From NCBI GenBank assembly GCA_030041305.1, contig JASHOC010000235.1:1-64000 (forward strand): 64,000 bases of DNA, in the 5' to 3' direction. Below the pieces are notes generated by a model. The model had not been told where the DNA came from and searched no databases. It worked only from the letters and a program-made list of their open reading frames with translations. Position 1 is the first letter of the stretch. The number at the start of each line of letters is the position of its first letter. This stretch comes from Acidobacteriaceae bacterium. Lineage in GTDB: Bacteria > Acidobacteriota > Terriglobia > Terriglobales > Acidobacteriaceae. Of the stretch, positions 1 through 64,000 are shown piece by piece. Made by a program: the position numbers and the translations under genes.

Positions 1-34
1 AGGATAGAGCCGCAAGAGAGCTACGAATATCCGC

Positions 35-385
35 TCAAACATAATCCCCCCTCAGGATCTTCCTGGCGCGTGCAACCCGCAAGATTCCTGCGAGCCTTTC
101 GGCTTCGGCCCGCGCCACCTTCCGCCCGCCGGTGGTCAGTCTGTAGTAGCGTCTGCGCTCATGGCCGGGCAGCGGCTCAGCAAGGTGGCTCACCTCTTCA
201 ATGAGGCCCTCTTCCAATAGCGCCTGAACAGAGCCGTAGAGGGTTCCGGGGCCGAGCCTTATTCGGCCCTCGGTTTGTTCTTCCACCCGGCGCATAATGG
301 CGTAGCCGTGCAGATCGGAATCGGCAAGCGCGAGTAGAATCTGAAACGCAGCGGAGGGCAAAGGGCTGAGCTTTTGCTTTGGCAT
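35..385 (-). CDS. PadR family transcriptional regulator
   Basis: 116 aa; LLALADSDLHGYAIMRRVEEQTEGRIRLGPGTLYGSVQALLEEGLIEEV is a PadR winged-helix signature. Confidence 0.9.
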   Translation of the reverse strand: MPKQKLSPLPSAAFQILLALADSDLHGYAIMRRVEEQTEGRIRLGPGTLYGSVQALLEEGLIEEVSHLAEPLPGHERRRYYRLTTGGRKVARAEAERLAGILRVARARKILRGDYV

Positions 386-396
386 AGTGAGCGACC

Positions 397-425
397 ATCG
401 ATATAACGATCAACGCTATATCGAT
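397..425. promoter_or_regulatory. Candidate PadR operator: ATCGATATA-N11-TATATCGAT
   Basis: Perfect 9-bp inverted repeat directly upstream of the PadR start codon. Confidence 0.6.
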
Positions 426-460
426 TGACAATCATCTCCCCACTGAGAGATGATTGTCAA
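425..460. other. Perfect 14-bp inverted repeat TTGACAATCATCTC-N8-GAGATGATTGTCAA
   Basis: Read directly; abuts the putative PadR operator. Confidence 0.7.
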
Positions 461-779
461 GCGCTTTGCCCAGATGTCGTCCGGCGAAAGGCATAAAGGG
501 TGGGCGGCGGGTGTACACTGGGGGCAATTGCCAGCCTCCTCCCCCAAAGAACTCCCCGATGAGGTGATCACAGCCCTACGGCTTATCATCAATCCCGCTT
601 TGACGCCTAAATCCGATTTTGGGCGAGACTCTGGCAACACTCCACATTCCCATCCCCTCAGAGCGCGCATGGACACCCGCCGCCCCTTGCGATAACATCC
701 TTCACGCTGCCAAAACCGCAGGTCCGATGAGCTTCCTGCCTTCGCAGTGGAGATATCGTCGGCGGGGCGTAAAGCGGTT

Positions 780-937
780 CCTTTTCTTTTCCAAATACCT
801 CCTCGCCGCCGCAGGTTTTCCTCCATGGCGAAGTCGATCTGCGTGTGCAACACCTCATCGAGGTCCTCGCCCAGTTTTCTTTTGCCAGGAGATCCTACGC
901 AGCGATTTATTACGATGCGGGCCCAGTTCATTCGCAT
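780..937 (-). pseudogene. Truncated N-terminal remnant of an ADOP permease
   Basis: MRMNWARIVINRCVGSPGKRKLGEDLDEVLHTQIDFAMEENLRR matches the start of the neighbouring intact gene (MDWVRILISRCAGFFGKGKLDEDLDEELRTHIDFAVEENVRR). Confidence 0.75.
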
Positions 938-938
938 C

Positions 939-3599
939 CTACTCCGCTCTTAGCGCCTGCATTGGATCGATGGACGCGGCATTGCGTGCCGGGAGCCAGG
1001 CCGCAGCCATCGCGATCGCAATTAGTAGGGCTGCCGCAAGTGAGAAGATTAGCGGGTTGATCGCGGTTACTTCAAACAGAAGACTTGCCAGCAAGCGAGC
1101 GCTAGCAAGTGCACCGGCCAAGCCGATAGTGATACCCAATAGGGTCAGCCGGGCACCCTCGACCATCATCATGATCAATACATCACCGCGACGCGCTCCT
1201 AACGCCATGCGTACTCCGATCTCGCGTGTGCGTTGCGCGACAGCGTACGACATCACTCCATAAATTCCTATGCATGCCAGCAGCAAAGCTAGCCCCGCGA
1301 ACGCAGAGATAAGCGCCGAACTAGCGCGGGGGATCGCCAGCGTCTGTTTGGCGAGCAGATCCATGGGAACCGCCCTGAATACAGGAAGATTGGGGTCAAC
1401 GCTCCATAGCGCCTCTTTAGAGGACTTCACCATCGATGCTGGTTCTGTTTCGGTGCGCAGAGTAAAGGCAACGAGCGAATACGGTTGCTGGGCAAAGGGC
1501 CGATAGATATCCGTATGGGTAGGCTGGTCTTGGCCGAACGCCTTTACGTCGCCGACTATGCCTACAATACGCCACCAGTCAGGCTGCTCCGCGCTTCCCA
1601 GGTTCAGCTTTTCACCGACCGGATCCTTGTTCGGGAAGAACTCCCTGGCCAGCGTTTGATTGATCATTGCCACATGGAGTGCATTTGTGCGGTCCGCCGC
1701 GCTAAAGTCGCGACCACGAATCAACGGGATCCCCATTGTGCGCAGGTACCCCGGAGTGATAACGCGATTATCGGCTTCGGGGGTCTGCCCGTCCTTCGGT
1801 GGAGCTTCTCCGGGGAGCAGGAAAGTTGTTGTCCCCCAAAAACCAGTCAGAGGCAGGAAGTTGGTCGCCGCAGCCGATTTTACCCCAGGCAACGCACTCA
1901 ACCGGTTCACGACGCCTTCGACGAACCGAATCCTCTTCGTCTGATCGGATCGGGGGTAGCGGTCAGGCGGCAGAAACAGTTGCAGAGAGAGAACATGATC
2001 CGGCTGAAAACCCAGGTTGGAGTTGACCACTTTTCTGAAACTTGCCACCAGCAGTCCCGCGCCGGTTAATAACATAAGGGCGAGAGCTATCTCGCCGACC
2101 ACCATAACGCTCCGCGAAAAGCTGGAGTGGCGACTTGCTGTACTGCCGCGTTCCGACTCGTTTATGGTGGCGTCGGCGTTGATTCTTACGGCATTTAGCA
2201 CCGGGACAATTCCAAAGAGAAATCCAGTGAGCAGTGTGATCGCCAACGCGAAGAGAAGGACCCCGTCATTTATAGGGATTTGCGTCACCTTTGGAATATT
2301 CAGATTGGCGACATCATTTGGAAAGAGCCCGAGAAGGAAGCGGGTTCCTGCCATCGTCAGAGCTATTCCAGCCGCGCCGCCATTCGCGGCGAGGAGAAGA
2401 CTTTCTGTGACGAACTGGCGCAACAGGCGTTGGCGAGTGGCCCCCAAAGCCAGTCGAACCGCGATCTCTTTCTGGCGTTGAGTATTGCGAACCAAGGCGA
2501 GTCCGGCGGTGTTCGCGCAGGCGATCAACAGCACCAGCAAAACAGCACCCATCAGGATCAGCAGCGGTTTCCGAATATCTCCGTTGAGTTGTTCACGCAA
2601 CGGAACCAGCACAACGCGATTTCCACTATCCGTCGTCGGGTGAGCAATTGCTGTCTCCGCCTCGACAGCATTCAGCGTCTTCTGTGCTTCAGCGATTGAG
2701 ATTCCTGGCCGCAAACGGCCAAGAATGCGGACGTAAGTATGGCTGAAGTCATCAAACGCTGCCGGGGCTATCGCAGCCGGGACCCAAATCTCCACGGAGG
2801 TTGGGTAGTCGAAGCCACGGGGCATTACCCCCAGTACTGTATACGAGCTTCCATCCAGCGTGATAGCTTTGCCGACAATTTCGGGATCGGATTGAAAGGT
2901 CGTCCGCCAAAGATGATTGCTCAGGAGAACTACCTTTGGACCTCCCGGTTTGTCTTCCTGATCTGTGTAGAGACGTCCGATTTGCGGTGCAACGCCCAAT
3001 ATGCGCAGGTAGTTTGCCGAAACAGCATACCCAATAAGGAGTTGTGGTTCCCCCTTTCCGGTCAGTGTCATTTCGTCGTCATAAGAAAGAGCGAGAGTCT
3101 CGAAGACGCCGCTGCGCTGCTTCCAGATCGCAAAATCGCCGGGTGTGCTCGGCAGAGGTTCACCACCTCGGGCGGGATTCGTCGTCCATACCGCCACAAT
3201 GCGGCCGGGGTCCTTGTACGGCAAAGGAGCCAGCAACACCGCTTTAACGACGGAGAATATCGAGGTCGTTGCTCCGATACCGAAAGCCAGGGTGAGAATT
3301 GACGTAGCGGCAACCCCCCGGGATTTAGAGAGTTGGCGAAAGCCGAACCGGATGTCCTGCAACATGGTTTCGAGAATGGGTAGGCCACGTTGTATGCGGT
3401 ATTGCTCGCGCGTTTGTGTCATCCCTCCAAATTCTCGCAGTGCATTCGTTCTCGCCTCCTGTTCAGACATGCCGCGCCTTACGTTCTCCTCGACAGCGAA
3501 GTCGATATGCGTCCGCAACTCTTCATCGAGGTCCTCGTCCAGCTTTCCTTTGCCGAAAAATCCCGCGCAGCGGCTTATCAGAATGCGAACCCAGTCCAT
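939..3599 (-). CDS. ADOP family (MacB-like/FtsX) ABC transporter permease
   Basis: 886 aa; ADOP N-terminal domain, MacB periplasmic core, two FtsX domains (REIAVRLALGATRQRLLRQ, REIGVRMALGARRGDVL). Confidence 0.92.
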   Translation of the reverse strand: MDWVRILISRCAGFFGKGKLDEDLDEELRTHIDFAVEENVRRGMSEQEARTNALREFGGMTQTREQYRIQRGLPILETMLQDIRFGFRQLSKSRGVAATSILTLAFGIGATTSIFSVVKAVLLAPLPYKDPGRIVAVWTTNPARGGEPLPSTPGDFAIWKQRSGVFETLALSYDDEMTLTGKGEPQLLIGYAVSANYLRILGVAPQIGRLYTDQEDKPGGPKVVLLSNHLWRTTFQSDPEIVGKAITLDGSSYTVLGVMPRGFDYPTSVEIWVPAAIAPAAFDDFSHTYVRILGRLRPGISIAEAQKTLNAVEAETAIAHPTTDSGNRVVLVPLREQLNGDIRKPLLILMGAVLLVLLIACANTAGLALVRNTQRQKEIAVRLALGATRQRLLRQFVTESLLLAANGGAAGIALTMAGTRFLLGLFPNDVANLNIPKVTQIPINDGVLLFALAITLLTGFLFGIVPVLNAVRINADATINESERGSTASRHSSFSRSVMVVGEIALALMLLTGAGLLVASFRKVVNSNLGFQPDHVLSLQLFLPPDRYPRSDQTKRIRFVEGVVNRLSALPGVKSAAATNFLPLTGFWGTTTFLLPGEAPPKDGQTPEADNRVITPGYLRTMGIPLIRGRDFSAADRTNALHVAMINQTLAREFFPNKDPVGEKLNLGSAEQPDWWRIVGIVGDVKAFGQDQPTHTDIYRPFAQQPYSLVAFTLRTETEPASMVKSSKEALWSVDPNLPVFRAVPMDLLAKQTLAIPRASSALISAFAGLALLLACIGIYGVMSYAVAQRTREIGVRMALGARRGDVLIMMMVEGARLTLLGITIGLAGALASARLLASLLFEVTAINPLIFSLAAALLIAIAMAAAWLPARNAASIDPMQALRAE

Positions 3600-3608
3600 G
3601 CGTGGCTC

Positions 3609-3947
3609 CTATCGGGACACCGCGAGAAAACGCGACATCGTTGCCGCAATGCGTTCCCAGTTTTCCGTTTCCGCTCCAATTTGTTTTTTCCCAAGGCGGC
3701 TGAGTGAGTAGTATTTGGCGCGGCGGTTGTTCTCTGAAGTTCCCCACTCTGCCTTGATATAGCCCCGCTGTTGCAGACGGAGAAGTGCGGGGTAGATTGT
3801 TCCCTGATTGAGGCTAAGAGTTGCATCGCTGACCTGTTCAATGCGGCGCGCGATGCCGTAGCCGTGTAATGGACCCATCGATTCGAGTGTTTTCAGCACC
3901 ATCAGGTCCAGGGTTCCTTGAAGAACATCCGATTTGCTCTCTGCCAT
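3609..3947 (-). CDS. PadR family transcriptional regulator
   Basis: MAESKSDVLQGTLDLMVLKTLESMGPLHGYGIARRIEQ; start placed at the internal Met of the 149-aa ORF. Confidence 0.9.
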   Translation of the reverse strand: MAESKSDVLQGTLDLMVLKTLESMGPLHGYGIARRIEQVSDATLSLNQGTIYPALLRLQQRGYIKAEWGTSENNRRAKYYSLSRLGKKQIGAETENWERIAATMSRFLAVSR

Positions 3948-4153
3948 ATTTCTTCCTGTTGCATTTCTACATAAGTTTGCCACCCGCTTCGGTAGAATGT
4001 CAACAGGGGAATGGCCGCTCTCCATCGCTGGATGAGTCCGTCGGGAAAGCTTTCTCAACGAACTTCAGTGGTTGTAGGATGGAGTCCCAAGTGCGGCGTA
4101 ATGCCGATGTGCATCTGGGGAATCCCACGCGAATTCGCGAAGAAGTCTGGACC

Positions 4154-6592
4154 ATGAACAGCATTCCGGGACTGAACACTTTGGGGCGAGACCTACGCCA
4201 CACTTCAAGGCAGCTTGTGCGCAGCCCCTGGTATACGCTGACGGCAGTCCTGATTTTGGGAATCGGGATCGGGTCAATCACCGCGATTTTCAGTGTGCTA
4301 GACGCGGTGCTCTTTGAGCCGCTTCCGTTTGCACATCCCCGCAGGCTCATCGCCATTCGTTCCGTGCCGAGCGAGACCGCATCGATCCCCACGATTGAGG
4401 ACTGGCAGCGCCGGAGCATCAGCTTTCAATCACTGGCCGCGTATCGGGGTTGGTCTCCGGAGGTTCGTACGCCCCTGGGGTCCGGCGGCGACGTTCTTGA
4501 AGTGTCGCAGAATTTCTTTTCCACGCTGGGCGCATCTTTTGCGGTCGGCCATGACTTCATCCAGACCGGCGACGAGCGCGATTGTCCCGAGCAGGCCATT
4601 CTGAGCGGGGGATTTTGGAAACAGTTGGGCGGCGGCCAGGATCTCGACGGGCGATCTCTCCAAATCGACCATCGAACGTTTCGGATCGTCGGCGTGCTGC
4701 CTTTGGCGCAAGACATCGAGGGGACTTACGCGCTTGATCATCCGGACATCTTTGTTCCCATCGGCTGCGACGCCAACTCCAGAGTTAACGAGCGAGGAGA
4801 CAATGACTTTTGGGTTCTTGGTCGGCTGCGGCCGGGCGTGTCGATCAAAAGCGCCGCCGCTGACTTGGCTCACGTCGAAGCGAATCTGCTTAGGGACTAC
4901 CCGAACTCCTACGGCGGCGTCAATGGACGTCCTCCCTTGCTGATCCCTTGGCTGACGGTGCTTACCGGCACCGCGACAGGTCCGGCATTGCTGACCGCTT
5001 TCGGCGCGTGCGGGCTGTTGCTTCTCCTCGCCTGCGCCAACTTGGCCAACTTGATGCTCGCGCGAAATGTCCGCCGCCGTCAGGAATTTGCTGTGCGGGC
5101 CGTCCTCGGCGCAGGTGCTCGGCAACTCCTCCGTCAAATGCTCATCGAGAATGGTGTTTTGGTGCTAATGGGCTCGTTTATGGGCTTGCTCCTGGCGAAC
5201 GGAGCGCTTAATCTCCTGCGCAATGCGCGGACCATACAAATACCGCGCCTCGAACACGCATCCATCAACCTCCCGGCTGTGGCGTTCGCCGTCTGCGCCG
5301 CAATGGTAGTCGCGCTGATCCTGACGCTTCTACCAGCGACGCGAACCCTGCGCCCCAGTTTGCTTGAGGACCTCGCGGGCCACAGTCGCGCATCGGAAAC
5401 AGGCAGTCTCCGCCGCATCGGAAGGACTCTGGTAGCGGCGCAGATCGCCTTTTCGATCATGCTTGTGGCTTGTGCGTCGTGGATGGTCGCCGGAATCTAC
5501 ACGCTTCTGAATCAGTCACTGGGTTTCAACCCCGATCATCTCCTTATGGTGGGGGTGGATATTGAACACAGTAGCGCACTGCCCACCTACAATGCTGCTC
5601 GAGCGTCCGCGTACTATGGTCAGCTTGTCGCCGCGTTACGCTCGCTCCCCAGCGTTACAGGCGTCGCTGCGGCGAAGGATCCGCCGCTTGGCGGCGCTGT
5701 CAATCGCTACACTTTCTGCTCCGATACGCACCCGGACGAGTGCAGACATCCTGCGATGGTAAATCCCGACTCGTTCGATATCACGACGGGTTATTTCGCC
5801 ACCGTGCAACAGCCCCTGCTGGAAGGCCGCAATTTTACCGCCAACGACGACGTGGGGCCGCCCGTAGTCGTTGTGAATCAAGTGCTTGCGAACCGCGAAT
5901 GGCCGGGACAGAGCGCAGTCGGACATCGCGTTAAGACGGGCGAACTGGACGGATGGGCTACGGTCATCGGCGTGGTCGGGAACGTGCGTAGCTTTAGTCT
6001 CGATGTCTCTCCAGGAGCGGACCTCTACCTGCCAATGTCCTACCGGCCCCCCACCCACATGGTCCTCCTGCTTCGTACACGAAGCGATGCGGCGGCCCTA
6101 GCGAAAACTGTCCGACACCTGGTCCATACCCAGCATCCCGATTTGCTGTTGTACCACGTGCGCACGATGCGCGAGGAGATGGGCGACGAGGTGGAATTTC
6201 GGGGCTTTCTCATGCAGATCGCTATCGTTTATGGAGCCTTGTCACTCTCGCTCGCCATTTTGGGCGTTTACGGACTGCTGGCCTACGAGATTTCTCTTCG
6301 CCGGAAGGAGATTGGGATCCGTGTCGCGCTCGGCTCCTCGCAGGCATCGGTCGTGCGGCTGCTGCTTCTCCAGGAATCACGCTGGGTGATTGGCGGAGCC
6401 ATGGTTGGCCTCGTTGCTGCGATGATCTGTGGCTATGCGCTGCGGGCACAAATCTACGGGCTGACTGCAAATTCCGCAGCAGTTTTGAGCATCTCCTTCA
6501 TGTCATTGGTGCTCCCGGCGCTGGTTGCGATAGCGGTACCGGCATGGCAGGTTGTCGTCGGTAACCCGTTAGGTGCGTTGCACACGGAATAG
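4154..6592 (+). CDS. ADOP family ABC transporter permease
   Basis: MNSIPGLNTLGRDLRHTSRQLVRSPWYTLTAVLILGIGIGSITAIFSVLDAVL; FtsX domains; divergent from the PadR gene. Confidence 0.9.
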   Translation: MNSIPGLNTLGRDLRHTSRQLVRSPWYTLTAVLILGIGIGSITAIFSVLDAVLFEPLPFAHPRRLIAIRSVPSETASIPTIEDWQRRSISFQSLAAYRGWSPEVRTPLGSGGDVLEVSQNFFSTLGASFAVGHDFIQTGDERDCPEQAILSGGFWKQLGGGQDLDGRSLQIDHRTFRIVGVLPLAQDIEGTYALDHPDIFVPIGCDANSRVNERGDNDFWVLGRLRPGVSIKSAAADLAHVEANLLRDYPNSYGGVNGRPPLLIPWLTVLTGTATGPALLTAFGACGLLLLLACANLANLMLARNVRRRQEFAVRAVLGAGARQLLRQMLIENGVLVLMGSFMGLLLANGALNLLRNARTIQIPRLEHASINLPAVAFAVCAAMVVALILTLLPATRTLRPSLLEDLAGHSRASETGSLRRIGRTLVAAQIAFSIMLVACASWMVAGIYTLLNQSLGFNPDHLLMVGVDIEHSSALPTYNAARASAYYGQLVAALRSLPSVTGVAAAKDPPLGGAVNRYTFCSDTHPDECRHPAMVNPDSFDITTGYFATVQQPLLEGRNFTANDDVGPPVVVVNQVLANREWPGQSAVGHRVKTGELDGWATVIGVVGNVRSFSLDVSPGADLYLPMSYRPPTHMVLLLRTRSDAAALAKTVRHLVHTQHPDLLLYHVRTMREEMGDEVEFRGFLMQIAIVYGALSLSLAILGVYGLLAYEISLRRKEIGIRVALGSSQASVVRLLLLQESRWVIGGAMVGLVAAMICGYALRAQIYGLTANSAAVLSISFMSLVLPALVAIAVPAWQVVVGNPLGALHTE

Positions 6593-6732
6593 TCGGGTAC
6601 CAATAAGAAGCTATCTCTCTGAAACTTCCGACTTCGACGCTTTAGATCCTTGTTCGGAGTTGGCGGCCGGGTGGTCGTAACTTGTTCGAGCAACATCCAC
6701 ATTTGTGATATGGCGAAGATCGCGGCGACCCC

Positions 6733-6840
6733 GATATCCGCTTCATCGAGCCCATGGAGTGCCTCCCCGTTGCCATGATTCCCGAAGGGCCGACTTGGAC
6801 CTACGAGATCAAGCTCAACGGTTACCGGGTAGTGCTTCGA
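6733..6840 (+). pseudogene. ATP-dependent DNA ligase (LigD-type) N-terminal fragment
   Basis: DIRFIEPMECLPVAMIPEGPTWTYEIKLNGYRVVLR resembles the adenylation-site region (consensus EIKLDGYR); no flanking domains. Confidence 0.65.
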
Positions 6841-7065
6841 CAGGGTCGCGGCCAGGAGAATTTGGTGCGTCCATCTGGCCTCTGCTATGGATGGCCTGGG
6901 AATGTTTCGGGGTTAGGAAAGGCTTAGTGTAAAGATGTGAAGTTCCCCACGGGTGCGATTACGGCTTAAGCATTGACGCTTGGTTCATGGACAAGGCGCG
7001 AACGCGGTGGCCGGTGGCGGAAGTTGTGGCGCGAGCAATTTGGCTCACTGCTGAGGAGAGCTGAG

Positions 7066-9693
7066 ATGCGATGGTGGCGGATCGGAAAACGGGACGCTGA
7101 CCTGGAGCGAGAGTTGAGTTCCGACCTGGAGTCGGAAGAAGAAAGGCAGCGCGAACGCGGCCTGCCGCCGGAACGGGCCCGTTACGCCGTGCGCCGTGCA
7201 TTCGGGAACGTCATGCTGATTCGAGAGAAGATGCATGAAGCATGGGTTTGGGCGGCGTTTGAACGTTTGCAGCAGGACCTGGGTTACGCATTACGGCAGT
7301 TGCGGAGGTCCCCAGGTTTTGCGTCCGTCTGTCTCATGACGCTTGCCCTCGGCATCGGAGCGAACACGGCGATGTTCAGCGTGGTGCAAGGGGTAATTCT
7401 TGCGCCCCTGCCGTTTCCGCAAGCCAATCGCCTCATCTTTCTTTGGGAGAAGCGCCCCGGTGTTCCTCGACTCGATGTCTCGTACCCGAATTTCAATGAC
7501 TGGGGGCGCACGTCACGGTCATTCGATGGCATGTCTGGACTGATATTTAACGACTTCGATTTGACCGCTCCGGGAAACGCCGAGCACCTTATCGGCGTAG
7601 AGGCTTCCTCCGGACTTTTGAAAACCTTGGGTGCCAAGCCGATCCTTGGACGGGATTTCGACCCATCGGAGGACCAAGCGAATGCTTCGAATGTTGTCCT
7701 GATCAGCGAACGCCTCTGGAGAGAGCGGTTTCGGTCAGACCCGAGCGTGCTTGGGAGATTCGTTGACTTGGATGGAAAGACCTTCACCGTCATCGGCGTG
7801 CTACCGCCTGACTTTCATTTCCTGATCAGTGCGGACGTTATGGTGCCCCTGCGTCCCAATATGCCCGTTATTCTTGACGACCGTTCAGTGGAAGCATTGA
7901 CCGTGGTGGCGCGCCTCAAACCGGGCGTGATGGCTGCCCAGGCCGAGGCCGCGTTGAATGTGATTCAGCAGGGGCTCGACCGTCAGTATCCCGACGCCAA
8001 CCGCAGCATCGGCGTTACGGCGACTTCGCTGATGGAGGGAGTCGTCGGCGACGCGAAGGGAACGATCGTGTTGTTGTTTGGGGCTGTTAGCCTGGTGCTC
8101 CTAATCGCGTGCGCCAATCTCGCCAACTTGCTGTTGGCGCGCTCCGCTGCCCGTGCCCGCGAATTCGGCATCCGCGCGGCGCTCGGAGCCAGTTGCGGAC
8201 GAATGGTGCGGCAACTGCTCACCGAAAGTATCATGCTGTCGCTCGCGGGCGGAGCATTGGGCGTTGTGCTCGCCGCCCTCGGCCTTCGCGTTCTACTGGT
8301 GGCGCTGCCGAACACTTTGCCGCGCTCCGGAAACATCGGCCTTCACCTGCCGGTTCTTGTGTTCACAGTAGCGGCTTCTGTCACTGTGGGGGTTCTTTTC
8401 GGCCTCGCTCCGGCAATGCAATGGGCAAATCCCGATGTGCGTAGTGCCTTGCAAACGGGATCGAGGGGAACCACAACCGGCCGGAATCGCCTGCTCAACC
8501 GTCTGGTCACGGTGCAATTTGCGCTCACTCTCGTGCTGATGGCGGGCGCAGGGCTACTCCTGCGCAGCGTCCGCAATCTATGGCATGTAAATCCCGGCTT
8601 CAATATGCGGCACGTGATTTCGTTCCAAGTTGGTTTGTCCCCCTCATTTACGACTTCACCAGCTCGAACGCGCGTGGCCTACCAACAATTGCTTGCGCGC
8701 ATTGGTCAACTACCGGGAGTGGAAGCAGCCGATCTCACCAATATCGTTCCGCTCGACGGAGCCGCCAATGGCGGCCCGTTCTGGATCGGTACGGCGCAAC
8801 CAGCCTCGCTTCAGGAACTTCCTCACGCGCTGTACTTTTGGACCGGTCCCGATTATCTGAGGACGATGCAGATTCCCTTGCTGCGAGGCCGGTTCTTCAC
8901 GCCGGACGATCGGATCGGCTCCGGCAAGGTGGTCGTCATCGACAGCGTGCTTGCACACACCTTCTTCGCCAATCAGGATCCGGTGGGGCGGACGCTTACG
9001 GTCGCGCATTGGGGAGCGGCTCGGATCGTCGGCGTGGTGGGACATGTGCGCAATTTTGGACTGGACGACCCTGGAGCCTACCTTCCGCAGCAGATTTACA
9101 TCCCCGCGTATGAACTGCCGGATTACATGGTCGCTGACTTCTTCCGCACTCTCACCGTGATTGTTCGTTCGACGATTCCCCCTGCGGACCTAATGCCTGC
9201 CATTCGGAGAGTCGTATACGAGTCTGCGCCCGATCAACCGGTATACAACGCCGCGACGATCGATCAGATAGTGTCTGAATCAATGGCATCGCGGAACTTT
9301 TCCATTCTGCTTCTCGGCATCTTCGCCGCATTGGCACTGCTGCTGTCCTCGGTCGGCATCTATGGAGTCGTGTCTTATTCGGTCCTGCGACGTACGCAGG
9401 AGATCGGTATCCGCCTGGCTCTCGGAGCCGATAAGAGCCGGGTCTTCCGCATGATCGTCGGCGAGGGAATTTGGATGTCTGGCGTCGGATTGGCGGTCGG
9501 CATTTTGGCCGCAGTTGCGCTTGTGCGCCTGTTGCCGAGTTTCTCTCATCTGCTGTACGGCGTAGGCCGGAGCGATCCGCTCACGCTATGCGTCGTCACC
9601 GTTGCGTTACTACTCGTCGCTTTTGCAGCTAGTTATCTTCCTGCACGCCGAGCCATGCGCACCGACCCGCTCAACTCCTTGCGCTGCGAATGA
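7066..9693 (+). CDS. ADOP family ABC transporter permease
   Basis: MRWWRIGKRDADLERELSSDLESEEERQRERGLPPERARYAVRRAFGN plus MacB/FtsX domains; a longer TTG start at 6973 is possible. Confidence 0.9.
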   Translation: MRWWRIGKRDADLERELSSDLESEEERQRERGLPPERARYAVRRAFGNVMLIREKMHEAWVWAAFERLQQDLGYALRQLRRSPGFASVCLMTLALGIGANTAMFSVVQGVILAPLPFPQANRLIFLWEKRPGVPRLDVSYPNFNDWGRTSRSFDGMSGLIFNDFDLTAPGNAEHLIGVEASSGLLKTLGAKPILGRDFDPSEDQANASNVVLISERLWRERFRSDPSVLGRFVDLDGKTFTVIGVLPPDFHFLISADVMVPLRPNMPVILDDRSVEALTVVARLKPGVMAAQAEAALNVIQQGLDRQYPDANRSIGVTATSLMEGVVGDAKGTIVLLFGAVSLVLLIACANLANLLLARSAARAREFGIRAALGASCGRMVRQLLTESIMLSLAGGALGVVLAALGLRVLLVALPNTLPRSGNIGLHLPVLVFTVAASVTVGVLFGLAPAMQWANPDVRSALQTGSRGTTTGRNRLLNRLVTVQFALTLVLMAGAGLLLRSVRNLWHVNPGFNMRHVISFQVGLSPSFTTSPARTRVAYQQLLARIGQLPGVEAADLTNIVPLDGAANGGPFWIGTAQPASLQELPHALYFWTGPDYLRTMQIPLLRGRFFTPDDRIGSGKVVVIDSVLAHTFFANQDPVGRTLTVAHWGAARIVGVVGHVRNFGLDDPGAYLPQQIYIPAYELPDYMVADFFRTLTVIVRSTIPPADLMPAIRRVVYESAPDQPVYNAATIDQIVSESMASRNFSILLLGIFAALALLLSSVGIYGVVSYSVLRRTQEIGIRLALGADKSRVFRMIVGEGIWMSGVGLAVGILAAVALVRLLPSFSHLLYGVGRSDPLTLCVVTVALLLVAFAASYLPARRAMRTDPLNSLRCE

Positions 9694-10680
9694 AGGCAGG
9701 TGCTTCCAAAATTCGGAAAGGCTGATGCCGACGCGCCGGACCATAGCCGGTCTACTCCTTGACATTTCTCGTCCAGGTAAAGCTATGCAGTTTGGTGCCT
9801 CGACCATTCTGAGGCCGCCATGGGGCAGTTGCAGCGATCGCAGACCCAAGACATTTCGGGCGCGGAGGCCGATTAGATGCTGTGGATGTTTTATACCGCA
9901 TTGTGAACAAAGCTCGCGCCTGAGTCCTTGACTTTGGCGGAAACGCTAAACCCCTTTTTATCTGAAGGTTGCCAGGATATCGAGCTTCTGTTGTGCGAAA
10001 CTTCAGCTTTATGTGCAAATGGTGCCAGAAACTTCACGCTTATGCCGCCAGAACGCTTCAGATTTATTCGGTCTTTTCGGTCACATCTCACTGAAAACCC
10101 GAGTTGGGTGCTTGAGGCTTATGCGTCAACCCACACCGGTCATGCCGGGGCTCAACCGCTACCCCGGCTTCAGCACGTGGCCGCCGTCGCCGCCGATCCT
10201 CCGCAGGATGGTCCCGCCCATCTCGTCGCCACACTTCGCAATGAGGTCCTTCGGCGACTGTTCATCGTGCAAACAATCTGACCGCGACCCTCGAAGACGG
10301 CATCGACAAGTTCGCGAAGACGGTTCCCAAGACCGAAGATGCGGTTCTGCTCCCGATCAAGTATTCGGAGAAAAAGACGACCATTGATCCTGGCGACGGC
10401 TCTGAGCGGCGGCGCTTTCTCAACCTTCGATGAATGAGCGCCGTCGCCGCCCAGATGCGACGCAGGATAGTCTCGGGACTGGTTGTCGTCGCAACGTCGG
10501 CATTGTGATCTGTCACGAAGGAGATGTAACGGACCGTGTCGCCGAGTTGAATCGGCAGGAAAATCGAGGGCACAGCACGTACCGCAACCTCGCATCCCGA
10601 TTTTGGCTATTTTTGGCGCAGGTCCCCAGTATCTAGTAGCAGGGGAATTCCTGCTGTTACAAGGCACGTTGGATACATCC

Positions 10681-10715
10681 CGGTCCGGTGCCTGATTTGG
10701 CCGGACCGGCCTTTT
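10681..10715 (+). terminator. Rho-independent terminator-like hairpin
   Basis: CGGTCCGG-N12-CCGGACCG followed by GCCTTTTAT. Confidence 0.55.
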
Positions 10716-11286
10716 ATGGGTTATGCCAAGGGGGGCGAGTTCCTACGTGAAATTCGAAAGACAAACCGCGAAGCCTGGTCGGCGGTCTTGGCCATCCGCC
10801 TGCTGCGTCAGGACATGGGTTAAGCACCGGCTGAACTTTGGACAAGAGCGGTACACGGCATCCGGTCAGAAACCGCATCCTCGGGTTAATATCACGATTT
10901 CCTCTTCTGCTCGCTTATTTTGTGGCCGGAGTCCAGGTATCGGGCGATTTTAAGTTGGCGAAAGCGAAGTGACGAAATGAGAAAAATGACGGAAGGCGAA
11001 ACTGATCAGTTGAAGAGCGGTCCCAATCAGACCCACGAGCGTGAACCCTCCTCAAGAACGCATCCACACCGAATCAACAGGCCGCACACCGGTGTCGTGC
11101 TGGGCCGGGGCAAGCCCGACCCTGCGGTTCTGAGTTCCGCGATAAGCGAGTGGATCGTCCCGGTGCTGGTGGCCGAATTCCTTGCCGAGCACCCTGTCGC
11201 GGTGCCTGCGACCGAAGTGAATCCACACAAAGGAACTTCCGGAGTGCTTGACGAGGAGGGTGCGGGCTCAACCTGCATTGTACCCA

Positions 11287-13071
11287 ATGGTCGCTAAACA
11301 CTGGAACGCAACCTCGCTGGAAGTCGTCCGCGTCGCGATTTACACGAGGTTTTCATCGGAACTTCAAAGCAATCTCTCAACCGAGCATCAGAAGCGGCTC
11401 TGCCGCGAATACGCTGCCGAGCGGGGATGGGTCGTCGTTGAAGAATGTGTATTCTCCGACGAGGCCAAGTCCGGCCAGTCGGTAGCCGGGCGTGATGCTC
11501 TCGAAAAAATGATGGGCCTCGCCCAGCAGGACAATCCGCCTTTTTCGGGAGTGCTGGCAGCAGACACTTCGCGTTTTGGGCGGAAGCTGAGCGACACGCT
11601 GCATATGAGTGAAGTACTTGAGTACTGCCATATCTTTCTTTATTTCGTCGAAGACGAGCTTGATTCCCGTGACAAGAACTTCCGCAAGCTCTTTATTGAC
11701 AAGGGGCAGCGGGACGAGGACTACGTGCGCTTCGTGGCAAGGAAAGTTCACAACGGCCAGCGCGAACGCGCGCTTATGGGCCATTTGCCGAACGGTCGCG
11801 TATATGGCTATAACAATGTGCCGGTAGAGCACGCAACGAAGAAGGGTCCATATGGACGCCCAAAGGTGGAATACGTCGAGTTGGTTGTGAATCCGGTCGA
11901 GGCTGCCATTGTCGTGCGTATCTATGAGATGTACGCGCGGGGAATGGGCCACAGGAGCATCGCGCGGACGCTGAACGCCGAAGGGGTTCCTTCTTCCTTA
12001 CAGGGAACCGACAGCCCCATCAAGAGGATGTGGAACGCCGCTGCCGTCGCCGCCATCCTGAAGCGGGATAAGTACCGTGGCGTGCATGTCTGGAACAAGA
12101 CCATGACCGTCCGGAACCCGATCACGAAGCGCACGGAGCAAAAACCTCGCCCTGAAAGCCAGTGGGAGTGGATTGAGGTGCCCGATTGGCGCATTGTCTC
12201 CGACGACCTTTGGAACGCCGTCCAGGCCGAGAACAAGCGGCGGCAGGGGCCGACATGGTGGAAGGGCGGCGGGCTTAACCTCACGGAGGCAAGTCGTCGC
12301 TATCTCCTGAGTGGCCTCATGGAGTGCGCCGTGTGCGGGGGAAGCTTCAACGTGGTCAGCGGCAGCGGACTTTTTCTTCGGTACGGCTGTATCGGGCACC
12401 GTTTTCGCGGCAACTGCCATAACAAGTTGACCATCCTCAAGCGTGTCCTTGAAGAACGTATTCTCACCGCCCTGGCCACCAACCTTCAGGACCCCGCGCT
12501 GCATAATCAGTTGGCGGAGGAATTTCATCTGCGGCTCGTCTCCGCGTGGGAGGAGAGGGCCCGCGACGCCGTCAAGGTGACGGCCACCATTCCCCAGTTA
12601 CGCGCTCGCAAGCGCGAACTGGAGGCGGAGGCCGCCAACATTGGCATCGCCCTCGGCTCGTTGCCGAATTCTCGGACGCTTCTGGATCGCCTCAAGTCCA
12701 TCGAGGCAGAGATGGGGACGATCGACAAGATGCTTTCTGTTCCGACCGAGCCCGAACAGCAGCCGTTGCCGGTGGGAGAGATCCGGGAGTTCCTGGAGCG
12801 GAAGACTGCCGATTTCGTGTCCCTTCTTGCAGGCGACCCGGAGAGGACCAAGCTGGAACTCAGGAAGAGGGTTGGGAAGCTGGTGATGAATCCGACCTAC
12901 ACGGCTGACGGTCCTGTTTACGAAGTCACAGGCGACCTCAGCCTCTTTGCTGAGGGTGTAGAGTGTGGGGTTTCAAGTCCAAGAAGCTCCACACTCTACA
13001 ATCTTTCCACCATCCCGTTTAAAGCGGAGATCGCGACCAAGCACCCAAAGCTGCGTCGGTTGGCAGCTTAA
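11287..13071 (+). CDS. Large serine recombinase (resolvase + recombinase + zinc-ribbon domains)
   Basis: VRVAIYTRFSSELQSNLSTEHQKRLCREYA (catalytic N-terminus), RSIARTLNAEGVPS, zinc-ribbon MECAVCGGSFN...YGCIGHRFRGNCHN. Confidence 0.92.
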   Translation: MVAKHWNATSLEVVRVAIYTRFSSELQSNLSTEHQKRLCREYAAERGWVVVEECVFSDEAKSGQSVAGRDALEKMMGLAQQDNPPFSGVLAADTSRFGRKLSDTLHMSEVLEYCHIFLYFVEDELDSRDKNFRKLFIDKGQRDEDYVRFVARKVHNGQRERALMGHLPNGRVYGYNNVPVEHATKKGPYGRPKVEYVELVVNPVEAAIVVRIYEMYARGMGHRSIARTLNAEGVPSSLQGTDSPIKRMWNAAAVAAILKRDKYRGVHVWNKTMTVRNPITKRTEQKPRPESQWEWIEVPDWRIVSDDLWNAVQAENKRRQGPTWWKGGGLNLTEASRRYLLSGLMECAVCGGSFNVVSGSGLFLRYGCIGHRFRGNCHNKLTILKRVLEERILTALATNLQDPALHNQLAEEFHLRLVSAWEERARDAVKVTATIPQLRARKRELEAEAANIGIALGSLPNSRTLLDRLKSIEAEMGTIDKMLSVPTEPEQQPLPVGEIREFLERKTADFVSLLAGDPERTKLELRKRVGKLVMNPTYTADGPVYEVTGDLSLFAEGVECGVSSPRSSTLYNLSTIPFKAEIATKHPKLRRLAA

Positions 13072-13196
13072 ATCCTACACCGACACGTGATACCTCGTGG
13101 CGGCGTATCGTGGCGGAGCGAAAGTGGCTCATTCGGGATAGATCGATCGACGGCGCTAGGGTTGATGACTCGGCAAGATGGCTCCAGACGTGCGGA

Positions 13197-13219
13197 CCCC
13201 CGGGATTGGGCCCCGGGGG
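13197..13219. other. GC-rich hairpin between convergent recombinase genes
   Basis: CCCCCGGG-N7-CCCGGGGG; no clear U tract. Confidence 0.45.
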
Positions 13220-13273
13220 CGATGGAGTACTCGTATTTGGGCGCGGCATGCTACCGCGAACCGTGCTTGCACT

Positions 13274-13675
13274 TTAGATCGCCGAGCCCCCACCAGGGAA
13301 GCCCATGTACATGCGCTGCTCCGCTACGAAGACGTCAACACCGTGACTGCGCAGGGTGTCGAGAATTAAGAGAACGACCGACCAGGACCGTCCGATCATG
13401 CTGACGCTGTCAACGAACAGGCACGAAAACGGCTGAGGACTCTCCGCTGCCTTTTTCAGGAGGGCTTCGAGTCCAGGCCGACGGCTTGTCAGCCCGGACG
13501 CACCGGAGTCCTGGAAGATGCAATCTTCGGCCACGGTGCACTCTGGAATCTGCTCGGCGATGGCCTCGCGGCACCGGCGCTCCTGGTCTTTCAGGGAGTC
13601 AGGGTTAGTCGTTGTGGCGGCGGAGCGCGTGTAGATTGCGACCCGCTGGGGTGGCGTATTCATTGTCTCGGTCAT
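13274..13675 (-). CDS. Stand-alone resolvase-type serine recombinase catalytic domain
   Basis: 133 aa; PQRVAIYTRSAATTTNPDSLKDQERRCREAI...FVDSVSMIGRS; no DNA-binding or recombinase domain. Confidence 0.75.
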   Translation of the reverse strand: MTETMNTPPQRVAIYTRSAATTTNPDSLKDQERRCREAIAEQIPECTVAEDCIFQDSGASGLTSRRPGLEALLKKAAESPQPFSCLFVDSVSMIGRSWSVVLLILDTLRSHGVDVFVAEQRMYMGFPGGGSAI

Positions 13676-13987
13676 TCATCTCTCCTAAAAAGATGTGGTT
13701 GAAGGTTCGTTGATCCACAAGCACCCGATCCATGAGAAGCGATCCGGCGCACTCATAGGCAAGTCCTACTATTCCGTCGGAGAGTCAGGCCGTCGGCGTT
13801 TGCTTCGGCATGGCACCTCGCCTTCTACTACACTCTGGCGGCAAGGCAGGGATTCAACCATCATTCGCAATTCACCCCCCTGTGGTGGCAAGCGCGCCTT
13901 GCGAAAAACTGCTCGGAGTCGCCGACGGTACCGGCAAAGTCGAAATGCTGCTCCTTGGCGAACACCCTGCCGGTCCGTTCGACGTGT

Positions 13988-14788
13988 TTAAACGCCCCCT
14001 CCGTCCTGAGTGGGAAATTCCCGCACCCTCAGGTACTCCGGCCACGCCTCGATTGTTTTACCCTTGGCATCCCGGTTGCCATTCTGGTCGATGATCACGA
14101 AAGGATCGCCGTCGAGCGTGGGCTTGCGTCCCATCTGCTTGATGAAGATCGGCACACCGTACTTCCGCGCCGAGCCGATCAACGACACGGCCCATTCGAG
14201 GGCGAAGGGACGGGCACCCGCTCCGGACTCCCCGCCGACGATGATCCAATCGATGCCCGAGAGATCGACCTCGCCCAAATCTTCGAGGAGGGGCTCGATC
14301 GACAGGAAACGCCGACGAACAGGCGTTGCCCGGAGCAAATCGATGCGCGGCAGTCCGCACTTCCGGTCTTCAACACTCACGCCCCAGAGGATGTGTCCAG
14401 CGCTGGCGGCATCCGCAAACTTCGCCGTTGAAAGCAGGTCCTTCAGGCGCTCTGGACGCTTGGTCAGGACCTGGTACTCGTGATGGTCCGCCTCAAGCAT
14501 CACGTCGCACACCTGCCGGATGTAATCCGTGGGCACGTCCTTGTGGAAGAGATCCGACATGGAGTTGACGAAGATCTTCTTGCCCTTGCGCCACTTCTTC
14601 GGCTCGTCGAGCTTCTCGGGCACGAGGCGCAGATCGAATCCCTGCTCGAAGGGGTGGCCGGGGACGCCCCGGAAACGCTCAGCGAAGGTCTCCGCGTAGC
14701 AGTACTTGCAGCCGGGGCTGACCTTGTCGCAGCCCCGCACTGGGTTCCAGGTGGCGTTTGTCCATTCGATGGTGCTGTTCTGACTCAC
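13988..14788 (-). CDS. DUF5131 / phage Gp37-Gp68 family (radical-SAM-like) protein
   Basis: STIEWTNATWNPVRGCDKVSPGCKYCYAETFAERFRG; GTG start preceded by GGAGGA. Confidence 0.88.
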   Translation of the reverse strand: MSQNSTIEWTNATWNPVRGCDKVSPGCKYCYAETFAERFRGVPGHPFEQGFDLRLVPEKLDEPKKWRKGKKIFVNSMSDLFHKDVPTDYIRQVCDVMLEADHHEYQVLTKRPERLKDLLSTAKFADAASAGHILWGVSVEDRKCGLPRIDLLRATPVRRRFLSIEPLLEDLGEVDLSGIDWIIVGGESGAGARPFALEWAVSLIGSARKYGVPIFIKQMGRKPTLDGDPFVIIDQNGNRDAKGKTIEAWPEYLRVREFPTQDGGGV

Positions 14789-15432
14789 TGTTCCTCCTTC
14801 ATAGAAGCGATAAGGCTCTGCTTGATTGACATCGCGACGCCGTGCATAGGGCATACAGGAGCGCCCGCCTTCGTCAGCCACACACGAGTAACGCGTACCG
14901 GATACCCACATTCCCCGCAGGCGACCTTGATAAGGCGGGTCGATTGCTTTGGCAGGCCAGCACGATTCACATCCACGCTTGCGTGCGGGTAAGGCGGCAG
15001 GTTGAGCGCGTTCAGCGCGGCAAGGAGTTCGGGACCCGCGTGCGTCGAGGTCAGCTTACCCTCCAGCCCCACTGCACGAGCCATGCTGGCGAATGGCCCC
15101 CGGTGACCGTGGACGCAGTCGTCAGCCGCGTGGACGAGTTCGTGCACCAGGACGTCAAGGACGGCGATCGCGTCATCCAGCACCGGCGAAATGAAGATTT
15201 CGTTATAGCCCTCTGCACTGGTTGCCGAAGCGAAGCATTGGCCAAGAGCCCTTTTCCCCGTCACAGGGCTCGCCAGAGCCTTCTTGCTTGGCCAGCCGCA
15301 CGAGACCTTCACTTTGGCCGGTATTGAGAGTCCCGCCTCATAGAAAACCGGCCTCAAGGCGTCAACTGCGTTAGTGAGCCATTCTTCCCTTGTGTTCGTT
15401 CCCACAATACCCTCCTGATAGGTAGTACCCAT
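14785..15432 (-). CDS. SprT-like zinc metalloprotease domain protein
   Basis: VLVHELVHAADDCVHGHRGPFASMA plus C-terminal CGECGYPVRV...CPMHG zinc ribbon. Confidence 0.8.
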   Translation of the reverse strand: MGTTYQEGIVGTNTREEWLTNAVDALRPVFYEAGLSIPAKVKVSCGWPSKKALASPVTGKRALGQCFASATSAEGYNEIFISPVLDDAIAVLDVLVHELVHAADDCVHGHRGPFASMARAVGLEGKLTSTHAGPELLAALNALNLPPYPHASVDVNRAGLPKQSTRLIKVACGECGYPVRVTRVWLTKAGAPVCPMHGVAMSIKQSLIASMKEEQ

Positions 15433-15777
15433 GAGGCGACCGTTTTGAAGGTTATTGGATAAATTTTTTTCAGCCGGAGATTCCCCGGAGCGAGCGCGGC
15501 CCCCCTGGGTGCGTTTAAACAGGGAAGAGTGGATCGTTCACCCTCAGCCGTGAAGACTCTCCGGGCGCGGATGGTCCGTGAGGCCGGGAAACAGTCTTGC
15601 TCCGCGACGACGGCTTCGTTCGCCGCTGGGAAGGCGATGTTCCTCACGCGCTGCATGGCTCGAAGCTACTTTGGGAGTTTGGGTTAGGTTGATTGCAGAT
15701 TGCGCGAGCGTGAGCGCGGGTGTGTTGAGCAGCGGAATGATGCTTCGCGGTTCACCTGGCTCTGGCCGGTAGTCACG

Positions 15778-16095
15778 TTATCGGAGAACTTTGAACCTTA
15801 GAATGGACGCGACGACATCCACTATCTCCTTTGTGTAGCGCTTGATCTCTTCTGCTTGCGCGACAAACCTGTTCATCCGTTCCGCAAACTCGCGAACTTC
15901 AAGAGGCAGAGTTGAGAGGGACGCATCGGCGCGCGGACGGGACGCGGCTTCCACGCAGACCAGTCCTCCTGTGGCGGCGCTGTCTTCCTCGGGTCCTGGG
16001 CAGTATCGGCGGGCGTCAACGATGGCGGTGGCGACCTCGGCGGCCAAGGAGAAGGATTCTCCAGGAAGGTGTGTGTTTGTAGGTATGGAGCCCAT
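15778..16095 (-). CDS. Hypothetical protein
   Basis: Open 105-aa frame in the direction of its neighbours; no recognised domain. Confidence 0.45.
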   Translation of the reverse strand: MGSIPTNTHLPGESFSLAAEVATAIVDARRYCPGPEEDSAATGGLVCVEAASRPRADASLSTLPLEVREFAERMNRFVAQAEEIKRYTKEIVDVVASILRFKVLR

Positions 16096-16240
16096 GGAAT
16101 AAGAAGTCCTCTATATTTGAAGGCTGTAGTCGTAGTCCTAATTCCCGGTTCCATTGACGGAGTTCTTCACACGCCGACGGGGTGAAAAAGTTGCTAGGGC
16201 GGCGAAGGCGTTTCCGCCCCAGCGGTCTGGATGCTCAGCG

Positions 16241-18121
16241 TTAGCGGGCCGGTGCGCCGACGCTGCCGGACGGTGCGGACGGTCCGGACGGTGCCTGACG
16301 GGCAATGGTGATGACCCTGGTGCGCTGCCTTCCATTGTCACGGTCGAAGCTGATCTCGACGCCCAAGGGCCGAAGGTTAGGGTTGAGACGGCGGAGCGCT
16401 CCGGCAAGACCACGCGCGGTCTTCGGCCATTCAGGATTGCGCCGAACCGAATCGGGCACCGTCGGCTCCAACAGGTGCAGCAACTGCTCGGCGGTTCCCG
16501 TCCACGGCCCCCTCTCGATCAGCTTGAGGACCGGGGTGGTGAGGAAGCTGGTCTCAAGTGCAACTTCATTCGCCCGATGGCGGTTCTCAATGAAGGCCTT
16601 CATGAACGCACCGCGCTCCCAGCCCAACCCCGGTTCCGCCGCCGAGATCCAAACCGCAAAGTCCGCCATGCGGGGAAGATGCAGGAGGTCCACCGACGGC
16701 TCTTCGCGAAGCGCTCCGGCGACGACGGTGAGCAGCGCGCCCAGGATGCGCGGCTGCGCCTCGCCAAACTCCGCCCAGAACTGGCGCTCGGTCTTCCGTT
16801 CGCTGGAATGAATCGCAGGAAGATTGATGACCAGGGAGCGGTCAAGGAGATCGCCGCGCGTAGCGAGTTCTTCAATCCCCGTCAGGATGACCGGGCGCTG
16901 CGCATCGAGGATGGTCTCATCGGTATCGGTGTGAAGCTTCCGGGTCCCCAGCCCGCCGCCGGTCGAAAGGCGGCAGAGCGCGTCGGACAGGGAGTCGGCA
17001 ACTTTCGACAGGTTGTCGAGCACGATCATCCAACCGTTGATGGCCGCGATCATCAGGTCGCGCCCATCCTTCGGTTCGCTGCGTACAGGCGCGAGGTTCG
17101 GATCGACGAGAGCCCGAAGGACGCGGGCCGTGGTGGTCTTCGCGCTGCCGTGCTCGCCATGTAAGGCGGCCAAAGGATACGGACCGTGAGGACGCAGAGC
17201 GGCCAGAAGCCATGCGACGATGAGCATCCAGTCGGTCTCATCGTGAACGTTGAGGAAAGGCCGAAGCTCGTCGATGCTGCCATCGGCGACAGGCGCTGGA
17301 AGAGCCCTCATCCCCTTCGCGCGCCGAAACTTGACCGGGGCATCGTCTACCAGACCCCACCCGGCGGGGGTGATCTCGACTACGGTGCGGTCCTCGTCCG
17401 CAAGGTCAATATATACGTTGCCCTCGTGCTCCGCGACCCGGGTAAAGACGCGGATCGTCGGACCCACAAACTTCGCCTTCGCCTCCAGAACGCCGATGGC
17501 CTCCTTCATGGCGTTGGCGGAAGGAGCACCCTGCGAGTCCATGAAGAACTGGTGGGTGAGCCAGTGCTTGAAGTTATTGCTCCTCACCGCCCATGTTTCT
17601 TCGCCGCGCTCCACTTCAACGCTGGCGAAGGCCTCCTGGTCATGGTTATGGAAGAGGAACGCGGGCTCCGCCAAGCGAATCAGACGATCCGAATCCTTTT
17701 CCTTCCCGTCGGCACTGAGGACGTTCGGGATGGACTTGGCCTTCGCGGCTGCTCCAGATTTCGGCGAGACGGCGCGCTGGCTGTCGAAGGGGGTCCCAGA
17801 AGTAGGCGGATGCACCTGGTGCGCCTTCTGCCCGGCCAGAATCGGGACAACCTTTCCAAGGCGATTTGCAGGCCCAATTTCGTCTGTCGTGCTCCAATCG
17901 TCCGAACCGTCCGAACCGTCCGCAATCGACGGGAGTGCGACCGTGGCCACCGGAGCGCTCATCGCCGTGACCGAGTGATTCGTTTCGGGGGCGTTCATTT
18001 GCGGCTCCCCCTCAGCCTTGTTGTTGGTATCGAACGGTCCCGCGTAGTCGTTCGGCGGAACCACCTGCTGGCCCATGTGTGCGTGACCGAGCCCAGCGTC
18101 CATATTAGAGTTGGTTGTCAT
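16241..18121 (-). CDS. Replication-type helicase-like ATPase of a mobile element
   Basis: 626 aa; Walker A GEHGSAKTTTARVL, Walker B-like WMIVLDNLSKV, LLDRSLVINLP. Confidence 0.75.
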   Translation of the reverse strand: MTTNSNMDAGLGHAHMGQQVVPPNDYAGPFDTNNKAEGEPQMNAPETNHSVTAMSAPVATVALPSIADGSDGSDDWSTTDEIGPANRLGKVVPILAGQKAHQVHPPTSGTPFDSQRAVSPKSGAAAKAKSIPNVLSADGKEKDSDRLIRLAEPAFLFHNHDQEAFASVEVERGEETWAVRSNNFKHWLTHQFFMDSQGAPSANAMKEAIGVLEAKAKFVGPTIRVFTRVAEHEGNVYIDLADEDRTVVEITPAGWGLVDDAPVKFRRAKGMRALPAPVADGSIDELRPFLNVHDETDWMLIVAWLLAALRPHGPYPLAALHGEHGSAKTTTARVLRALVDPNLAPVRSEPKDGRDLMIAAINGWMIVLDNLSKVADSLSDALCRLSTGGGLGTRKLHTDTDETILDAQRPVILTGIEELATRGDLLDRSLVINLPAIHSSERKTERQFWAEFGEAQPRILGALLTVVAGALREEPSVDLLHLPRMADFAVWISAAEPGLGWERGAFMKAFIENRHRANEVALETSFLTTPVLKLIERGPWTGTAEQLLHLLEPTVPDSVRRNPEWPKTARGLAGALRRLNPNLRPLGVEISFDRDNGRQRTRVITIARQAPSGPSAPSGSVGAPAR

Positions 18122-18503
18122 GCGTGATCCTCAATCAGAAATTAGGCGGCAGATCCAAACCCCCTGACCCATTGCGCGGGGGAACGAATTTCGCACCTAA
18201 CTGGAATTACTGTTCCCCAGGTTCGCTCCCAATTATTGAGAATTTTTTTTCTGGTGGCCATGGGCTCGCCAGCGTTTGCTCAATGCTTGCGGAGCCCTGA
18301 AAAGGTGAATGACTTCCGGTTGCCTTCCTCCTGGGAAACGCTAGCAAGAGAATCGGGCCACGGCGCGAACGCCGCCACAATCACTTCCACCCTCAGTGGG
18401 TAACACGATCTCGGCGTCGCCGCCTCTCGCGCGAGTCGCACATTCTGCAACTTTCGTGGGAGTGAAAATTCCAGGGAGCGGCTTTGAAGCGGTATTTCCT
18501 CAC

Positions 18504-19739
18504 ATGGCAATTAATAGGGGATTCCGCAAAGAGCGGCTGCCTGATCCGCTCACCTACTACAAACGCGAGGGCTTGAAGCTCCATGGGAGCGGCAAATGGC
18601 GCAGCGCCCGCTGCCCCTTTCACAAGGACCGTGATCCGAGCCTGCGCATTCACGTACCGAGTGGGGGCTTCAACTGCCACGGGTGCGGAGCAAAAGGCGG
18701 CGATGTTCTCGATTTTCATCAGCGGCGGCATGGGCTGAAATTCGCCGAGGCCGCAAAGGACTTGGGCGCTTGGGAGGAGCCGCTTCCAGTTCCAACTGTG
18801 ACTCCCGCTAAGGCTTCCTCCGGTCAGGATCGTCACGAAACCGCGAAGGAAGCTGCGAGACGTCTGGCTACCATGTTCCTAGGCAAGGACTTTGTACCCG
18901 AGGCGCTGCACGAGTACCGTGACGAGCGTGGCGCACCCCTCTACTGGGTGATCCGGGCGAGGAACACGAACACGGGCAAGAAGTGGATCAGGCCAATGCT
19001 GAATGTAGACGGCTGTTTCCAACTGGGTAAGCCAGAATTTGAAAATGGAACGAAGCCGTTGTACGGCCTCGACCTGCTGGCCCGTTATCCGGGCAAAATG
19101 GTAGTGGTCTGCGAGGGCGAGATGTGCGCCGACGTCCTGCGTAAACGTGGGCTGTTGGCGATCACCTCAGGCGGCGCAACTTCAGCCGAAGGTGCCGACT
19201 GGACTCCGCTGGCCGGACGGCAGGTCATCTTCTGGCCGGATCACGATGATCCAGGACAACAGTATGCCAAGGACGTGGCTAAGCGGCTCAACGAGATTGG
19301 GTGCCGCACTGAGGTGATCGACGCGGCGCAGCTTGGGCTGGATAAGGGTGGGGATGCTGTCGATTGGCTCAAGGCCCATCCAGAGGCATCCAAGGACGAG
19401 ATCGTTGGCTTGCCCAGGCAGGGCTCGCCCGATGCCGCCTCGATTGCGCCCACGATCCGGGCTTCTGCCCCCGTTCCGGTGCACGCCGATCTGGCCATCA
19501 TCGCCCGCTGGTGCGCCGAGCGCTGCGTTCGCGATTCGCGGGCCTGGACCTCAATTGAGGCGCTTTACCGGGACCTGTGCGACTGGTGCGGTGCGGACTA
19601 TGCGTTTGCGCCCGGCGAGTTTGTTGACCTGCTGACCGAGATGGGCGTTATGGCGGGAACGGAGTTCGCCCAAGGGTTGGTGCTCGCTTGTGACCACGAC
19701 GCGGTCGCGGTTGCCGAAGACGGTGACAGCGGGCGGTAG
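18504..19739 (+). CDS. DnaG-like primase (CHC2 zinc finger + Toprim)
   Basis: CPFHKDRDPSLRIHVPSGGFNCHGCGAKGGDVLDF; VVVCEGEMCADVLRKRG...FWPDHDDPGQQYAKDVAKRL. Confidence 0.85.
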   Translation: MAINRGFRKERLPDPLTYYKREGLKLHGSGKWRSARCPFHKDRDPSLRIHVPSGGFNCHGCGAKGGDVLDFHQRRHGLKFAEAAKDLGAWEEPLPVPTVTPAKASSGQDRHETAKEAARRLATMFLGKDFVPEALHEYRDERGAPLYWVIRARNTNTGKKWIRPMLNVDGCFQLGKPEFENGTKPLYGLDLLARYPGKMVVVCEGEMCADVLRKRGLLAITSGGATSAEGADWTPLAGRQVIFWPDHDDPGQQYAKDVAKRLNEIGCRTEVIDAAQLGLDKGGDAVDWLKAHPEASKDEIVGLPRQGSPDAASIAPTIRASAPVPVHADLAIIARWCAERCVRDSRAWTSIEALYRDLCDWCGADYAFAPGEFVDLLTEMGVMAGTEFAQGLVLACDHDAVAVAEDGDSGR

Positions 19740-19828
19740 ATCATCGCGCCGATCCACCTCACCATCTGCACCCAAATTCCAGCTAATTCGATATCGACGT
19801 CCTTGTAGAGCCAAAGGAGGCTCCACAA

Positions 19829-20098
19829 ATGAAACAGGTATCAGACGCCGAAGCCGACCACCTCAACTCGAAAGCCTACGCCCACGAGCCGATCCTCGAC
19901 ACGCTCGCGGCACATCCACGGACATGGTTCCAAATCTCCTGGCATGAACTGCCGACGCGGGGAACGGACGAGGATAAGCTCCACGCGTTGATCGACGAGT
20001 CACGGCAGTATGCAGGGCTGTTCGTCTTCTATGGCTGCGATGACGGTGATGCGGGCGGCGTTTACGGGATGTGCGCCGGGCCGGTGGCCGGGGCGTGA
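19829..20098 (+). CDS. Hypothetical small protein
   Basis: 89 aa; good ribosome-binding site (AAAGGAGG) before ATG. Confidence 0.6.
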   Translation: MKQVSDAEADHLNSKAYAHEPILDTLAAHPRTWFQISWHELPTRGTDEDKLHALIDESRQYAGLFVFYGCDDGDAGGVYGMCAGPVAGA

Positions 20099-20465
20099 AA
20101 ACCGCTCCGACCTAGGCCTCTCGGTGGGTGGTCTCCTGTGTAGACGCGGGCGTAGCCGTACTTCATTGTGGACAATCCCGGCGGAGGAAGGCGTTTTGAG
20201 GCCGGACTTGTGGGACAGACTTCCGGGACGGGCAAGCCCACGATTTCTGCGGGCTCGCGTCTTGTCCCGAAACTTACCTTTTGTGAAACAGGGAGGGGCA
20301 CGGCAGGATGCCCGTTCTTCACATTCGTACCCGCTACTTCGCCGGATTGCGGCTGCCGTGTAAACAGAGCCATGAACCTCACATCCTAGCGAATTCATGC
20401 TGAATGCCGCGACAGGTGCCTGAGCCAGCCCCAGAGCGTGGTTCCAAGGACAAGTTGAAATCCCC

Positions 20466-21647
20466 TCATGGTTGAAATGTGAAGGAATTGATGATCATCT
20501 CATCGCCTGTGCCGCTGACCGGAGCGCTTCCATTCAACAGCCAAAGGCTGATATGGACGCGCTCTTGTCCGGGCGGATGAATGTAGCTGCCGGTATAAGT
20601 CCATTGATAGATAACGTCAGCTGACCTAGGCGCGCTTGACCACCGGTTCCAGGTGGTGAACGTTACATGATTACTTTGCCATTCCATTTGGGTCGTGAAC
20701 TGAGCAGTGGACGGTTGGGTGCAATACATGATATTGCCCGGCACGGTATACGGCTGGACGACGAATTGGGCATTGTAGGGTACGGGAACGAGGCCTCCAA
20801 CGCCGCTGTATTCGTTATCCAGTTCCTGGCCGGAAGCGACGTAAATGAACAACGGGGCGGCAACTGTATTCGTGTCAAGCTGATCGAGATGCGAGCTCAC
20901 TTGGACTGTGTACGTGCCATAACCAAGGGACTGAGTGAGGTAAACCTCGCCGCACTGCCAGATGCCATCGATCTGGTTGATCTTCAAGTGCAGGCCGTCG
21001 GCTGCCATGTTGACGACCGATGTGTCATTGGTCCAGAAGTTGGGGCCTGGATCGAACTGGTCGCCCGACGAGTTGCCGGTCGTCTTGATGCCCCAGGTGT
21101 AGCCGCTGAATTGGAGGCTAATCGGTCCTGACGGGTAATTCGTCCAGGCCAAAACGCCTGGATCGAGCGCTGGGTCAGTAATCTCCGTCGCCGCAGGTGT
21201 GTAGCTCGCCGGATTGACGAGCAAAACCACAAGGCTGCTCCACGGGTTGGTTGAGCTCTGCCATGCTCCGCTCGCGGAAATATTGGTGAATGGTGCATCG
21301 ACCAAAGGTTGGACATACCATTCATTTGTAAGGGCAAAGATTACAATTTTATCCGTTGAATTGTCGGCGTTGCACACGTTGCCAGAGAGCTTAGTCGCGC
21401 CGCTCGTGGGTGTATTGAGAGTGACGGTTGGCTGCCCACCTGGCGAGGAGCTACATCCGCCACCTCCGCCACCGCCGCCACCACCTCCGCCACCTCCGCC
21501 GCATGAAGTCAGACCCGACGCGATCGCCACAACGTACAGGGTTCCCAGGAGCAAAACACGACGAAGCACTTGTGCCCGGCGGGCTCCTGCGGTAAGTGTC
21601 ATCGCTTGAATGACCGCACGCAAAGAGTCGAATCGCAGGAATCTCAT
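20466..21647 (-). CDS. Secreted lipoprotein with poly-Gly linker and GH16/concanavalin-like fold
   Basis: Signal peptide with lipobox-like LTSC, 15-Gly run, then QFSGYTWGIKTTGN...DGLHLKI...YGTYTVQVSSHLDQL. Confidence 0.7.
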   Translation of the reverse strand: MRFLRFDSLRAVIQAMTLTAGARRAQVLRRVLLLGTLYVVAIASGLTSCGGGGGGGGGGGGGGGCSSSPGGQPTVTLNTPTSGATKLSGNVCNADNSTDKIVIFALTNEWYVQPLVDAPFTNISASGAWQSSTNPWSSLVVLLVNPASYTPAATEITDPALDPGVLAWTNYPSGPISLQFSGYTWGIKTTGNSSGDQFDPGPNFWTNDTSVVNMAADGLHLKINQIDGIWQCGEVYLTQSLGYGTYTVQVSSHLDQLDTNTVAAPLFIYVASGQELDNEYSGVGGLVPVPYNAQFVVQPYTVPGNIMYCTQPSTAQFTTQMEWQSNHVTFTTWNRWSSAPRSADVIYQWTYTGSYIHPPGQERVHISLWLLNGSAPVSGTGDEMIINSFTFQP

Positions 21648-22105
21648 ATCGCCAGCCTCTGCTCGAAATTCACGAAGCGTTGGCGGGAAGTCTGGACACT
21701 AGAAGCAATCTCGTGGATGAATCGAATCAGTCAACATCAGCCGTAAGTTGTTGAATTAATGTCCACCGCTTCATTTCCGTTCTTGAGCGCTGCGTTTTTT
21801 CAAGTTTTCACTCCCGCTCATTTACAAGAACTTGTACCGTGGTTATCGAACTTGATTCATCCATGGGAGCGCTTCTAGGAGTGAAGGGAGATGGAAAAGC
21901 CTCACTATGGGTTTCCCCTTTTGCTCCTAGGATTGGGCAGGTATACATCAGATTGTTTCCGTTGGTACTGGCGTTCTTGAAACCCTTCGTGCAGGGCGCA
22001 TCCGCAAATCCAGGGATAACGATTCCCCGCCGGTAACCTGGCAGACGGAGGTCGGAAATCAGCGCTTCTAAACGGCTTCTCAGGGTCCCGATTTCCCACT
22101 CTTTA

Positions 22106-22438
22106 TCAAATGCTTGCCATTGGCCGATCATCGTCGGTAACCGCCTTGGCCAACACCGATTTGCCGATGCTGCCCATTCCGGCATGCGCGGTGAGGGCGA
22201 TGGAGTGGCGTTGGTCTTCGCTAAACAGCGCGACGCGCAGGGCTGCAGGGCGAGCAGGGCTGCAGGTCACCCCAGGTTGTTGGCAACGCGCGGAGGGGCG
22301 CAGAGGTAGGTGATCGGTAATCGCTTCGGGCAGTATGCGGTGCTGACTACCGGGCAGCCCTGTTGCTGTGTTAACAGACTGGAACGCGAGTTCGGCACCG
22401 CTAGGGCGCGGTGGAGACGGCGGCGACCCCGTGGGCAC
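22106..22438 (-). pseudogene. NB-ARC-like NTPase fragment
   Basis: SIALTAHAGMGSIGKSVLAKAV P-loop followed by loss of frame. Confidence 0.45.
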
Positions 22439-22834
22439 AAGCCCACGGAAATCGGCGCATATTCCACCAAATGCGATCGGGGTCGGCTATCACGCCGTCA
22501 ATTCATCGAGCGCCTTCCGCATTCCTTCCAGCCACTGATTCCAAAGGCTCCCAAATTCGAGGCCAAGCTCGTATTCCGCCTGGTACGGCACAAACGCGCG
22601 GGGGCCGTACAGGAAAGCACGCCGTTGTCCAACGCCTCATACCCGATGCCTCTGCTCTCCAACTGCCGCTTCGCATATTCGTGCCCGTTCAGGCACAGCT
22701 AGGCGTTATAGGGAAAGTAGGAGCAGAACTTCAGAAAAAACGGCCCGAAGTTCCGATCCAGGCAGTAGAAATAGTAATGATTCACCAGGGCTGTGGACTT
22801 CACGATCCAGGCATAGCGCTTATAGGTTCGTGGG

Positions 22835-23146
22835 TTATGGGTTGTGGCGTTTCTCGGTGCGGTAGACAGTGCACTTCTCCTGCGCCTTTCCCACAAAGAC
22901 TACAACTTCGTCGTGCGGGAAAGCGGCCCGGCGCTGGTTAGCGATCCCGATCGCCATATGCACAGGGTCGCGGTTGATCGATCCGGCATAGATCAGCATC
23001 GCCAGACTGCGAGCGATCTCCCGCAACAACTCCCGGCAGCGCTGGCCCACTTCCCCTTCCAGAACCTGATATCGGCATTTCGTCGACCATACTAGGTGAT
23101 ACTTACAATCCCATACCGTGTGACTGCCACGCTTGTAGTCTTCCAT
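22835..23146 (-). pseudogene. tnpA: IS200/IS605-type Y1 transposase remnant (TnpA), chimeric
   Basis: MEDYKRGSHTVWDCKYHLVWSTKCRYQVLEGEVGQRCRELLREIA; expected HUH motif reads DPVHM (PVH); frame then continues into unrelated sequence. Confidence 0.8.
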
Positions 23147-23245
23147 CCCTCCAAGCCTAGTCCCATCCGTCGCCTAAAGGCGAGGGGTTTACCGATCCCC
23201 TATCGGGGACTCTAAAAATCAGACATTCTCTCAAAGTGTCGTTCT

Positions 23246-24643
23246 TTAGCGGGCTGTTCGAAAAACTGGCAAGATGCCTTCGAAGTGTCTGAGAATGGAC
23301 CAAGCTTCGATTTGGTCTACGAGCTCCATCGCGATAGTTACGGCAATGAGCGCCATTTCGCCACCGAAATAGACGTGCACTCCTAAACCTCTCATCACTA
23401 AGTCCATGTGGGAAGAAACTAACATGCCGTCGATCCATCCACCGACGAGCGGAAGATGCTGTAGCCTTATGCCCCAAAACATCAAGTCCGGGACGATACA
23501 CAGAATTGTGAGATAGATGCCATCCGCAACCGCGATCCTGATAATAATATCATTGATGAAATCTGCCGTCCTGGGCCCAGGCATAATGCCCGGAATGAAG
23601 CTTCCTTCTTTAATTAGATTGTCGGCTATTTTCTTCGGGTCAAAAATAACAGCGGAATATAGAAGACAAAAGAAATTGATACATGCTGGCAATAAAACAT
23701 AGTAAAGCGGCTCACCGACCTGGGTGGTCTCCAAAAGAGACGTCATCCAGCTACCTCGATTTACCCGAAACAACTCTAGCAGTGCCCCTGGAATACTCAT
23801 TAATACGAGCGCGTAGAATAGAGGGCGAGCACCACCGGGGCTCAATCTGATAGGCATATACATATGACGAGAGCTGCCCCCCAATATTCTCCTGCCCCTT
23901 ATCTCCTTATCCTGTTGGATCGGTATTCGCCGCTCCGCGCGCTCCACCAATACGATGAATGGGACAACAGCTACCATCACGGCGCTGATGACTATCATTG
24001 TGATCACATTCCACTGGTGCGTCACAGCGTAGTTATAATAGACGGTGTCGGCAGCCGCCGGTAACTTCGTGACGATTCCTGTCAAGACCAGCATCGAAGA
24101 ACCGTTGCCGATGCCGCGCTCGCCGATCTGTTGGCTTATCCAAGTTATGAATGCCGACCCGGCAGTCATCGAGACGGTCGCCAATATCAAAAATCTGATC
24201 CCGGGTTGAATTACGACGCCCGACCGTGTGCGCAGGAGTAGTATTGCCGCACCTAAAGATATCAGAAAGGTTATGACGACGGATGTATGCGGGGTCCACC
24301 GATTAATCTTGCGCCGTCCCGCCTCGCCTTCCGAGCCAGCCTTCTTGAGGTTGGGAACCACCAAGCACAAGATTTGAATGATGATCTCTGCCGCGATGGT
24401 GGAAAGTCCACCGAGTGCGAAAATCGAGAGATGTTTGATATTCCCCGCCGCAATCGTATCCAGGAAGCCGAGAGCTGAAGACGAAGCTCCTCCGAAGGGG
24501 ATCTCCCACGCCCGAATATTGACGCCCGGAATTGGGATGAAGCCGCCCAGCCGGTACAGGGCTAACATGAACAGCGTGAATAGTATGCGGTTTCGATACT
24601 GCCGGTACCGAAAAACATTTCCGAAGGTGCTCGCATGAATCAT
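23246..24643 (-). CDS. secY: SecY-like preprotein translocase subunit (orphan paralogue)
   Basis: 465 aa, many TM segments; LFTLFMLALYRLGGFIPIPGVN, LVVPNLKKAGSEGEAGRRKINRWT, DFINDIIIRIAVADGIYLTILCIVP. Confidence 0.85.
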   Translation of the reverse strand: MIHASTFGNVFRYRQYRNRILFTLFMLALYRLGGFIPIPGVNIRAWEIPFGGASSSALGFLDTIAAGNIKHLSIFALGGLSTIAAEIIIQILCLVVPNLKKAGSEGEAGRRKINRWTPHTSVVITFLISLGAAILLLRTRSGVVIQPGIRFLILATVSMTAGSAFITWISQQIGERGIGNGSSMLVLTGIVTKLPAAADTVYYNYAVTHQWNVITMIVISAVMVAVVPFIVLVERAERRIPIQQDKEIRGRRILGGSSRHMYMPIRLSPGGARPLFYALVLMSIPGALLELFRVNRGSWMTSLLETTQVGEPLYYVLLPACINFFCLLYSAVIFDPKKIADNLIKEGSFIPGIMPGPRTADFINDIIIRIAVADGIYLTILCIVPDLMFWGIRLQHLPLVGGWIDGMLVSSHMDLVMRGLGVHVYFGGEMALIAVTIAMELVDQIEAWSILRHFEGILPVFRTAR

Positions 24644-25780
24644 TGCGATCTCATTTGCGCGCCCCTTTCCCGGGAAGAGGTTCTGGAGGGGCGTGCCGGG
24701 CGGATGGCGCGTGGAAGCTGCGATATAAGTATAGCGGGGAGCTTGTTTCTTGCGGGTCCACGCGGTCTGATTAATGGAATCCAGCGTCGACGGGACGGGA
24801 AACGATGGCGCTGGTTAAAAAGAGGTCGCCGGGTTGATTCCGCCACCCGGCGGGTGTCTCTATGTGGAAGGGGGCCCACTCATCGAGTCGGTCGCGCTTC
24901 TGCTGTGAGGCGAGATGGGAATCCGTGCCCAATTCATTCGCGGCCTTATCGCGATGAGTGGGTCGCGAAGCCTTGCCGTCCAATTCGACTCGATTTCAAC
25001 GGTCCCTCGAAGGCCGGTCGGTTAGTGGTTGAAGCTGCTCCTTGGGTACTGCTCAGGCGACGCGACCGGCCCCCGCTTCACGGGGTTTCGGTGGATATAG
25101 CGGATCACCTCCGGAAGGGCCTCTTCGCCGCCGAAAAAAAACAGGCTCTGCTGTCAATTTTCCCTGCGCCCGGCGACTAAGGGGTGAACGATCCAGTGCG
25201 CCAGGCAAGCGCTGCTGGACGCCAACCGAAGGAGGAGCGTACGAAACCATCTGTTTGGGATATTACGAGCGGGCACCGAGCAAGAGAGCGCGGTGTCAGC
25301 CAACGCGCCTCTATCTTTCGGACCCGTTCCGCTCCAAGGTTCTGCCAATAGGTTTTTTTCCCATCCTCGGTCTCGGCTTTTCTGTTCTCCTCGCCTTCAT
25401 GGTTGTGTCGCAGTCCTGCCAGGTCCTCACGCCAAACGCATCCCGTTTAGCCCAGTCGAGCGCCGTCGTAAGCGATCTATTTTCAGGCATCCACAGCCTC
25501 GCCACCCACTATGAGATGATCCTCACTGCCGTCTTCGCCATCGGCTCGGTCATCGGCTTAATCGTTTTCCTCTACTGCGCGGCCCGTCTCACCTGGACAG
25601 CCTTGAGGGCAAAATAGACTGTTGCACTAGGCCCCTCCATAGATTGGCGCTGATGATTGCGTCTCACAAAGGACCCGATTTGAGACATACGGAATTTTCA
25701 TTTCACGATTTTCTCTCGAAGCGCGCGTAGCTCTCGCCCATATTTCGGGGCTCGCCCGGCTAAATGGTGCCAGGCTACTG

Positions 25781-26620
25781 TCATTTTTCCCTCTCATAAA
25801 CCGGAATGATTATCGCCGCTTGGACTGCCATATCAAACTCGCTCACGAAGGCTCTGGCGATAAATCCACGAGACTCGTTGATGTTACCGATATCGCTTCG
25901 GTACAGTAGCTCGCCGGTTCCGCAATCCGTGATGTTGATCTCAATGCTGGAACCGCTCGCTACTTGAATGCCGATGTCTTTCTTGCGAAAATCCTTCAGC
26001 GTTGCGTCGACTACGGCATCCGCCCCGAGGACCTTACATGCCTTCATTCGATCCGGATTCAAGGTCTCATCCTCCGAGAGACCGGCGGTTCTAAGCTTCT
26101 GCCGTACCTCCTCCAATCTGATAATCGGATAGTGCCCGTACCTCAAGTCGTCTTCAACTGCCTTGGCCAGCTTTTCGTCGACAGCGAGCCCGCCGCCTTT
26201 TGTCTCCCTTGCATCTTGCACGCTGACGATAGCCGTGAGACTTGGCTGGTCCTCGTCAATTTTTGGGTTGTGATAGACCTTAGCCTTTCGGGGATTCGCA
26301 CCCGCCTTGGTTAGCATCGTCACCGCGTCTGGGCACTTTAGCCGGTACTGTTTTTTGAGCCCGAACCTGGTTCGGGCAAGCGGGTAAACGTCTTGGGATG
26401 CGCGACTGAGAACGTCGAAGCCTGTGGCGTCTATTGCATTGACGTCGGTTCCCGCGTCAATCAGTGATTTCATTTTAGTTAAGTCACAGGAACTTGCAGC
26501 AGCTATCAACCGGCCGGTATCCGTCGTGGGTGCTTGCTTTGTCTTGGCTTCAGCTGTCCAGCCGAAGGCAGTTATAGAAGCCAGCAGAACCAGCATTGCA
26601 AACGCTCTTACCCTTGTCAT
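25781..26620 (-). CDS. Secreted ankyrin-repeat-containing protein
   Basis: Signal peptide; ASSCDLTKMKSLIDAGTDVNAIDATGFDVL ankyrin-like. Confidence 0.6.
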   Translation of the reverse strand: MTRVRAFAMLVLLASITAFGWTAEAKTKQAPTTDTGRLIAAASSCDLTKMKSLIDAGTDVNAIDATGFDVLSRASQDVYPLARTRFGLKKQYRLKCPDAVTMLTKAGANPRKAKVYHNPKIDEDQPSLTAIVSVQDARETKGGGLAVDEKLAKAVEDDLRYGHYPIIRLEEVRQKLRTAGLSEDETLNPDRMKACKVLGADAVVDATLKDFRKKDIGIQVASGSSIEINITDCGTGELLYRSDIGNINESRGFIARAFVSEFDMAVQAAIIIPVYEREK

Positions 26621-27117
26621 TTCTGAACTCCTTCGCCTTTCAATAGGACTTGTGACCTATGCATTTTTCTGTCCTTGGTAGTTCGGGACGCCACCAGGAT
26701 CTTCCCCGTGTGGCTGCCTGAATGTGGAGGCAAGAAGTCGACCGTTAGGGTAAATTCGGTGTTGGGGGGCATTGTCATTGGCAGCTTGACGGGAGACGAG
26801 AGTCGGAATCCGCCTGCCCGCACTTCCAATGTCTGAATCTCGGCGGGTGAGGAAGTCCCATTTGAAATGATGATCACATTCATGACCTGCTGAGTCACTT
26901 TCACTTTACCGAAATTCAGCTGTCGGGGCCCTACACTAAAAACGCCGGTGGGCGCTTTCATCGTCCTCAGTAAGACGGCCGAGGTTCCATTGAAAATACC
27001 TTGGCCCAAACCTGCGCCTGGGTTTTGTGCAATCGTCCCAGGTGAAATGGCGACGAGAATCACAGCGACGGACAGTTGGAGACCCGCGTTCAAGCTTGTG
27101 CCGCAGCGGGCATTCAT
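26617..27117 (-). CDS. Secreted choice-of-anchor-D / ASH-like domain protein
   Basis: LNFGKVKVTQQVMNVIIISNGTSSPAEIQTLEVRAGGFRL...LPPHSGSHTGKILVAS; AAGGAG before ATG; 4-nt ATGA overlap with the next gene. Confidence 0.7.
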   Translation of the reverse strand: MNARCGTSLNAGLQLSVAVILVAISPGTIAQNPGAGLGQGIFNGTSAVLLRTMKAPTGVFSVGPRQLNFGKVKVTQQVMNVIIISNGTSSPAEIQTLEVRAGGFRLSSPVKLPMTMPPNTEFTLTVDFLPPHSGSHTGKILVASRTTKDRKMHRSQVLLKGEGVQK

Positions 27118-27650
27118 GGGCATCTCCTTCTTGAGCGTCGAATAGCTCAAAATGTATCCCTATTCAGCGGTACTGTGATGGGCAGTCAGGCTTTCAACGG
27201 GATGCCCGCAAATGATACGCCGCATGACCAGAACCCGCAAGTGGTCTCATGTGGTATTTCCATCTTGGCGACGAGGTTACGGTCACGCTACTCCCAACTT
27301 CCCCGATGGTTCCAGGTTACTTGAAATTCTTGATTCCGAGCGCGTTCGAGAGTCTTCGTGGCCCGGAGACGGAGGCCGGGGCATCAGCTCATTCGTCGAA
27401 AAATGTCGCCGCAGTGCGGCTACCGCGATGGCGAAGACCGGCAGTACGGAGCCGATCACCTGAAAGTGGGCCGCTCCACCCTCTACTGGGTGCTGAACTG
27501 TTGAAGGGCGAAATGAGCTGTCCCATCATCGCTGTCGCCGATACCACAGGACCCTCCCGCGTCACCGCAGCACTTCCGACGAGGAGGGTGACGATGTTGC
27601 GCAAGAGACCCATTTTAATACCACCTCAGTGCGGTATCATCGCGAACATC

Positions 27651-28352
27651 ATGTACAGATTTGCCCCCTTTACGGTTGTTGGCGCGATAGTCTTCCTGCT
27701 TGTACCTTGCATTGGCTCGGCTCAACAATCCTTTCCGCTCGATTCCATCGATGGATTACGGCCTTATGATGTCACCGTTGAGGCGACAACCTATAAAGGC
27801 CGCAAAGCCGTTCGCGTGTTCCCAGAAAAGGCCGCCAACTTAGAACTGGTCACTCCGAAAAATGGAGAAGGTGGCGGAGTCGTTGTGCTTCCGGCGACAT
27901 TTCACGACGGCACGATTGAGGTAGAAGTCGCGGGAAAACCTCGCCAAGGAGCGTCGTCGGACGCGCGAGGATTCGTTGGTGTGGCGTTTAGGGTTGCTGA
28001 TAATCCAACTCAGTACGAATGCTTCTACATTCGCCCGACAAACGGTCGCGCCCCCGACCAACTGCGGCGGAATCATTCTGCACAGTATATTTCCATGCCG
28101 GAGTACGAGTGGTCACGGCTTCGGCAAGAAACTCCCGGCGTCTACGAGTCATATGTTGACCTGGTTCCAGGCGAGTGGACAAAAATCAAAATTACAGTAA
28201 GGGGCCCAAAGGCAGAGCTATATGTCAATGGTTCCACACAGCCGGTGTTGATTGTGAACGACCTGAAGCATGGCGACAGCAAAGGCGCTGTTGCTTTGTG
28301 GATTGGGTTAGGAACAGAGGGCTATTTCAGCGATTTGCAGATATCAGAGTGA
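27651..28352 (+). CDS. Secreted LamG/3-keto-disaccharide-hydrolase-like protein
   Basis: Signal peptide; GTIEVEVAGKPRQGASSDARGFVGVAFRVADNPTQYECFYIRPTNGRA...WTKIKITVRGPKAELYVNG. Confidence 0.75.
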   Translation: MYRFAPFTVVGAIVFLLVPCIGSAQQSFPLDSIDGLRPYDVTVEATTYKGRKAVRVFPEKAANLELVTPKNGEGGGVVVLPATFHDGTIEVEVAGKPRQGASSDARGFVGVAFRVADNPTQYECFYIRPTNGRAPDQLRRNHSAQYISMPEYEWSRLRQETPGVYESYVDLVPGEWTKIKITVRGPKAELYVNGSTQPVLIVNDLKHGDSKGAVALWIGLGTEGYFSDLQISE

Positions 28353-28442
28353 TGTGGCGTTCATGACCCACAAAGGACCCTTTGTGAGACGGTCTCTCAG
28401 CTACTCGGCGTGTCGTTCGCCCAAATATAGCCAACCAGATAG

Positions 28443-28595
28443 CCTAACCCGGCGTAGCCGGAACCAAAACCTGGCATTTTCCCGAAAGTTGGAGCCTTTG
28501 AAAAAATGCCGAAATCCCGCATGAATACTGACCGAAACGTACATCGCCAGAAATATTCTGCGCAAAATGTGCAGGATTCAAATGGATAGGTACTA
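28443..28595 (-). repeat. 153-bp interspersed repeat, copy 1
   Basis: Reverse complement is identical by eye to 36567-36719. Confidence 0.9.
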
Positions 28596-28851
28596 ATAGG
28601 ATTGCAGCCAATGCGACCACCCTCCCAGAACTATTGAATCCTCGAATGTGAAGGTATAATGAAGAACCCAAAAAGGGCAGCCCAAAGCAGAGGCATACTT
28701 TGCCAATGAGCGTTGGATTTATAAGCCGTACGTCTGCTGGCTTCCCGGCCCGTACCAAGAACGTGGCTCGAAACGCCCCATAGCAAAAAGCAATCGTGAG
28801 CAACCCGCTGACGAACATAACTGCATGGACGGCAATGATTACAGCAAACAT
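28444..28851 (-). CDS. Small membrane protein whose C-terminus is encoded by repeat copy 1
   Basis: Two TM-like segments, then LNPAHFAQNISGDVRFGQYSCGISAFFQRLQLSGKCQVLVPATPG from the repeat. Confidence 0.4.
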   Translation of the reverse strand: MFAVIIAVHAVMFVSGLLTIAFCYGAFRATFLVRAGKPADVRLINPTLIGKVCLCFGLPFLGSSLYLHIRGFNSSGRVVALAAILLVPIHLNPAHFAQNISGDVRFGQYSCGISAFFQRLQLSGKCQVLVPATPG

Positions 28852-28976
28852 GTCCAGGAATCGGCGGCCCGCTACTGACCGCTCAATTTATTATGTCTCA
28901 CGTTATCAGGGTCGGCCCAAAAGAAAACTGACCCGGCCCTCGCAAAGGAACTCTGTCGGAAATCCCGAAATTTACC

Positions 28977-29498
28977 CTATTTGGGAGTCGGGTGTTTGAC
29001 GTTGAGCACATAAAAGATGTTTTCGTCGGGAGCCCCATCAGGCCAGACTTTCTCCTCTTTATGGGTAAAAACGAAGCCATGCTTTTGATTTGCATGCTTG
29101 GAGGAGAGATTTGAGGCGCGATGGGAAACGATTATGGTTTCTATTGTGGGGTGTCCCGTTGCCCACGCTATTCGTGTCTGATACATCATCTTCGAATAAC
29201 CCCTTCCTCGGATTCGCGGTTCAAGCCACGAACCCCATAGAACTGCTCTTCTCTTTGTTGGGTCGCCTCGATCAACCGCAATTCCGGTCATGCCGATAGG
29301 TGCGGCATCATCTTCATACACTAGGAAGATGGCGGTATCGTCTGTCTGAAGCCAGCTTTTCCATTCGGCTTCGGTCATCGCAGCTTCTTTTTGATAGTTA
29401 GAGCCAAATACCCCAGGATCGGACTGAAGGGCTTTGAGGCGCATTGAACGCAGGTCTTGCCAATCATTTTCTGTTATCCGTTTGATGGAGACACTCAA
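28977..29498 (-). CDS. GNAT family N-acetyltransferase
   Basis: IKRITENDWQDLRSMRLKALQSDPGVFGSNY...LEPRIRGRGYSKMM. Confidence 0.85.
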   Translation of the reverse strand: MSVSIKRITENDWQDLRSMRLKALQSDPGVFGSNYQKEAAMTEAEWKSWLQTDDTAIFLVYEDDAAPIGMTGIAVDRGDPTKRRAVLWGSWLEPRIRGRGYSKMMYQTRIAWATGHPTIETIIVSHRASNLSSKHANQKHGFVFTHKEEKVWPDGAPDENIFYVLNVKHPTPK

Positions 29499-29639
29499 TT
29501 TAAGTCACCGTGAAAGTGGTTGATGAGAAGACGATAGCAGCGAGGTGCGGAGCAAGGGAAGGGCGAAACCTGCCGGGGGGCTGTTGAAACAATGGCTCTG
29601 TGGAAGCGTCTGTTTTGCTGCCACGTTTCAAACTGCTCT

Positions 29640-30120
29640 AAGCGTAGCGCGAATTCTCAAATTTTGCCCTTTATGAAATATGGTGCTCCAGGAACTGCGG
29701 ACCATGGGGCACCCGGAGTTCCTCTTCCGAACGAAACTTCCTTTCGCCTCGGCAGGTAATCCTTGGCGGCCCGGCCCGCGTAATCGCGGAGTTTGCGCTG
29801 GTCGGCACTGAGAGCGCCCGGATCGCGGTCGAGCAGCCACAGCGGGTCGGGGTTTAGAGTGACCCTGGCGGCCTCGCCCTGGCCCAAGTTCTGAAGCGTA
29901 CGGAACAGGTTCCACGCAGAGATGAAGGTATCCGGGTGCTCGGGCCCGAACACGGCGGCGGATTTCGAGCGCCTCTTCCTGCGGCTAGCGCACCCCGGCT
30001 AAATCGTCGTCGCCCGAAAAGGTCAACACCGTATACGGGGTATCGGGCCCAGAGCACGGCGGCGATTTGCATACGCCTCTCAAGCAGTTTAGCCAGACTC
30101 CGCATGTTATCGTGTTTTGA
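29640..30120 (-). pseudogene. Decayed tetratricopeptide (kinesin-light-chain-like) fragment
   Basis: FGPEHPDTFISAWNLFRTLQNLGQGEAA with upstream repeats in a different frame. Confidence 0.5.
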
Positions 30121-30240
30121 GAATTGAATTCCCTGGTCTGCGAGGAAGAAACTTGGCGCTGAATTGGTCGACGTCGACGGGCCGGAGCCGAAAGGCGAGG
30201 AAAGCGTCATCGCGATTTGTCATTGGCGCGGAGAAGGGTG

Positions 30241-31623
30241 ATGGCGAAAAAGGGCAAGGATCTCCTTTTTGATCGATATTCACTAGGGCGGGTCTTGGGT
30301 GAGGGGTACTTCGGGCTCGTGTATCTCGCCCGGGATAATGTGCTGGGCCGAGACATTGCCATTAAAGCGCTCAAGCGCGAGTTTGTAAAAGATGCGGAAG
30401 TCCTGAGGAGGTTTGCGAACGACGCACGCATCGCTGCTGCTGTCGGCCACCCGAATATCGTGGTTGTTTACGACCTTCTCCCCGCTGAGGGGCCCCGCTA
30501 CATCATGATGGAATATCTGCCGAACGGCACCCTTCAGACTCTGCTGGAAAGGCGTGGGAAGATGCCGGTTGCGGAAGCGGTAGATGTTGGACTCTCGATA
30601 GCCCGAGCGCTGAAAACTGTTCATGGCAAAGGGGTCGTGCATCGTGACATCAAGCCGAGCAACATCCTTCTCGGTGACGACGGCTTGATCAAGCTCGCAG
30701 ATTTCGGCATCGCGCATCTTCCCAAATCGTACGGCGGAATGGGCGTCACGCGGTTGGGGCAGCCTCATCCATGTACGCCGACCTATGCTTCTCCAGAACA
30801 AGTTTGCGGCTCCCCACTCGACGGCCGCTCAGACCTGTACACGGTCGGGGTGCTCCTTTATCAACTGGTCACGGGGTCATTCTATTTTGACCTAAATCGA
30901 TACCCGGATGCTGCGGACTGCTTCAGTGCCGTTCTTCACCATCAACCGGTTTCCCCGAGAAATTTGAATGAAGAGATACCGGCGCTTCTGGACCAGATCA
31001 TCATGCGGCTGCTTCAAAAGTCACCGGACAGCCGCTACCAAGACGCGGTTGCGCTGGTTAGGGATCTGGAGAGGCTGTTTCCGTCAAGTCCTCACGATCT
31101 TCATGGAACGATAATTCCCAAGATCATCACGGTGAATACTACAGCCCAACGTGAGGGCGGGGCGATCCGCCACCGTATTCGCGTTGAAGCGAGAAACGAC
31201 GGCGACAAGGCTGCTTTGTGGAGCGGACTCACGGTGAACCTCCCTGTTATATCCACTCGCGAAGAAGTGGAAAGCTGTGAGCTAAGCGTGTGGAGTTCGC
31301 GTAAGGGTGACATTGCCCGTCGCGCTCCGGGCGATAGTTTTTATGGATTTAGGGGCGATGGGACATTTGGCGAGATGCCCGCGACTTGTCTGTTCGTGGA
31401 GACGCCGTCGAGTGCCTGGACGCCAGGGGAATACTTGTCGTTGGAAGTGTCGTTCGTAACAACCAAGCCTGAGTGTGAGGCGCATGTCCGTGCGTGGGCA
31501 TCATGGGAGACAAATGGTGAGACAAAAACCAAGGGAGACCCTGAATGGTCGAGAGAGTGTTTGCGGGACCAGCAAAGGATCCCAGCTTACAAGGCCTCGA
31601 TCTCATTGCCACCTGAATGCTAG
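30241..31623 (+). CDS. Serine/threonine protein kinase with novel C-terminal domain
   Basis: GRVLGEGYFGLVYLARD, IAIKALKREF, VVHRDIKPSNILLGDDGLIKLADFGIAH, YASPEQV; no TM segment seen. Confidence 0.92.
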   Translation: MAKKGKDLLFDRYSLGRVLGEGYFGLVYLARDNVLGRDIAIKALKREFVKDAEVLRRFANDARIAAAVGHPNIVVVYDLLPAEGPRYIMMEYLPNGTLQTLLERRGKMPVAEAVDVGLSIARALKTVHGKGVVHRDIKPSNILLGDDGLIKLADFGIAHLPKSYGGMGVTRLGQPHPCTPTYASPEQVCGSPLDGRSDLYTVGVLLYQLVTGSFYFDLNRYPDAADCFSAVLHHQPVSPRNLNEEIPALLDQIIMRLLQKSPDSRYQDAVALVRDLERLFPSSPHDLHGTIIPKIITVNTTAQREGGAIRHRIRVEARNDGDKAALWSGLTVNLPVISTREEVESCELSVWSSRKGDIARRAPGDSFYGFRGDGTFGEMPATCLFVETPSSAWTPGEYLSLEVSFVTTKPECEAHVRAWASWETNGETKTKGDPEWSRECLRDQQRIPAYKASISLPPEC

Positions 31624-31862
31624 CGTTTCGGCCAGGCGATGACAATGCGCGCGAGGGAGGAACTGCGGATCACGGACTTGTCCACGGACTAATTTACGGT
31701 GACTCCACTTCCAAGGCTCGTTGGGTTGGGGCTATTGTGAGGCATCCAGGTCACTTGGACCTCGGCGCGGAAGTCGAGATATCATCAAGAGGCGCGTCGG
31801 GAAGATCTGCCGCAAGCTGGGCGCGCGGAACTGGGCACAGGCTGCCATGAAGTTCGCGGATT

Positions 31863-32399
31863 CTAAGGTTTGAAGGACAGCCGGATATTGTCCAGGTCTC
31901 GCGGCGTGAGTGACCTCGCGAGTTGTGTTTCGAATTGCCTGCGCAATGATTCACAGCGAAGAAAGAAGCGAGCGTAATCATAGTCATGTTCCCGCAGCGG
32001 CGGGAGCTTCCGACCCACAGGCGAGGTGAGCCGGGAAATAGCTCTTTGTGCGCGTGAATCGTAGATGTAGAAGCGCTCCGGGAAATGAAAATGCAGGTAC
32101 TTGGAGGCGAGGGATCGTTTTTCAACTCCGGAGATGGCGGTGAACAGGTCCATAACCCGCTTGTGAATCTCAAGGTGCATCGAAAGGTCGTCCTCTTTGT
32201 CGCTGCGGATCTCACCAAACCACGCGTCGATCGCGGAATTGCGGATCTTGGGAGCGACCTCGCACTCGTAGAAGCTGTCTACGTCGGAATTGTCGGGGCT
32301 TGGGCGGCGTTCAACTGCGGCTCCGTAGGAACGTCCAATCAGCCATATTTTCCCGACGATAATTCCGTCCGCCTTATGGTCCGGGTTCTCGCGGCACAT
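31863..32399 (-). CDS. Hypothetical protein
   Basis: 178-aa open frame; no recognised domain; the same frame upstream reads like protein until a TGA. Confidence 0.5.
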   Translation of the reverse strand: MCRENPDHKADGIIVGKIWLIGRSYGAAVERRPSPDNSDVDSFYECEVAPKIRNSAIDAWFGEIRSDKEDDLSMHLEIHKRVMDLFTAISGVEKRSLASKYLHFHFPERFYIYDSRAQRAISRLTSPVGRKLPPLREHDYDYARFFLRCESLRRQFETQLARSLTPRDLDNIRLSFKP

Positions 32400-33097
32400 G
32401 TCGTCCAGCGGCCATGTTCTTCTGATTCTCCGATGCGCTGTTCAGGACCCTGGGGCAACTTCAAAATCGAACCCATACGGCTCAATCGCACGATCAAGAT
32501 AGGCGCTTGCACAATCGAATTGCCAGTTCGTCTTCCTCTTGGCGGCGGTAAACCGCCGCAGAACGCAGCCGGGCGCTTCGGGCGGCGCATGCGCTCGGCG
32601 GAGTGACGCATTCGGTGGCTGCCCGCTGGCGCGGACTTAGCTATGGCCGCCAGGAAATGAAAGCTTTCCCAGCATCCTACTGCGTACGTCGGTCTGGCCG
32701 CTGCCCGCTGATAGGTTGTCCGACCAATTGTCATTGTGGGCGGATAGGGCGAGGTCTCGTGTAGCAGCCCGCTCACTGCATGCGTCGGCCAAGCACTCAA
32801 TGCAGGTGTTGGCGCACCCGGGCGGCTTGGCCCCAAGAAGGCGCTGAGCATTGAACTCGAAGGCTTCACCGGTTTCAAGGTGGCAAAGAATCTGATCAAG
32901 CACTATCTAATTCCTCACCGTTAATCTGGCGATGAGGGCGGATATTGGCGAAGATCATCCCGAAGAAATGTAACTGAAGGCGCAGAACTCGTACCGGCGG
33001 GTGGCAGAAATCCGACGGACGGACACCGCGAAAGAGGCGTAAAGGAGGTTTTACGATTTCAGCAATTGCAGGCGGCGATGTGCGAAAAACGGGTCTT

Positions 33098-34003
33098 CTA
33101 TGCAGCATGGGGGTCCTCAATCTGAAACTTCAGCGTAGATAATTTTGTGTTGGCTTCTACGTATTCGTCGCCGATCGTAGTCAGAAAGCTGCAACTTCCT
33201 GCATTCACTTCTGGCGGTCCGAATTGGATCACCGCTTGATGGGTCAAAACTCCGATGGGTTCTCCCTGAAGCGTTTCCCATCCGAAAAAATGCAAAGGCC
33301 ACGGGATTTCAAATGGATTGATGTATAGTATCTGAACAAGAGAGGCGGCATTTCCAATTGAGTATTGCACAATGATCTTCGACGGATAAGGATTTGTAAC
33401 TCCAGGGATCAGGTCACCGTCTTTGAAGCACAACGCGTTGTATCGCCTAACACCAAACATCGAGCACTCCAGCCGAAGGGCTCCGTACGGAGGGATTGCG
33501 ACAGTCATGCTCTGGGTCTGGTCGAGAACTACACCGGCTGCGAATCGGGCGCTTACAAACCCCTGAGATTCCGAAGTGTAGTTTACCAATGCAAGTTCGT
33601 AGCCCCCGGATATGCTCGTGAACACACAGTTTCCTTGATATGGGCCGAGTATAACATGGTTGCTCAGGTTTGATTGATGACTCAAAGCTGTCCATTGGTC
33701 TCCCGGAACGATCTCCCAACAAGACAGATACCATTCTTGCATTTCGTCAGTTACGTTCTTGAAGGTATAGTGACCGCCTTCGATGTAATCAGTGCGGCCC
33801 ATGTGTTGCGAAAGAAGATAGTTGCTCTGTCCGTCTGGACCGTTATGAGTTATTACAAGGCCGTTTTGCCGTGGGGTCTTATCGTAGGACCAGACAAATA
33901 GTACACTCCCAAGCGGCGGAAGCAGGAATTTAATGGCATTGTGAAAATTGATTGGTGTGACGATGTTCGCTGGGTTTAGGCCGGATGGCGGCGGAACAGG
34001 CAT
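33098..34003 (-). CDS. Hypothetical protein, unknown family
   Basis: 301 aa with well-behaved composition; no recognised domain. Confidence 0.6.
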   Translation of the reverse strand: MPVPPPSGLNPANIVTPINFHNAIKFLLPPLGSVLFVWSYDKTPRQNGLVITHNGPDGQSNYLLSQHMGRTDYIEGGHYTFKNVTDEMQEWYLSCWEIVPGDQWTALSHQSNLSNHVILGPYQGNCVFTSISGGYELALVNYTSESQGFVSARFAAGVVLDQTQSMTVAIPPYGALRLECSMFGVRRYNALCFKDGDLIPGVTNPYPSKIIVQYSIGNAASLVQILYINPFEIPWPLHFFGWETLQGEPIGVLTHQAVIQFGPPEVNAGSCSFLTTIGDEYVEANTKLSTLKFQIEDPHAA

Positions 34004-34332
34004 GGTCTATCCTCCAAGAGTGTTCGTGGCGAACTGGAAAAAATATATGCAAAATGATGCCCACCGGCAAGAGAAATTCTGAAGAGGAGCCGGGATGGCG
34101 GTCACAGGATCACGGTGACAACTCGGATACTTGATTGAAAGCGAATCGGGAGAGTCCGGTGGCTCGCGGTTCGGTGGCGTCCGAGTCAAACTTATTACCC
34201 AGGGGCCAACCGCCCGCCCGTTCGGCGCGGCGCTCGGGAGGCTAGACCGCTGGCGCGGTTGAAAGGGCGTTCGCATGAATCCCTGAAGATTACAGTGTTT
34301 CGGTATCGAAGGCCGTATCCGGCTGGTACCGG

Positions 34333-35046
34333 TCATATCGGACCTGGTTTCAAGAACGAGAGCAGGCGATGCAAGCGTTTTGTAACCTCGGCCAGAACAT
34401 CGCCAGAGCCGCCCAAATTCCTGAGTTTGCGCATTATTTGGGATCTCTCGCGAATCAGCGCCTTCCGTTCCTTCTCCAGCGCACCCAAACGACTCTCGAT
34501 AACCTGCAACCGCTTCTGCGCACGCCGATACTGTCGTATGTGGGCGTTCTCCTCCCGGTGCCCCACATGTAGTCCGCCGCACGCGCATGGATAGATTTGC
34601 ACGTCGTCTCCCAGTCGCATGGCATGCAACACAGCACTCATATAGTTCTGATGGCGGAGCTTGCGGCGGCAACGGCGCAACTCGGCTCTCAGGGCCCGCC
34701 GCTCCTTCGCGGAGAGCACCGGAGCCGATTGGTCGGACGGGTTATCTGCCTCGCCCCTCACGCCGCCAATGTCACCAGCACGCTCGCCGCCGCTTGGGAC
34801 GGTCATCTGCACTGGTGTGGCCTCCGCCGCCGCCCGCCGGTAACCCTTCCGCCGGATGAGAGCGCGAGCGGTGGTCTTCGCCGCCTTGGCCTGGTCCGGC
34901 GCAATACGTTGGCGCATTCGATCATGCTGGCGCTGGAGGTCCAGTGCCCATTCACGGTGGCTGCCGTGGTGGAAAGGAATGGGTTCGCCACCCAGGGCGC
35001 GGATGTACGCGGCGAAGCGAAATGCGGTGCGCTGGTGCTGGTTCAT
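34333..35046 (-). CDS. Hypothetical zinc-motif protein
   Basis: DDVQIYPCACGGLHVGH resembles phage-type short zinc motifs; coiled-coil C-terminus. Confidence 0.5.
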   Translation of the reverse strand: MNQHQRTAFRFAAYIRALGGEPIPFHHGSHREWALDLQRQHDRMRQRIAPDQAKAAKTTARALIRRKGYRRAAAEATPVQMTVPSGGERAGDIGGVRGEADNPSDQSAPVLSAKERRALRAELRRCRRKLRHQNYMSAVLHAMRLGDDVQIYPCACGGLHVGHREENAHIRQYRRAQKRLQVIESRLGALEKERKALIRERSQIMRKLRNLGGSGDVLAEVTKRLHRLLSFLKPGPI

Positions 35047-35332
35047 TATTGTCCCTCAAAACAATCTGGCCAGTCCGAACGTAAATAGCCAACTTCGCCT
35101 TGCGAGTGTCGGTACTTCTTGCGATTCGAGGGGGGTGCAGCCCACTTCCGTTTCAACGGCGGCCTGATATAACGCGGCGCATCGGATCAGTCGGAGATGC
35201 CACGTGCCGTGGAACGGATAGTGCGCTCACGAAGGGGTTGCCATCTTGGCTTCGCCGCAACAATTCCCCCAATGCTGCCAGCAGACAGCGAAGGCTTAAA
35301 ATTGTGCCGTCGAAAGGGATGTTCCACCATCC

Positions 35333-35899
35333 ATGCTGACCGACGCTCCGCCACGCAAATTGAACCTTGCAGGTTTCCGAGAGAGCGACCGGCGCACCGC
35401 GCTCGATTTACCCGATGACGGACGCTTGCCAGGAATCGCGAAATCCATCGAATCGGCAATGAAGGCAGAGGCGATCGCAAGCGTCCGTCGAGCGTGCGCC
35501 GACTTCCTCAAGGATGTTTCGCCGTTCTACGGCGTCCCGGATTGCAGCGTCCGAGTGCTCGCCGCCCGACCGCTGCGAGTCCACGAACATTGGAAGACGG
35601 AACTGTTCGGCGACTACGACCCCGAGGTGATGCTCATCCGGGTCTGGATGCGCACAGCGGTGCGGAAGGAAGTCTCCGCCTTCGGCGCGATTCTGAGCAC
35701 CCTCTGTCACGAGTTCTGTCATCATCTCGACTACAAAAAATTCGCCTTCGCAGGTTCAAGGCATACGCGTGGGTTCTACGAAAGAGCCGTTCTGCACCAT
35801 CACGCACGGGGCAGCCCGCCGAAACGGCTGTTTTGGGTGCCGATGCCGGGTGGGCGCTGGCGGATAGATTGGCAGAAGACGAATCGTGGTGCCTCATGA
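35333..35899 (+). CDS. SprT-like/HExxH putative metalloprotease
   Basis: ILSTLCHEFCHHLDYKKF and downstream H/F-rich segment. Confidence 0.65.
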   Translation: MLTDAPPRKLNLAGFRESDRRTALDLPDDGRLPGIAKSIESAMKAEAIASVRRACADFLKDVSPFYGVPDCSVRVLAARPLRVHEHWKTELFGDYDPEVMLIRVWMRTAVRKEVSAFGAILSTLCHEFCHHLDYKKFAFAGSRHTRGFYERAVLHHHARGSPPKRLFWVPMPGGRWRIDWQKTNRGAS

Positions 35900-36420
35900 T
35901 GTTCCAAGATTGGGAAGCCGCCTGGGTGGCTGGCATAGATGGCTGCTCGGCCGGTTGGGTGGCGTTTTCTGTAGACACCCGCACCGGCGCTACAGAAGCC
36001 GATGTGGTCGATGTCGTACCCTGGCTTCGCAACAGACCTGCGGGCCTGGCGGCGCTCGCTATCGACATCCCAATCGGTCTTATGGATGGTCCGCGATCCT
36101 GTGACAGCGCAGCGCGGCGGCTTCTCGGTTTGCCACGGTGCACCAGCGTTTTCTCGGCTCCATGCCGCGCCGCCCTTACGGAACCCGATCACGCCTGCGC
36201 GAGTCGGATGAATCGCGCCGTAGCCGGGAAAGGGGTCAGCATCCAAACGTGGTGGATGGCACCGAAGTAAAAGAGATCGACAATGCCATCGCGGCGAACC
36301 TTCAATCGTGGGTCTACGAAGTTCATCCGGAAGTTTGCTTTTGGCGATTAGCCCCGACCTCTTCAGCAGTACAGCCAACGCAGTTCCCATGGCCTGTGAG
36401 AGCGGAAGCTGCGGAGGTTC
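35896..36420 (+). pseudogene. DUF429 family protein, frameshifted
   Basis: WVAGIDGCSAGWVAFSVD...LAIDIPIGLMDG...SIQTWWMAPK stop; the next frame continues VKEIDNAIAANLQSWVYEVHPEVCFWRLA. Confidence 0.75.
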
Positions 36421-36566
36421 GGGATCGGAGTCATCGGCAACGACGCAGCTCGGCAACCGCTCGACAAGGGCTAAGTGGCAGCGGCTTTCCTGTTCTTCGA
36501 CGTGGCCCGAAAGGTGATTGATAGCGGCGGTTCGGAAGTAAATGGCGGCCGGGTTGTTGGCGTATT

Positions 36567-36719
36567 TAGTACCTATCCATTTGAATCCTGCACATTTTGC
36601 GCAGAATATTTCTGGCGATGTACGTTTCGGTCAGTATTCATGCGGGATTTCGGCATTTTTTCAAAGGCTCCAACTTTCGGGAAAATGCCAGGTTTTGGTT
36701 CCGGCTACGCCGGGTTAGG
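36567..36719 (+). repeat. 153-bp interspersed repeat, copy 2
   Basis: Identical to copy 1 in inverse orientation. Confidence 0.9.
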
Positions 36720-36720
36720 A

Positions 36721-37644
36721 TTACCGAGAGTAAAGCTCGCGCAACACACCCCGGGTTCGGATGTACTCCATCTTGCACAATTCGGATTCCGGCACCCCTT
36801 TGTGCACTGCATCCCTGGCAGCTCTTCGGACTTGATCAGCGTCATCCAACGTGCTCCTTAGGCTGGGCGAGACCCTCCGCGCAAGTGAGATCAGGTTCGA
36901 TAACGAATCTTCTCTTTTGTACTTCAGTTCCTGGATGGCCTTCTCGTGCCCCGTCGCGATGAGCCGATCTCTCAGAGCAAACTCTATTGCTGATCGGCAG
37001 ACGATGAGACACGCGATAAAGCGCCCGTAGATGTAGCACTTCGATGCCTCCTCAATGTACGACTTGACGCCCATCGGGGCGCTCTTCTCTGTCGTCAGGA
37101 CTTTAAGCAACTCGGCGCGTCTAATCATCCTCGGGAAGAGGTTCGATATTTCGGTCGCGTAATGCTTCACGATCCCTGCCGAGATAGCTTCGGGGTTAGC
37201 CTTTGCTTCTATAACTGCGAGCCAAGGGACGCTCAACCCCTCGCGTTCCCTCGCAAAAATGCTTTGGAAATTGCCAATAAGGATGTTCAACTGTCTATAC
37301 CCTACGGCAACCGCCAATGGATAATGATCAGAACTTAACTCCATTCCTGAAAACTGATCAGCCATCAAGCCACCCAGCTTCTCACCGAGCAAAGTGTTGA
37401 AGAACGTCTGGAGGTTATTCCTGTTGCATTGTTCTTTTAGGCGATGTAGTGGCTCGGTGATTCTCTGATCCGGTCCGTGGCATAGTTCTCCTTCCATTTC
37501 TTCCAGCGTAGGTTCGAATTCCGTGACCCAAAGTTCGCGCCCCCGTTCGTCGTCCGAGACTGCGTAATGGCCACCAGCAATCCTCGGCAGAACCCATGCA
37601 ATGACCTCAACCTCAGTCGGATCGCGCTGCTTCTCCTTCCGCAT
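36721..37644 (-). CDS. Hypothetical protein with HEPN/DUF4145-like C-terminus
   Basis: YIEEASKCYIYGRFIACLIVCRSAIEFALRDRLIATG. Confidence 0.5.
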   Translation of the reverse strand: MRKEKQRDPTEVEVIAWVLPRIAGGHYAVSDDERGRELWVTEFEPTLEEMEGELCHGPDQRITEPLHRLKEQCNRNNLQTFFNTLLGEKLGGLMADQFSGMELSSDHYPLAVAVGYRQLNILIGNFQSIFAREREGLSVPWLAVIEAKANPEAISAGIVKHYATEISNLFPRMIRRAELLKVLTTEKSAPMGVKSYIEEASKCYIYGRFIACLIVCRSAIEFALRDRLIATGHEKAIQELKYKREDSLSNLISLARRVSPSLRSTLDDADQVRRAARDAVHKGVPESELCKMEYIRTRGVLRELYSR

Positions 37645-37715
37645 CGTGTCCTCTCATGCCCCACTACGTGCGGTTCTGATCGACTGACCTGACCCACCGA
37701 GTACTGCATTAACTG

Positions 37716-38230
37716 TTAGGCACAGGCCCAAGCCGCCGAGAGCACCTCGGCCTGTTTCAATACAATCTCGGTAGCCTCCTCCTGCTTGTCTGGCGGGTAC
37801 TTGCACTTCTTCAAGATCGTCTTCACCATGATTCGAAGTCGGGCACGCACCGACCCCGGCACGGACCAATCCACGGTGACGCTCTTGCGAAGCTTTTCCG
37901 TAAGCTCCAGAGCGATCTTCCGCAGGATTTCGTCCCCAAGCTCCCGTACCGAAACGTTATTGCTTGCCAGGGCATAGTAGAACGCCACCTCCTCGGGCTT
38001 CAATCCTAACTACTCACCTCGCTCCCCCACATCCCGGAACTGCTTGGCCATGGCAATCAATTCCTCAATATCGTAGAACCAGTCGGCGGGCACGAGGCAT
38101 CGGCGGCGCTTCATGGATTCCCGAAATGCTGGGCTTGTGGTGATGGTCTCGGCCTTGGCGTTGACGGTGTTGAACGCCGCCTTGCCATCCTTCGACCAGA
38201 ACGGACACTGTTGGCGAAATCGATCAACGC
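37716..38230 (-). pseudogene. Chimeric remnant: SRAP (YedK/HMCES-like) fragment joined to the HsdR C-terminal region
   Basis: FWSKDGKAAFNTVNAKAETITTSPAFRESMKRRRCLVPADWFY (SRAP) runs into IEELIAMAKQFRDVGERGE*LGLKPEEVAFYYALASNNVSVRELGDEILRKIALELTEKLRKSVTVDW (HsdR-type) with an in-frame TAG. Confidence 0.75.
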
Positions 38231-38238
38231 TTGGTTAT

Positions 38239-40950
38239 TCATTCTGCTCGCAAAGCTTCCATCGGATCAACCCGCGCCGCCCGGCGGGCTGGCAAAAGCG
38301 CCGCCACGAGGCCGCCCAGAAGCATAACCAGTGCTGCTGTACTCATCGACCACGGATCATTCGCTTTCACGCCATAGAGCAAAGTCCGTAATGCCACCGT
38401 CGCGAGATACGCATTAGCGAGCCCGACTCCCAGTCCAGCAACCAGCATCCACGCCGCATACCTCAGGATCAGGCTCATCACATTCCACTGCTGCGCGCCA
38501 AGTGCGATCCGTAACCCCATCTCGTGCCGTCGCTGCGCTACCAGGTATGCCAGCAAGCCATAGATGCCTGTAAGACAGAGCAGCAACGCCGAGCCACCAA
38601 AAATCTCAAGCAGTTCCGCAGCCAGATTTTGGTTTCCAAATGAATCTTCGACAATTTGATCCATGGTGCTGAAATTGCTCGACGCCAAATCCGGGCTGGC
38701 TGCATGCAAGATGTCACGCAGCTCCGGAATGATCGTCGTAGGGCTCCGGCCGGTGCGCACCGCGAGATCCATCCTGCCCTCGGCATCGGCAAACTTGTAA
38801 AACTGGCTCACCGCTGTAACCTGCGGAAGACATACTTCCATCTCCGGCTGCGACGGTTCAGCTACATTGACCTGCCGTTCATCGGCGAGAACCCCAATCA
38901 CGACCGCCGGGCGGCCCTTTTCAAGGTCAAAGAGATCTTGGCCGAGGATCTTCCCGGGGTCATCGTCGTCGCCGTAATATTCCCTGACGAAGGCGCGATT
39001 CACCACGACGCCTGTCTGCGAACTAGCCGTATCGCCCTGATTGAAAAATCTTCCGCGCAACATCCGGAATCCAAAAACCTTCTGCATCTCCGGACCCACG
39101 GCGCGAAACTGCGACCGCATCGCACGCCTCCGGATGGCGCTCGCGCCATTGCCGGAAGCGTCAAACGAGAAAATCATCTGAAATGTTTTCCCCAGCGGAG
39201 CCTCGGTCAGCAGCGTCGCGCTTTCGACGCCGGGCAGGCGCTTTACGCGGTCCACCAGCGGCTGATACAGCGCAGTGGTCATGTCGCGCCCAACGTATTT
39301 GTAGGACGGGATAGTCATGTTCGCCACCAGGATATGGTCCGTGCGAAAGCCGAGCGCCACATGCCTCAGTGCGTAGATGGTCCGCAGCATCAGACCGCAC
39401 CCAACAAGCAGCGTCAACGACAGCGCAATCTGACTGACGACCAACACGGCGCGCATTCGATGCTGGGCTCGCCCCATCCCTTGCTGCGGAGCGCCCTGCC
39501 GCAGTGCCGGTTCGATCGAGGCGCGCGTCGCTCCGAATGCAGGCCACGCCGACGTCAGAAGGGTGCTGGCGACGGTCAGCAACAGCAGTGCGCCCACCAC
39601 CGCCAGATTCGGCGTGAGGCTTTCATGCAGGTTGAACCGCGTCTCGAATCCATGCTGAAAGAGCGTGAGCACGCCAGTCACCAGCCCCAGCCCCGCGAGT
39701 GAAGCGCATCCGCTCAGCAGCACGCCTTCGGTCAGCAACTGTTCCACGATCTCCCATCGGCTGGCCCCCAATGCTCCCCGAACCGCAATCTCTCGCTGTC
39801 GCGCCGTGCCCCGCGCCAGCATCAGGCTCGTCACATTGAGGCACGCAATCAACCAGAGCAACCCCGATGCAGCCAGCAACGCCAGGAGCGTCCTACGAAC
39901 ATTCCCTTGGAGCGGTGTGTCCGTGTAGCGTCGCAGGTTGACCGACGCTGCATTTTCGCGGTCACGTGAATCCGTGTAGGTCTCCGCGATCGCGGGCTGG
40001 ATTACGTTCAGTTCGGCTTCTGCCGAAGTCGGCGTCGCACCAGCCCGCAATCGCGCCATGCACTGGTAGAGGGGGGCTTGATGATGGCCGCGTAAAGCAT
40101 CCTCGGGTGTCAGAACGATGGGTTGCCAGGTAACCGGTAGTCCGGTTGAATTCATCCCTTCATATGGAAACGTGAATCCCCTGGGCATTACCCCAATTAC
40201 CGTATCGCGCTCTCCATTCTGCTCGACAGTTTTGCCCACGATCGCCGGATCGGCACCATATTGCGTTCGCCATACTTCATCACTCAGCAGGATCACGTGC
40301 GCATCCTCTGGCGCGACTGATCCGGCGCTGTCACGTTCAACAAAACCCCGTCCCAGCGCGGGATGGACCCCGAGCATCGGAAACAGGTTGGCGCTCACTG
40401 AGGCGCTGCTCACGTGCATCGCATCGCCGTTTCCACCCAGAAACCAGACTCTGTTGTTCGCACTGAAGAAGGCGATCTCGCGCAACATTTTGCTGCGCTC
40501 CTGCCATTGATGAATGTCAAGAAAGGGGCTGCCAAAGAACGCGCCTTCTCCTTTGGGGGTCTCACCAATCTCGACAAGCCGGTCCGCATCACCAAACGGC
40601 ACCGGCCGCAGCAGCACGCAATCCACCACCGTAAACATCGCGCAAGTTGCTCCCACGCCGACCGCAAGCGTGGCTATCACTGTGATTGAGAATCCCGGCG
40701 CGCGGCGAAGCACCCGAATCGCATATCTGAGGTTTGCGGTAAACCGTTCGAGCCGCCTCCAGCGCCAGACTCCGTGTGTCACATCGCGCACGAGAGCGAC
40801 GTTGCCGAACTCCCGCTTGGCCTCTGCCTCCGCCCGCCCCTTCGACTCGCCACGTTCCGTCCGGCTGGCGATATCCATAGCGATGTGTGCACGAATCTCC
40901 TCGTCAAGTTCGTCCTTGCGCCGATTAAACAGATTTGGTAGCCAACTCAC
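38239..40950 (-). CDS. ADOP family ABC transporter permease
   Basis: MSWLPNLFNRRKDELDEEIRAHIAMDIASRTERGESKGRAEAEAKREFGN plus MacB/FtsX domains. Confidence 0.92.
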   Translation of the reverse strand: MSWLPNLFNRRKDELDEEIRAHIAMDIASRTERGESKGRAEAEAKREFGNVALVRDVTHGVWRWRRLERFTANLRYAIRVLRRAPGFSITVIATLAVGVGATCAMFTVVDCVLLRPVPFGDADRLVEIGETPKGEGAFFGSPFLDIHQWQERSKMLREIAFFSANNRVWFLGGNGDAMHVSSASVSANLFPMLGVHPALGRGFVERDSAGSVAPEDAHVILLSDEVWRTQYGADPAIVGKTVEQNGERDTVIGVMPRGFTFPYEGMNSTGLPVTWQPIVLTPEDALRGHHQAPLYQCMARLRAGATPTSAEAELNVIQPAIAETYTDSRDRENAASVNLRRYTDTPLQGNVRRTLLALLAASGLLWLIACLNVTSLMLARGTARQREIAVRGALGASRWEIVEQLLTEGVLLSGCASLAGLGLVTGVLTLFQHGFETRFNLHESLTPNLAVVGALLLLTVASTLLTSAWPAFGATRASIEPALRQGAPQQGMGRAQHRMRAVLVVSQIALSLTLLVGCGLMLRTIYALRHVALGFRTDHILVANMTIPSYKYVGRDMTTALYQPLVDRVKRLPGVESATLLTEAPLGKTFQMIFSFDASGNGASAIRRRAMRSQFRAVGPEMQKVFGFRMLRGRFFNQGDTASSQTGVVVNRAFVREYYGDDDDPGKILGQDLFDLEKGRPAVVIGVLADERQVNVAEPSQPEMEVCLPQVTAVSQFYKFADAEGRMDLAVRTGRSPTTIIPELRDILHAASPDLASSNFSTMDQIVEDSFGNQNLAAELLEIFGGSALLLCLTGIYGLLAYLVAQRRHEMGLRIALGAQQWNVMSLILRYAAWMLVAGLGVGLANAYLATVALRTLLYGVKANDPWSMSTAALVMLLGGLVAALLPARRAARVDPMEALRAE

Positions 40951-41110
40951 GTCTCACCTCCATCCGTTGCCTTGAGAATTCCGCCGATCACCTGGACCAT
41001 CTGCTCCCAACGGCTCATCGGTCAAGTCTTCCATCACGAGGTACCGGATCGCGGAGCCGTGCCTGGGAATTGAGCAGCGCCTTCCTTCCGAAACCTCCAG
41101 TACGCCAAGT

Positions 41111-41389
41111 TTACTGCGGCACGTCTTCATCATCGGCCCGATACCATGGCTCTTTGCGCTGCGGGAAGATCATCTCGCACGTGCGCACCAGGTGAACCAT
41201 TATCCGTCGCGCCACGCGGAAAGCATATTGGATCTCCTCATCAAGTGCAGGATCGCTAATGTGGTGGTCATCTTTCACCGGCCACCGGGCCGTCCGGATC
41301 GCGACGATGAGAGCGGTGGCGATGAGCAGGGATGGGCCCATTTTCGGCCAGTCTGGTCGCTCGGTGTAGCCGCCGACTTCTAATCCCAT
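41111..41389 (-). CDS. Hypothetical small membrane-associated protein
   Basis: 92-aa open frame; no recognised family. Confidence 0.4.
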   Translation of the reverse strand: MGLEVGGYTERPDWPKMGPSLLIATALIVAIRTARWPVKDDHHISDPALDEEIQYAFRVARRIMVHLVRTCEMIFPQRKEPWYRADDEDVPQ

Positions 41390-41792
41390 GCAGCTACCTC
41401 GCCGGTTTCCAGTATAGGCGAACAGGAGGCGAAGAAAGATCGGAGGCTGTGGAGAGCATCATATGGCGGGATTGTTGGGGCGACACGGCCCTTTGCGCGA
41501 AAAATGCACGGCGGTTTCCGATATTTGTGTTCGGGCTCGGATTGTAGGATGAGGGGTTGGCGCGGCGCTTATTGACGTCGAACGCAACCCAATAAGGGGC
41601 CGTCGATGGGTCTTCCACTCAGGGATGAAGCGCATTTCAAATCACCGATATCCTGCCCAGGGGAATCCGTTCCGTTCACGATGACGTGCGCGACGGGCGA
41701 AATAGACACTTGGCGGCAGCACACCGCTTAGCGCCTCGCAACGCTCGAAGCCCGCGACAAGGACATCAGCGGCAACGGGGCAGCCGGGCCGC

Positions 41793-42002
41793 ATGACCAT
41801 CCTCGAAGGTCGCGTTCGCAAGATCGAGCGTATCCGCTGGTATGTCGGTGGCGCTGCGCTGGCGGTCTGGGCGGTGGTACAGGCGGGTGCGCAATGGCTC
41901 ATCCAACATAAGCAGATGGAGGCTCCGTGGGCGACTTCGACCTGGACAACCCCTTTGACGATGTCGCATCCGCCTTCGATATGCCCTGTCCTCGCTGCAT
42001 AA
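41793..42002 (+). CDS. Small phage-like TM protein (holin-like), possibly degraded
   Basis: MTILEGRVRKIERIRWYVGGAALAVWAVVQAGAQWLIQHK, single TM, immediately upstream of the endolysin. Confidence 0.4.
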   Translation: MTILEGRVRKIERIRWYVGGAALAVWAVVQAGAQWLIQHKQMEAPWATSTWTTPLTMSHPPSICPVLAA

Positions 42003-42011
42003 GAAAACCTC

Positions 42012-42503
42012 ATGGACGCAAAACTCAAAAATTTTCTCGACCTGATCGCATGATCCGAAGGGACCAGTACGAGCCCGCTGACGCGCAATGACGGCTACGA
42101 CGTCATCGTCTCAGGCGTGACCGGCCCGGAGGTCTTCACCTCCTACGCAGATCACCCGTTCGCCCTTGGCCGCCCGCCGAAGGTGATCCGGGCTCTCCCG
42201 CGTCTGGAATCGACGGCGGCGGTGCGGTATCAGGTCATCCTGCGGTACTGGGAGGATTACAGGGCGCAGCTACATCAGTTCGACTTCAGCGCAGCGAGTC
42301 AAGACGCGGTCGCAGTTCAGTAGATAAGGGAACGGCAGGCGCTGCCCATGATCGAGTCCGGAGACATCGCGGGCACGATTGAGGCATGCTCGAATATTTG
42401 GGCCTCGCTGCCTGGGAATGACTATTACCAGCCGGGCGGACACAAGATCGAGGCGCTGCTGGCCCAGTACGATCGCTTGGCGGGTGGCGTGACGGTTGCT
42501 TGA
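42012..42503 (+). pseudogene. Phage muramidase/endolysin (GH104-like) with two in-frame stops (TGA codon 14, TAG codon 104)
   Basis: FLDLIA*SEGTSTSPLTRNDGYDVIVSG...SASQDAVAVQ*IRERQALPMIESGDIAGTIEACSNIWASLPG; otherwise open through 164 codons. Confidence 0.8.
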
Positions 42504-42903
42504 TCGCCCCTAGCACAGCGACCGTGGCATCCCGCCGTGGTCAAATTTTAATAGGCTTGACGTGACCGACTCGGTCGCGCGGATACTTCCCTAGATGGCA
42601 AATTTATGATAAATAAGCAAGTTTCCGGGATTGTTTACCTGACACAAATTGGCCAGTTCGGTGACGATGGTCACTGTGACAGGGCGGCGCATGGCATATC
42701 GTGAGACGGTCGTGAGGTGGGATCGTGCATCCTACGAATGTGGGATTTTCCGGCCCGGTTTCGGGGATTTCGGATTTCCCGTGACAAATGATATGAAACG
42801 ATGATAGGGTTGCTCGCACTTGAAGAAAAGGCGTTTGGGGCCGATTCACCTCGTGCGAGCTAGGAGAAACGCAATGAGCGAGCAGCCGACTGATCTTAAT
42901 GGG

Positions 42904-43509
42904 CTACCGCTGGAATACGAGAGACACTACGGAACTGCCAGGCGGGATTTGGACGTCGCGAACCTCATCAATAATCCCGCAGCCAGCGGCAAATGCAGCG
43001 TCTTTGGTTTGGGCTTCCAAGAAGAGCTTGGAAATGTCTTCTCTGGGGAGCCGAGTTCTTTCCTCAATCACAGCGCCGATACGTTTTTGGTCGCTAGCGA
43101 TCCCATCTAGTCGTTCGCGGAGGAACTTCTCTTCTAGGCGCGTTTGCGCTGGAACGTCGAAGCCCACTCCGTGAAACATGAACGTGGAATGCGGACAGGC
43201 AAAGCGATGCTGTCCCGCAAGAAAAACCGCGTTGCCTATGGAGTCCACATTCCCGACGTTATGGGTAGTGAGTTCAACTGGCAACGCGCGCATGACGTTG
43301 TAGATGTTCATGCCGTGCATAACCGAACCCCCAGGAGTGGATAGCATCAAGTAGATTTGCTTCACTCCCTGATTGACGAGGTTGGTTACGGTAGCAATGA
43401 GGCTTTCAGTTGTGTGGGGAACGATTTCCGCCGAGAAGCAGACATAAACCAAATTCGGCGGGGCCTGCATAGCTGGGTTAGGTCTGAACATGACTTGGGG
43501 TTGGTTCAT
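42904..43509 (-). CDS. ClpP-like (SDH-family) protease
   Basis: IYLMLSTPGGSVMHGMNIYNVMRALPVELTTHNVGNVDSIGNAVFLAG...PHSTFMFHGV: GxxxS and H motifs. Confidence 0.85.
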   Translation of the reverse strand: MNQPQVMFRPNPAMQAPPNLVYVCFSAEIVPHTTESLIATVTNLVNQGVKQIYLMLSTPGGSVMHGMNIYNVMRALPVELTTHNVGNVDSIGNAVFLAGQHRFACPHSTFMFHGVGFDVPAQTRLEEKFLRERLDGIASDQKRIGAVIEERTRLPREDISKLFLEAQTKDAAFAAGCGIIDEVRDVQIPPGSSVVSLVFQR

Positions 43510-43571
43510 AAGGTTTGTTCGTCCTGTGCGTGCTTTGTCGGCACGCGCATGTTTAACGGCATTCGACGGAG

Positions 43572-43662
43572 CGGAGAGATAGGGAGTCGAACCCCTAGCG
43601 CTGACACGCTAGCCGTAGGAGCTTATAAGGCCCCTGCCAGAACCTTCCGGCGGTATCTCTCC
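43572..43662 (-). tRNA. Candidate 9/3 allo-tRNA, long variable arm, anticodon UAU, G73, no encoded CCA
   Basis: GGAGAGATA/TATCTCTCC (9 bp); D stem GCC/GGC; GGGGC-CTTATAA-GCTCC; variable stem CTAGCG/CGCTAG; GGG-TTCGACT-CCC. Confidence 0.82.
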
Positions 43663-43666
43663 AAAT

Positions 43667-43690
43667 CGCCCCCGTCGCAAGCCGGGGGCG
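43667..43690. other. Perfect 8-bp GC hairpin immediately 5' of the tRNA
   Basis: CGCCCCCG-N8-CGGGGGCG. Confidence 0.7.
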
Positions 43691-43720
43691 GCCAGAGTGG
43701 GTGGTGCGATTGCTCACCAT

Positions 43721-43763
43721 GACCCGCGTCGCGCGTCTCTTTGCCGGGGATGCGGCGCGGGTC
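43721..43763. other. Long GC-rich inverted repeat upstream of the tRNA
   Basis: GACCCGCGTCGC / GCGGCGCGGGTC, 11 of 12 pairs. Confidence 0.6.
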
Positions 43764-43867
43764 TTCTGGTTATGGCTACTGCACGGCGAACAAGGTGCAG
43801 ATCGCTACGCGTGTATCTTCATAGTGCACATTTCTACAAAGGCACACTCTTCCTCGGCTTGACTATT

Positions 43868-44020
43868 TAGTACCTATCCATTTGAATTCTGCGCATTTTG
43901 CGCAGAATATTTTTCGTGAGATGCCCAGCAGCCAATGTTCATGCAGTTTTTGAGCGATTTTTGAACGGGTCCAACTTTTGTCAGAATGCCGTTTTTCGGT
44001 TCCGGCTACGCCGGGTTAGG
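43868..44020 (+). repeat. 153-bp interspersed repeat, copy 3 (diverged centre)
   Basis: Same length; ends TAGTACCTATCCATTTGAA... and ...GGTTCCGGCTACGCCGGGTTAGG conserved with copies 1 and 2. Confidence 0.85.
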
Positions 44021-44111
44021 ATTTGGTGGATAAGGTGGGAGGTGACTAGGCTCCTTCCCTTACCCCATCCAATCCGATCACCAAGTCTCTTAAACATCCT
44101 GCCAAAATCAA

Positions 44112-44159
44112 GCACTCGCCAAACGCAAAAGGCGAGTGCCCCTGCGTGGCAAGCGCAGG
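44112..44159. other. Tandem stem-loops
   Basis: GCACTCGCC-N10-GGCGAGTGC then CCTGCG-N7-CGCAGG. Confidence 0.55.
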
Positions 44160-44484
44160 TTTATCGCCAATGACTATAGCAGATTTGCGTGTGAAGATTG
44201 TATGAGGAAAGGTCGCAGAAATCAGGTGAATAATCCCACAAAGACAGGCAAAACTGGCAAATACAGGGAGAGAGGACCGGACTTTCCACTTATCCGGTTC
44301 TTTTTGCACTGAATCATGTGCAGATCAGATCAAAATTCAATCTACAGCGAACCCAAATTGACAACATCCTCCCCTTCAGAAAACCTCTCGATCACAACTG
44401 AAATCTCGGATCGTGGCGCGGCCTGAATCGAGCCGGAGCAACACGAGTTTCGGTTTCCGCACCATCCCGGCTAGACCTCGAATA

Positions 44485-44676
44485 ATGAGCCCCAATTCCG
44501 CCATTCAGAAAACGCTCGTGCAAACCATCGCGATGATCGTCCAATCACCCGATTTGACGAATGCCGAGCGGGAGCGGCTCCAACAGGCCGCCCTGCGTAC
44601 GGTTGCCGAGTTCAGCGTTCTCAAGGAACAACGACAGGTGGAACCTGAGAGGCTGATGACTGAAGACTCCAACTGA
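44485..44676 (+). CDS. Hypothetical small protein
   Basis: MSPNSAIQKTLVQTIAMIVQSPDLTNAERERLQQAALRTVAEFSVLKEQ; followed by a strong terminator. Confidence 0.5.
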   Translation: MSPNSAIQKTLVQTIAMIVQSPDLTNAERERLQQAALRTVAEFSVLKEQRQVEPERLMTEDSN

Positions 44677-44739
44677 CCCGCCTCAAAACCCCTGAAATCC
44701 CGGTTGCACGGGCACACTTGGCACCCTTGCCGCCACAAA

Positions 44740-44774
44740 AGAAAAGCCCCGGCTGGTTATGGCGGGGCTTTTCT
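44740..44774. terminator. Bidirectional Rho-independent terminator
   Basis: AGAAAAGCCCC-N13-GGGGCTTTTCT, perfect 11-bp stem between convergent ORFs. Confidence 0.85.
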
Positions 44775-44788
44775 GTGTTTGGGGTTGG

Positions 44789-45520
44789 TTACAGCCGCCC
44801 AGGCAGCCGGGGCAGCCGAATCGGATTCTTCGCGCTGGTGGGGTCGCTCAAGTAGAGGTTGTGCACGGCCCAGGGCGTGACACAAGCGGCGTCGGCGATA
44901 AGCCAGACCTCAGCGAGGCGGTGATGACCACGCCGCCCCAGATAGCGCGCGGCGAAGTAATCGAGGGTGACAGCGCCGCCCTCGACTGCAACGAGCGCCG
45001 GGGTGTGATCCGCTACCGCCTCTGGCAGTAGCAACTCGTGGCCGTAATGGTGAGTGATAAACCAGCGGGTGGAGTAGGTATCGAGCCCCCGCGCCCCGGC
45101 ATCGCCAGCGGACAGCGCCCAATCGATCTTTGGGAGGTGATGAGGTTGGGGTGCGGGTGGAAGCGTCTGACCATGCATGACCTTGACGGAGAGCACCGCG
45201 AACAGGAGCAGGCAGGCGCGCACCAGCGGATAGATCGGCCAAAAGGCTTTCTTCGGGCGTGGCCTGTACTTCACCATGGGGCGGCAGAGTGGGTGCTTGA
45301 TGACCGGTGCGGTAAGGCTGAGCGGGCAGAGATACGACTGCCCGTTCTGCTCGTAGAGGGTCCACTTCGTGGGGTTATCACGCCCGGCATCGATCAGCTT
45401 CGTCAGGACGATGCCCTTGGAGCGCCATTCCAGTTGTGGGGCTTCGCCGTTGCTGCCCCAACAAAGGATGTAGTCCGCGTTAAGGTCGATGATTTGCTGG
45501 ATGAGGTGAGCGTTGGTCAT
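44789..45520 (-). CDS. Hypothetical protein translationally coupled to the integrase
   Basis: MTNAHLIQQIIDLNADYILCWGSNGEAPQ...; ATGA overlap with the integrase stop; one TM segment. Confidence 0.6.
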   Translation of the reverse strand: MTNAHLIQQIIDLNADYILCWGSNGEAPQLEWRSKGIVLTKLIDAGRDNPTKWTLYEQNGQSYLCPLSLTAPVIKHPLCRPMVKYRPRPKKAFWPIYPLVRACLLLFAVLSVKVMHGQTLPPAPQPHHLPKIDWALSAGDAGARGLDTYSTRWFITHHYGHELLLPEAVADHTPALVAVEGGAVTLDYFAARYLGRRGHHRLAEVWLIADAACVTPWAVHNLYLSDPTSAKNPIRLPRLPGRL

Positions 45521-46719
45521 GCCGCCACCCCCGTCGCCGTCGTCGCCGCGAAGGTCCGGTTGACCATCTGCTGGGCTTGCGCTCCACGCGCGGGCCGGAG
45601 GTAGCGCATCGTGCTGCGCAGGTCCTTTGGGGAATGCCCAAGCCAGCGGCCCACGGTCGGGACATCGACCCCGGCCCAAAGATGCCAAGTGGCAAAAGTG
45701 GCACGGAATTCATGGAGCCAGAAGTCGTCGGGGTTGAGCCCGGCGTCCTTCGCCCGCGCCTTCAACAGCGTCAGGAAATCATCCTTTGGCTGACCTTCCG
45801 GGGTGGGAAAGAGCAACGGGCAGCCCGGCAGGGCATTCGCCCTGGCAGCCCGGAGGGATGCAGCGAGACAAGCCGGAATCGGAATCTGGCGGCCCTTGTA
45901 CCTTTTCGGTGTCCAGTTGTATGCAGTCTTGGCTGAGACCTTGACCGTGGGCTCAGCGCCGAGGTCCAAGTCTGACCAATAGGTATGCACGACCTCTTGG
46001 AAGCGCATCCCGGTCATCAGAAAAAACTCGAAGTAAAGCCGCTCCTGGGCGTCGCATACGGCGAACAGCTTGTCGAGGTCTCCCTGCTCGTAAACCTCCG
46101 GGTCTTCTTCGGTGAACTTCGGCCAGTCCTGCGGCTTGACTCCGGTCTGGACCCCGACCGCCTTCCAAAAAATCATCAGGTTCAGGAATTGGTTGGCCAC
46201 CGTGCGGTCACCAACGCCCTTCTCGCGACGGACATAGGCGGTGAACTTGAGCATGTCCGACCGGTCGATTTCCTCAAGGAAACTCTTCTTGCAGGACTCC
46301 TCGAAGTAGCGGAGGGCAATGGAGTAAGCCGCGTACGTGGACTTCTTTTTGGTAAGCTTGATTTCGTCCAGGTAGGCTGTAACGGCGTCGGAGATGGGCC
46401 GCCCGGTCGGGACGGTGGCGGCGACGGGCTGCGCGAGGGCAATACCCTCGGCCTCGGCTTGGAGGCGAAGTTCAAGCCTGCGCTTTGCGGCGGTAGCCTC
46501 CTCCGGCTCGGTGGAGATCCGCTGCAAGACGCGCCTCTTGCCGTTGCCGGGGTTATAGGTGAGGTAGAAGACCGCAGGGTCGAAATGATGGGGCTCGCCG
46601 TCGAGGATCGCGCAGGACTTTTTGAGTTTGCCGTTTTTGGCGATGACGGGTTTGAGGTAGGTGCGCTTCCCATTTGGAAGACGGACCCAGACGTATAAGG
46701 CCACTTTCGGGGGTTTCAT
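45517..46719 (-). CDS. Tyrosine recombinase / phage integrase
   Basis: FEFFLMTGMRFQEV, LHEFRATFATWHLWAGVDVPTVGRWLGHS, TMRYL (R..HxxR..H..Y). Confidence 0.93.
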   Translation of the reverse strand: MKPPKVALYVWVRLPNGKRTYLKPVIAKNGKLKKSCAILDGEPHHFDPAVFYLTYNPGNGKRRVLQRISTEPEEATAAKRRLELRLQAEAEGIALAQPVAATVPTGRPISDAVTAYLDEIKLTKKKSTYAAYSIALRYFEESCKKSFLEEIDRSDMLKFTAYVRREKGVGDRTVANQFLNLMIFWKAVGVQTGVKPQDWPKFTEEDPEVYEQGDLDKLFAVCDAQERLYFEFFLMTGMRFQEVVHTYWSDLDLGAEPTVKVSAKTAYNWTPKRYKGRQIPIPACLAASLRAARANALPGCPLLFPTPEGQPKDDFLTLLKARAKDAGLNPDDFWLHEFRATFATWHLWAGVDVPTVGRWLGHSPKDLRSTMRYLRPARGAQAQQMVNRTFAATTATGVAA

Positions 46720-47151
46720 GCATTTTGCTCCTGAGAGGAAATACCCCCCGGAGCAGTTCGGCTGGATTATCTTGAAAAATATAAGCAGGAATATAAACCG
46801 GCTTATAAGTCATTTAGATTCAATATGCGGCTAAGAAGGTGGCGATTCTTTGAGGGGATCGCCAGTTGGGTTCCCGGCTCCGGTATACAGCCGAAGGAGA
46901 AGTGCTATAGCTCCGGGAACCAGGCATTTACTCGAAGCGGAAACCGCCCCCGTTCGGTCATGGATTGGCGCCCGGACCTGCCGTGCGTAGGCGGCGCGTT
47001 TTCGCCCCTCCATTAAAAAGATAGCAAGTTGGGAACAATTACCGGTAATGTGCGGCGGGTGCGGAACACATTTGTTATGAAAGAGATGGAGCGGGGAGCG
47101 GGGGCGCCGGGGCTTGACAAGGACTGGCGGCGGGCACTCCCACGGGCTACG

Positions 47152-47260
47152 GCGGTTCTCCAATTCCCGTGAAGTTTTGAGGGGCGTGCCGGGTGGCGTT
47201 TTCTTGGGAAAAACGCCACTCAACGTTCGAGGTTCTGCTCTACACCAATTGGAGAACCGC
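47152..47260 (+). repeat. 109-bp TIR element, copy A
   Basis: GCGGTTCTCCAATT...AATTGGAGAACCGC with internal hairpin GTGGCGTTTT-N7-AAAACGCCAC. Confidence 0.9.
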
Positions 47261-47342
47261 TATAATCCGCGCCTGATTGGGAAGGTTCGCGAGCCGATTG
47301 GGCGATTTGCATCGAAAAACGAAGAAATGCGCGCGGGTTGGG

Positions 47343-48761
47343 TCAGGATTCGAACGTGAGCTGAGGCGAAGCCCAAGGGGCCTGAGCGGGTTTGGGTTCC
47401 GAGGCCAAGTCGTAGACGAGGCGCTCGAGGACGAGGCGCTTGTCGGGCGGCGAGGAGCGGAGTTCGAGATCGGCGCGGGCGACCCGGCGCAGGCAGCGGG
47501 TGAGGTCGCGGCGGCTTTTGTAGCGGCGGGCCTGGCGGATGAGGTCGTCGGCGGCGAAGGGCGGCATGCGGAAGCCTTGCCAGAGCGCCTGCCAGATGGC
47601 GCGGGAGTCGCGCACGTTTTTCTCGAGGATGACGAGCATCTGACGGAAGGTGCGGGCGAGCATGTGGAGATGGCCGATGGCGGCGTCTTCTCCGGCGTCG
47701 GAGCTGTTGAGGAGGCCGTGGAGCAGAGCCAGGGCGCGGACGCGGTCGCGGGCGCTGATGGCGTCGGTGAGCTCGTAGAGGGAACGCTGCTTGGCGGCAA
47801 GGACCATGGTTTCGACGTCGCCGAGGGTGATGCGCGCGCTCCATCCCACGGACGAAGACCTATCCCCACCCCTGGAAGCAAGAGGCGCTTCCTGGGGACC
47901 CCGCCTGTCGGTGGGGGCCCCGGTCTTGCCGGTGGCGTAGAGGAGCAGTTTTTCGAGCTCGGAGGAGACGAGCATCATGTCGGCGCCGAGGGCGTCAGTC
48001 AACTCGCGGGCGGCGTCAGGCTCGAGGCGCAGGCCGGCCTCGTGCGCCGTGGCGACGGCCCAACGCATGGCGTCTTCTTCGCTGACGCGGGCCAGTTCGA
48101 TCATGCCGCAGTGTTGGCCGAGGGTCTCGGTGAGGCGTTCGTAGCGGTTTCTGTCGTCCATGTCCATACGGCGGGCGTCGGCGGGGATGCGCAGAAAGTC
48201 GGCGATAAACAGGAGCAGCGCTTGCGGGTTGGGAGAGCGGAAGTAGCGGTCGAGAGCGGCGAACTCGTCTTTTTTGGCGCCGCGGGTGTAGAGCTGGCGC
48301 ACGTTGCGCACAAAGATGACCTGGAACGGGGCCATGAGGGAGGGCGTTTGAGCGAGGTCGAGCACCTCGAAGAGGGAAGTGGAGGCGAGGTCGAGATCGG
48401 AGAGGCAGAAGTCGCGGAGATCAGGAGGCACGAAGGCTTTGAGCACCGCAGCGCGGCAACGGTCGAGAAGAAAAGTTTCGTCGCCGGCAAGGACGTAGCC
48501 GGGGCGGAGAGAGCCCTTGCCGACGGCCGCGGCGTCGATTTCGGCGATGAAGCGGTTGAGGGCGGAAAATCCCGCGCCCCAGCGGGAGGCAGTCAAAGGA
48601 GGGACTCCTTCGCGGGGGGCTCCGAGAGGGGCTGGAGCGCGGTGAGGCGTGACGGGCGGCGACGGGCGGACTGCATGGGCGCGGGCATCCTTCGACTTCA
48701 GGATACCTTTGCCGGCGACGGGCGAGCAGGCGATTTCCGGGGCGGGGCGCCGGAAAGACAA
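47343..48761 (-). CDS. holA: DNA polymerase III subunit delta
   Basis: YVLAGDETFLLDRCRAAVLKAF...DLAQTPSLMAPFQVIFVRNVRQL...ELTDALGADMMLVSSELEKLLLY; start uncertain (probably internal). Confidence 0.85.
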   Translation of the reverse strand: MSFRRPAPEIACSPVAGKGILKSKDARAHAVRPSPPVTPHRAPAPLGAPREGVPPLTASRWGAGFSALNRFIAEIDAAAVGKGSLRPGYVLAGDETFLLDRCRAAVLKAFVPPDLRDFCLSDLDLASTSLFEVLDLAQTPSLMAPFQVIFVRNVRQLYTRGAKKDEFAALDRYFRSPNPQALLLFIADFLRIPADARRMDMDDRNRYERLTETLGQHCGMIELARVSEEDAMRWAVATAHEAGLRLEPDAARELTDALGADMMLVSSELEKLLLYATGKTGAPTDRRGPQEAPLASRGGDRSSSVGWSARITLGDVETMVLAAKQRSLYELTDAISARDRVRALALLHGLLNSSDAGEDAAIGHLHMLARTFRQMLVILEKNVRDSRAIWQALWQGFRMPPFAADDLIRQARRYKSRRDLTRCLRRVARADLELRSSPPDKRLVLERLVYDLASEPKPAQAPWASPQLTFES

Positions 48762-48954
48762 CCGGAGACCTGGGGTTCATAAGGAACGAAGAGGCGCTCT
48801 TACGCGCTGCGGGGCTGGGCCGGGAGGCAGTCTCACTTTTGCCGGTGACAAGCCCGCTATCGCAAAAGCAATTATCATCCCGAAAGGAATTTGAGGTTCC
48901 GCCGCAACTTATCGGCAGCGGCAGGGCCTCGGCTGGCCGTTCGGAGACCCACTC

Positions 48955-50238
48955 ATGCAGGATTGGCTCAAAGTATTTCACGGTTCGCACCAGCCATTCC
49001 CGGCTCTGGAGATCGCACTCAAAATCGGCATCACCGTGGCCCTCGGCCTTCTGGTTGGCTTCGAGCGGGAATGGTCCAACAAGGACATCGGCGCGCGCAC
49101 GTTTGCGATGGCCGCGCTGCTCGGCCTGCTCAGTTCGCTGCTCGGGATCGCAGCTTTGCTCATCAGCGGAATGGCCGTGCTCCTTCTGATTGCTTTCGCC
49201 AACATACAAAGCACCAGGGTGGCAAGCAAACTTGAGGCGACGACCTCGCTGGCGCTGGCACTGATCTTCCTTCTGGGCATTCTCGTCGGGGAAGGCCACA
49301 TCTTCACGCCAGTCGCCTGTTCGATCCTGATCGCCATGCTGCTTGCGCTCAAGCCGCAATTCCGGGCGTTTGCCGGCGGCTTGACTCAGCAGGAAGTCCG
49401 CAGCGCAATCCTGCTGGCGCTTCTTGGGTTCGTGGTCTGGCCGCTGCTTCCGGACCGCTACATCGATTCCTGGAAACTGATTCAACCGCGGGAAGCCTGG
49501 ATTATTGTTGTCGTGATCGCATGCCTTGGCTTCATGAACTATGTGCTGCTGCGTGTGTACGGATCGCGTGGCATTTTTCTCACCGCAATTCTGGGCGGCT
49601 TGGTGAATTCCACCGCCACGGCTGCGGAACTCGCGTCGACGCTCTCGGCTACCGGTCTCGGTTCGCTCGCCGCACCGATGGTGTTGCTGACTTCAGTGGC
49701 CATGTTTCTGCGCAACATAACGATCCTGGCGATCTTTGTTCACGCAGCGGTGCGCACGGCCGCCCTCCCGCTGCTAGCCATGGCGGCCGTAGCGGGCCTG
49801 TGGATTTATCGGGATTATCGCAAAGGCGAAATCGCAAAGAACAGCCCCACCCTTGCACTGACATCGCCGATCTCGCTCATCAAGGTTCTGCGCCTGGCAT
49901 TGCTGTTTCTTACCATTCAGGTACTGGCGACTTTGGGCCAGCGCCATTTCGGAAGCACAGGCTTTGAAATCGTAAGCATACTCGGCGGCGTGGTGAGCAG
50001 TGCGAGCAGCACCGCCGCCGCGGCCAATCTTGCAATGCATCACGCTGTGACACCCGCTCAAGCGGGAATCGCGGCGGTCCTTACCTCGATGGCCAGCGCT
50101 TCGATGAACCTCCCGATGGTCCAAAGGCAATCGGGAACTCGACCCGCGATGCGCGAGTTGGTGATCAGCTCTGCAATGCAAATCGCGGCTGGAATCGGAG
50201 CGCTGGTTCTCCAGGTGAATTGGCGGAAGCTATTCTAG
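48955..50238 (+). CDS. MgtC/SapB + DUF4010 family membrane protein
   Basis: LKIGITVALGLLVGFEREWSNKDIGARTFAMAALLGLLSS; multiple TM. Confidence 0.88.
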   Translation: MQDWLKVFHGSHQPFPALEIALKIGITVALGLLVGFEREWSNKDIGARTFAMAALLGLLSSLLGIAALLISGMAVLLLIAFANIQSTRVASKLEATTSLALALIFLLGILVGEGHIFTPVACSILIAMLLALKPQFRAFAGGLTQQEVRSAILLALLGFVVWPLLPDRYIDSWKLIQPREAWIIVVVIACLGFMNYVLLRVYGSRGIFLTAILGGLVNSTATAAELASTLSATGLGSLAAPMVLLTSVAMFLRNITILAIFVHAAVRTAALPLLAMAAVAGLWIYRDYRKGEIAKNSPTLALTSPISLIKVLRLALLFLTIQVLATLGQRHFGSTGFEIVSILGGVVSSASSTAAAANLAMHHAVTPAQAGIAAVLTSMASASMNLPMVQRQSGTRPAMRELVISSAMQIAAGIGALVLQVNWRKLF

Positions 50239-50290
50239 CAGCCCGTGGTGAAATTCGAAGCTTCGCAAAAACCTTGCCTCAGCGGCTAAA

Positions 50291-50399
50291 GCGGTTCTCC
50301 AATTGGCGTAGAGCAGGACCTCGAACGTTGAGTGGCGTTTTTCCCAAGAAAACGCCACCTGGCACGCGTCTCAAAACTCCACGGGAATTGGAGAACCGC
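50291..50399 (-). repeat. 109-bp TIR element, copy B
   Basis: Reverse complement nearly identical to copies A and C. Confidence 0.9.
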
Positions 50400-50430
50400 C
50401 GTAAAGCCCCGCTGATTTTGGGTTACTTTC

Positions 50431-50450
50431 GGCACGACTAAAGTCGTGCC
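50431..50450. repeat. 20-bp palindrome GGCACGACTAAAGTCGTGCC
   Basis: 9-bp arms read directly. Confidence 0.6.
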
Positions 50451-50539
50451 CCTTCAAAACTGGACTTTCGCCATAGGCTGCTAGGCCACCCTGTCAAGGA
50501 ACGTATTCTTAGGCCGAACTGTACGTTGGCGAGGCCTGT

Positions 50540-50929
50540 TCAGACGCTCACCAGATTCTCCCCACACGAGGAAATGAAATCCAGAATCGTTTCCGGGAAG
50601 ATTGGCTTGGTCAACACATTCACGAAAGCTCCACTCTCGACGAAAATTCCTGCGCTTTCGACGGCGCTCGCGTGCCCGGACATCAGGAGCACCCTACAGT
50701 CGGGATAATGCACCGCAAAATATTGCGCCAGTTCGAAGCCATCGAGACCCGGCATCCGCACATCCGAAAGCAAAACATGAGGGTTGAATCGCCGCGCTGT
50801 GTCCACAGCTTCAAGGCCATCGTAGACCGCCAATGCGTTATGGCCGCTTCTATTCAAAATAAGGGCCAGCGTGTCCGCGAGGGAATGTTCGTCATCCACG
50901 ATGAGCACGCGGAAACTCTTGCAGGGCAT
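50540..50929 (-). CDS. CheY-like response regulator (receiver domain only)
   Basis: RVLIVDDEHSLADTLALILNRSGH...LLSDVRMPGLDGFELAQYF...VLTKPI. Confidence 0.9.
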   Translation of the reverse strand: MPCKSFRVLIVDDEHSLADTLALILNRSGHNALAVYDGLEAVDTARRFNPHVLLSDVRMPGLDGFELAQYFAVHYPDCRVLLMSGHASAVESAGIFVESGAFVNVLTKPIFPETILDFISSCGENLVSV

Positions 50930-51480
50930 AATCGTCTCCTTCTGGGCTCGGAGGCCCAACGAAGAGCAACGAGTGATGCAATCGCAGGGAAAGACAACGC
51001 GCGCCAGCCGGTGGCCTGTCGCAGCTAAACCTTATTGGGGGGTACGCCGCGAGCGATCCGATACGCAGTCGCTCGTTCTATTTACCCAGACGTCATATCG
51101 GCTATTCAGGTTTACACCGCGAGAATCCCGGCAGGAACAATGCGGCAAAACATTCTTTTTTCCGCAATTTGGCGCCGACATGCTCCCATCTTTTTCATCT
51201 CGAGGATACGGCTCGCAGGTCATTTGGTGTATCGCCGGCCGAAGCGGCTCTTGACAGGTTTTCGCCGGCGGGCGCGGAACGGGGGCGCCGGAAAGGCGAC
51301 CGGAGAAATCGTTAGACCCTGTGCCGGAGCAGATCGTCCCGGTTTCCCAGGTCCCAGAATCGGGACCCGGGGCGCCCAGCACACTCCGTTGCACGATCCC
51401 GTTCATCCGGAGCTGCGTGCGGATGCATATGCTCCCCAAGCACGCCGCGCCGGTTCCTCACGCCGCTCCGGTTCCCATGC

Positions 51481-53010
51481 TTAGCTGACGTTCTGCCAAA
51501 CAAACGAGGTAATGGAGTCCGCGGGCAACGCCAGCTTGAGGGTGTGGTCTCCGAGCCGGCACTGCACCGGTTGCTCAGCGTTGTTGCTGTTGGTGAGCAC
51601 CAGCACGCAACTCTTATCCGGATTGGCGGCGGCGACATGGTCGACGCCCGAGATGTCTCCAGAGGATGCGAAAATTCGCGCTCCTCTTTGCATGAGCTTG
51701 GAGTAGTGGGGGAAGGCGTAGTAATTCCCGCTATAGCTGAGCTCTTTGGTCTTGGAGTCGAGGGAGACGAGTCCGGCGCGGCGCATGGGACGAGGTGGAT
51801 TGGTGAGATCCGGCCGTCCGTTTTCATCGAGGAGCAGGTTCCAGACGCAGATGCACCGGGTCCAGTTGCGCAGCATACCGGTAAAGGCGCTGGACCATCG
51901 GGCCCAGTCGGTTCCGTAGGGAGGGTACTCATACCGGGGCTGCCGCCCGGGGCGTCTCTCTTCCGACGGGCCAAACAGATGAGCCGGCGGCCCGCCTTCA
52001 GTGAAATACATGTGCTTGTCGGGAAACATTTCATGAATGCGCGTCATGGCGTCGGGTGTACCCGCATAGGAGTGCCAGGCAACGCCATCCACGTACTTGG
52101 CGACTTGGGGGTTGCTCAGCTCGTCGGCGACCCGGCCCCATAGATTGTAGTTGTGATCGAGAATCCAGATCTTTGTGTCCAGGGAAGCTTGTTCGAGCGC
52201 AGGCCCCAGGTTCATCGCGACAAACACCATTTCATGTTGCTGGGCCCAGAGGGTCGCGGGAAAATGTCCGTCCTGGTCAGTATCGACCTCATTATTGACA
52301 GTGATCGCTTTGACCTTGACGCCGGCGCCGGCATACGCCTGAAGAAACTTGACGAAATATTGAGCGTGGGCGGCAAACCAACGCTCCTTCATACAGCCGC
52401 CGAGCATCGAACCGCCGCTCTTCATCCATCCCGGAGGACTCCACACAGACGAGAACAAATAGAGATCGGGATTGATTTGCTGGGCTTCGCGCAACGCGGG
52501 CACGATCCAGGCCTGGTCCTGTTCGACGCTGAAATGCTGCAACTCCGGATCGGGTTCGGGAGTGTCGTCGTAACTGTACATCTTGGTCGAGTAGTCACTG
52601 GTTCCGATACAGGTTCGCCCCACCGAAAGGCGCAAGCCAGAAGGTCCGTAGAGATCGGACAAAAACGCGTGGCGGGCGTCCGGATCCATGAGGTGCAGAT
52701 GGTAGCAGGAGGCGTCAGTGAAGGCGCCGCCAAACCCGAGGATTTCCTGATAGGTGGCGGCGGGTTCGAGATAGATCGCTAGCGGCGATACATCCTCACC
52801 GGTTTGCCATTGTGGCGGCGACTGAACCGGGCTGAATTTTTCGTGCGCGGTGGTTCTCCAGGCGCGCACCGCGCCGGGAACAAACGGGGAGTTTGCGGCG
52901 AGTGGTTTCGCCTCATCGGCAATGACGGCTCCGCCAGCCTCATTGGCGATGACGGCTCCGCCAAGGGACGCAGCGAGTTTCAGGAAGTCTCTACGGCTTG
53001 CGTTGGGCAT
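51481..53010 (-). CDS. GH30 family glucosylceramidase-like glycoside hydrolase, TAT-type signal
   Basis: ASRRDFLKLAASLG; EILGFGGAFTDASCYHL...RTCIGTSDYSTKMYSYDD...SSVWSPPGWMKSGG...ITVNNEVD...YFTEGGP. Confidence 0.9.
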   Translation of the reverse strand: MPNASRRDFLKLAASLGGAVIANEAGGAVIADEAKPLAANSPFVPGAVRAWRTTAHEKFSPVQSPPQWQTGEDVSPLAIYLEPAATYQEILGFGGAFTDASCYHLHLMDPDARHAFLSDLYGPSGLRLSVGRTCIGTSDYSTKMYSYDDTPEPDPELQHFSVEQDQAWIVPALREAQQINPDLYLFSSVWSPPGWMKSGGSMLGGCMKERWFAAHAQYFVKFLQAYAGAGVKVKAITVNNEVDTDQDGHFPATLWAQQHEMVFVAMNLGPALEQASLDTKIWILDHNYNLWGRVADELSNPQVAKYVDGVAWHSYAGTPDAMTRIHEMFPDKHMYFTEGGPPAHLFGPSEERRPGRQPRYEYPPYGTDWARWSSAFTGMLRNWTRCICVWNLLLDENGRPDLTNPPRPMRRAGLVSLDSKTKELSYSGNYYAFPHYSKLMQRGARIFASSGDISGVDHVAAANPDKSCVLVLTNSNNAEQPVQCRLGDHTLKLALPADSITSFVWQNVS

Positions 53011-53229
53011 CGTTCCCCCCCCGAAATTGCGGTTTGGTCAATGGGTATGTGTCACGCGGTTTTGCATGCGCCATTTCTTAAAAAGGATTTTGTAGCTCAA
53101 CCTTATAGCAGAACAATCGTTTGTTTGCAAATTTGTTGGCCGGATACTTGGGGTGTTTCGTTCGGGAAGCGAGGTCCTGGAGAGCGGCGCAGGCGCCGAG
53201 CGGGCGCTGTGCGGGCGCGGAGCGGGGCG

Positions 53230-53751
53230 TCAGAAGCTTTCGAGGAGGTCGGCCACGAGCTGGCGGGCGAAGTCGCGGGAGAGGCGCTCGACGGCGGCCG
53301 GGTCTTCTTCGAGGAAGGTGGGCAGGTCGGTGGTGGCCTGATACTGCTGGCGGTAGACGTAGTTCTTGTTCTGGTAGAGGATTTTGCCGTCGTGGCTGTT
53401 GAGTGTGACCGAAGCGACCACAGTGATGATGAAGCTCGACGACTGCTGGGTGACGGTGTTGTAGGTGAGGGGGGTGACCAGCTCCTTGAGGATGGCGCCG
53501 TGGAGCACGGCGTCGGCGTCGGGATCGGCTTTGGGCGTGATGTGAAAGCGGGTGCGGGCCAGCAGTTCGTGGATGACCGCTTCCGTCATGGCGGTTTCCG
53601 TGCCGTTGGCGACGGTCTGGTTTGCGAAGACGGGGACGGAGAGGGTGCGGACGTCGGGGGGGAGGTGGGTGGCGGCGCCCAGGGTGTGATAACCGCAGCC
53701 GCCAAGCGCGAGGAGCGCCAGGGCGAGCGGGGCGAGAAGCAAGGGGCGCAT
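53230..53751 (-). CDS. lptE: LPS assembly lipoprotein LptE
   Basis: Lipobox LGGCGYHTLG...VRTLSVPVFANQT...TEAVIHELLARTRFHI. Confidence 0.85.
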   Translation of the reverse strand: MRPLLLAPLALALLALGGCGYHTLGAATHLPPDVRTLSVPVFANQTVANGTETAMTEAVIHELLARTRFHITPKADPDADAVLHGAILKELVTPLTYNTVTQQSSSFIITVVASVTLNSHDGKILYQNKNYVYRQQYQATTDLPTFLEEDPAAVERLSRDFARQLVADLLESF

Positions 53752-54014
53752 AGGTTCATGGTAGCGCGGGCGCGGAGGGCGACGGCGTAATCAGGCCGGG
53801 CCTACCTGCCCGCCGTGGGCCGGCGAACGGCCGCCCGGCGCAACGAGACGCCGCGGAGCGCGTATGCTGACTGCCGAGGCGTTTATGGGATCCTACCCTC
53901 GCCGCAAAAAACGCGACAAGGATGGAGCACGCGGCGAAGTGGTGCGACAATAGCCGCAAGCCAGAAACTCCGGTGACGGCATCGTGTCGCTGGGGTAGAA
54001 AGAGGATTCCGATC

Positions 54015-54302
54015 ATGGCGGAATGCGCCGAACACGAGAGTGTGCAGGATGCTTATGTCTGTTCGCATCTGTTAACGGGCGACGGATTGGGTTTTGTGTT
54101 CTTCCCGGACGCGGGGAACGCGTGGCCGGATGCGTGGTGTCTGGCCTGCGAGGAGGTGCGCTGGAAGGCGGGGGGGTGGAACGAAGGCAACGAAAAGCTG
54201 GCGCAAATCACTCCGATATGCTCCGGTTGCTACGAGGAACTGCGGGCCAGGAACGCACGATCCGCGACGGGGAACGACTTACCCCTCGAACACGCCGCGT
54301 GA
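54015..54302 (+). CDS. Hypothetical small protein
   Basis: MAECAEHESVQDAYVCSHLLTGDGLGFVFFPD...WCLACEEVR. Confidence 0.55.
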   Translation: MAECAEHESVQDAYVCSHLLTGDGLGFVFFPDAGNAWPDAWCLACEEVRWKAGGWNEGNEKLAQITPICSGCYEELRARNARSATGNDLPLEHAA

Positions 54303-54501
54303 GGCGCCGCGGAGGGGAGTTCGGCCGCCGTTGCGGTTCTCGGCCGATGCCGTTCGTCCGCAGGCGCCGGGCCGGGCAATCGGCGGGCGCTTTCACTCCG
54401 GGACGGCCGGGCAAGGGAAGCCTGCCTCGGGCAGGGAATCGGCTCCTGCCGCCGCTCGCGTTGCCGCAGAGGCTTTGCGAAAGGACAGCCTTTGCTCCCG
54501 G

Positions 54502-56109
54502 TCATTCAGCCATGGCTGCCGCGCCGGCCTTGGCTTTGCGGCTGGCGGGAATCAGCAGCAGGGCAAGGGGAATGCAGGCCAGCGAGAGGTAGCCAAGCAG
54601 ACGGAAATTGTCGGCGTAGGTGAGCACGGCCGCCTGCTGTTGCATGCTGGCGTAGAGGGCGCCCAGCGCCTTCTGGTTCGCCGTAACGGCGTCCGCGCCG
54701 CCGGCAGCGAATCTTGCCGCCAGGCTCTGGAGCATGACCCGAAAAACCGACTCGCCTGCGGTCACGTGCGCCCCGAGGTAATTCTGGTGAATCTGCGCGC
54801 CGCGCGCCAGGAACGCGGTCAGCCCGGCGATGCCCACGCTGCCGCCGATGTTGCGCATCAGGTTATAGATGCCGGCGGCGTTGCCCATTTCCTCCTTGCG
54901 GAGCAGGCCCATGGCCATGGTGGTCAGGGGAACAAAGACGAAGCCGCCGCCAAAGCCATTGATGAAGTTGGGCACGACGACAGACTCCATGGAAATTCCC
55001 AAGTTGATGTGGCTCAACATGAGGGAGGAGACGCCGAAGATGGCGAGACCGGTGGAAAGCAGAATGCGGCCGTCGATGTAATTGACCAGGGAGCCCACCA
55101 CGAGCATCGAGACCAGCGAGCCGAGGCCGCGCGGACTGACGGCCAGGCCGCTCTGCAAGGCCGGATAGCTAAGCACGGTTTGCAAAAACAGCGGCATCAT
55201 GGCCGTGACGCCGTAGAGCACCACGCCGTAAAGGCCGGTGATCACCGTGCCCACGCCGAAGTTGCGATCCAGGAGCACGCGCAATTCAACAATGGGGTCG
55301 CGGTGGGCAAGTTCGCGGGTCACAAAGCCCAGGAACGCGGCCACCGAGACGGCCGTGAGCCAACGAATCCAGTCGGCTTCGAACCAATCGGCTTCCTGGC
55401 CCTTGTCGAGCACCAACTGCATCAAGCCCAGCCACAGGGCCATCAAGCCGAAGCCGAAATAGTCGATGGCGACGTGCGCGGCCCGACGCAGATAGGGAGG
55501 GTCTTCGATAAAGAGGTTGGCCATGAAGAGCGCTAAGAGGCCGACGGGCAGGTTGATATAGAAGATCCAGCGCCAGGAGTAGCTGTCGGTAATCCACCCG
55601 CCGAGGGTGGGACCGATGACGGGCGCGACCACCGTGCCCACGCCGTAGGCGGCCATGGCTTTGCCGTGCATCTCAGAAGGAAAGCTTTCGAGCAGGATCG
55701 ACTGGGCCAGAGGCTGCATGCCGCCGCCGCCCACGCCCTGCAACACCCGGGCCACGATGAGCATGGGCATGGCGATGGCCATGCCGCACAGGATCGAGGC
55801 CGAGGTGAAGGCGAGAATGGAGATCATGAGCAGACGCTTGCGGCCGATGCGCCGCGCGATCCATCCCGATGCCGGGAGCATGATGGCGCTCGAGACCAGA
55901 TAGCTGGTGAGCACCCAGGTGGATTCGTCCGTAGAGGCGGAGAGGCTGCCGGCAATGTGGGGCAGCGCCACGTTGGCGATGGAGGAGTCGAGGACCACCA
56001 TGAAGGTGGCGAGCATGACCGAGATGGCGACCATCCACGGGTTCACCGAGGGCTGCCATTCGGCAGCGGCGGCTTGCGTGTTGTGCAGCGCCTCGGTGGT
56101 CGTGCTCAT
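54502..56109 (-). CDS. DHA2 (EmrB/QacA) family MFS drug transporter
   Basis: MVVLDSSIANVALPHIAGSLSASTDESTWVLTSYLVSSAIMLPASGWIARRIGRKRLLMIS; 14 TM-like. Confidence 0.93.
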   Translation of the reverse strand: MSTTTEALHNTQAAAAEWQPSVNPWMVAISVMLATFMVVLDSSIANVALPHIAGSLSASTDESTWVLTSYLVSSAIMLPASGWIARRIGRKRLLMISILAFTSASILCGMAIAMPMLIVARVLQGVGGGGMQPLAQSILLESFPSEMHGKAMAAYGVGTVVAPVIGPTLGGWITDSYSWRWIFYINLPVGLLALFMANLFIEDPPYLRRAAHVAIDYFGFGLMALWLGLMQLVLDKGQEADWFEADWIRWLTAVSVAAFLGFVTRELAHRDPIVELRVLLDRNFGVGTVITGLYGVVLYGVTAMMPLFLQTVLSYPALQSGLAVSPRGLGSLVSMLVVGSLVNYIDGRILLSTGLAIFGVSSLMLSHINLGISMESVVVPNFINGFGGGFVFVPLTTMAMGLLRKEEMGNAAGIYNLMRNIGGSVGIAGLTAFLARGAQIHQNYLGAHVTAGESVFRVMLQSLAARFAAGGADAVTANQKALGALYASMQQQAAVLTYADNFRLLGYLSLACIPLALLLIPASRKAKAGAAAMAE

Positions 56110-56292
56110 CTTTCAATTCGCCATTTCGAAAACCGGACAGTCCCAGCCGGCGCAACCCGCGTGGCTCACGCCTGCAAGCCAACATGCCTCAGCCAACGCC
56201 GCAATGCAAGAGGGCGCTGGGAGAGGGCTCGCCGTGAGCGCTTCCGCAGCGGCTCGCGGGGCGGCTGCCCGCGACGGCGGCTCGCAGCGCGA

Positions 56293-57558
56293 TCAGATGG
56301 AACCCTTCGTCTTGCCCGTAATCTTCTGATCTCTTCCAAATTCAGTGCCGGCGGTGGTTTCCGGTTGGGCGGCGACTTCAGGCTCTTCGGCGCCCGGCAG
56401 CTCCGCATTTTCGATTGCGTCTTCAGCGAGCGCGTCGCTGCCGGGAACTGCGGCCGCGATGCTGCCCATAGGTTCGTCGTTGGCGGCTGCACGTTCTTCT
56501 TCGGCGGCGAGCTTGGATGTCCGTTTCGACCGGGTGGTCCTGGCTTTCGCAACGGCGCGTTGGGCGGGTTGTTTCGGCGGTGACGCTTTTTTCGCGGCGG
56601 CCGGAGTCCGGGCGGCGGACGGCCCCGCGCCCATGAAGGCTGACCAGCGCAGTTCCGGAGGCTGCGGCGCTTGGCGGGCCTTGGCGATGAGCAGGTCAGC
56701 CACGCGATCCACGATCCACTCAAAATGGGCGTCGCCGACCGAGTGCAGATCGGCGTCAGGCACGGGATTCATGAAGTCGATGGCGTAGGGAACGCCATGC
56801 TCGACCGCGAATTCGACGGTGTTGAGGTCGTAGCCGAGCGCACGGCAGAGGGTGAGGGCGTCCTGCTCGATGCGCTGGAGCAGCTTTTTGGACGCTGCGC
56901 CGCGTGGATCGGCCGAGAGGTAGCGCCCGGCGCGAGGCCGGCGCGGATCGTAGGGCATGGTGCGGACGTTCTTTTGGCCCACGACGAAGCAGCGGTAATA
57001 CTCAGTGAAAGGGACCGCTTTCTGGTAGATCATGCAGAGGTCGCGGGAGCGATCGTAGGCGTGGAAGAACTCTTCGCGGTTATGCACCTGTTGGACGCCG
57101 CGCCAGCCGCCGCCGTTCATGGGTTTGAGGAAACCGTGCTCGCCGACATAGGCGAAGACGCCGTCCCAATCGAGGGGAAACTCGAGATTGCGCATGGAAC
57201 GGGCGGTGGTTTCGCCGGGATGCTCCTTGTGCGGCAGGAGCACAGTGGGCGGGACGGCGACGCCGAGTTGGGCAGCGAGGGCGTAGTTGAAAAACTTGTT
57301 GTCGGCCGATTGCCAGAAGGGATTGTTGATGACGGCGACGCCGTGGAGCGCGGCGTGCATTAAAAAAGCGCGGTAGAAGGGGATTTCGTGGGAGATGCGG
57401 TCAAGGATGACCGCGTAGCGAGGACCGCGGTCGAGACGCACGGCTCCGGTAAGGACAAATTCGGCGCGGATTCCGTCGGCATGGCGGGCGTTGATGCGTT
57501 GGGCCAGCGCGCTGGGAAAGCTGTTTTCGATCCCGAAGAGGATGCCGATTTTTTTCAT
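56293..57558 (-). CDS. ATP-grasp-like protein
   Basis: MKKIGILFGIENSFPSALAQRIN...HGFLKPMNGGGWRGVQQVHN...TVEFAVEHGVPYAIDFMNPVPD; ORF extension upstream of 57558 is repeat-derived. Confidence 0.75.
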   Translation of the reverse strand: MKKIGILFGIENSFPSALAQRINARHADGIRAEFVLTGAVRLDRGPRYAVILDRISHEIPFYRAFLMHAALHGVAVINNPFWQSADNKFFNYALAAQLGVAVPPTVLLPHKEHPGETTARSMRNLEFPLDWDGVFAYVGEHGFLKPMNGGGWRGVQQVHNREEFFHAYDRSRDLCMIYQKAVPFTEYYRCFVVGQKNVRTMPYDPRRPRAGRYLSADPRGAASKKLLQRIEQDALTLCRALGYDLNTVEFAVEHGVPYAIDFMNPVPDADLHSVGDAHFEWIVDRVADLLIAKARQAPQPPELRWSAFMGAGPSAARTPAAAKKASPPKQPAQRAVAKARTTRSKRTSKLAAEEERAAANDEPMGSIAAAVPGSDALAEDAIENAELPGAEEPEVAAQPETTAGTEFGRDQKITGKTKGSI

Positions 57559-57567
57559 ATGCTTACG

Positions 57568-57676
57568 GCGGTTCTCCAATTCCCGTGGAGTTTTGAGGGG
57601 CGTGCCAGGTGGCGTTTTCTTGGGAAAAACGCCACTCAACATTCGAGGTTCTGCTCTACACCAATTGGAGAACCGC
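57568..57676 (+). repeat. 109-bp TIR element, copy C
   Basis: About 3 differences from copy A by eye. Confidence 0.9.
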
Positions 57677-57916
57677 TATAGGCCCCCCAACAACGGTCCT
57701 GAGACTCCGGTGGCGGGAGAGAAAAACTGCCGAAAAACGCACCTTCCAAGTGTACGGCGGCCGGGGCGCCAAAGCGGCGCGAGAAGCGCGCTTGGAATCA
57801 CCGGCGGGGCGCATTGGGCAGTGAGCTCCAGGTCACATCGCATAGGGTTGTGGGCGGAGTATATTCCTTGGTTGGGATTTTGGCGGCGGGAGGAAAGGCG
57901 CTGCCGGAGGACGAAC

Positions 57917-58546
57917 GTGAAATACCGGGCTTTGACAGTTGCAAGGGAGTTTGGCAGCGGCGGCGGACGCATTGCCAACACTGTTGCCGGGTGGCTGGGC
58001 TGGAAGCTGATGGACAACGAGATCATCACCGCCATTGCGCAATCGGCGCGGGTGAATCCCGGGGTCGTGAGCCATTACGACGAGCGGGTGGACTCGTGGC
58101 TGCGGCGGCTGAACGAGGAAGCGATCCGGGGCGTCGCCATGGCCGCCGGCCAGCCGCTGGAAGAGACGGATATTTTTGACGCCCGGGAGATGAACGAGCT
58201 GACGCACAGAATCATTCTGGAGGCTTACACCGGTGGCAGCTGCGTGATCGTGGGCCGGGGGGCGCAGTGCATCCTGGCGCACCGGCCGGATGTCTTCCAT
58301 GTGTTTGTGTATGCGCCGCTGCGCGAGCGCATCCTCAGGCTGCGCAAGCGCCTGGAGCCGGGCGCCGACGTGGAGCAGCGGCTGCGGAAGGTGGACGGCG
58401 AACGCGCCAAGTACCTGCATCAGCGCTTCGGCAAGAATTGGTGCGCCCCGCAGCTCTACGATCTGATGGTTCGTTCGCACGAGGACGAAGACGCCACGGC
58501 CCGGCTGATTTACTACGCCATGACGGGGAAGGCGAAAGCGGCGTAG
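57917..58546 (+). CDS. Cytidylate kinase-like family protein
   Basis: GTG start; YRALTVAREFGSGGGRIANTVAGWLGWKLMDNEII...GSCVIVGRGAQCIL. Confidence 0.82.
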   Translation: MKYRALTVAREFGSGGGRIANTVAGWLGWKLMDNEIITAIAQSARVNPGVVSHYDERVDSWLRRLNEEAIRGVAMAAGQPLEETDIFDAREMNELTHRIILEAYTGGSCVIVGRGAQCILAHRPDVFHVFVYAPLRERILRLRKRLEPGADVEQRLRKVDGERAKYLHQRFGKNWCAPQLYDLMVRSHEDEDATARLIYYAMTGKAKAA

Positions 58547-58575
58547 AGCCGGCCGATGGGTGGCGCTTTGTGGGC

Positions 58576-59334
58576 TCAGCGGCTGGCGGCGTTCGCATAC
58601 CAGTCGAGCAGCCGGACCTCAATTCCCGAGCCCTTGAGATCGTCGGCGAAGCGCTGGATGTCCTGGCCGCGATAGTGATATGGGATGGCGATTTTCGGCC
58701 GGAAGGCTTTGACGGCCGCGGCGGCTTCGTCGGGGGTCATGGTGTAGGGAAGATTCATGGGGATGAAGGCCACGTCGATGTCGCGCAGGGCGCGCATTTC
58801 CGGCGTGCCCTCGGTGTCGCCGGCAAAGTAGAAGTTTTTGCCGCCGTAGGAAAGGATGTAGCCGTTGCCGCGGCCCTTGGGGTGGTACGGTTCGCCGCTC
58901 GGCATCAGGTGAACCATGTTGTACATGGGCACGGCGGTGATGGTCCACTGTCTCCAGATCATGCTTTGTCCGTTGGCCAGGACGCGGGCTTGGGTTACCG
59001 TGTGTTGAACGGCCGGGGGAGCCACGATCTCGGTCCCCGGTTTGCTCAATTCGGCGATATAGGCCGGGTCCATATGGTCGCCATGGATATCGGTGATGAG
59101 GATCAGGTCGCCGGGGGCAAGACCGGCGATATTGGCCGGGCGGGCGGGGTCGATATAGATGCGGTTCCCGCCGGCCTCGATCATGGCTGCCGCGTGGTAG
59201 ATGGGTTGAATGCGCACGGGTCCCGCGTTGGTGGGAAAGATTTGTACGGGAACCGGGGCCGCCAGCGCGGACGCGGCGAGCAGCACAATGGGAAGCGACG
59301 CGACACCGGGGAAGAATCGGAGCGTCGATTGCAT
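58576..59334 (-). CDS. Secreted MBL-fold metallo-hydrolase
   Basis: LILITDIHGDHMDPAYIAEL...NFYFAGDTEGTPEM...IPYHYRGQD. Confidence 0.82.
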   Translation of the reverse strand: MQSTLRFFPGVASLPIVLLAASALAAPVPVQIFPTNAGPVRIQPIYHAAAMIEAGGNRIYIDPARPANIAGLAPGDLILITDIHGDHMDPAYIAELSKPGTEIVAPPAVQHTVTQARVLANGQSMIWRQWTITAVPMYNMVHLMPSGEPYHPKGRGNGYILSYGGKNFYFAGDTEGTPEMRALRDIDVAFIPMNLPYTMTPDEAAAAVKAFRPKIAIPYHYRGQDIQRFADDLKGSGIEVRLLDWYANAASR

Positions 59335-59610
59335 ATTTGTTTCCTGCCTCTCTGCGCGACCTGGGCGCGACCTGGGCCCACAGCGCGCGGTCGTACGCCG
59401 GCCGATTTTCATCGCCGCGCAAGGATTCCGGATGAGGTGAATGTAGCAGATTCCCGCGGCTGCGCGGATGTGGCGGGGGTGGGCGTGTTTGCCCCGGCAA
59501 CGAAAACGCTCTGCGAGTTTACGGGCACACATCGGCGGGGCCGGGGGGTACAATCGCAAACGGCGCAGGTTTTGATCCGATTCGCGAAATTTTCCGTACG
59601 AGGTCGCAGG

Positions 59611-60873
59611 ATGCGGATGCGCAACCCCCTTTCACCGGAGAGAGGCAAGGTCCTCGACGCTCTGTTCGAGGGGTATGCCGGCCCCACCTTTTCCATTCGC
59701 CTTTGGGATGGATGGGAGTGGAATTCCACCCGAGGCGCGCCGCCGGCATGCACGGTGATTGTGGAAACGCCCAAGACGCTGGCTGGGTTGGCCGCATCGC
59801 CGGACGAAGTCACGTTGGGCGAGGCCTTCCTATGCCGCAATCTGGAGGTGGAAGGCGACATTTTTTCCGTCTTCGCGGTCGCCGAACATCTGTTGGGGCG
59901 CCCGCGCCCCTGGCGGGCGCGGCTGGTGGAGAAATGGGCGGGCGCGATGGCCGGAGCCGGCCGCTGGCTCGAACACGGACCGCGGCACTCGCTCGGCAGA
60001 GATCGCGCGTCCATTGCCTACCATTACGATCAGCCGGTGGAGTTTTTCGAGCCGTGGCTGGGTGAAACGCTGGCTTATTCCTGCGCCTACTTCGGTTCGC
60101 CCGGCGACTGCCTCGACCAGGCGCAATCGCGCAAGCTCGATCTGGTGTGCCGCAAGCTGCGAGTGCAGCCCGGCGAGCGGTTTTTGGACATTGGGTGTGG
60201 ATGGGGCAGCCTCCCGCTTCACGCCGCCGGCAAGCATTCCGCGCAAGCCCAGGGAATCACGCTCAGCCGCCGCCAAGCCGAATTCGGCCAAAGCCGGATC
60301 GAAGCTCGCACGCTCGGCGATCGCTGCGCAATCGAGCTGCGCGACTACCGCGAGTGCGAGCCTTGGTTCGGGACATTCGACAAGATGGCCAGCGTGGGCA
60401 TGGTGGAGCACGTGGGGCTCAAAAACCTGTCGGGATATTTCCGCATCGCGCGGCGGCTGCTGCGACCAGGCGGGGTGTTTCTCAATCACGGCATTGCGCG
60501 TTCGCCTGGCTCCCCGGCGCACAACAACTCCTTTATCGATCGGTATGTGTTCCCGGACGGAAGACTCGTGACGTTGACGCAGGTGATCGAGGCGGCGGAA
60601 GCGGCCGGCTTCGAGGTGCGGGACGTGGAAAACCTGCGCGAGCATTACGAGTTGACCCTGCGCCGCTGGGTGGAGGGATTGCGCGCCCACGCGACGGCGC
60701 TGGCGCGCTACGTTTCGGAATCCACTTACCGCATCTGGTTGCTGTATATGGCCGGCTCGGCGGCGGCGTTTCACCGGGGGGACATTGCCGTTTACCAGGT
60801 TTTGCTCAGCCGTCCCGATCACGGAGCGAGCCGTCTTCCGCTGCTGCGCGAAGACTGGTACGCGCGATCCTGA
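59611..60873 (+). CDS. Cyclopropane-fatty-acyl-phospholipid synthase family methyltransferase
   Basis: SIAYHYDQPVEFFEPWLGETLAYSCAYF...FLDIGCGWGSLPLHAA...MVEHVGLKNLSGYFRIARRLLRPGGVFLNHGI. Confidence 0.9.
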   Translation: MRMRNPLSPERGKVLDALFEGYAGPTFSIRLWDGWEWNSTRGAPPACTVIVETPKTLAGLAASPDEVTLGEAFLCRNLEVEGDIFSVFAVAEHLLGRPRPWRARLVEKWAGAMAGAGRWLEHGPRHSLGRDRASIAYHYDQPVEFFEPWLGETLAYSCAYFGSPGDCLDQAQSRKLDLVCRKLRVQPGERFLDIGCGWGSLPLHAAGKHSAQAQGITLSRRQAEFGQSRIEARTLGDRCAIELRDYRECEPWFGTFDKMASVGMVEHVGLKNLSGYFRIARRLLRPGGVFLNHGIARSPGSPAHNNSFIDRYVFPDGRLVTLTQVIEAAEAAGFEVRDVENLREHYELTLRRWVEGLRAHATALARYVSESTYRIWLLYMAGSAAAFHRGDIAVYQVLLSRPDHGASRLPLLREDWYARS

Positions 60874-61032
60874 GACGGAGCTTCCGGGGGCCATGTAAAA
60901 TTGAGCGGCATAAGCGCTCTAACGAATATCGAAATGATGTTTCCGGCCGCCGGCTCTCGATCGCCCGCAACTGCGCGGCAAGCAATTTCCTTTCACCACG
61001 CGCAGGCCAGGAAGCCGCACAGGGAGGCGCGC

Positions 61033-62205
61033 ATGTTTGCTCGATGGAATTCGGCCCCAGGCGCCTGCCTGAACCTGCGCTCGAGCGCCCTAAGCGGCTG
61101 GATGGGTTTGCTTTTCGCCGCGCTGCTTCTGGCTGAGCTCGCTTTCGCCGCGCCAACGCGGGCGCGGGCGGCGCAGACCAGGAGCGGGAGCGAGGGCGAG
61201 CTTCGCATTTACTTTGTCGATGTGGAAGGCGGACAAGCGACGCTGTTTGTGACGCCCGACGGCCGCTCCCTGCTGGTGGACACCGGCTGGGCCGATCACA
61301 ACGACCGCGATGCGGAACGGATTGCAGCCGCGGCCAAAGAAGCCGGCGTTACGCGGCTGGACGATGTGCTCATCACGCACTATCACGGCGACCACGTGGG
61401 GGGCGTGACCCAGCTTGCCGCCGCGATCCCGATTGGGACCTTCCTGGATCACGGGCCCGATCGGGAAGAGGCGCCGGTGCAAGGCTGGCAATCGACGAAG
61501 GCGGGATACGAGGCCTACATGAAGCTGCTGTCCACGGGCAAATACAAACACGTGGTTCTGCACGCGGGCGAAAAGCTGCCGGTGAAGGGCCTGGACGCGA
61601 CGGTGGTGAGCGCGGACGGCACAGTCATCGGGCGCCCACTGCCCGGGGCGGGCGCTGCCAATCCCACCTGCGGGGCCGCGGACCAGGACCCTCCGGGCTT
61701 TGAGGATCCGGACATGAGCGAAAACGGGCGCGCCGTGGCTTTTGTGATTCAATTTGGACCGGTGCGCATTCTCGATCCCGCCGACCTGACCTGGGATCGG
61801 GAGCGGATGTTGATGTGCCCGGTGAATAAATTGGGGCACGTGAACCTGTACATGGTCGGCAACCACGGCATGGCCGGTGCGACGAGCCCGGCGCTGGTGT
61901 ATGGGATTGCGCCCCAAGTGGCCGTTATGGATAACGGGGCCACGAAGGGCGGCGGCATCCCGGCGCTCGATTTGATTCGCAACGCTCCGAACAAGCCGGT
62001 GCTGTGGCAACTGCATGAGGCGGAGAACAGCGGGGAACACAACACGGAGACTCCCCTGATCGCCAATCTGGAGGCGCCGAGCGGCCGCGGCCCGTCGGAG
62101 GTGAATGATAAGGGATATATGCTCATCGTGACCGTGAACCGTGACGGGCGCTTTACGGTTCTCAACCAGCGCACCGGCCAGACGCAGGAGTATAGGGCGA
62201 ATTAG
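61033..62205 (+). CDS. Secreted ComEC-like MBL-fold hydrolase
   Basis: LRIYFVDVEGGQATLFVTPDGRSLLVDTGW...VLITHYHGDHVGGV. Confidence 0.85.
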   Translation: MFARWNSAPGACLNLRSSALSGWMGLLFAALLLAELAFAAPTRARAAQTRSGSEGELRIYFVDVEGGQATLFVTPDGRSLLVDTGWADHNDRDAERIAAAAKEAGVTRLDDVLITHYHGDHVGGVTQLAAAIPIGTFLDHGPDREEAPVQGWQSTKAGYEAYMKLLSTGKYKHVVLHAGEKLPVKGLDATVVSADGTVIGRPLPGAGAANPTCGAADQDPPGFEDPDMSENGRAVAFVIQFGPVRILDPADLTWDRERMLMCPVNKLGHVNLYMVGNHGMAGATSPALVYGIAPQVAVMDNGATKGGGIPALDLIRNAPNKPVLWQLHEAENSGEHNTETPLIANLEAPSGRGPSEVNDKGYMLIVTVNRDGRFTVLNQRTGQTQEYRAN

Positions 62206-62331
62206 GGGAGAGCAGGGAACAAGGGAACAGGGAACAAGGGGACAAGCAGCTCGAGAAACTCGAATCCCGCATGAATGCTGGTTGTCGCTGAATACTATTT
62301 CTACATCGAGAGCGGAGGGGTTGGGTACGGG

Positions 62332-64000
62332 ATGTTGTTCAAGATCGACGATAAATTTTGGCAGAGGGTTCGACGGGGATGGGCGGTTACTTTTCTGGCC
62401 GCTGGTTTTGCCGTGTTCACGAGCGCTCCGCTTCAAGGCCAGGGCGCCGTGGCTCCCGATACGGTGACGAATCCGATGGCGGGGGATCAGGCGGCCATCG
62501 CCGCCGGCAAGACGCTGTACGCGCAGACCTGCGCAAGCTGCCATGGGGAAGATGCGCGCGGCGACCGCGGACCCTCGCTGGTGTCAGGGAATTTCAGCCA
62601 CGGCGGGACCGACGCAGACCTTTTCCACACCATCCGCAACGGCGTTGCAGGCACGCAAATGCCCGCGTTCGCAGCTCTGCCCGCCGACACCATCTGGCGA
62701 ATCATCGCGTATTTGCGCAGCCTGAGCGGCGCGGGCGCGGGCGCGAACGAGATTGTGCCCGGCGATGCGGCCGCGGGAGAAAAAATCTTCTGGGGCAAAG
62801 GCGGGTGCGGCGCATGCCACGAGGTGAATGAACGCGGCGGGGAGGTAGGGCCGGACCTGTCGGCGGCGGGAACCAACTCGGCGGCGTTTCTGCGCGCCGA
62901 GATCCTCAACCCGAACGCGCCCCCTGGATCAGGGCGACGGAGGCGCTTTTTCGGGCCCCAGAGCCTGCTCGTCACCACGCGGGACGGGCGCCAGGTGCGG
63001 GGATTGCGCCGCGCTGAAGACAATTACACGCTGATCATGACCGGCGTGGACGGGAAACTCTATCGCTTCGATAAGCGCGACGTGATGGACGAAAAGGCCG
63101 CGTCCAAATCGCTGATGCCCGCCGACTACGGCCAGCTTCTTGCGCCTGCCGAACTTGAGAATCTGATTGCTTATTTGAAGAGCCTGAAGGCCCGCGATCT
63201 GGCCAAAACGATTCAAGTTTCTTTGCCGGGCGGTGTAGGTTTCGCAAGGCTAAAAGATGCTCAGGCAGAGCCGCAAAACTGGCTTACCTATTGGGGAGGG
63301 TACAAGAGCCACCATTTTTCCACTCTGGATCAGATCACGCCGGCCAATGTTCACCTGCTGCAGGCGCAGTGGACCCAGCAGATGCCGGGCAGATCGGTGC
63401 TGGAAAGCACCCCGCTGGTGGTGGACGGCACGATGTATACGTCGGGGCAGCCCGGGCAGGTGTTCGCGATCGACGCCAAGAGCGGGCTTGAGATCTGGAG
63501 ATATGAGCGGCAACAGAAGGTCGTGAATCCATATCAAACCAATCCCTACAACCGCGGGGTGGCCATTCTGGGAGACCGCCTGTTCCTGGGCACGCTGGAC
63601 GCGGCGGTGGTGGCGCTGGACGCGCGAACCGGCCGCGAGCTGTGGGAAACCCAGGTGGCCGACACGATGAAGGGTTACACCCTCACGCTGGCGCCGCTGG
63701 CGATTCAAGGCAAAGTGATTGTGGGCGTCTCCGGCGGCGAGTTTGGCATCCGCGGTTTCATTGACGCCTACGATGCGGTCACAGGGAAGCGCTTGTGGCG
63801 CTTTTACACCATTCCCGGGCCGGGCGAATTGGGGAATTCGACCTGGAGCGGGGACAGTTGGAAGCGTGGCGGCGGACCCACGTGGCTCACGGGCAGCTAC
63901 GATCCCGAGCTCAATTTGCTTTATTGGGGAGTGGGCAATCCGGGGCCGGATTACAATGGCGCGGTTCGCGAAGGCGACGACCTGTTCACCTGCTCGGTGG
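62332..64000 (+). CDS. PQQ-dependent dehydrogenase with N-terminal cytochrome c domains (truncated by window end)
   Basis: CASCHGEDARG and CGACHEVNERG haem motifs; STPLVVDGTMYTSGQPGQVFAIDAKSGLEIWRYERQ...LWETQVADT beta-propeller repeats. Confidence 0.88.
   Translation, partial: MLFKIDDKFWQRVRRGWAVTFLAAGFAVFTSAPLQGQGAVAPDTVTNPMAGDQAAIAAGKTLYAQTCASCHGEDARGDRGPSLVSGNFSHGGTDADLFHTIRNGVAGTQMPAFAALPADTIWRIIAYLRSLSGAGAGANEIVPGDAAAGEKIFWGKGGCGACHEVNERGGEVGPDLSAAGTNSAAFLRAEILNPNAPPGSGRRRRFFGPQSLLVTTRDGRQVRGLRRAEDNYTLIMTGVDGKLYRFDKRDVMDEKAASKSLMPADYGQLLAPAELENLIAYLKSLKARDLAKTIQVSLPGGVGFARLKDAQAEPQNWLTYWGGYKSHHFSTLDQITPANVHLLQAQWTQQMPGRSVLESTPLVVDGTMYTSGQPGQVFAIDAKSGLEIWRYERQQKVVNPYQTNPYNRGVAILGDRLFLGTLDAAVVALDARTGRELWETQVADTMKGYTLTLAPLAIQGKVIVGVSGGEFGIRGFIDAYDAVTGKRLWRFYTIPGPGELGNSTWSGDSWKRGGGPTWLTGSYDPELNLLYWGVGNPGPDYNGAVREGDDLFTCSV

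Follow-up and report, generated by a model that had tools for sequence, protein, structure and literature searches.

The sole tRNA that ARAGORN reports in the 64-kb stretch of Acidobacteriaceae DNA analysed here (hereafter the window) is tRNA-Ile(UAU), at 43571-43662(-), and it lies directly upstream of a gene for a ClpP-like protein. The 62-nt spacing and common strand of tRNA and gene, like the small hairpin between them, had been reported in an initial annotation and were borne out by the sequence. That annotation overlooked a structured leader of ~160 nt directly upstream of the tRNA (43664-43826). The features, in 5' to 3' order on the minus strand, are:

43805..43822 (-): mini-ORF ATG AAG ATA CAC GCG TAG (MKIHA*), with a rare AUA at codon 3, read from the sequence.
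43713..43809 (-): pseudoknot RNA core of hairpin P0, helix P2 and a P0 loop (TTCGCC in the window) pairing with GGTGAG, from covariance model (CM) R3 and covariation.
43667..43690 (-): hairpin P3, CGCCCCCG-GCTTGCGA-CGGGGGCG, with an invariant loop and a stem that covaries between the window and locus L046.
43572..43662 (-): predicted allo-tRNA(UAU), with a 9/3 acceptor branch, type II variable arm, G73 and no encoded CCA.
43528..43546 (-): small hairpin GCGTGC-N7-GCACGC in the interval between tRNA and ClpP-like gene, read from the sequence.
42904..43509 (-): gene for a ClpP-like serine protease, occupying the variable cargo slot (P2), from Pfam CLP_protease and AlphaFold.

A tyrosine integrase is encoded 2 kb upstream of the tRNA (45517-46719(-)), and the region may be an integrated island. 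A 95-aa C-terminal piece of a type I restriction enzyme subunit lies at 37716-38003(-).

The tRNA had been described as unusual, which our folding made more exact. Its acceptor stem has 9 bp (GGAGAGATA paired with TATCTCTCC) and its T stem 3 bp; the D stem (6 bp) closes a 4-nt D loop, the variable arm has 7 bp, and UAU sits in a canonical CUUAUAA anticodon loop. The fold is stable for its composition (MFE -44.6 kcal/mol; z = -3.1; 0 of 200 shuffles equally stable). The sole Rfam match was tRNA-Sec, an identity that we ruled out on the score (45.8 bits, under the 47-bit cut-off) and on the UAU rather than UCA anticodon. Allo-tRNAs are told by a 12-bp acceptor branch arranged as 8/4 or 9/3 and by G73 and a long variable arm combined with a non-Ser anticodon, all of which the window tRNA displays in its 9/3 form. 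In allo-tRNAs, serine identity resides in G73 together with the long variable arm, and the anticodon is not read by SerRS (PMC7609411). We add the window tRNA to the allo-tRNA family with a predicted serine identity.

The gene at 42904-43509(-) encodes 201 amino acids that match Pfam CLP_protease (E = 1.4e-19), and its AlphaFold model (pLDDT 90) has ClpP1 as top PDB match (TM 0.80/0.88). The protein thus resembles ClpP (PF00574) in fold and in the Ser and His motifs picked out by the initial annotation, and Ser90 and His113 are invariant across 29 relatives. That description needs one correction, as the catalytic Asp is not conserved and is replaced by Gly or Asn in two more divergent family relatives that were read. 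The protein further differs from ClpP in being mobile and in falling below every NCBIfam ClpP cut-off (50 bits vs 249), and the first reading saw no Clp ATPase near the gene. Score and catalytic residues together rule out a canonical ClpP. A prophage head maturation protease was also ruled out (41.7 vs 120 bits), and we found no recurring structural genes beside the ClpP relatives, which likewise argues against that identity. Relatives of the window subfamily occur in many phyla and on viral contigs. They often adjoin IS1- or IS1595-type transposases in several phyla (L050, L051, L055, L059, L066, L011, L020 and L053), which suggests a possible general passenger role. On one viral contig (L011, 3667-3766), a Leu-like tRNA, apparently with anticodon AGG, stands directly before an IS1595-type transposase and a ClpP relative.

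The initial annotation proposed a tRNA-protease module and made its occurrence in another genome the check. The pair does recur: among ~40 inspected ClpP relatives, a tRNA was found beside the gene in the window and in L046 only (Acidobacteriaceae bacterium palsa_340; the same locus as in G562), and none was found at five further relatives from a search of 398 same-family genomes. In L046, an 8/4 tRNA-UAU with G73 precedes by ~80 nt a ClpP that is 67% identical to that of the window; the tRNA sequence itself has strongly diverged, with UAU and G73 kept. Its anticodon loop, CCUAUAC (5864-5870), has C at position 33 rather than the near-universal U33. The locus is a complete 3.3-kb IS1-type transposon enclosing transposase, tRNA and ClpP, bounded by terminal repeats (3879-3910 and 7151-7182) whose first 15 nt are identical and by a 6-bp target duplication, ACGGCG. 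Because the pair lies inside this transposon, tRNA and protease gene move as a unit, but rarely. A dedicated module as a general unit was nevertheless rejected, since nearly all ClpP relatives were read without a tRNA and since the same leader and tRNA precede unrelated genes. ClpP is not a constant part of the arrangement but merely one of its exchangeable downstream genes.

Alignment of the window with L046 revealed a conserved block of ~165 nt before the tRNA, for which RNAalifold gave 31 pairs, 8 with compensatory changes and none broken. From this block we built a covariance model (R1), and from 14 of its homologues a second (R3). R1 matched 16 of 398 family genomes and R3 17 of 399 class genomes; in a sample of the phylum, 3 of 199 genomes matched. 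The samples overlap, and the weakest matches may be false. The R3 matches in the class include other families, and one phylum genome lies outside the class. In total, the covariance searches placed the leader RNA at about 28 genomic places. R3 scored the window core at 71.9 bits (E 4e-14), the window being one of its 14 training sequences. Comparison of the leader with 4227 Rfam families gave no match, and exact-pattern scans of IMG/VR found nothing. When the 5' motif was run against class genomes with mismatches allowed, matches other than the window stayed at chance level; the covariance model succeeded.

The core forms a pseudoknot, in which GGTGAG, located past helix P2, pairs with the loop of P0 (CTCACC or a variant of it). 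Across 25 sequences, 92.6% of cells were paired and 25 of 28 pairs had changes on both sides, with a covariation score of 0.584 vs ≤0.10 in slid-partner controls; this alignment was fitted to the model, and shared ancestry inflates the counts. An independent MAFFT alignment of 14 sequences, not fitted to structure, agreed (89.9% paired; 14 pairs). The pseudoknot helix lies outside the model, and 4 of its 6 pairs showed double changes (for example CTCACC/GGTGAG, GTCACC/GGTGAC, ATCACC/GGTGAT and CCTACC/GGTAGG).

Of 27 loci analysed, 25 have a start codon (ATG, once GTG) at a distance of 11-17 nt upstream of the core, often preceded by an AGGAGG-like sequence. A habit of rare codons in the mini-ORF that follows is shared by 24 of the 25 homologous loci that have this start. 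Within codons 2-6, 48 of 116 were AUA, AGA, AGG, UUA or CUA, where the same positions of long neighbouring genes predict 4.3. Arginine was written AGA or AGG in 26 of 28 cases (10% background) and isoleucine AUA in 15 of 17 (9% in neighbouring genes); since these loci share ancestry, P values for this bias overstate independence. Translated, the mini-ORFs give MxRRVxA... or MK[IL]x[AT]-stop. Some open with ATG ATA AGA AGA or ATG AGG AGG, and the mini-ORFs of the window and L046 are both ATG AAG ATA CAC GCR TAG, with the AUA identical. Among 16 loci with an upstream partner gene, the stop codon of that gene overlaps the mini-ORF start as ATGA in seven, which we read as a sign of translational coupling. 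Different lineages place different codons (AUA, AGA AGA, AGG AGG or UUA) in the same mini-ORF position. The bias may also arise from a constraint on the RNA sequence itself and not on its codons. AUA was present in the mini-ORF of 11 of 15 loci with a UAU tRNA and in none of 7 without a tRNA (Fisher P = 0.004, confounded with lineage); the mini-ORFs of the other four UAU-tRNA loci contain AGA, UUA or CUA.

The core is followed by a UAU tRNA-like gene at 16 loci, every one of them from the family to which the window belongs; where measured, the anticodon loop lies 42-83 nt 3' of the core. All 16 have UAU and G73, and 15 have an 8/4 or 9/3 branch. Seven, about half, carry C55 in the T loop and may be non-functional in translation, and one copy has lost its D and anticodon arms. 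In L144, a 13-nt copy of a transposon end (ATGATTATGCACT; ~4300-4312) sits directly 3' of the tRNA, as if the tRNA had once closed an inner element. At two loci from two families, L141 (leader 4069-4166) and L172 (near 2508), the tRNA behind the leader is of type II and has a UGG (Pro) anticodon, a putative second class of cassette. Leaders outside the window's family mostly lack a tRNA and often a downstream partner gene. Other tRNA loci occur in the window's own genome. An IS1595 element on G000:C351 (L095, 6523-6701(-); repeats near 4838 and 7888) contains a 7/5 serine-type UAU tRNA without a pseudoknot leader and, before it, a tRNA-like gene whose anticodon loop is expanded. On G000:C263 (L096, 2365-2449(+)), a Leu-like tRNA (A73) with a UUA (ochre) anticodon lies beside an integrase fragment.

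Genes upstream of the leader, where present, are DUF5343 or winged-helix-like. The downstream gene varies: it encodes ClpP in the window and L046, Trypsin_2 in L133 and, by similar appearance, in L163, a Beta_protein in L140 (PD-Lambda-2 C match at 2e-49), weakly PBECR2-like putative RNases in L134 and L139, and a protein that is RelE-like by eye in L145. In L138 and L144, it belongs to a 280-aa family of no known kin that also occurs in L095, the host's own element. These kinds of genes lend indirect support to a possible link with defence. IS1595 transposase genes and matching terminal repeats flank the cassette in ten loci (L133-L135, L138-L140, L144, L163, L166 and L167), and L143 has the terminal repeats alone. 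Transposase plus terminal repeats, the mark of IS1595/IS1 passengers, are thus present in many homologues and in L046; in the window, we recognised neither a transposase nor terminal repeats of the IS1595 or L046 type, nor a partner gene upstream.

These results start from observed parts in an observed order, with covariation, codon bias, exchangeable downstream genes and transposon ends around many copies. We tentatively favour a reading in which the window tRNA forms the 3' portion of an RNA cassette carried by transposons, whose rare-codon leader gates an exchangeable effector while the UAU tRNA tunes the stall. The cassette would run from rare-codon mini-ORF through pseudoknot and allo-tRNA(UAU) of serine identity to the effector gene, which is ClpP-like in the window. 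Ribosomes would enter the mini-ORF, whose AUG overlaps the upstream stop in the seven loci above. Should tRNAs for AUA or AGR be scarce, for example when an invader has drained or destroyed host tRNAs, ribosomes would then stall beside the pseudoknot, or rare tRNAs would be trapped as in CreT-type mini-ORFs. Either event would alter expression of the downstream effector, and the cassette's UAU tRNA, by reading AUA, would relieve or tune the stall. The initial annotation had offered, besides its module, a tRNA-like leader controlling the protease mRNA; the idea of an RNA leader fits better, but the controlling element is probably the mini-ORF and pseudoknot upstream of the tRNA. Counted against the gated-leader reading are the window's lone rare codon, weak Shine-Dalgarno sequence and missing partner gene, the four UAU-tRNA loci without AUA, the seven C55 tRNAs, and the mostly tRNA-less leaders outside the family.

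Very short ORFs containing AUA are known from the bar-type AUG-AUA minigenes of phage lambda, which resemble the mini-ORF in this respect and differ in having no structured RNA, tRNA of their own or effector. Closer in anatomy are the CreT toxins, in which an efficient start leads into a pair of adjacent rare codons (AGA AGA or AUA AUA) followed by a stem-loop, and which sequester a rare tRNA until relieved by extra cognate tRNA (PMC8501985). The leader likewise has a start codon and early AUA or AGA/AGG codons before a stable structure, here the pseudoknot; the rare codons are consecutive in many homologues (ATA AGA AGA, AGG AGG), whereas the window offers a single AUA. CreT toxins are repressed by CreA, an RNA derived from CRISPR; the likeness of the cassette to them is one of sequence anatomy. 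This anatomy, the co-occurrence of AUA with the UAU tRNA, and the relief of CreT toxicity by cognate tRNA would all suit an RNA toxin whose leader sequesters rare AUA/AGR tRNAs and whose antidote is the UAU tRNA, an addiction module stabilising the transposon with the downstream gene as plain cargo. We consider that account unlikely: AGA/AGG trapping could not be relieved by a UAU tRNA in the loci that have it, some mini-ORFs (window, L046) offer a single rare codon, the tRNA would insert Ser, and the pseudoknot is conserved far above the need of a mere stabilising hairpin. The leader shares the CreT recipe but adds a conserved pseudoknot, an AUA-reading tRNA and an effector gene, all carried on a transposon, and we therefore favour rare-codon gating.

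Somewhat less likely still is a missense weapon, in which the Ser-charged tRNA mistranslates AUA, rare in a GC-rich host and common in AT-rich invaders, and the leader sets only the dose. It would explain why UAU and G73 are invariant in 16 loci, it suits the 9% share of AUA among Ile codons in neighbouring genes, and Silvibacterium allo-tRNAs did insert Ser in E. coli (PMC7609411); yet UAU-group tRNAs with destabilised stems are reported to have failed in E. coli translation (PMC7609411), and roughly half of the tRNAs at our loci carry C55. It is very improbable that the tRNA turns AUA into a Ser codon within genes of the element itself. AUA accounts for 5 of 22 and 5 of 18 Ile codons in two transposase genes, above its use in host genes, but the AUA at codon 91 of the window ClpP encodes a residue that is Ile in >90% of 29 relatives, which disfavours recoding, and AUA positions differ between the two tRNA-linked ClpP genes. 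Ranked below the missense weapon is the view that tRNA, leader and protease gene are chance neighbours, independent debris of mobile elements. The window, with its integrase and without recognisable transposase or terminal repeats, might look so, but order and spacing are the same in L046 and, as far as leader and tRNA go, in 14 further loci, and covariation is strong. Recurrence and covariation refute chance for the association of leader and tRNA; for a link to ClpP function, chance may still be the explanation.

To our knowledge, UAU-anticodon allo-tRNAs have had no established natural role so far. Their group was described by Mukai et al. 2017, as reviewed in PMC7609411, which describes a UAU pseudogene overlapping a transposon as well as irregular tRNAs in polycistrons and does not mention a mini-ORF/pseudoknot leader, an IS1595/IS1 passenger architecture, or an effector or protease gene. 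With passenger-gene transposons, the cassette shares an IS1595 (NF033547) or IS1-type transposase, terminal repeats and cargo between them; the difference is that the cargo here is an RNA cassette with a tRNA. Judged by sequence, and with the allo-tRNA literature compared through that review, the cassette as a whole matches no known system against which we tested it.

In our analysis, UAU allo-tRNAs appear to form a constant part of a defined transposon-borne RNA cassette, and since its leader often holds the very codon they read, experiments can address their role directly. The leader itself, which spans more than one class of the Acidobacteria phylum, is a previously undescribed RNA that combines rare-codon mini-ORFs with a pseudoknot, and the exchangeable downstream genes provide a handle for finding new defence-like effectors. 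Possibly, though we hold it more doubtful than the gating itself, the whole is a mobile conflict cassette, in which the mini-ORF and pseudoknot would sense or trap AUA/AGR tRNAs, the cassette's own serine-type UAU tRNA would answer AUA, and a plug-in effector (protease, RNase or defence protein) would be released when rare-codon decoding fails, for example under phage attack. If the mechanism holds true, it would represent a new way of sensing decoding failure.

Follow-up and report, generated by a model that had tools for sequence, protein, structure and literature searches.

The closest described counterparts of the tRNA analysed here are the allo-tRNAs of Acidobacteria (Mukai et al. 2017, as covered in the review PMC7609411), which likewise split a 12-bp acceptor branch as 9/3 and carry a long variable arm, G73 and a non-Ser anticodon. 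In that review UAU is a leading anticodon among the 8/4 allo-tRNAs, whereas the 9/3 members have Arg, Leu and ochre anticodons and not UAU as in our case. There, one UAU allo-tRNA pseudogene is described as overlapping an ORF related to transposons, and a connection with transposable elements was suggested; unlike the present analysis, the review reports no element anatomy, target gene or codon-tRNA matching. The RNA fold itself was already known, while a target or purpose of such tRNAs had been lacking.

Known IS1595 (ISXO2-like) sequences have a DDE transposase, inverted repeats and passengers placed after the transposase, all of which recur in the elements described below. These differ in that a tRNA gene recurs as the passenger and that the codon it reads is abundant in the transposase gene. 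Phages with suppressor tRNAs and recoded genes are selfish elements whose own tRNA decodes their own genes in a non-standard manner; there a stop codon is affected, whereas here it would be a sense codon, the element is a transposon with a single gene, and the code of the host seems to stay as it is. The nematode nev-tRNA-Ile(UAU) (PMC4300185) is also a tRNA with a V-arm and anticodon UAU that is charged with an amino acid other than Ile, as we predict for our tRNA, but it takes Leu in vitro, is eukaryotic and not mobile and has no matched target genes. Neither IS1595 elements that carry a tRNA nor transposases with recoded AUA turned up in our search of the literature, which mostly did not reach subscription journals. 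We propose, at a probability of roughly 0.7, that the tRNA found in the window (the whole 64-kb stretch of DNA that was analysed) is carried as a passenger by an IS1595/ISXO2-like transposon of Acidobacteriota and provides the transposase of that transposon with a decoding rule of its own.

Identity and fold of the UAU tRNA

ARAGORN detects a single tRNA in the window, which it names tRNA-Ile(tat) and places at 43571-43662(-). Sequence, strand and coordinates of this tRNA in the first-pass annotation (Table 1) are exact, and the genome has no second copy of comparable similarity. Its top match in Rfam is tRNA-Sec (45.8 bits, E 6e-7), an identity that was rejected since the score lies below the cut-off of 47, the branch is of 12 and not 13 bp and the anticodon is UAU and not UCA. 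A canonical tRNA-Ile(UAU) was also rejected, because the tRNA is of class II and a 7/5 class I fold would need a mismatch. The acceptor is paired over 9 bp, the acceptor/T branch has the 12 bp of allo-tRNAs as 9/3 or 8/4, and the long variable arm and G73 are of the SerRS type, in agreement with the Ser-type features first ascribed to it.

The preference for 9/3 over other folds was justified as far as 7/5 is concerned; the 8/4 fold is also possible on the window sequence taken alone, because the fourth T-stem pair is G.U. Since 9/3 is the only pairing open to its three closest relatives with UAU, we assigned this fold to the window tRNA, which is confirmed as a real 9/3 tRNA. A pattern scan over one genome per species revealed a clear 9/3 tRNA with UAU in two more species, represented by an Acidobacteriaceae MAG (L071) and an Acidobacteria MAG (L076). 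Covariance models built first from three and then from ten sequences both gave additional homologues in the class and family, of which only matches checked by hand were used because canonical tRNAs crowd the matches near 45-48 bits. Pairing possible only as 9/3 is seen in L160/L071, L064/L076 and L157 (all UAU) and in L154 and L156 (UAA). In an alignment of nine distinct homologues, which was fitted to the model and takes in 8/4 members, 96.3% of the pair cells form, as against 71% after shuffling and 44-54% after sliding. Changes on both sides occur at 20 of the 28 pairs, including acceptor pairs 8 and 9, the two extra pairs of the fold that had been claimed.

The true 9/3 members have the anticodons UAU, UAA or GCA, and those of the larger 8/4 group (UAU, GCG, GUC, GCC and others) agree with what the review gives from Mukai et al. 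2017 (PMC7609411). UAU tRNAs of the relatives are of the Ser type and class II, mostly with G73, in 9/3, 8/4 or 7/5 folds. The 7/5 fold, a third fold with the same anticodon, was observed in class II UAU tRNAs with G73 in L072, L073, L081, L082, L083 and L085, and an IS1595 transposase adjoins the tRNA in four of these six. Viral contigs were rejected as a source of UAU tRNAs, the pattern matches there being other tRNA types.

The transposon remnant and related elements

The tRNA had been seen as free-standing, a view that has to be given up. When neighbouring ORFs were clustered, a single partner dominated: an ISXO2-like transposase (IS1595 family), present at 11 loci. Inverted repeats close to GGAAGATTATGCACTTGACACA enclose transposase and tRNA in L160, L064, L157, L164 and L168, and an 8-bp target duplication, as known from IS1595 sequences, is present at the ends of L064. 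The cargo of these elements varies and comprises DUF5343-like proteins, a trypsin-like protease, toxin-antitoxin-like genes and unknown ORFs. A second element (L213, on contig C351) is present in the window's own genome.

Judged from its sequence, the window tRNA sits in a truncated remnant of such an IS1595/ISXO2-like transposon. One terminal inverted repeat is present; it is the best repeat match in the 64 kb by a wide margin, lies beyond a ClpP-like gene and is identical to the L157 repeat at 18 of 19 bases. The ClpP-like gene begins 62 nt past the tRNA and is probably cargo, because it is located between tRNA and inverted repeat. The best solved-structure relative of its product is 9uxt. 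We rejected this gene as a fixed partner of the tRNA: its homologues are rare and unlinked in the genus and cargo differs between elements, so it is best regarded as variable cargo. Among the PADLOC defence families no match was found for the ClpP-like protein, the integrase upstream or two neighbouring ORFs. Two leader hairpins precede the tRNA, of which hairpin 2 shows a compensatory change of CC/GG to TT/AA in L157, while hairpin 1 occurs at the same position with covarying stems in L157, L064 and L160.

Table 1. Coordinates of the tRNA and surrounding features in the window.
Feature	Position	Strand	Basis
Right terminal inverted repeat CCGGGATTGTTTACCTGACACAAAT, IS1595-type transposon	42625..42649	+	score 48, against 38 for the runner-up
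ClpP-like serine protease, 201 aa, putative cargo gene	42904..43509	-	PF00574 E 1.4e-19
9/3 allo-tRNA, anticodon UAU, class II, G73, without encoded CCA	43572..43662	-	ARAGORN, Rfam, homologue folding
Leader hairpin 2, CGCCCCCG-GCTTGCGA-CGGGGGCG, directly 5' of tRNA	43667..43690	-	compensatory change in L157
Leader hairpin 1, GACCCGCG..CGCGGGTC, then ATGGTGAGC	43712..43763	-	conserved in relatives
Tyrosine recombinase gene, upstream of tRNA	45517..46719	-	PF00589

Neither a transposase nor a left repeat was found in the window, and tblastn gave no upstream remnant of the transposase. This incomplete state, together with the truncated tRNA pieces seen in relatives (L033 and L046), would suit a pseudogene, or a relic of a mobile element in decay, that no longer has a function. 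We consider this very unlikely for the tRNA, whose stems, loops and G73 are all intact and which shows compensatory changes across homologues; decay of the window copy is likely, but it leaves the family unexplained. The tyrosine recombinase encoded upstream may belong to another mobile element, through which the left half of the transposon was lost. This integrase was rejected as the carrier of the tRNA, as no repeat of the tRNA end lies near it and the IS1595 repeat fits better.

Several arrangements at related loci were observed besides. A conserved tiny ORF starting with ATG ATA (MIRRV..ARR), together with a hairpin, separates the DUF5343-like gene from the tRNA in L064 (9080-9205) and L160 (7893-8020). 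The 8/4 UAU allo-tRNAs of L161, L162 and L165 adjoin not an IS1595 transposase but putative DUF4065/Panacea-like and ImmA/IrrE-like ORFs, named by the look of their sequences. L154, L155, L158 and L159 have 9/3 allo-tRNAs with UAA or GCA anticodon and encoded CCA, next to a transposase with a SWIM zinc finger and a small zinc-ribbon ORF in convergent orientation. The same codon rule as described below was considered for the SWIM-finger transposases with GCA tRNAs and rejected, since UGC codons there are at conserved Cys. A second irregular tRNA (ochre-like, ACT, TGC) is located just upstream of the allo-tRNA at L155:8087-8163, L156:7993-8069, L158:8106-8181 and L212:3711-3785, comparable to the polycistrons mentioned in PMC7609411. 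One IS1595 element has, next to its UAU tRNA, another allo-tRNA-like gene whose anticodon is the ochre type UUA (L283:1365-1450).

AUA codons in the transposase genes

Transposase genes of the 17 elements with a UAU tRNA, counted with L207 and L216 whose tRNAs came from a looser search, contain 71 AUA codons (2-6 per gene; 13.0/1000), compared to 23 (median 0; 1.6/1000) in 44 genes of elements without it. GC3 was similar between the groups as these genes were first divided. The enrichment has a Mann-Whitney p of 4e-10, with gene counts that overstate independence because the division by tRNA follows clades in the tree of transposases. Roughly four switches of tRNA type are all that this tree requires, so the elements are not independent, and an independent-pairs test is without power. 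Elements with a UAA tRNA have transposases rich in UUA, and transposases without such a tRNA show an excess of neither codon. At alignment columns 84 and 460, where most UAU elements have AUA, all four members of the UAA clade have UUA, one of them being cut before its tRNA.

The nine alignment columns with at least three AUA codons hold 68 AUA and a single AUC/AUU (1.4%), whereas for all other codons tested the admixture of synonyms is at least 15%. These columns stay unmixed over branch lengths that suffice for free mixing of the other Ile codons, evidence that does not rest on the independence of gene counts. An alternative is that AUA is read as Ile and is retained because a rare codon makes the ribosome pause or keeps expression low, with some other role for the tRNA, for example as a regulatory RNA. 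AUA and UUA are both rare, and the leader hairpins beside the tRNA suggest regulation at the RNA level. We nevertheless regard pausing as improbable, since it explains neither the near absence of exchange between AUA and AUC/AUU nor the appearance of UUA in place of AUA exactly in the UAA-tRNA clade, and would leave Ile out of place at AUA in this family.

The residue meant by AUA was evaluated by a codon-by-codon inference modelled on Codetta (PMC8629427), for which transposases without the tRNA supplied the residue profiles. In the UAU group the common codons infer their standard residues except AUA, which does not infer Ile, and TTA (9 sites), a narrow miss with Met over Leu; in control transposases AUA infers Ile. 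The Ile log-odds are -0.70 at AUA and +1.14 at AUC/AUU, and none of 100000 permutations was as low. Residues facing AUA in the homologues are mostly Ser, Ala, Thr or other non-aliphatic residues such as Lys and Glu, and the ILVM fraction is 0.21 at AUA sites as against 0.75 at AUC/AUU sites. For instance, VS[AUA]KHL aligns with VSAKHL, DAK[AUA]ETL with DAKSGTL, NH[AUA] with NHS and LPL[AUA]xWF with LPL[T/S/E/N/Q]. This departure from Ile was found in the relatives and in L213 of the same genome.

A further set of 40 transposase loci from a class-wide search was held out and scored with the first profiles. All eight loci with a UAU tRNA have 3-7 AUA codons each, and AUA is again not inferred as Ile (best Thr, Ala, Pro), whereas in the 32 loci without it AUA infers Val/Ile. 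In this set Ile scores above Ser at AUA. VS[AUA]KHL is present in six of the eight, and L282, the sole further locus to have it, is cut at a contig end. Exceptions are L270, L276 and L277, which have AUA at column 84 and in which no tRNA was found; L286, listed with them, is cut at a contig end.

Proposed decoding of AUA by the element's own tRNA

Taken at the level of sequence, the data exclude ordinary Ile at AUA better than they prove Ser. In the near-clade profile Ser, Ala and Thr rank top and Ile near the bottom; Ser ranks lower with distant profiles, and those from controls alone place Gln, Thr and Ala above it. Ser is probably the amino acid inserted, because the class II arm, G73 and A3-U70 (not the G3-U70 of Ala) agree with the near-clade profile, and Ala or Thr may also fit the columns taken alone. 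The first suggestion of Ser at AUA codons thus gains support and a target, namely the AUA codons in the transposase genes of tRNA-bearing transposons, with charging by SerRS as its predicted part.

Charging would be directed by the class II variable arm, G73, G1-C72, G2-C71 and A3-U70. Silvibacterium 9/3 and 8/4 allo-tRNAs put Ser in proteins in E. coli, while a related Edaphobacter UAU allo-tRNA (8/4) did not work in translation there (PMC7609411), a failure that counts against recoding of AUA to Ser and in favour of the pausing alternative.

The charged tRNA would then read AUA as Ser in competition with the host tRNA-Ile2. In cargo genes AUA is Ile-like: in the ClpP-like gene it aligns with a conserved Met beside the catalytic Ser, and in the trypsin-like gene of L160 the AUA codons align partly to Ile. 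The host genome has tilS, so AUA would be read in two ways at once; this and the Ile-like cargo count against the proposal, and any recoding would be competitive rather than a change of the host code.

Control of overproduction is common in insertion sequences, and the tRNA could conversely act as a brake on dosage. AUA would then be Ile in the active transposase and a Ser-charged tRNA would misread it and inactivate the enzyme, so that more element copies give less active transposase and AUA is kept because it is the target. AUA is indeed conserved as a codon and matched to the anticodon, and the tRNA-Ile2 machinery is present in the host. However, an obligatory Ile would not occupy columns where homologues mostly have Ser, Ala, Thr, Lys or Glu, and Ser at such positions should do no harm, which makes a brake of this kind unlikely.

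According to the decoding rule proposed here, insertion of Ser at AUA would yield the correct transposase, and transposition would depend on the element's own tRNA. This dependence could confine transposition to cells or moments in which the tRNA is expressed. As a guess, the window tRNA could still work for further copies elsewhere in its genome, for example L213 on C351. It also seems fairly probable that these elements represent transposons with a sense-codon rule of their own, in which a Ser-type tRNA (9/3, 8/4 or 7/5; UAU or UAA) is paired with AUA or UUA where Ser or some other small residue is wanted, and the correct enzyme is made only where that tRNA is expressed.

If true, transposition would be controlled in a new way, by private decoding of a sense codon for the transposase of the element itself, and tRNA and codon would form a natural missense-suppression pair. 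Because the target positions are named codon by codon, the purpose of allo-tRNAs would therefore become directly testable.
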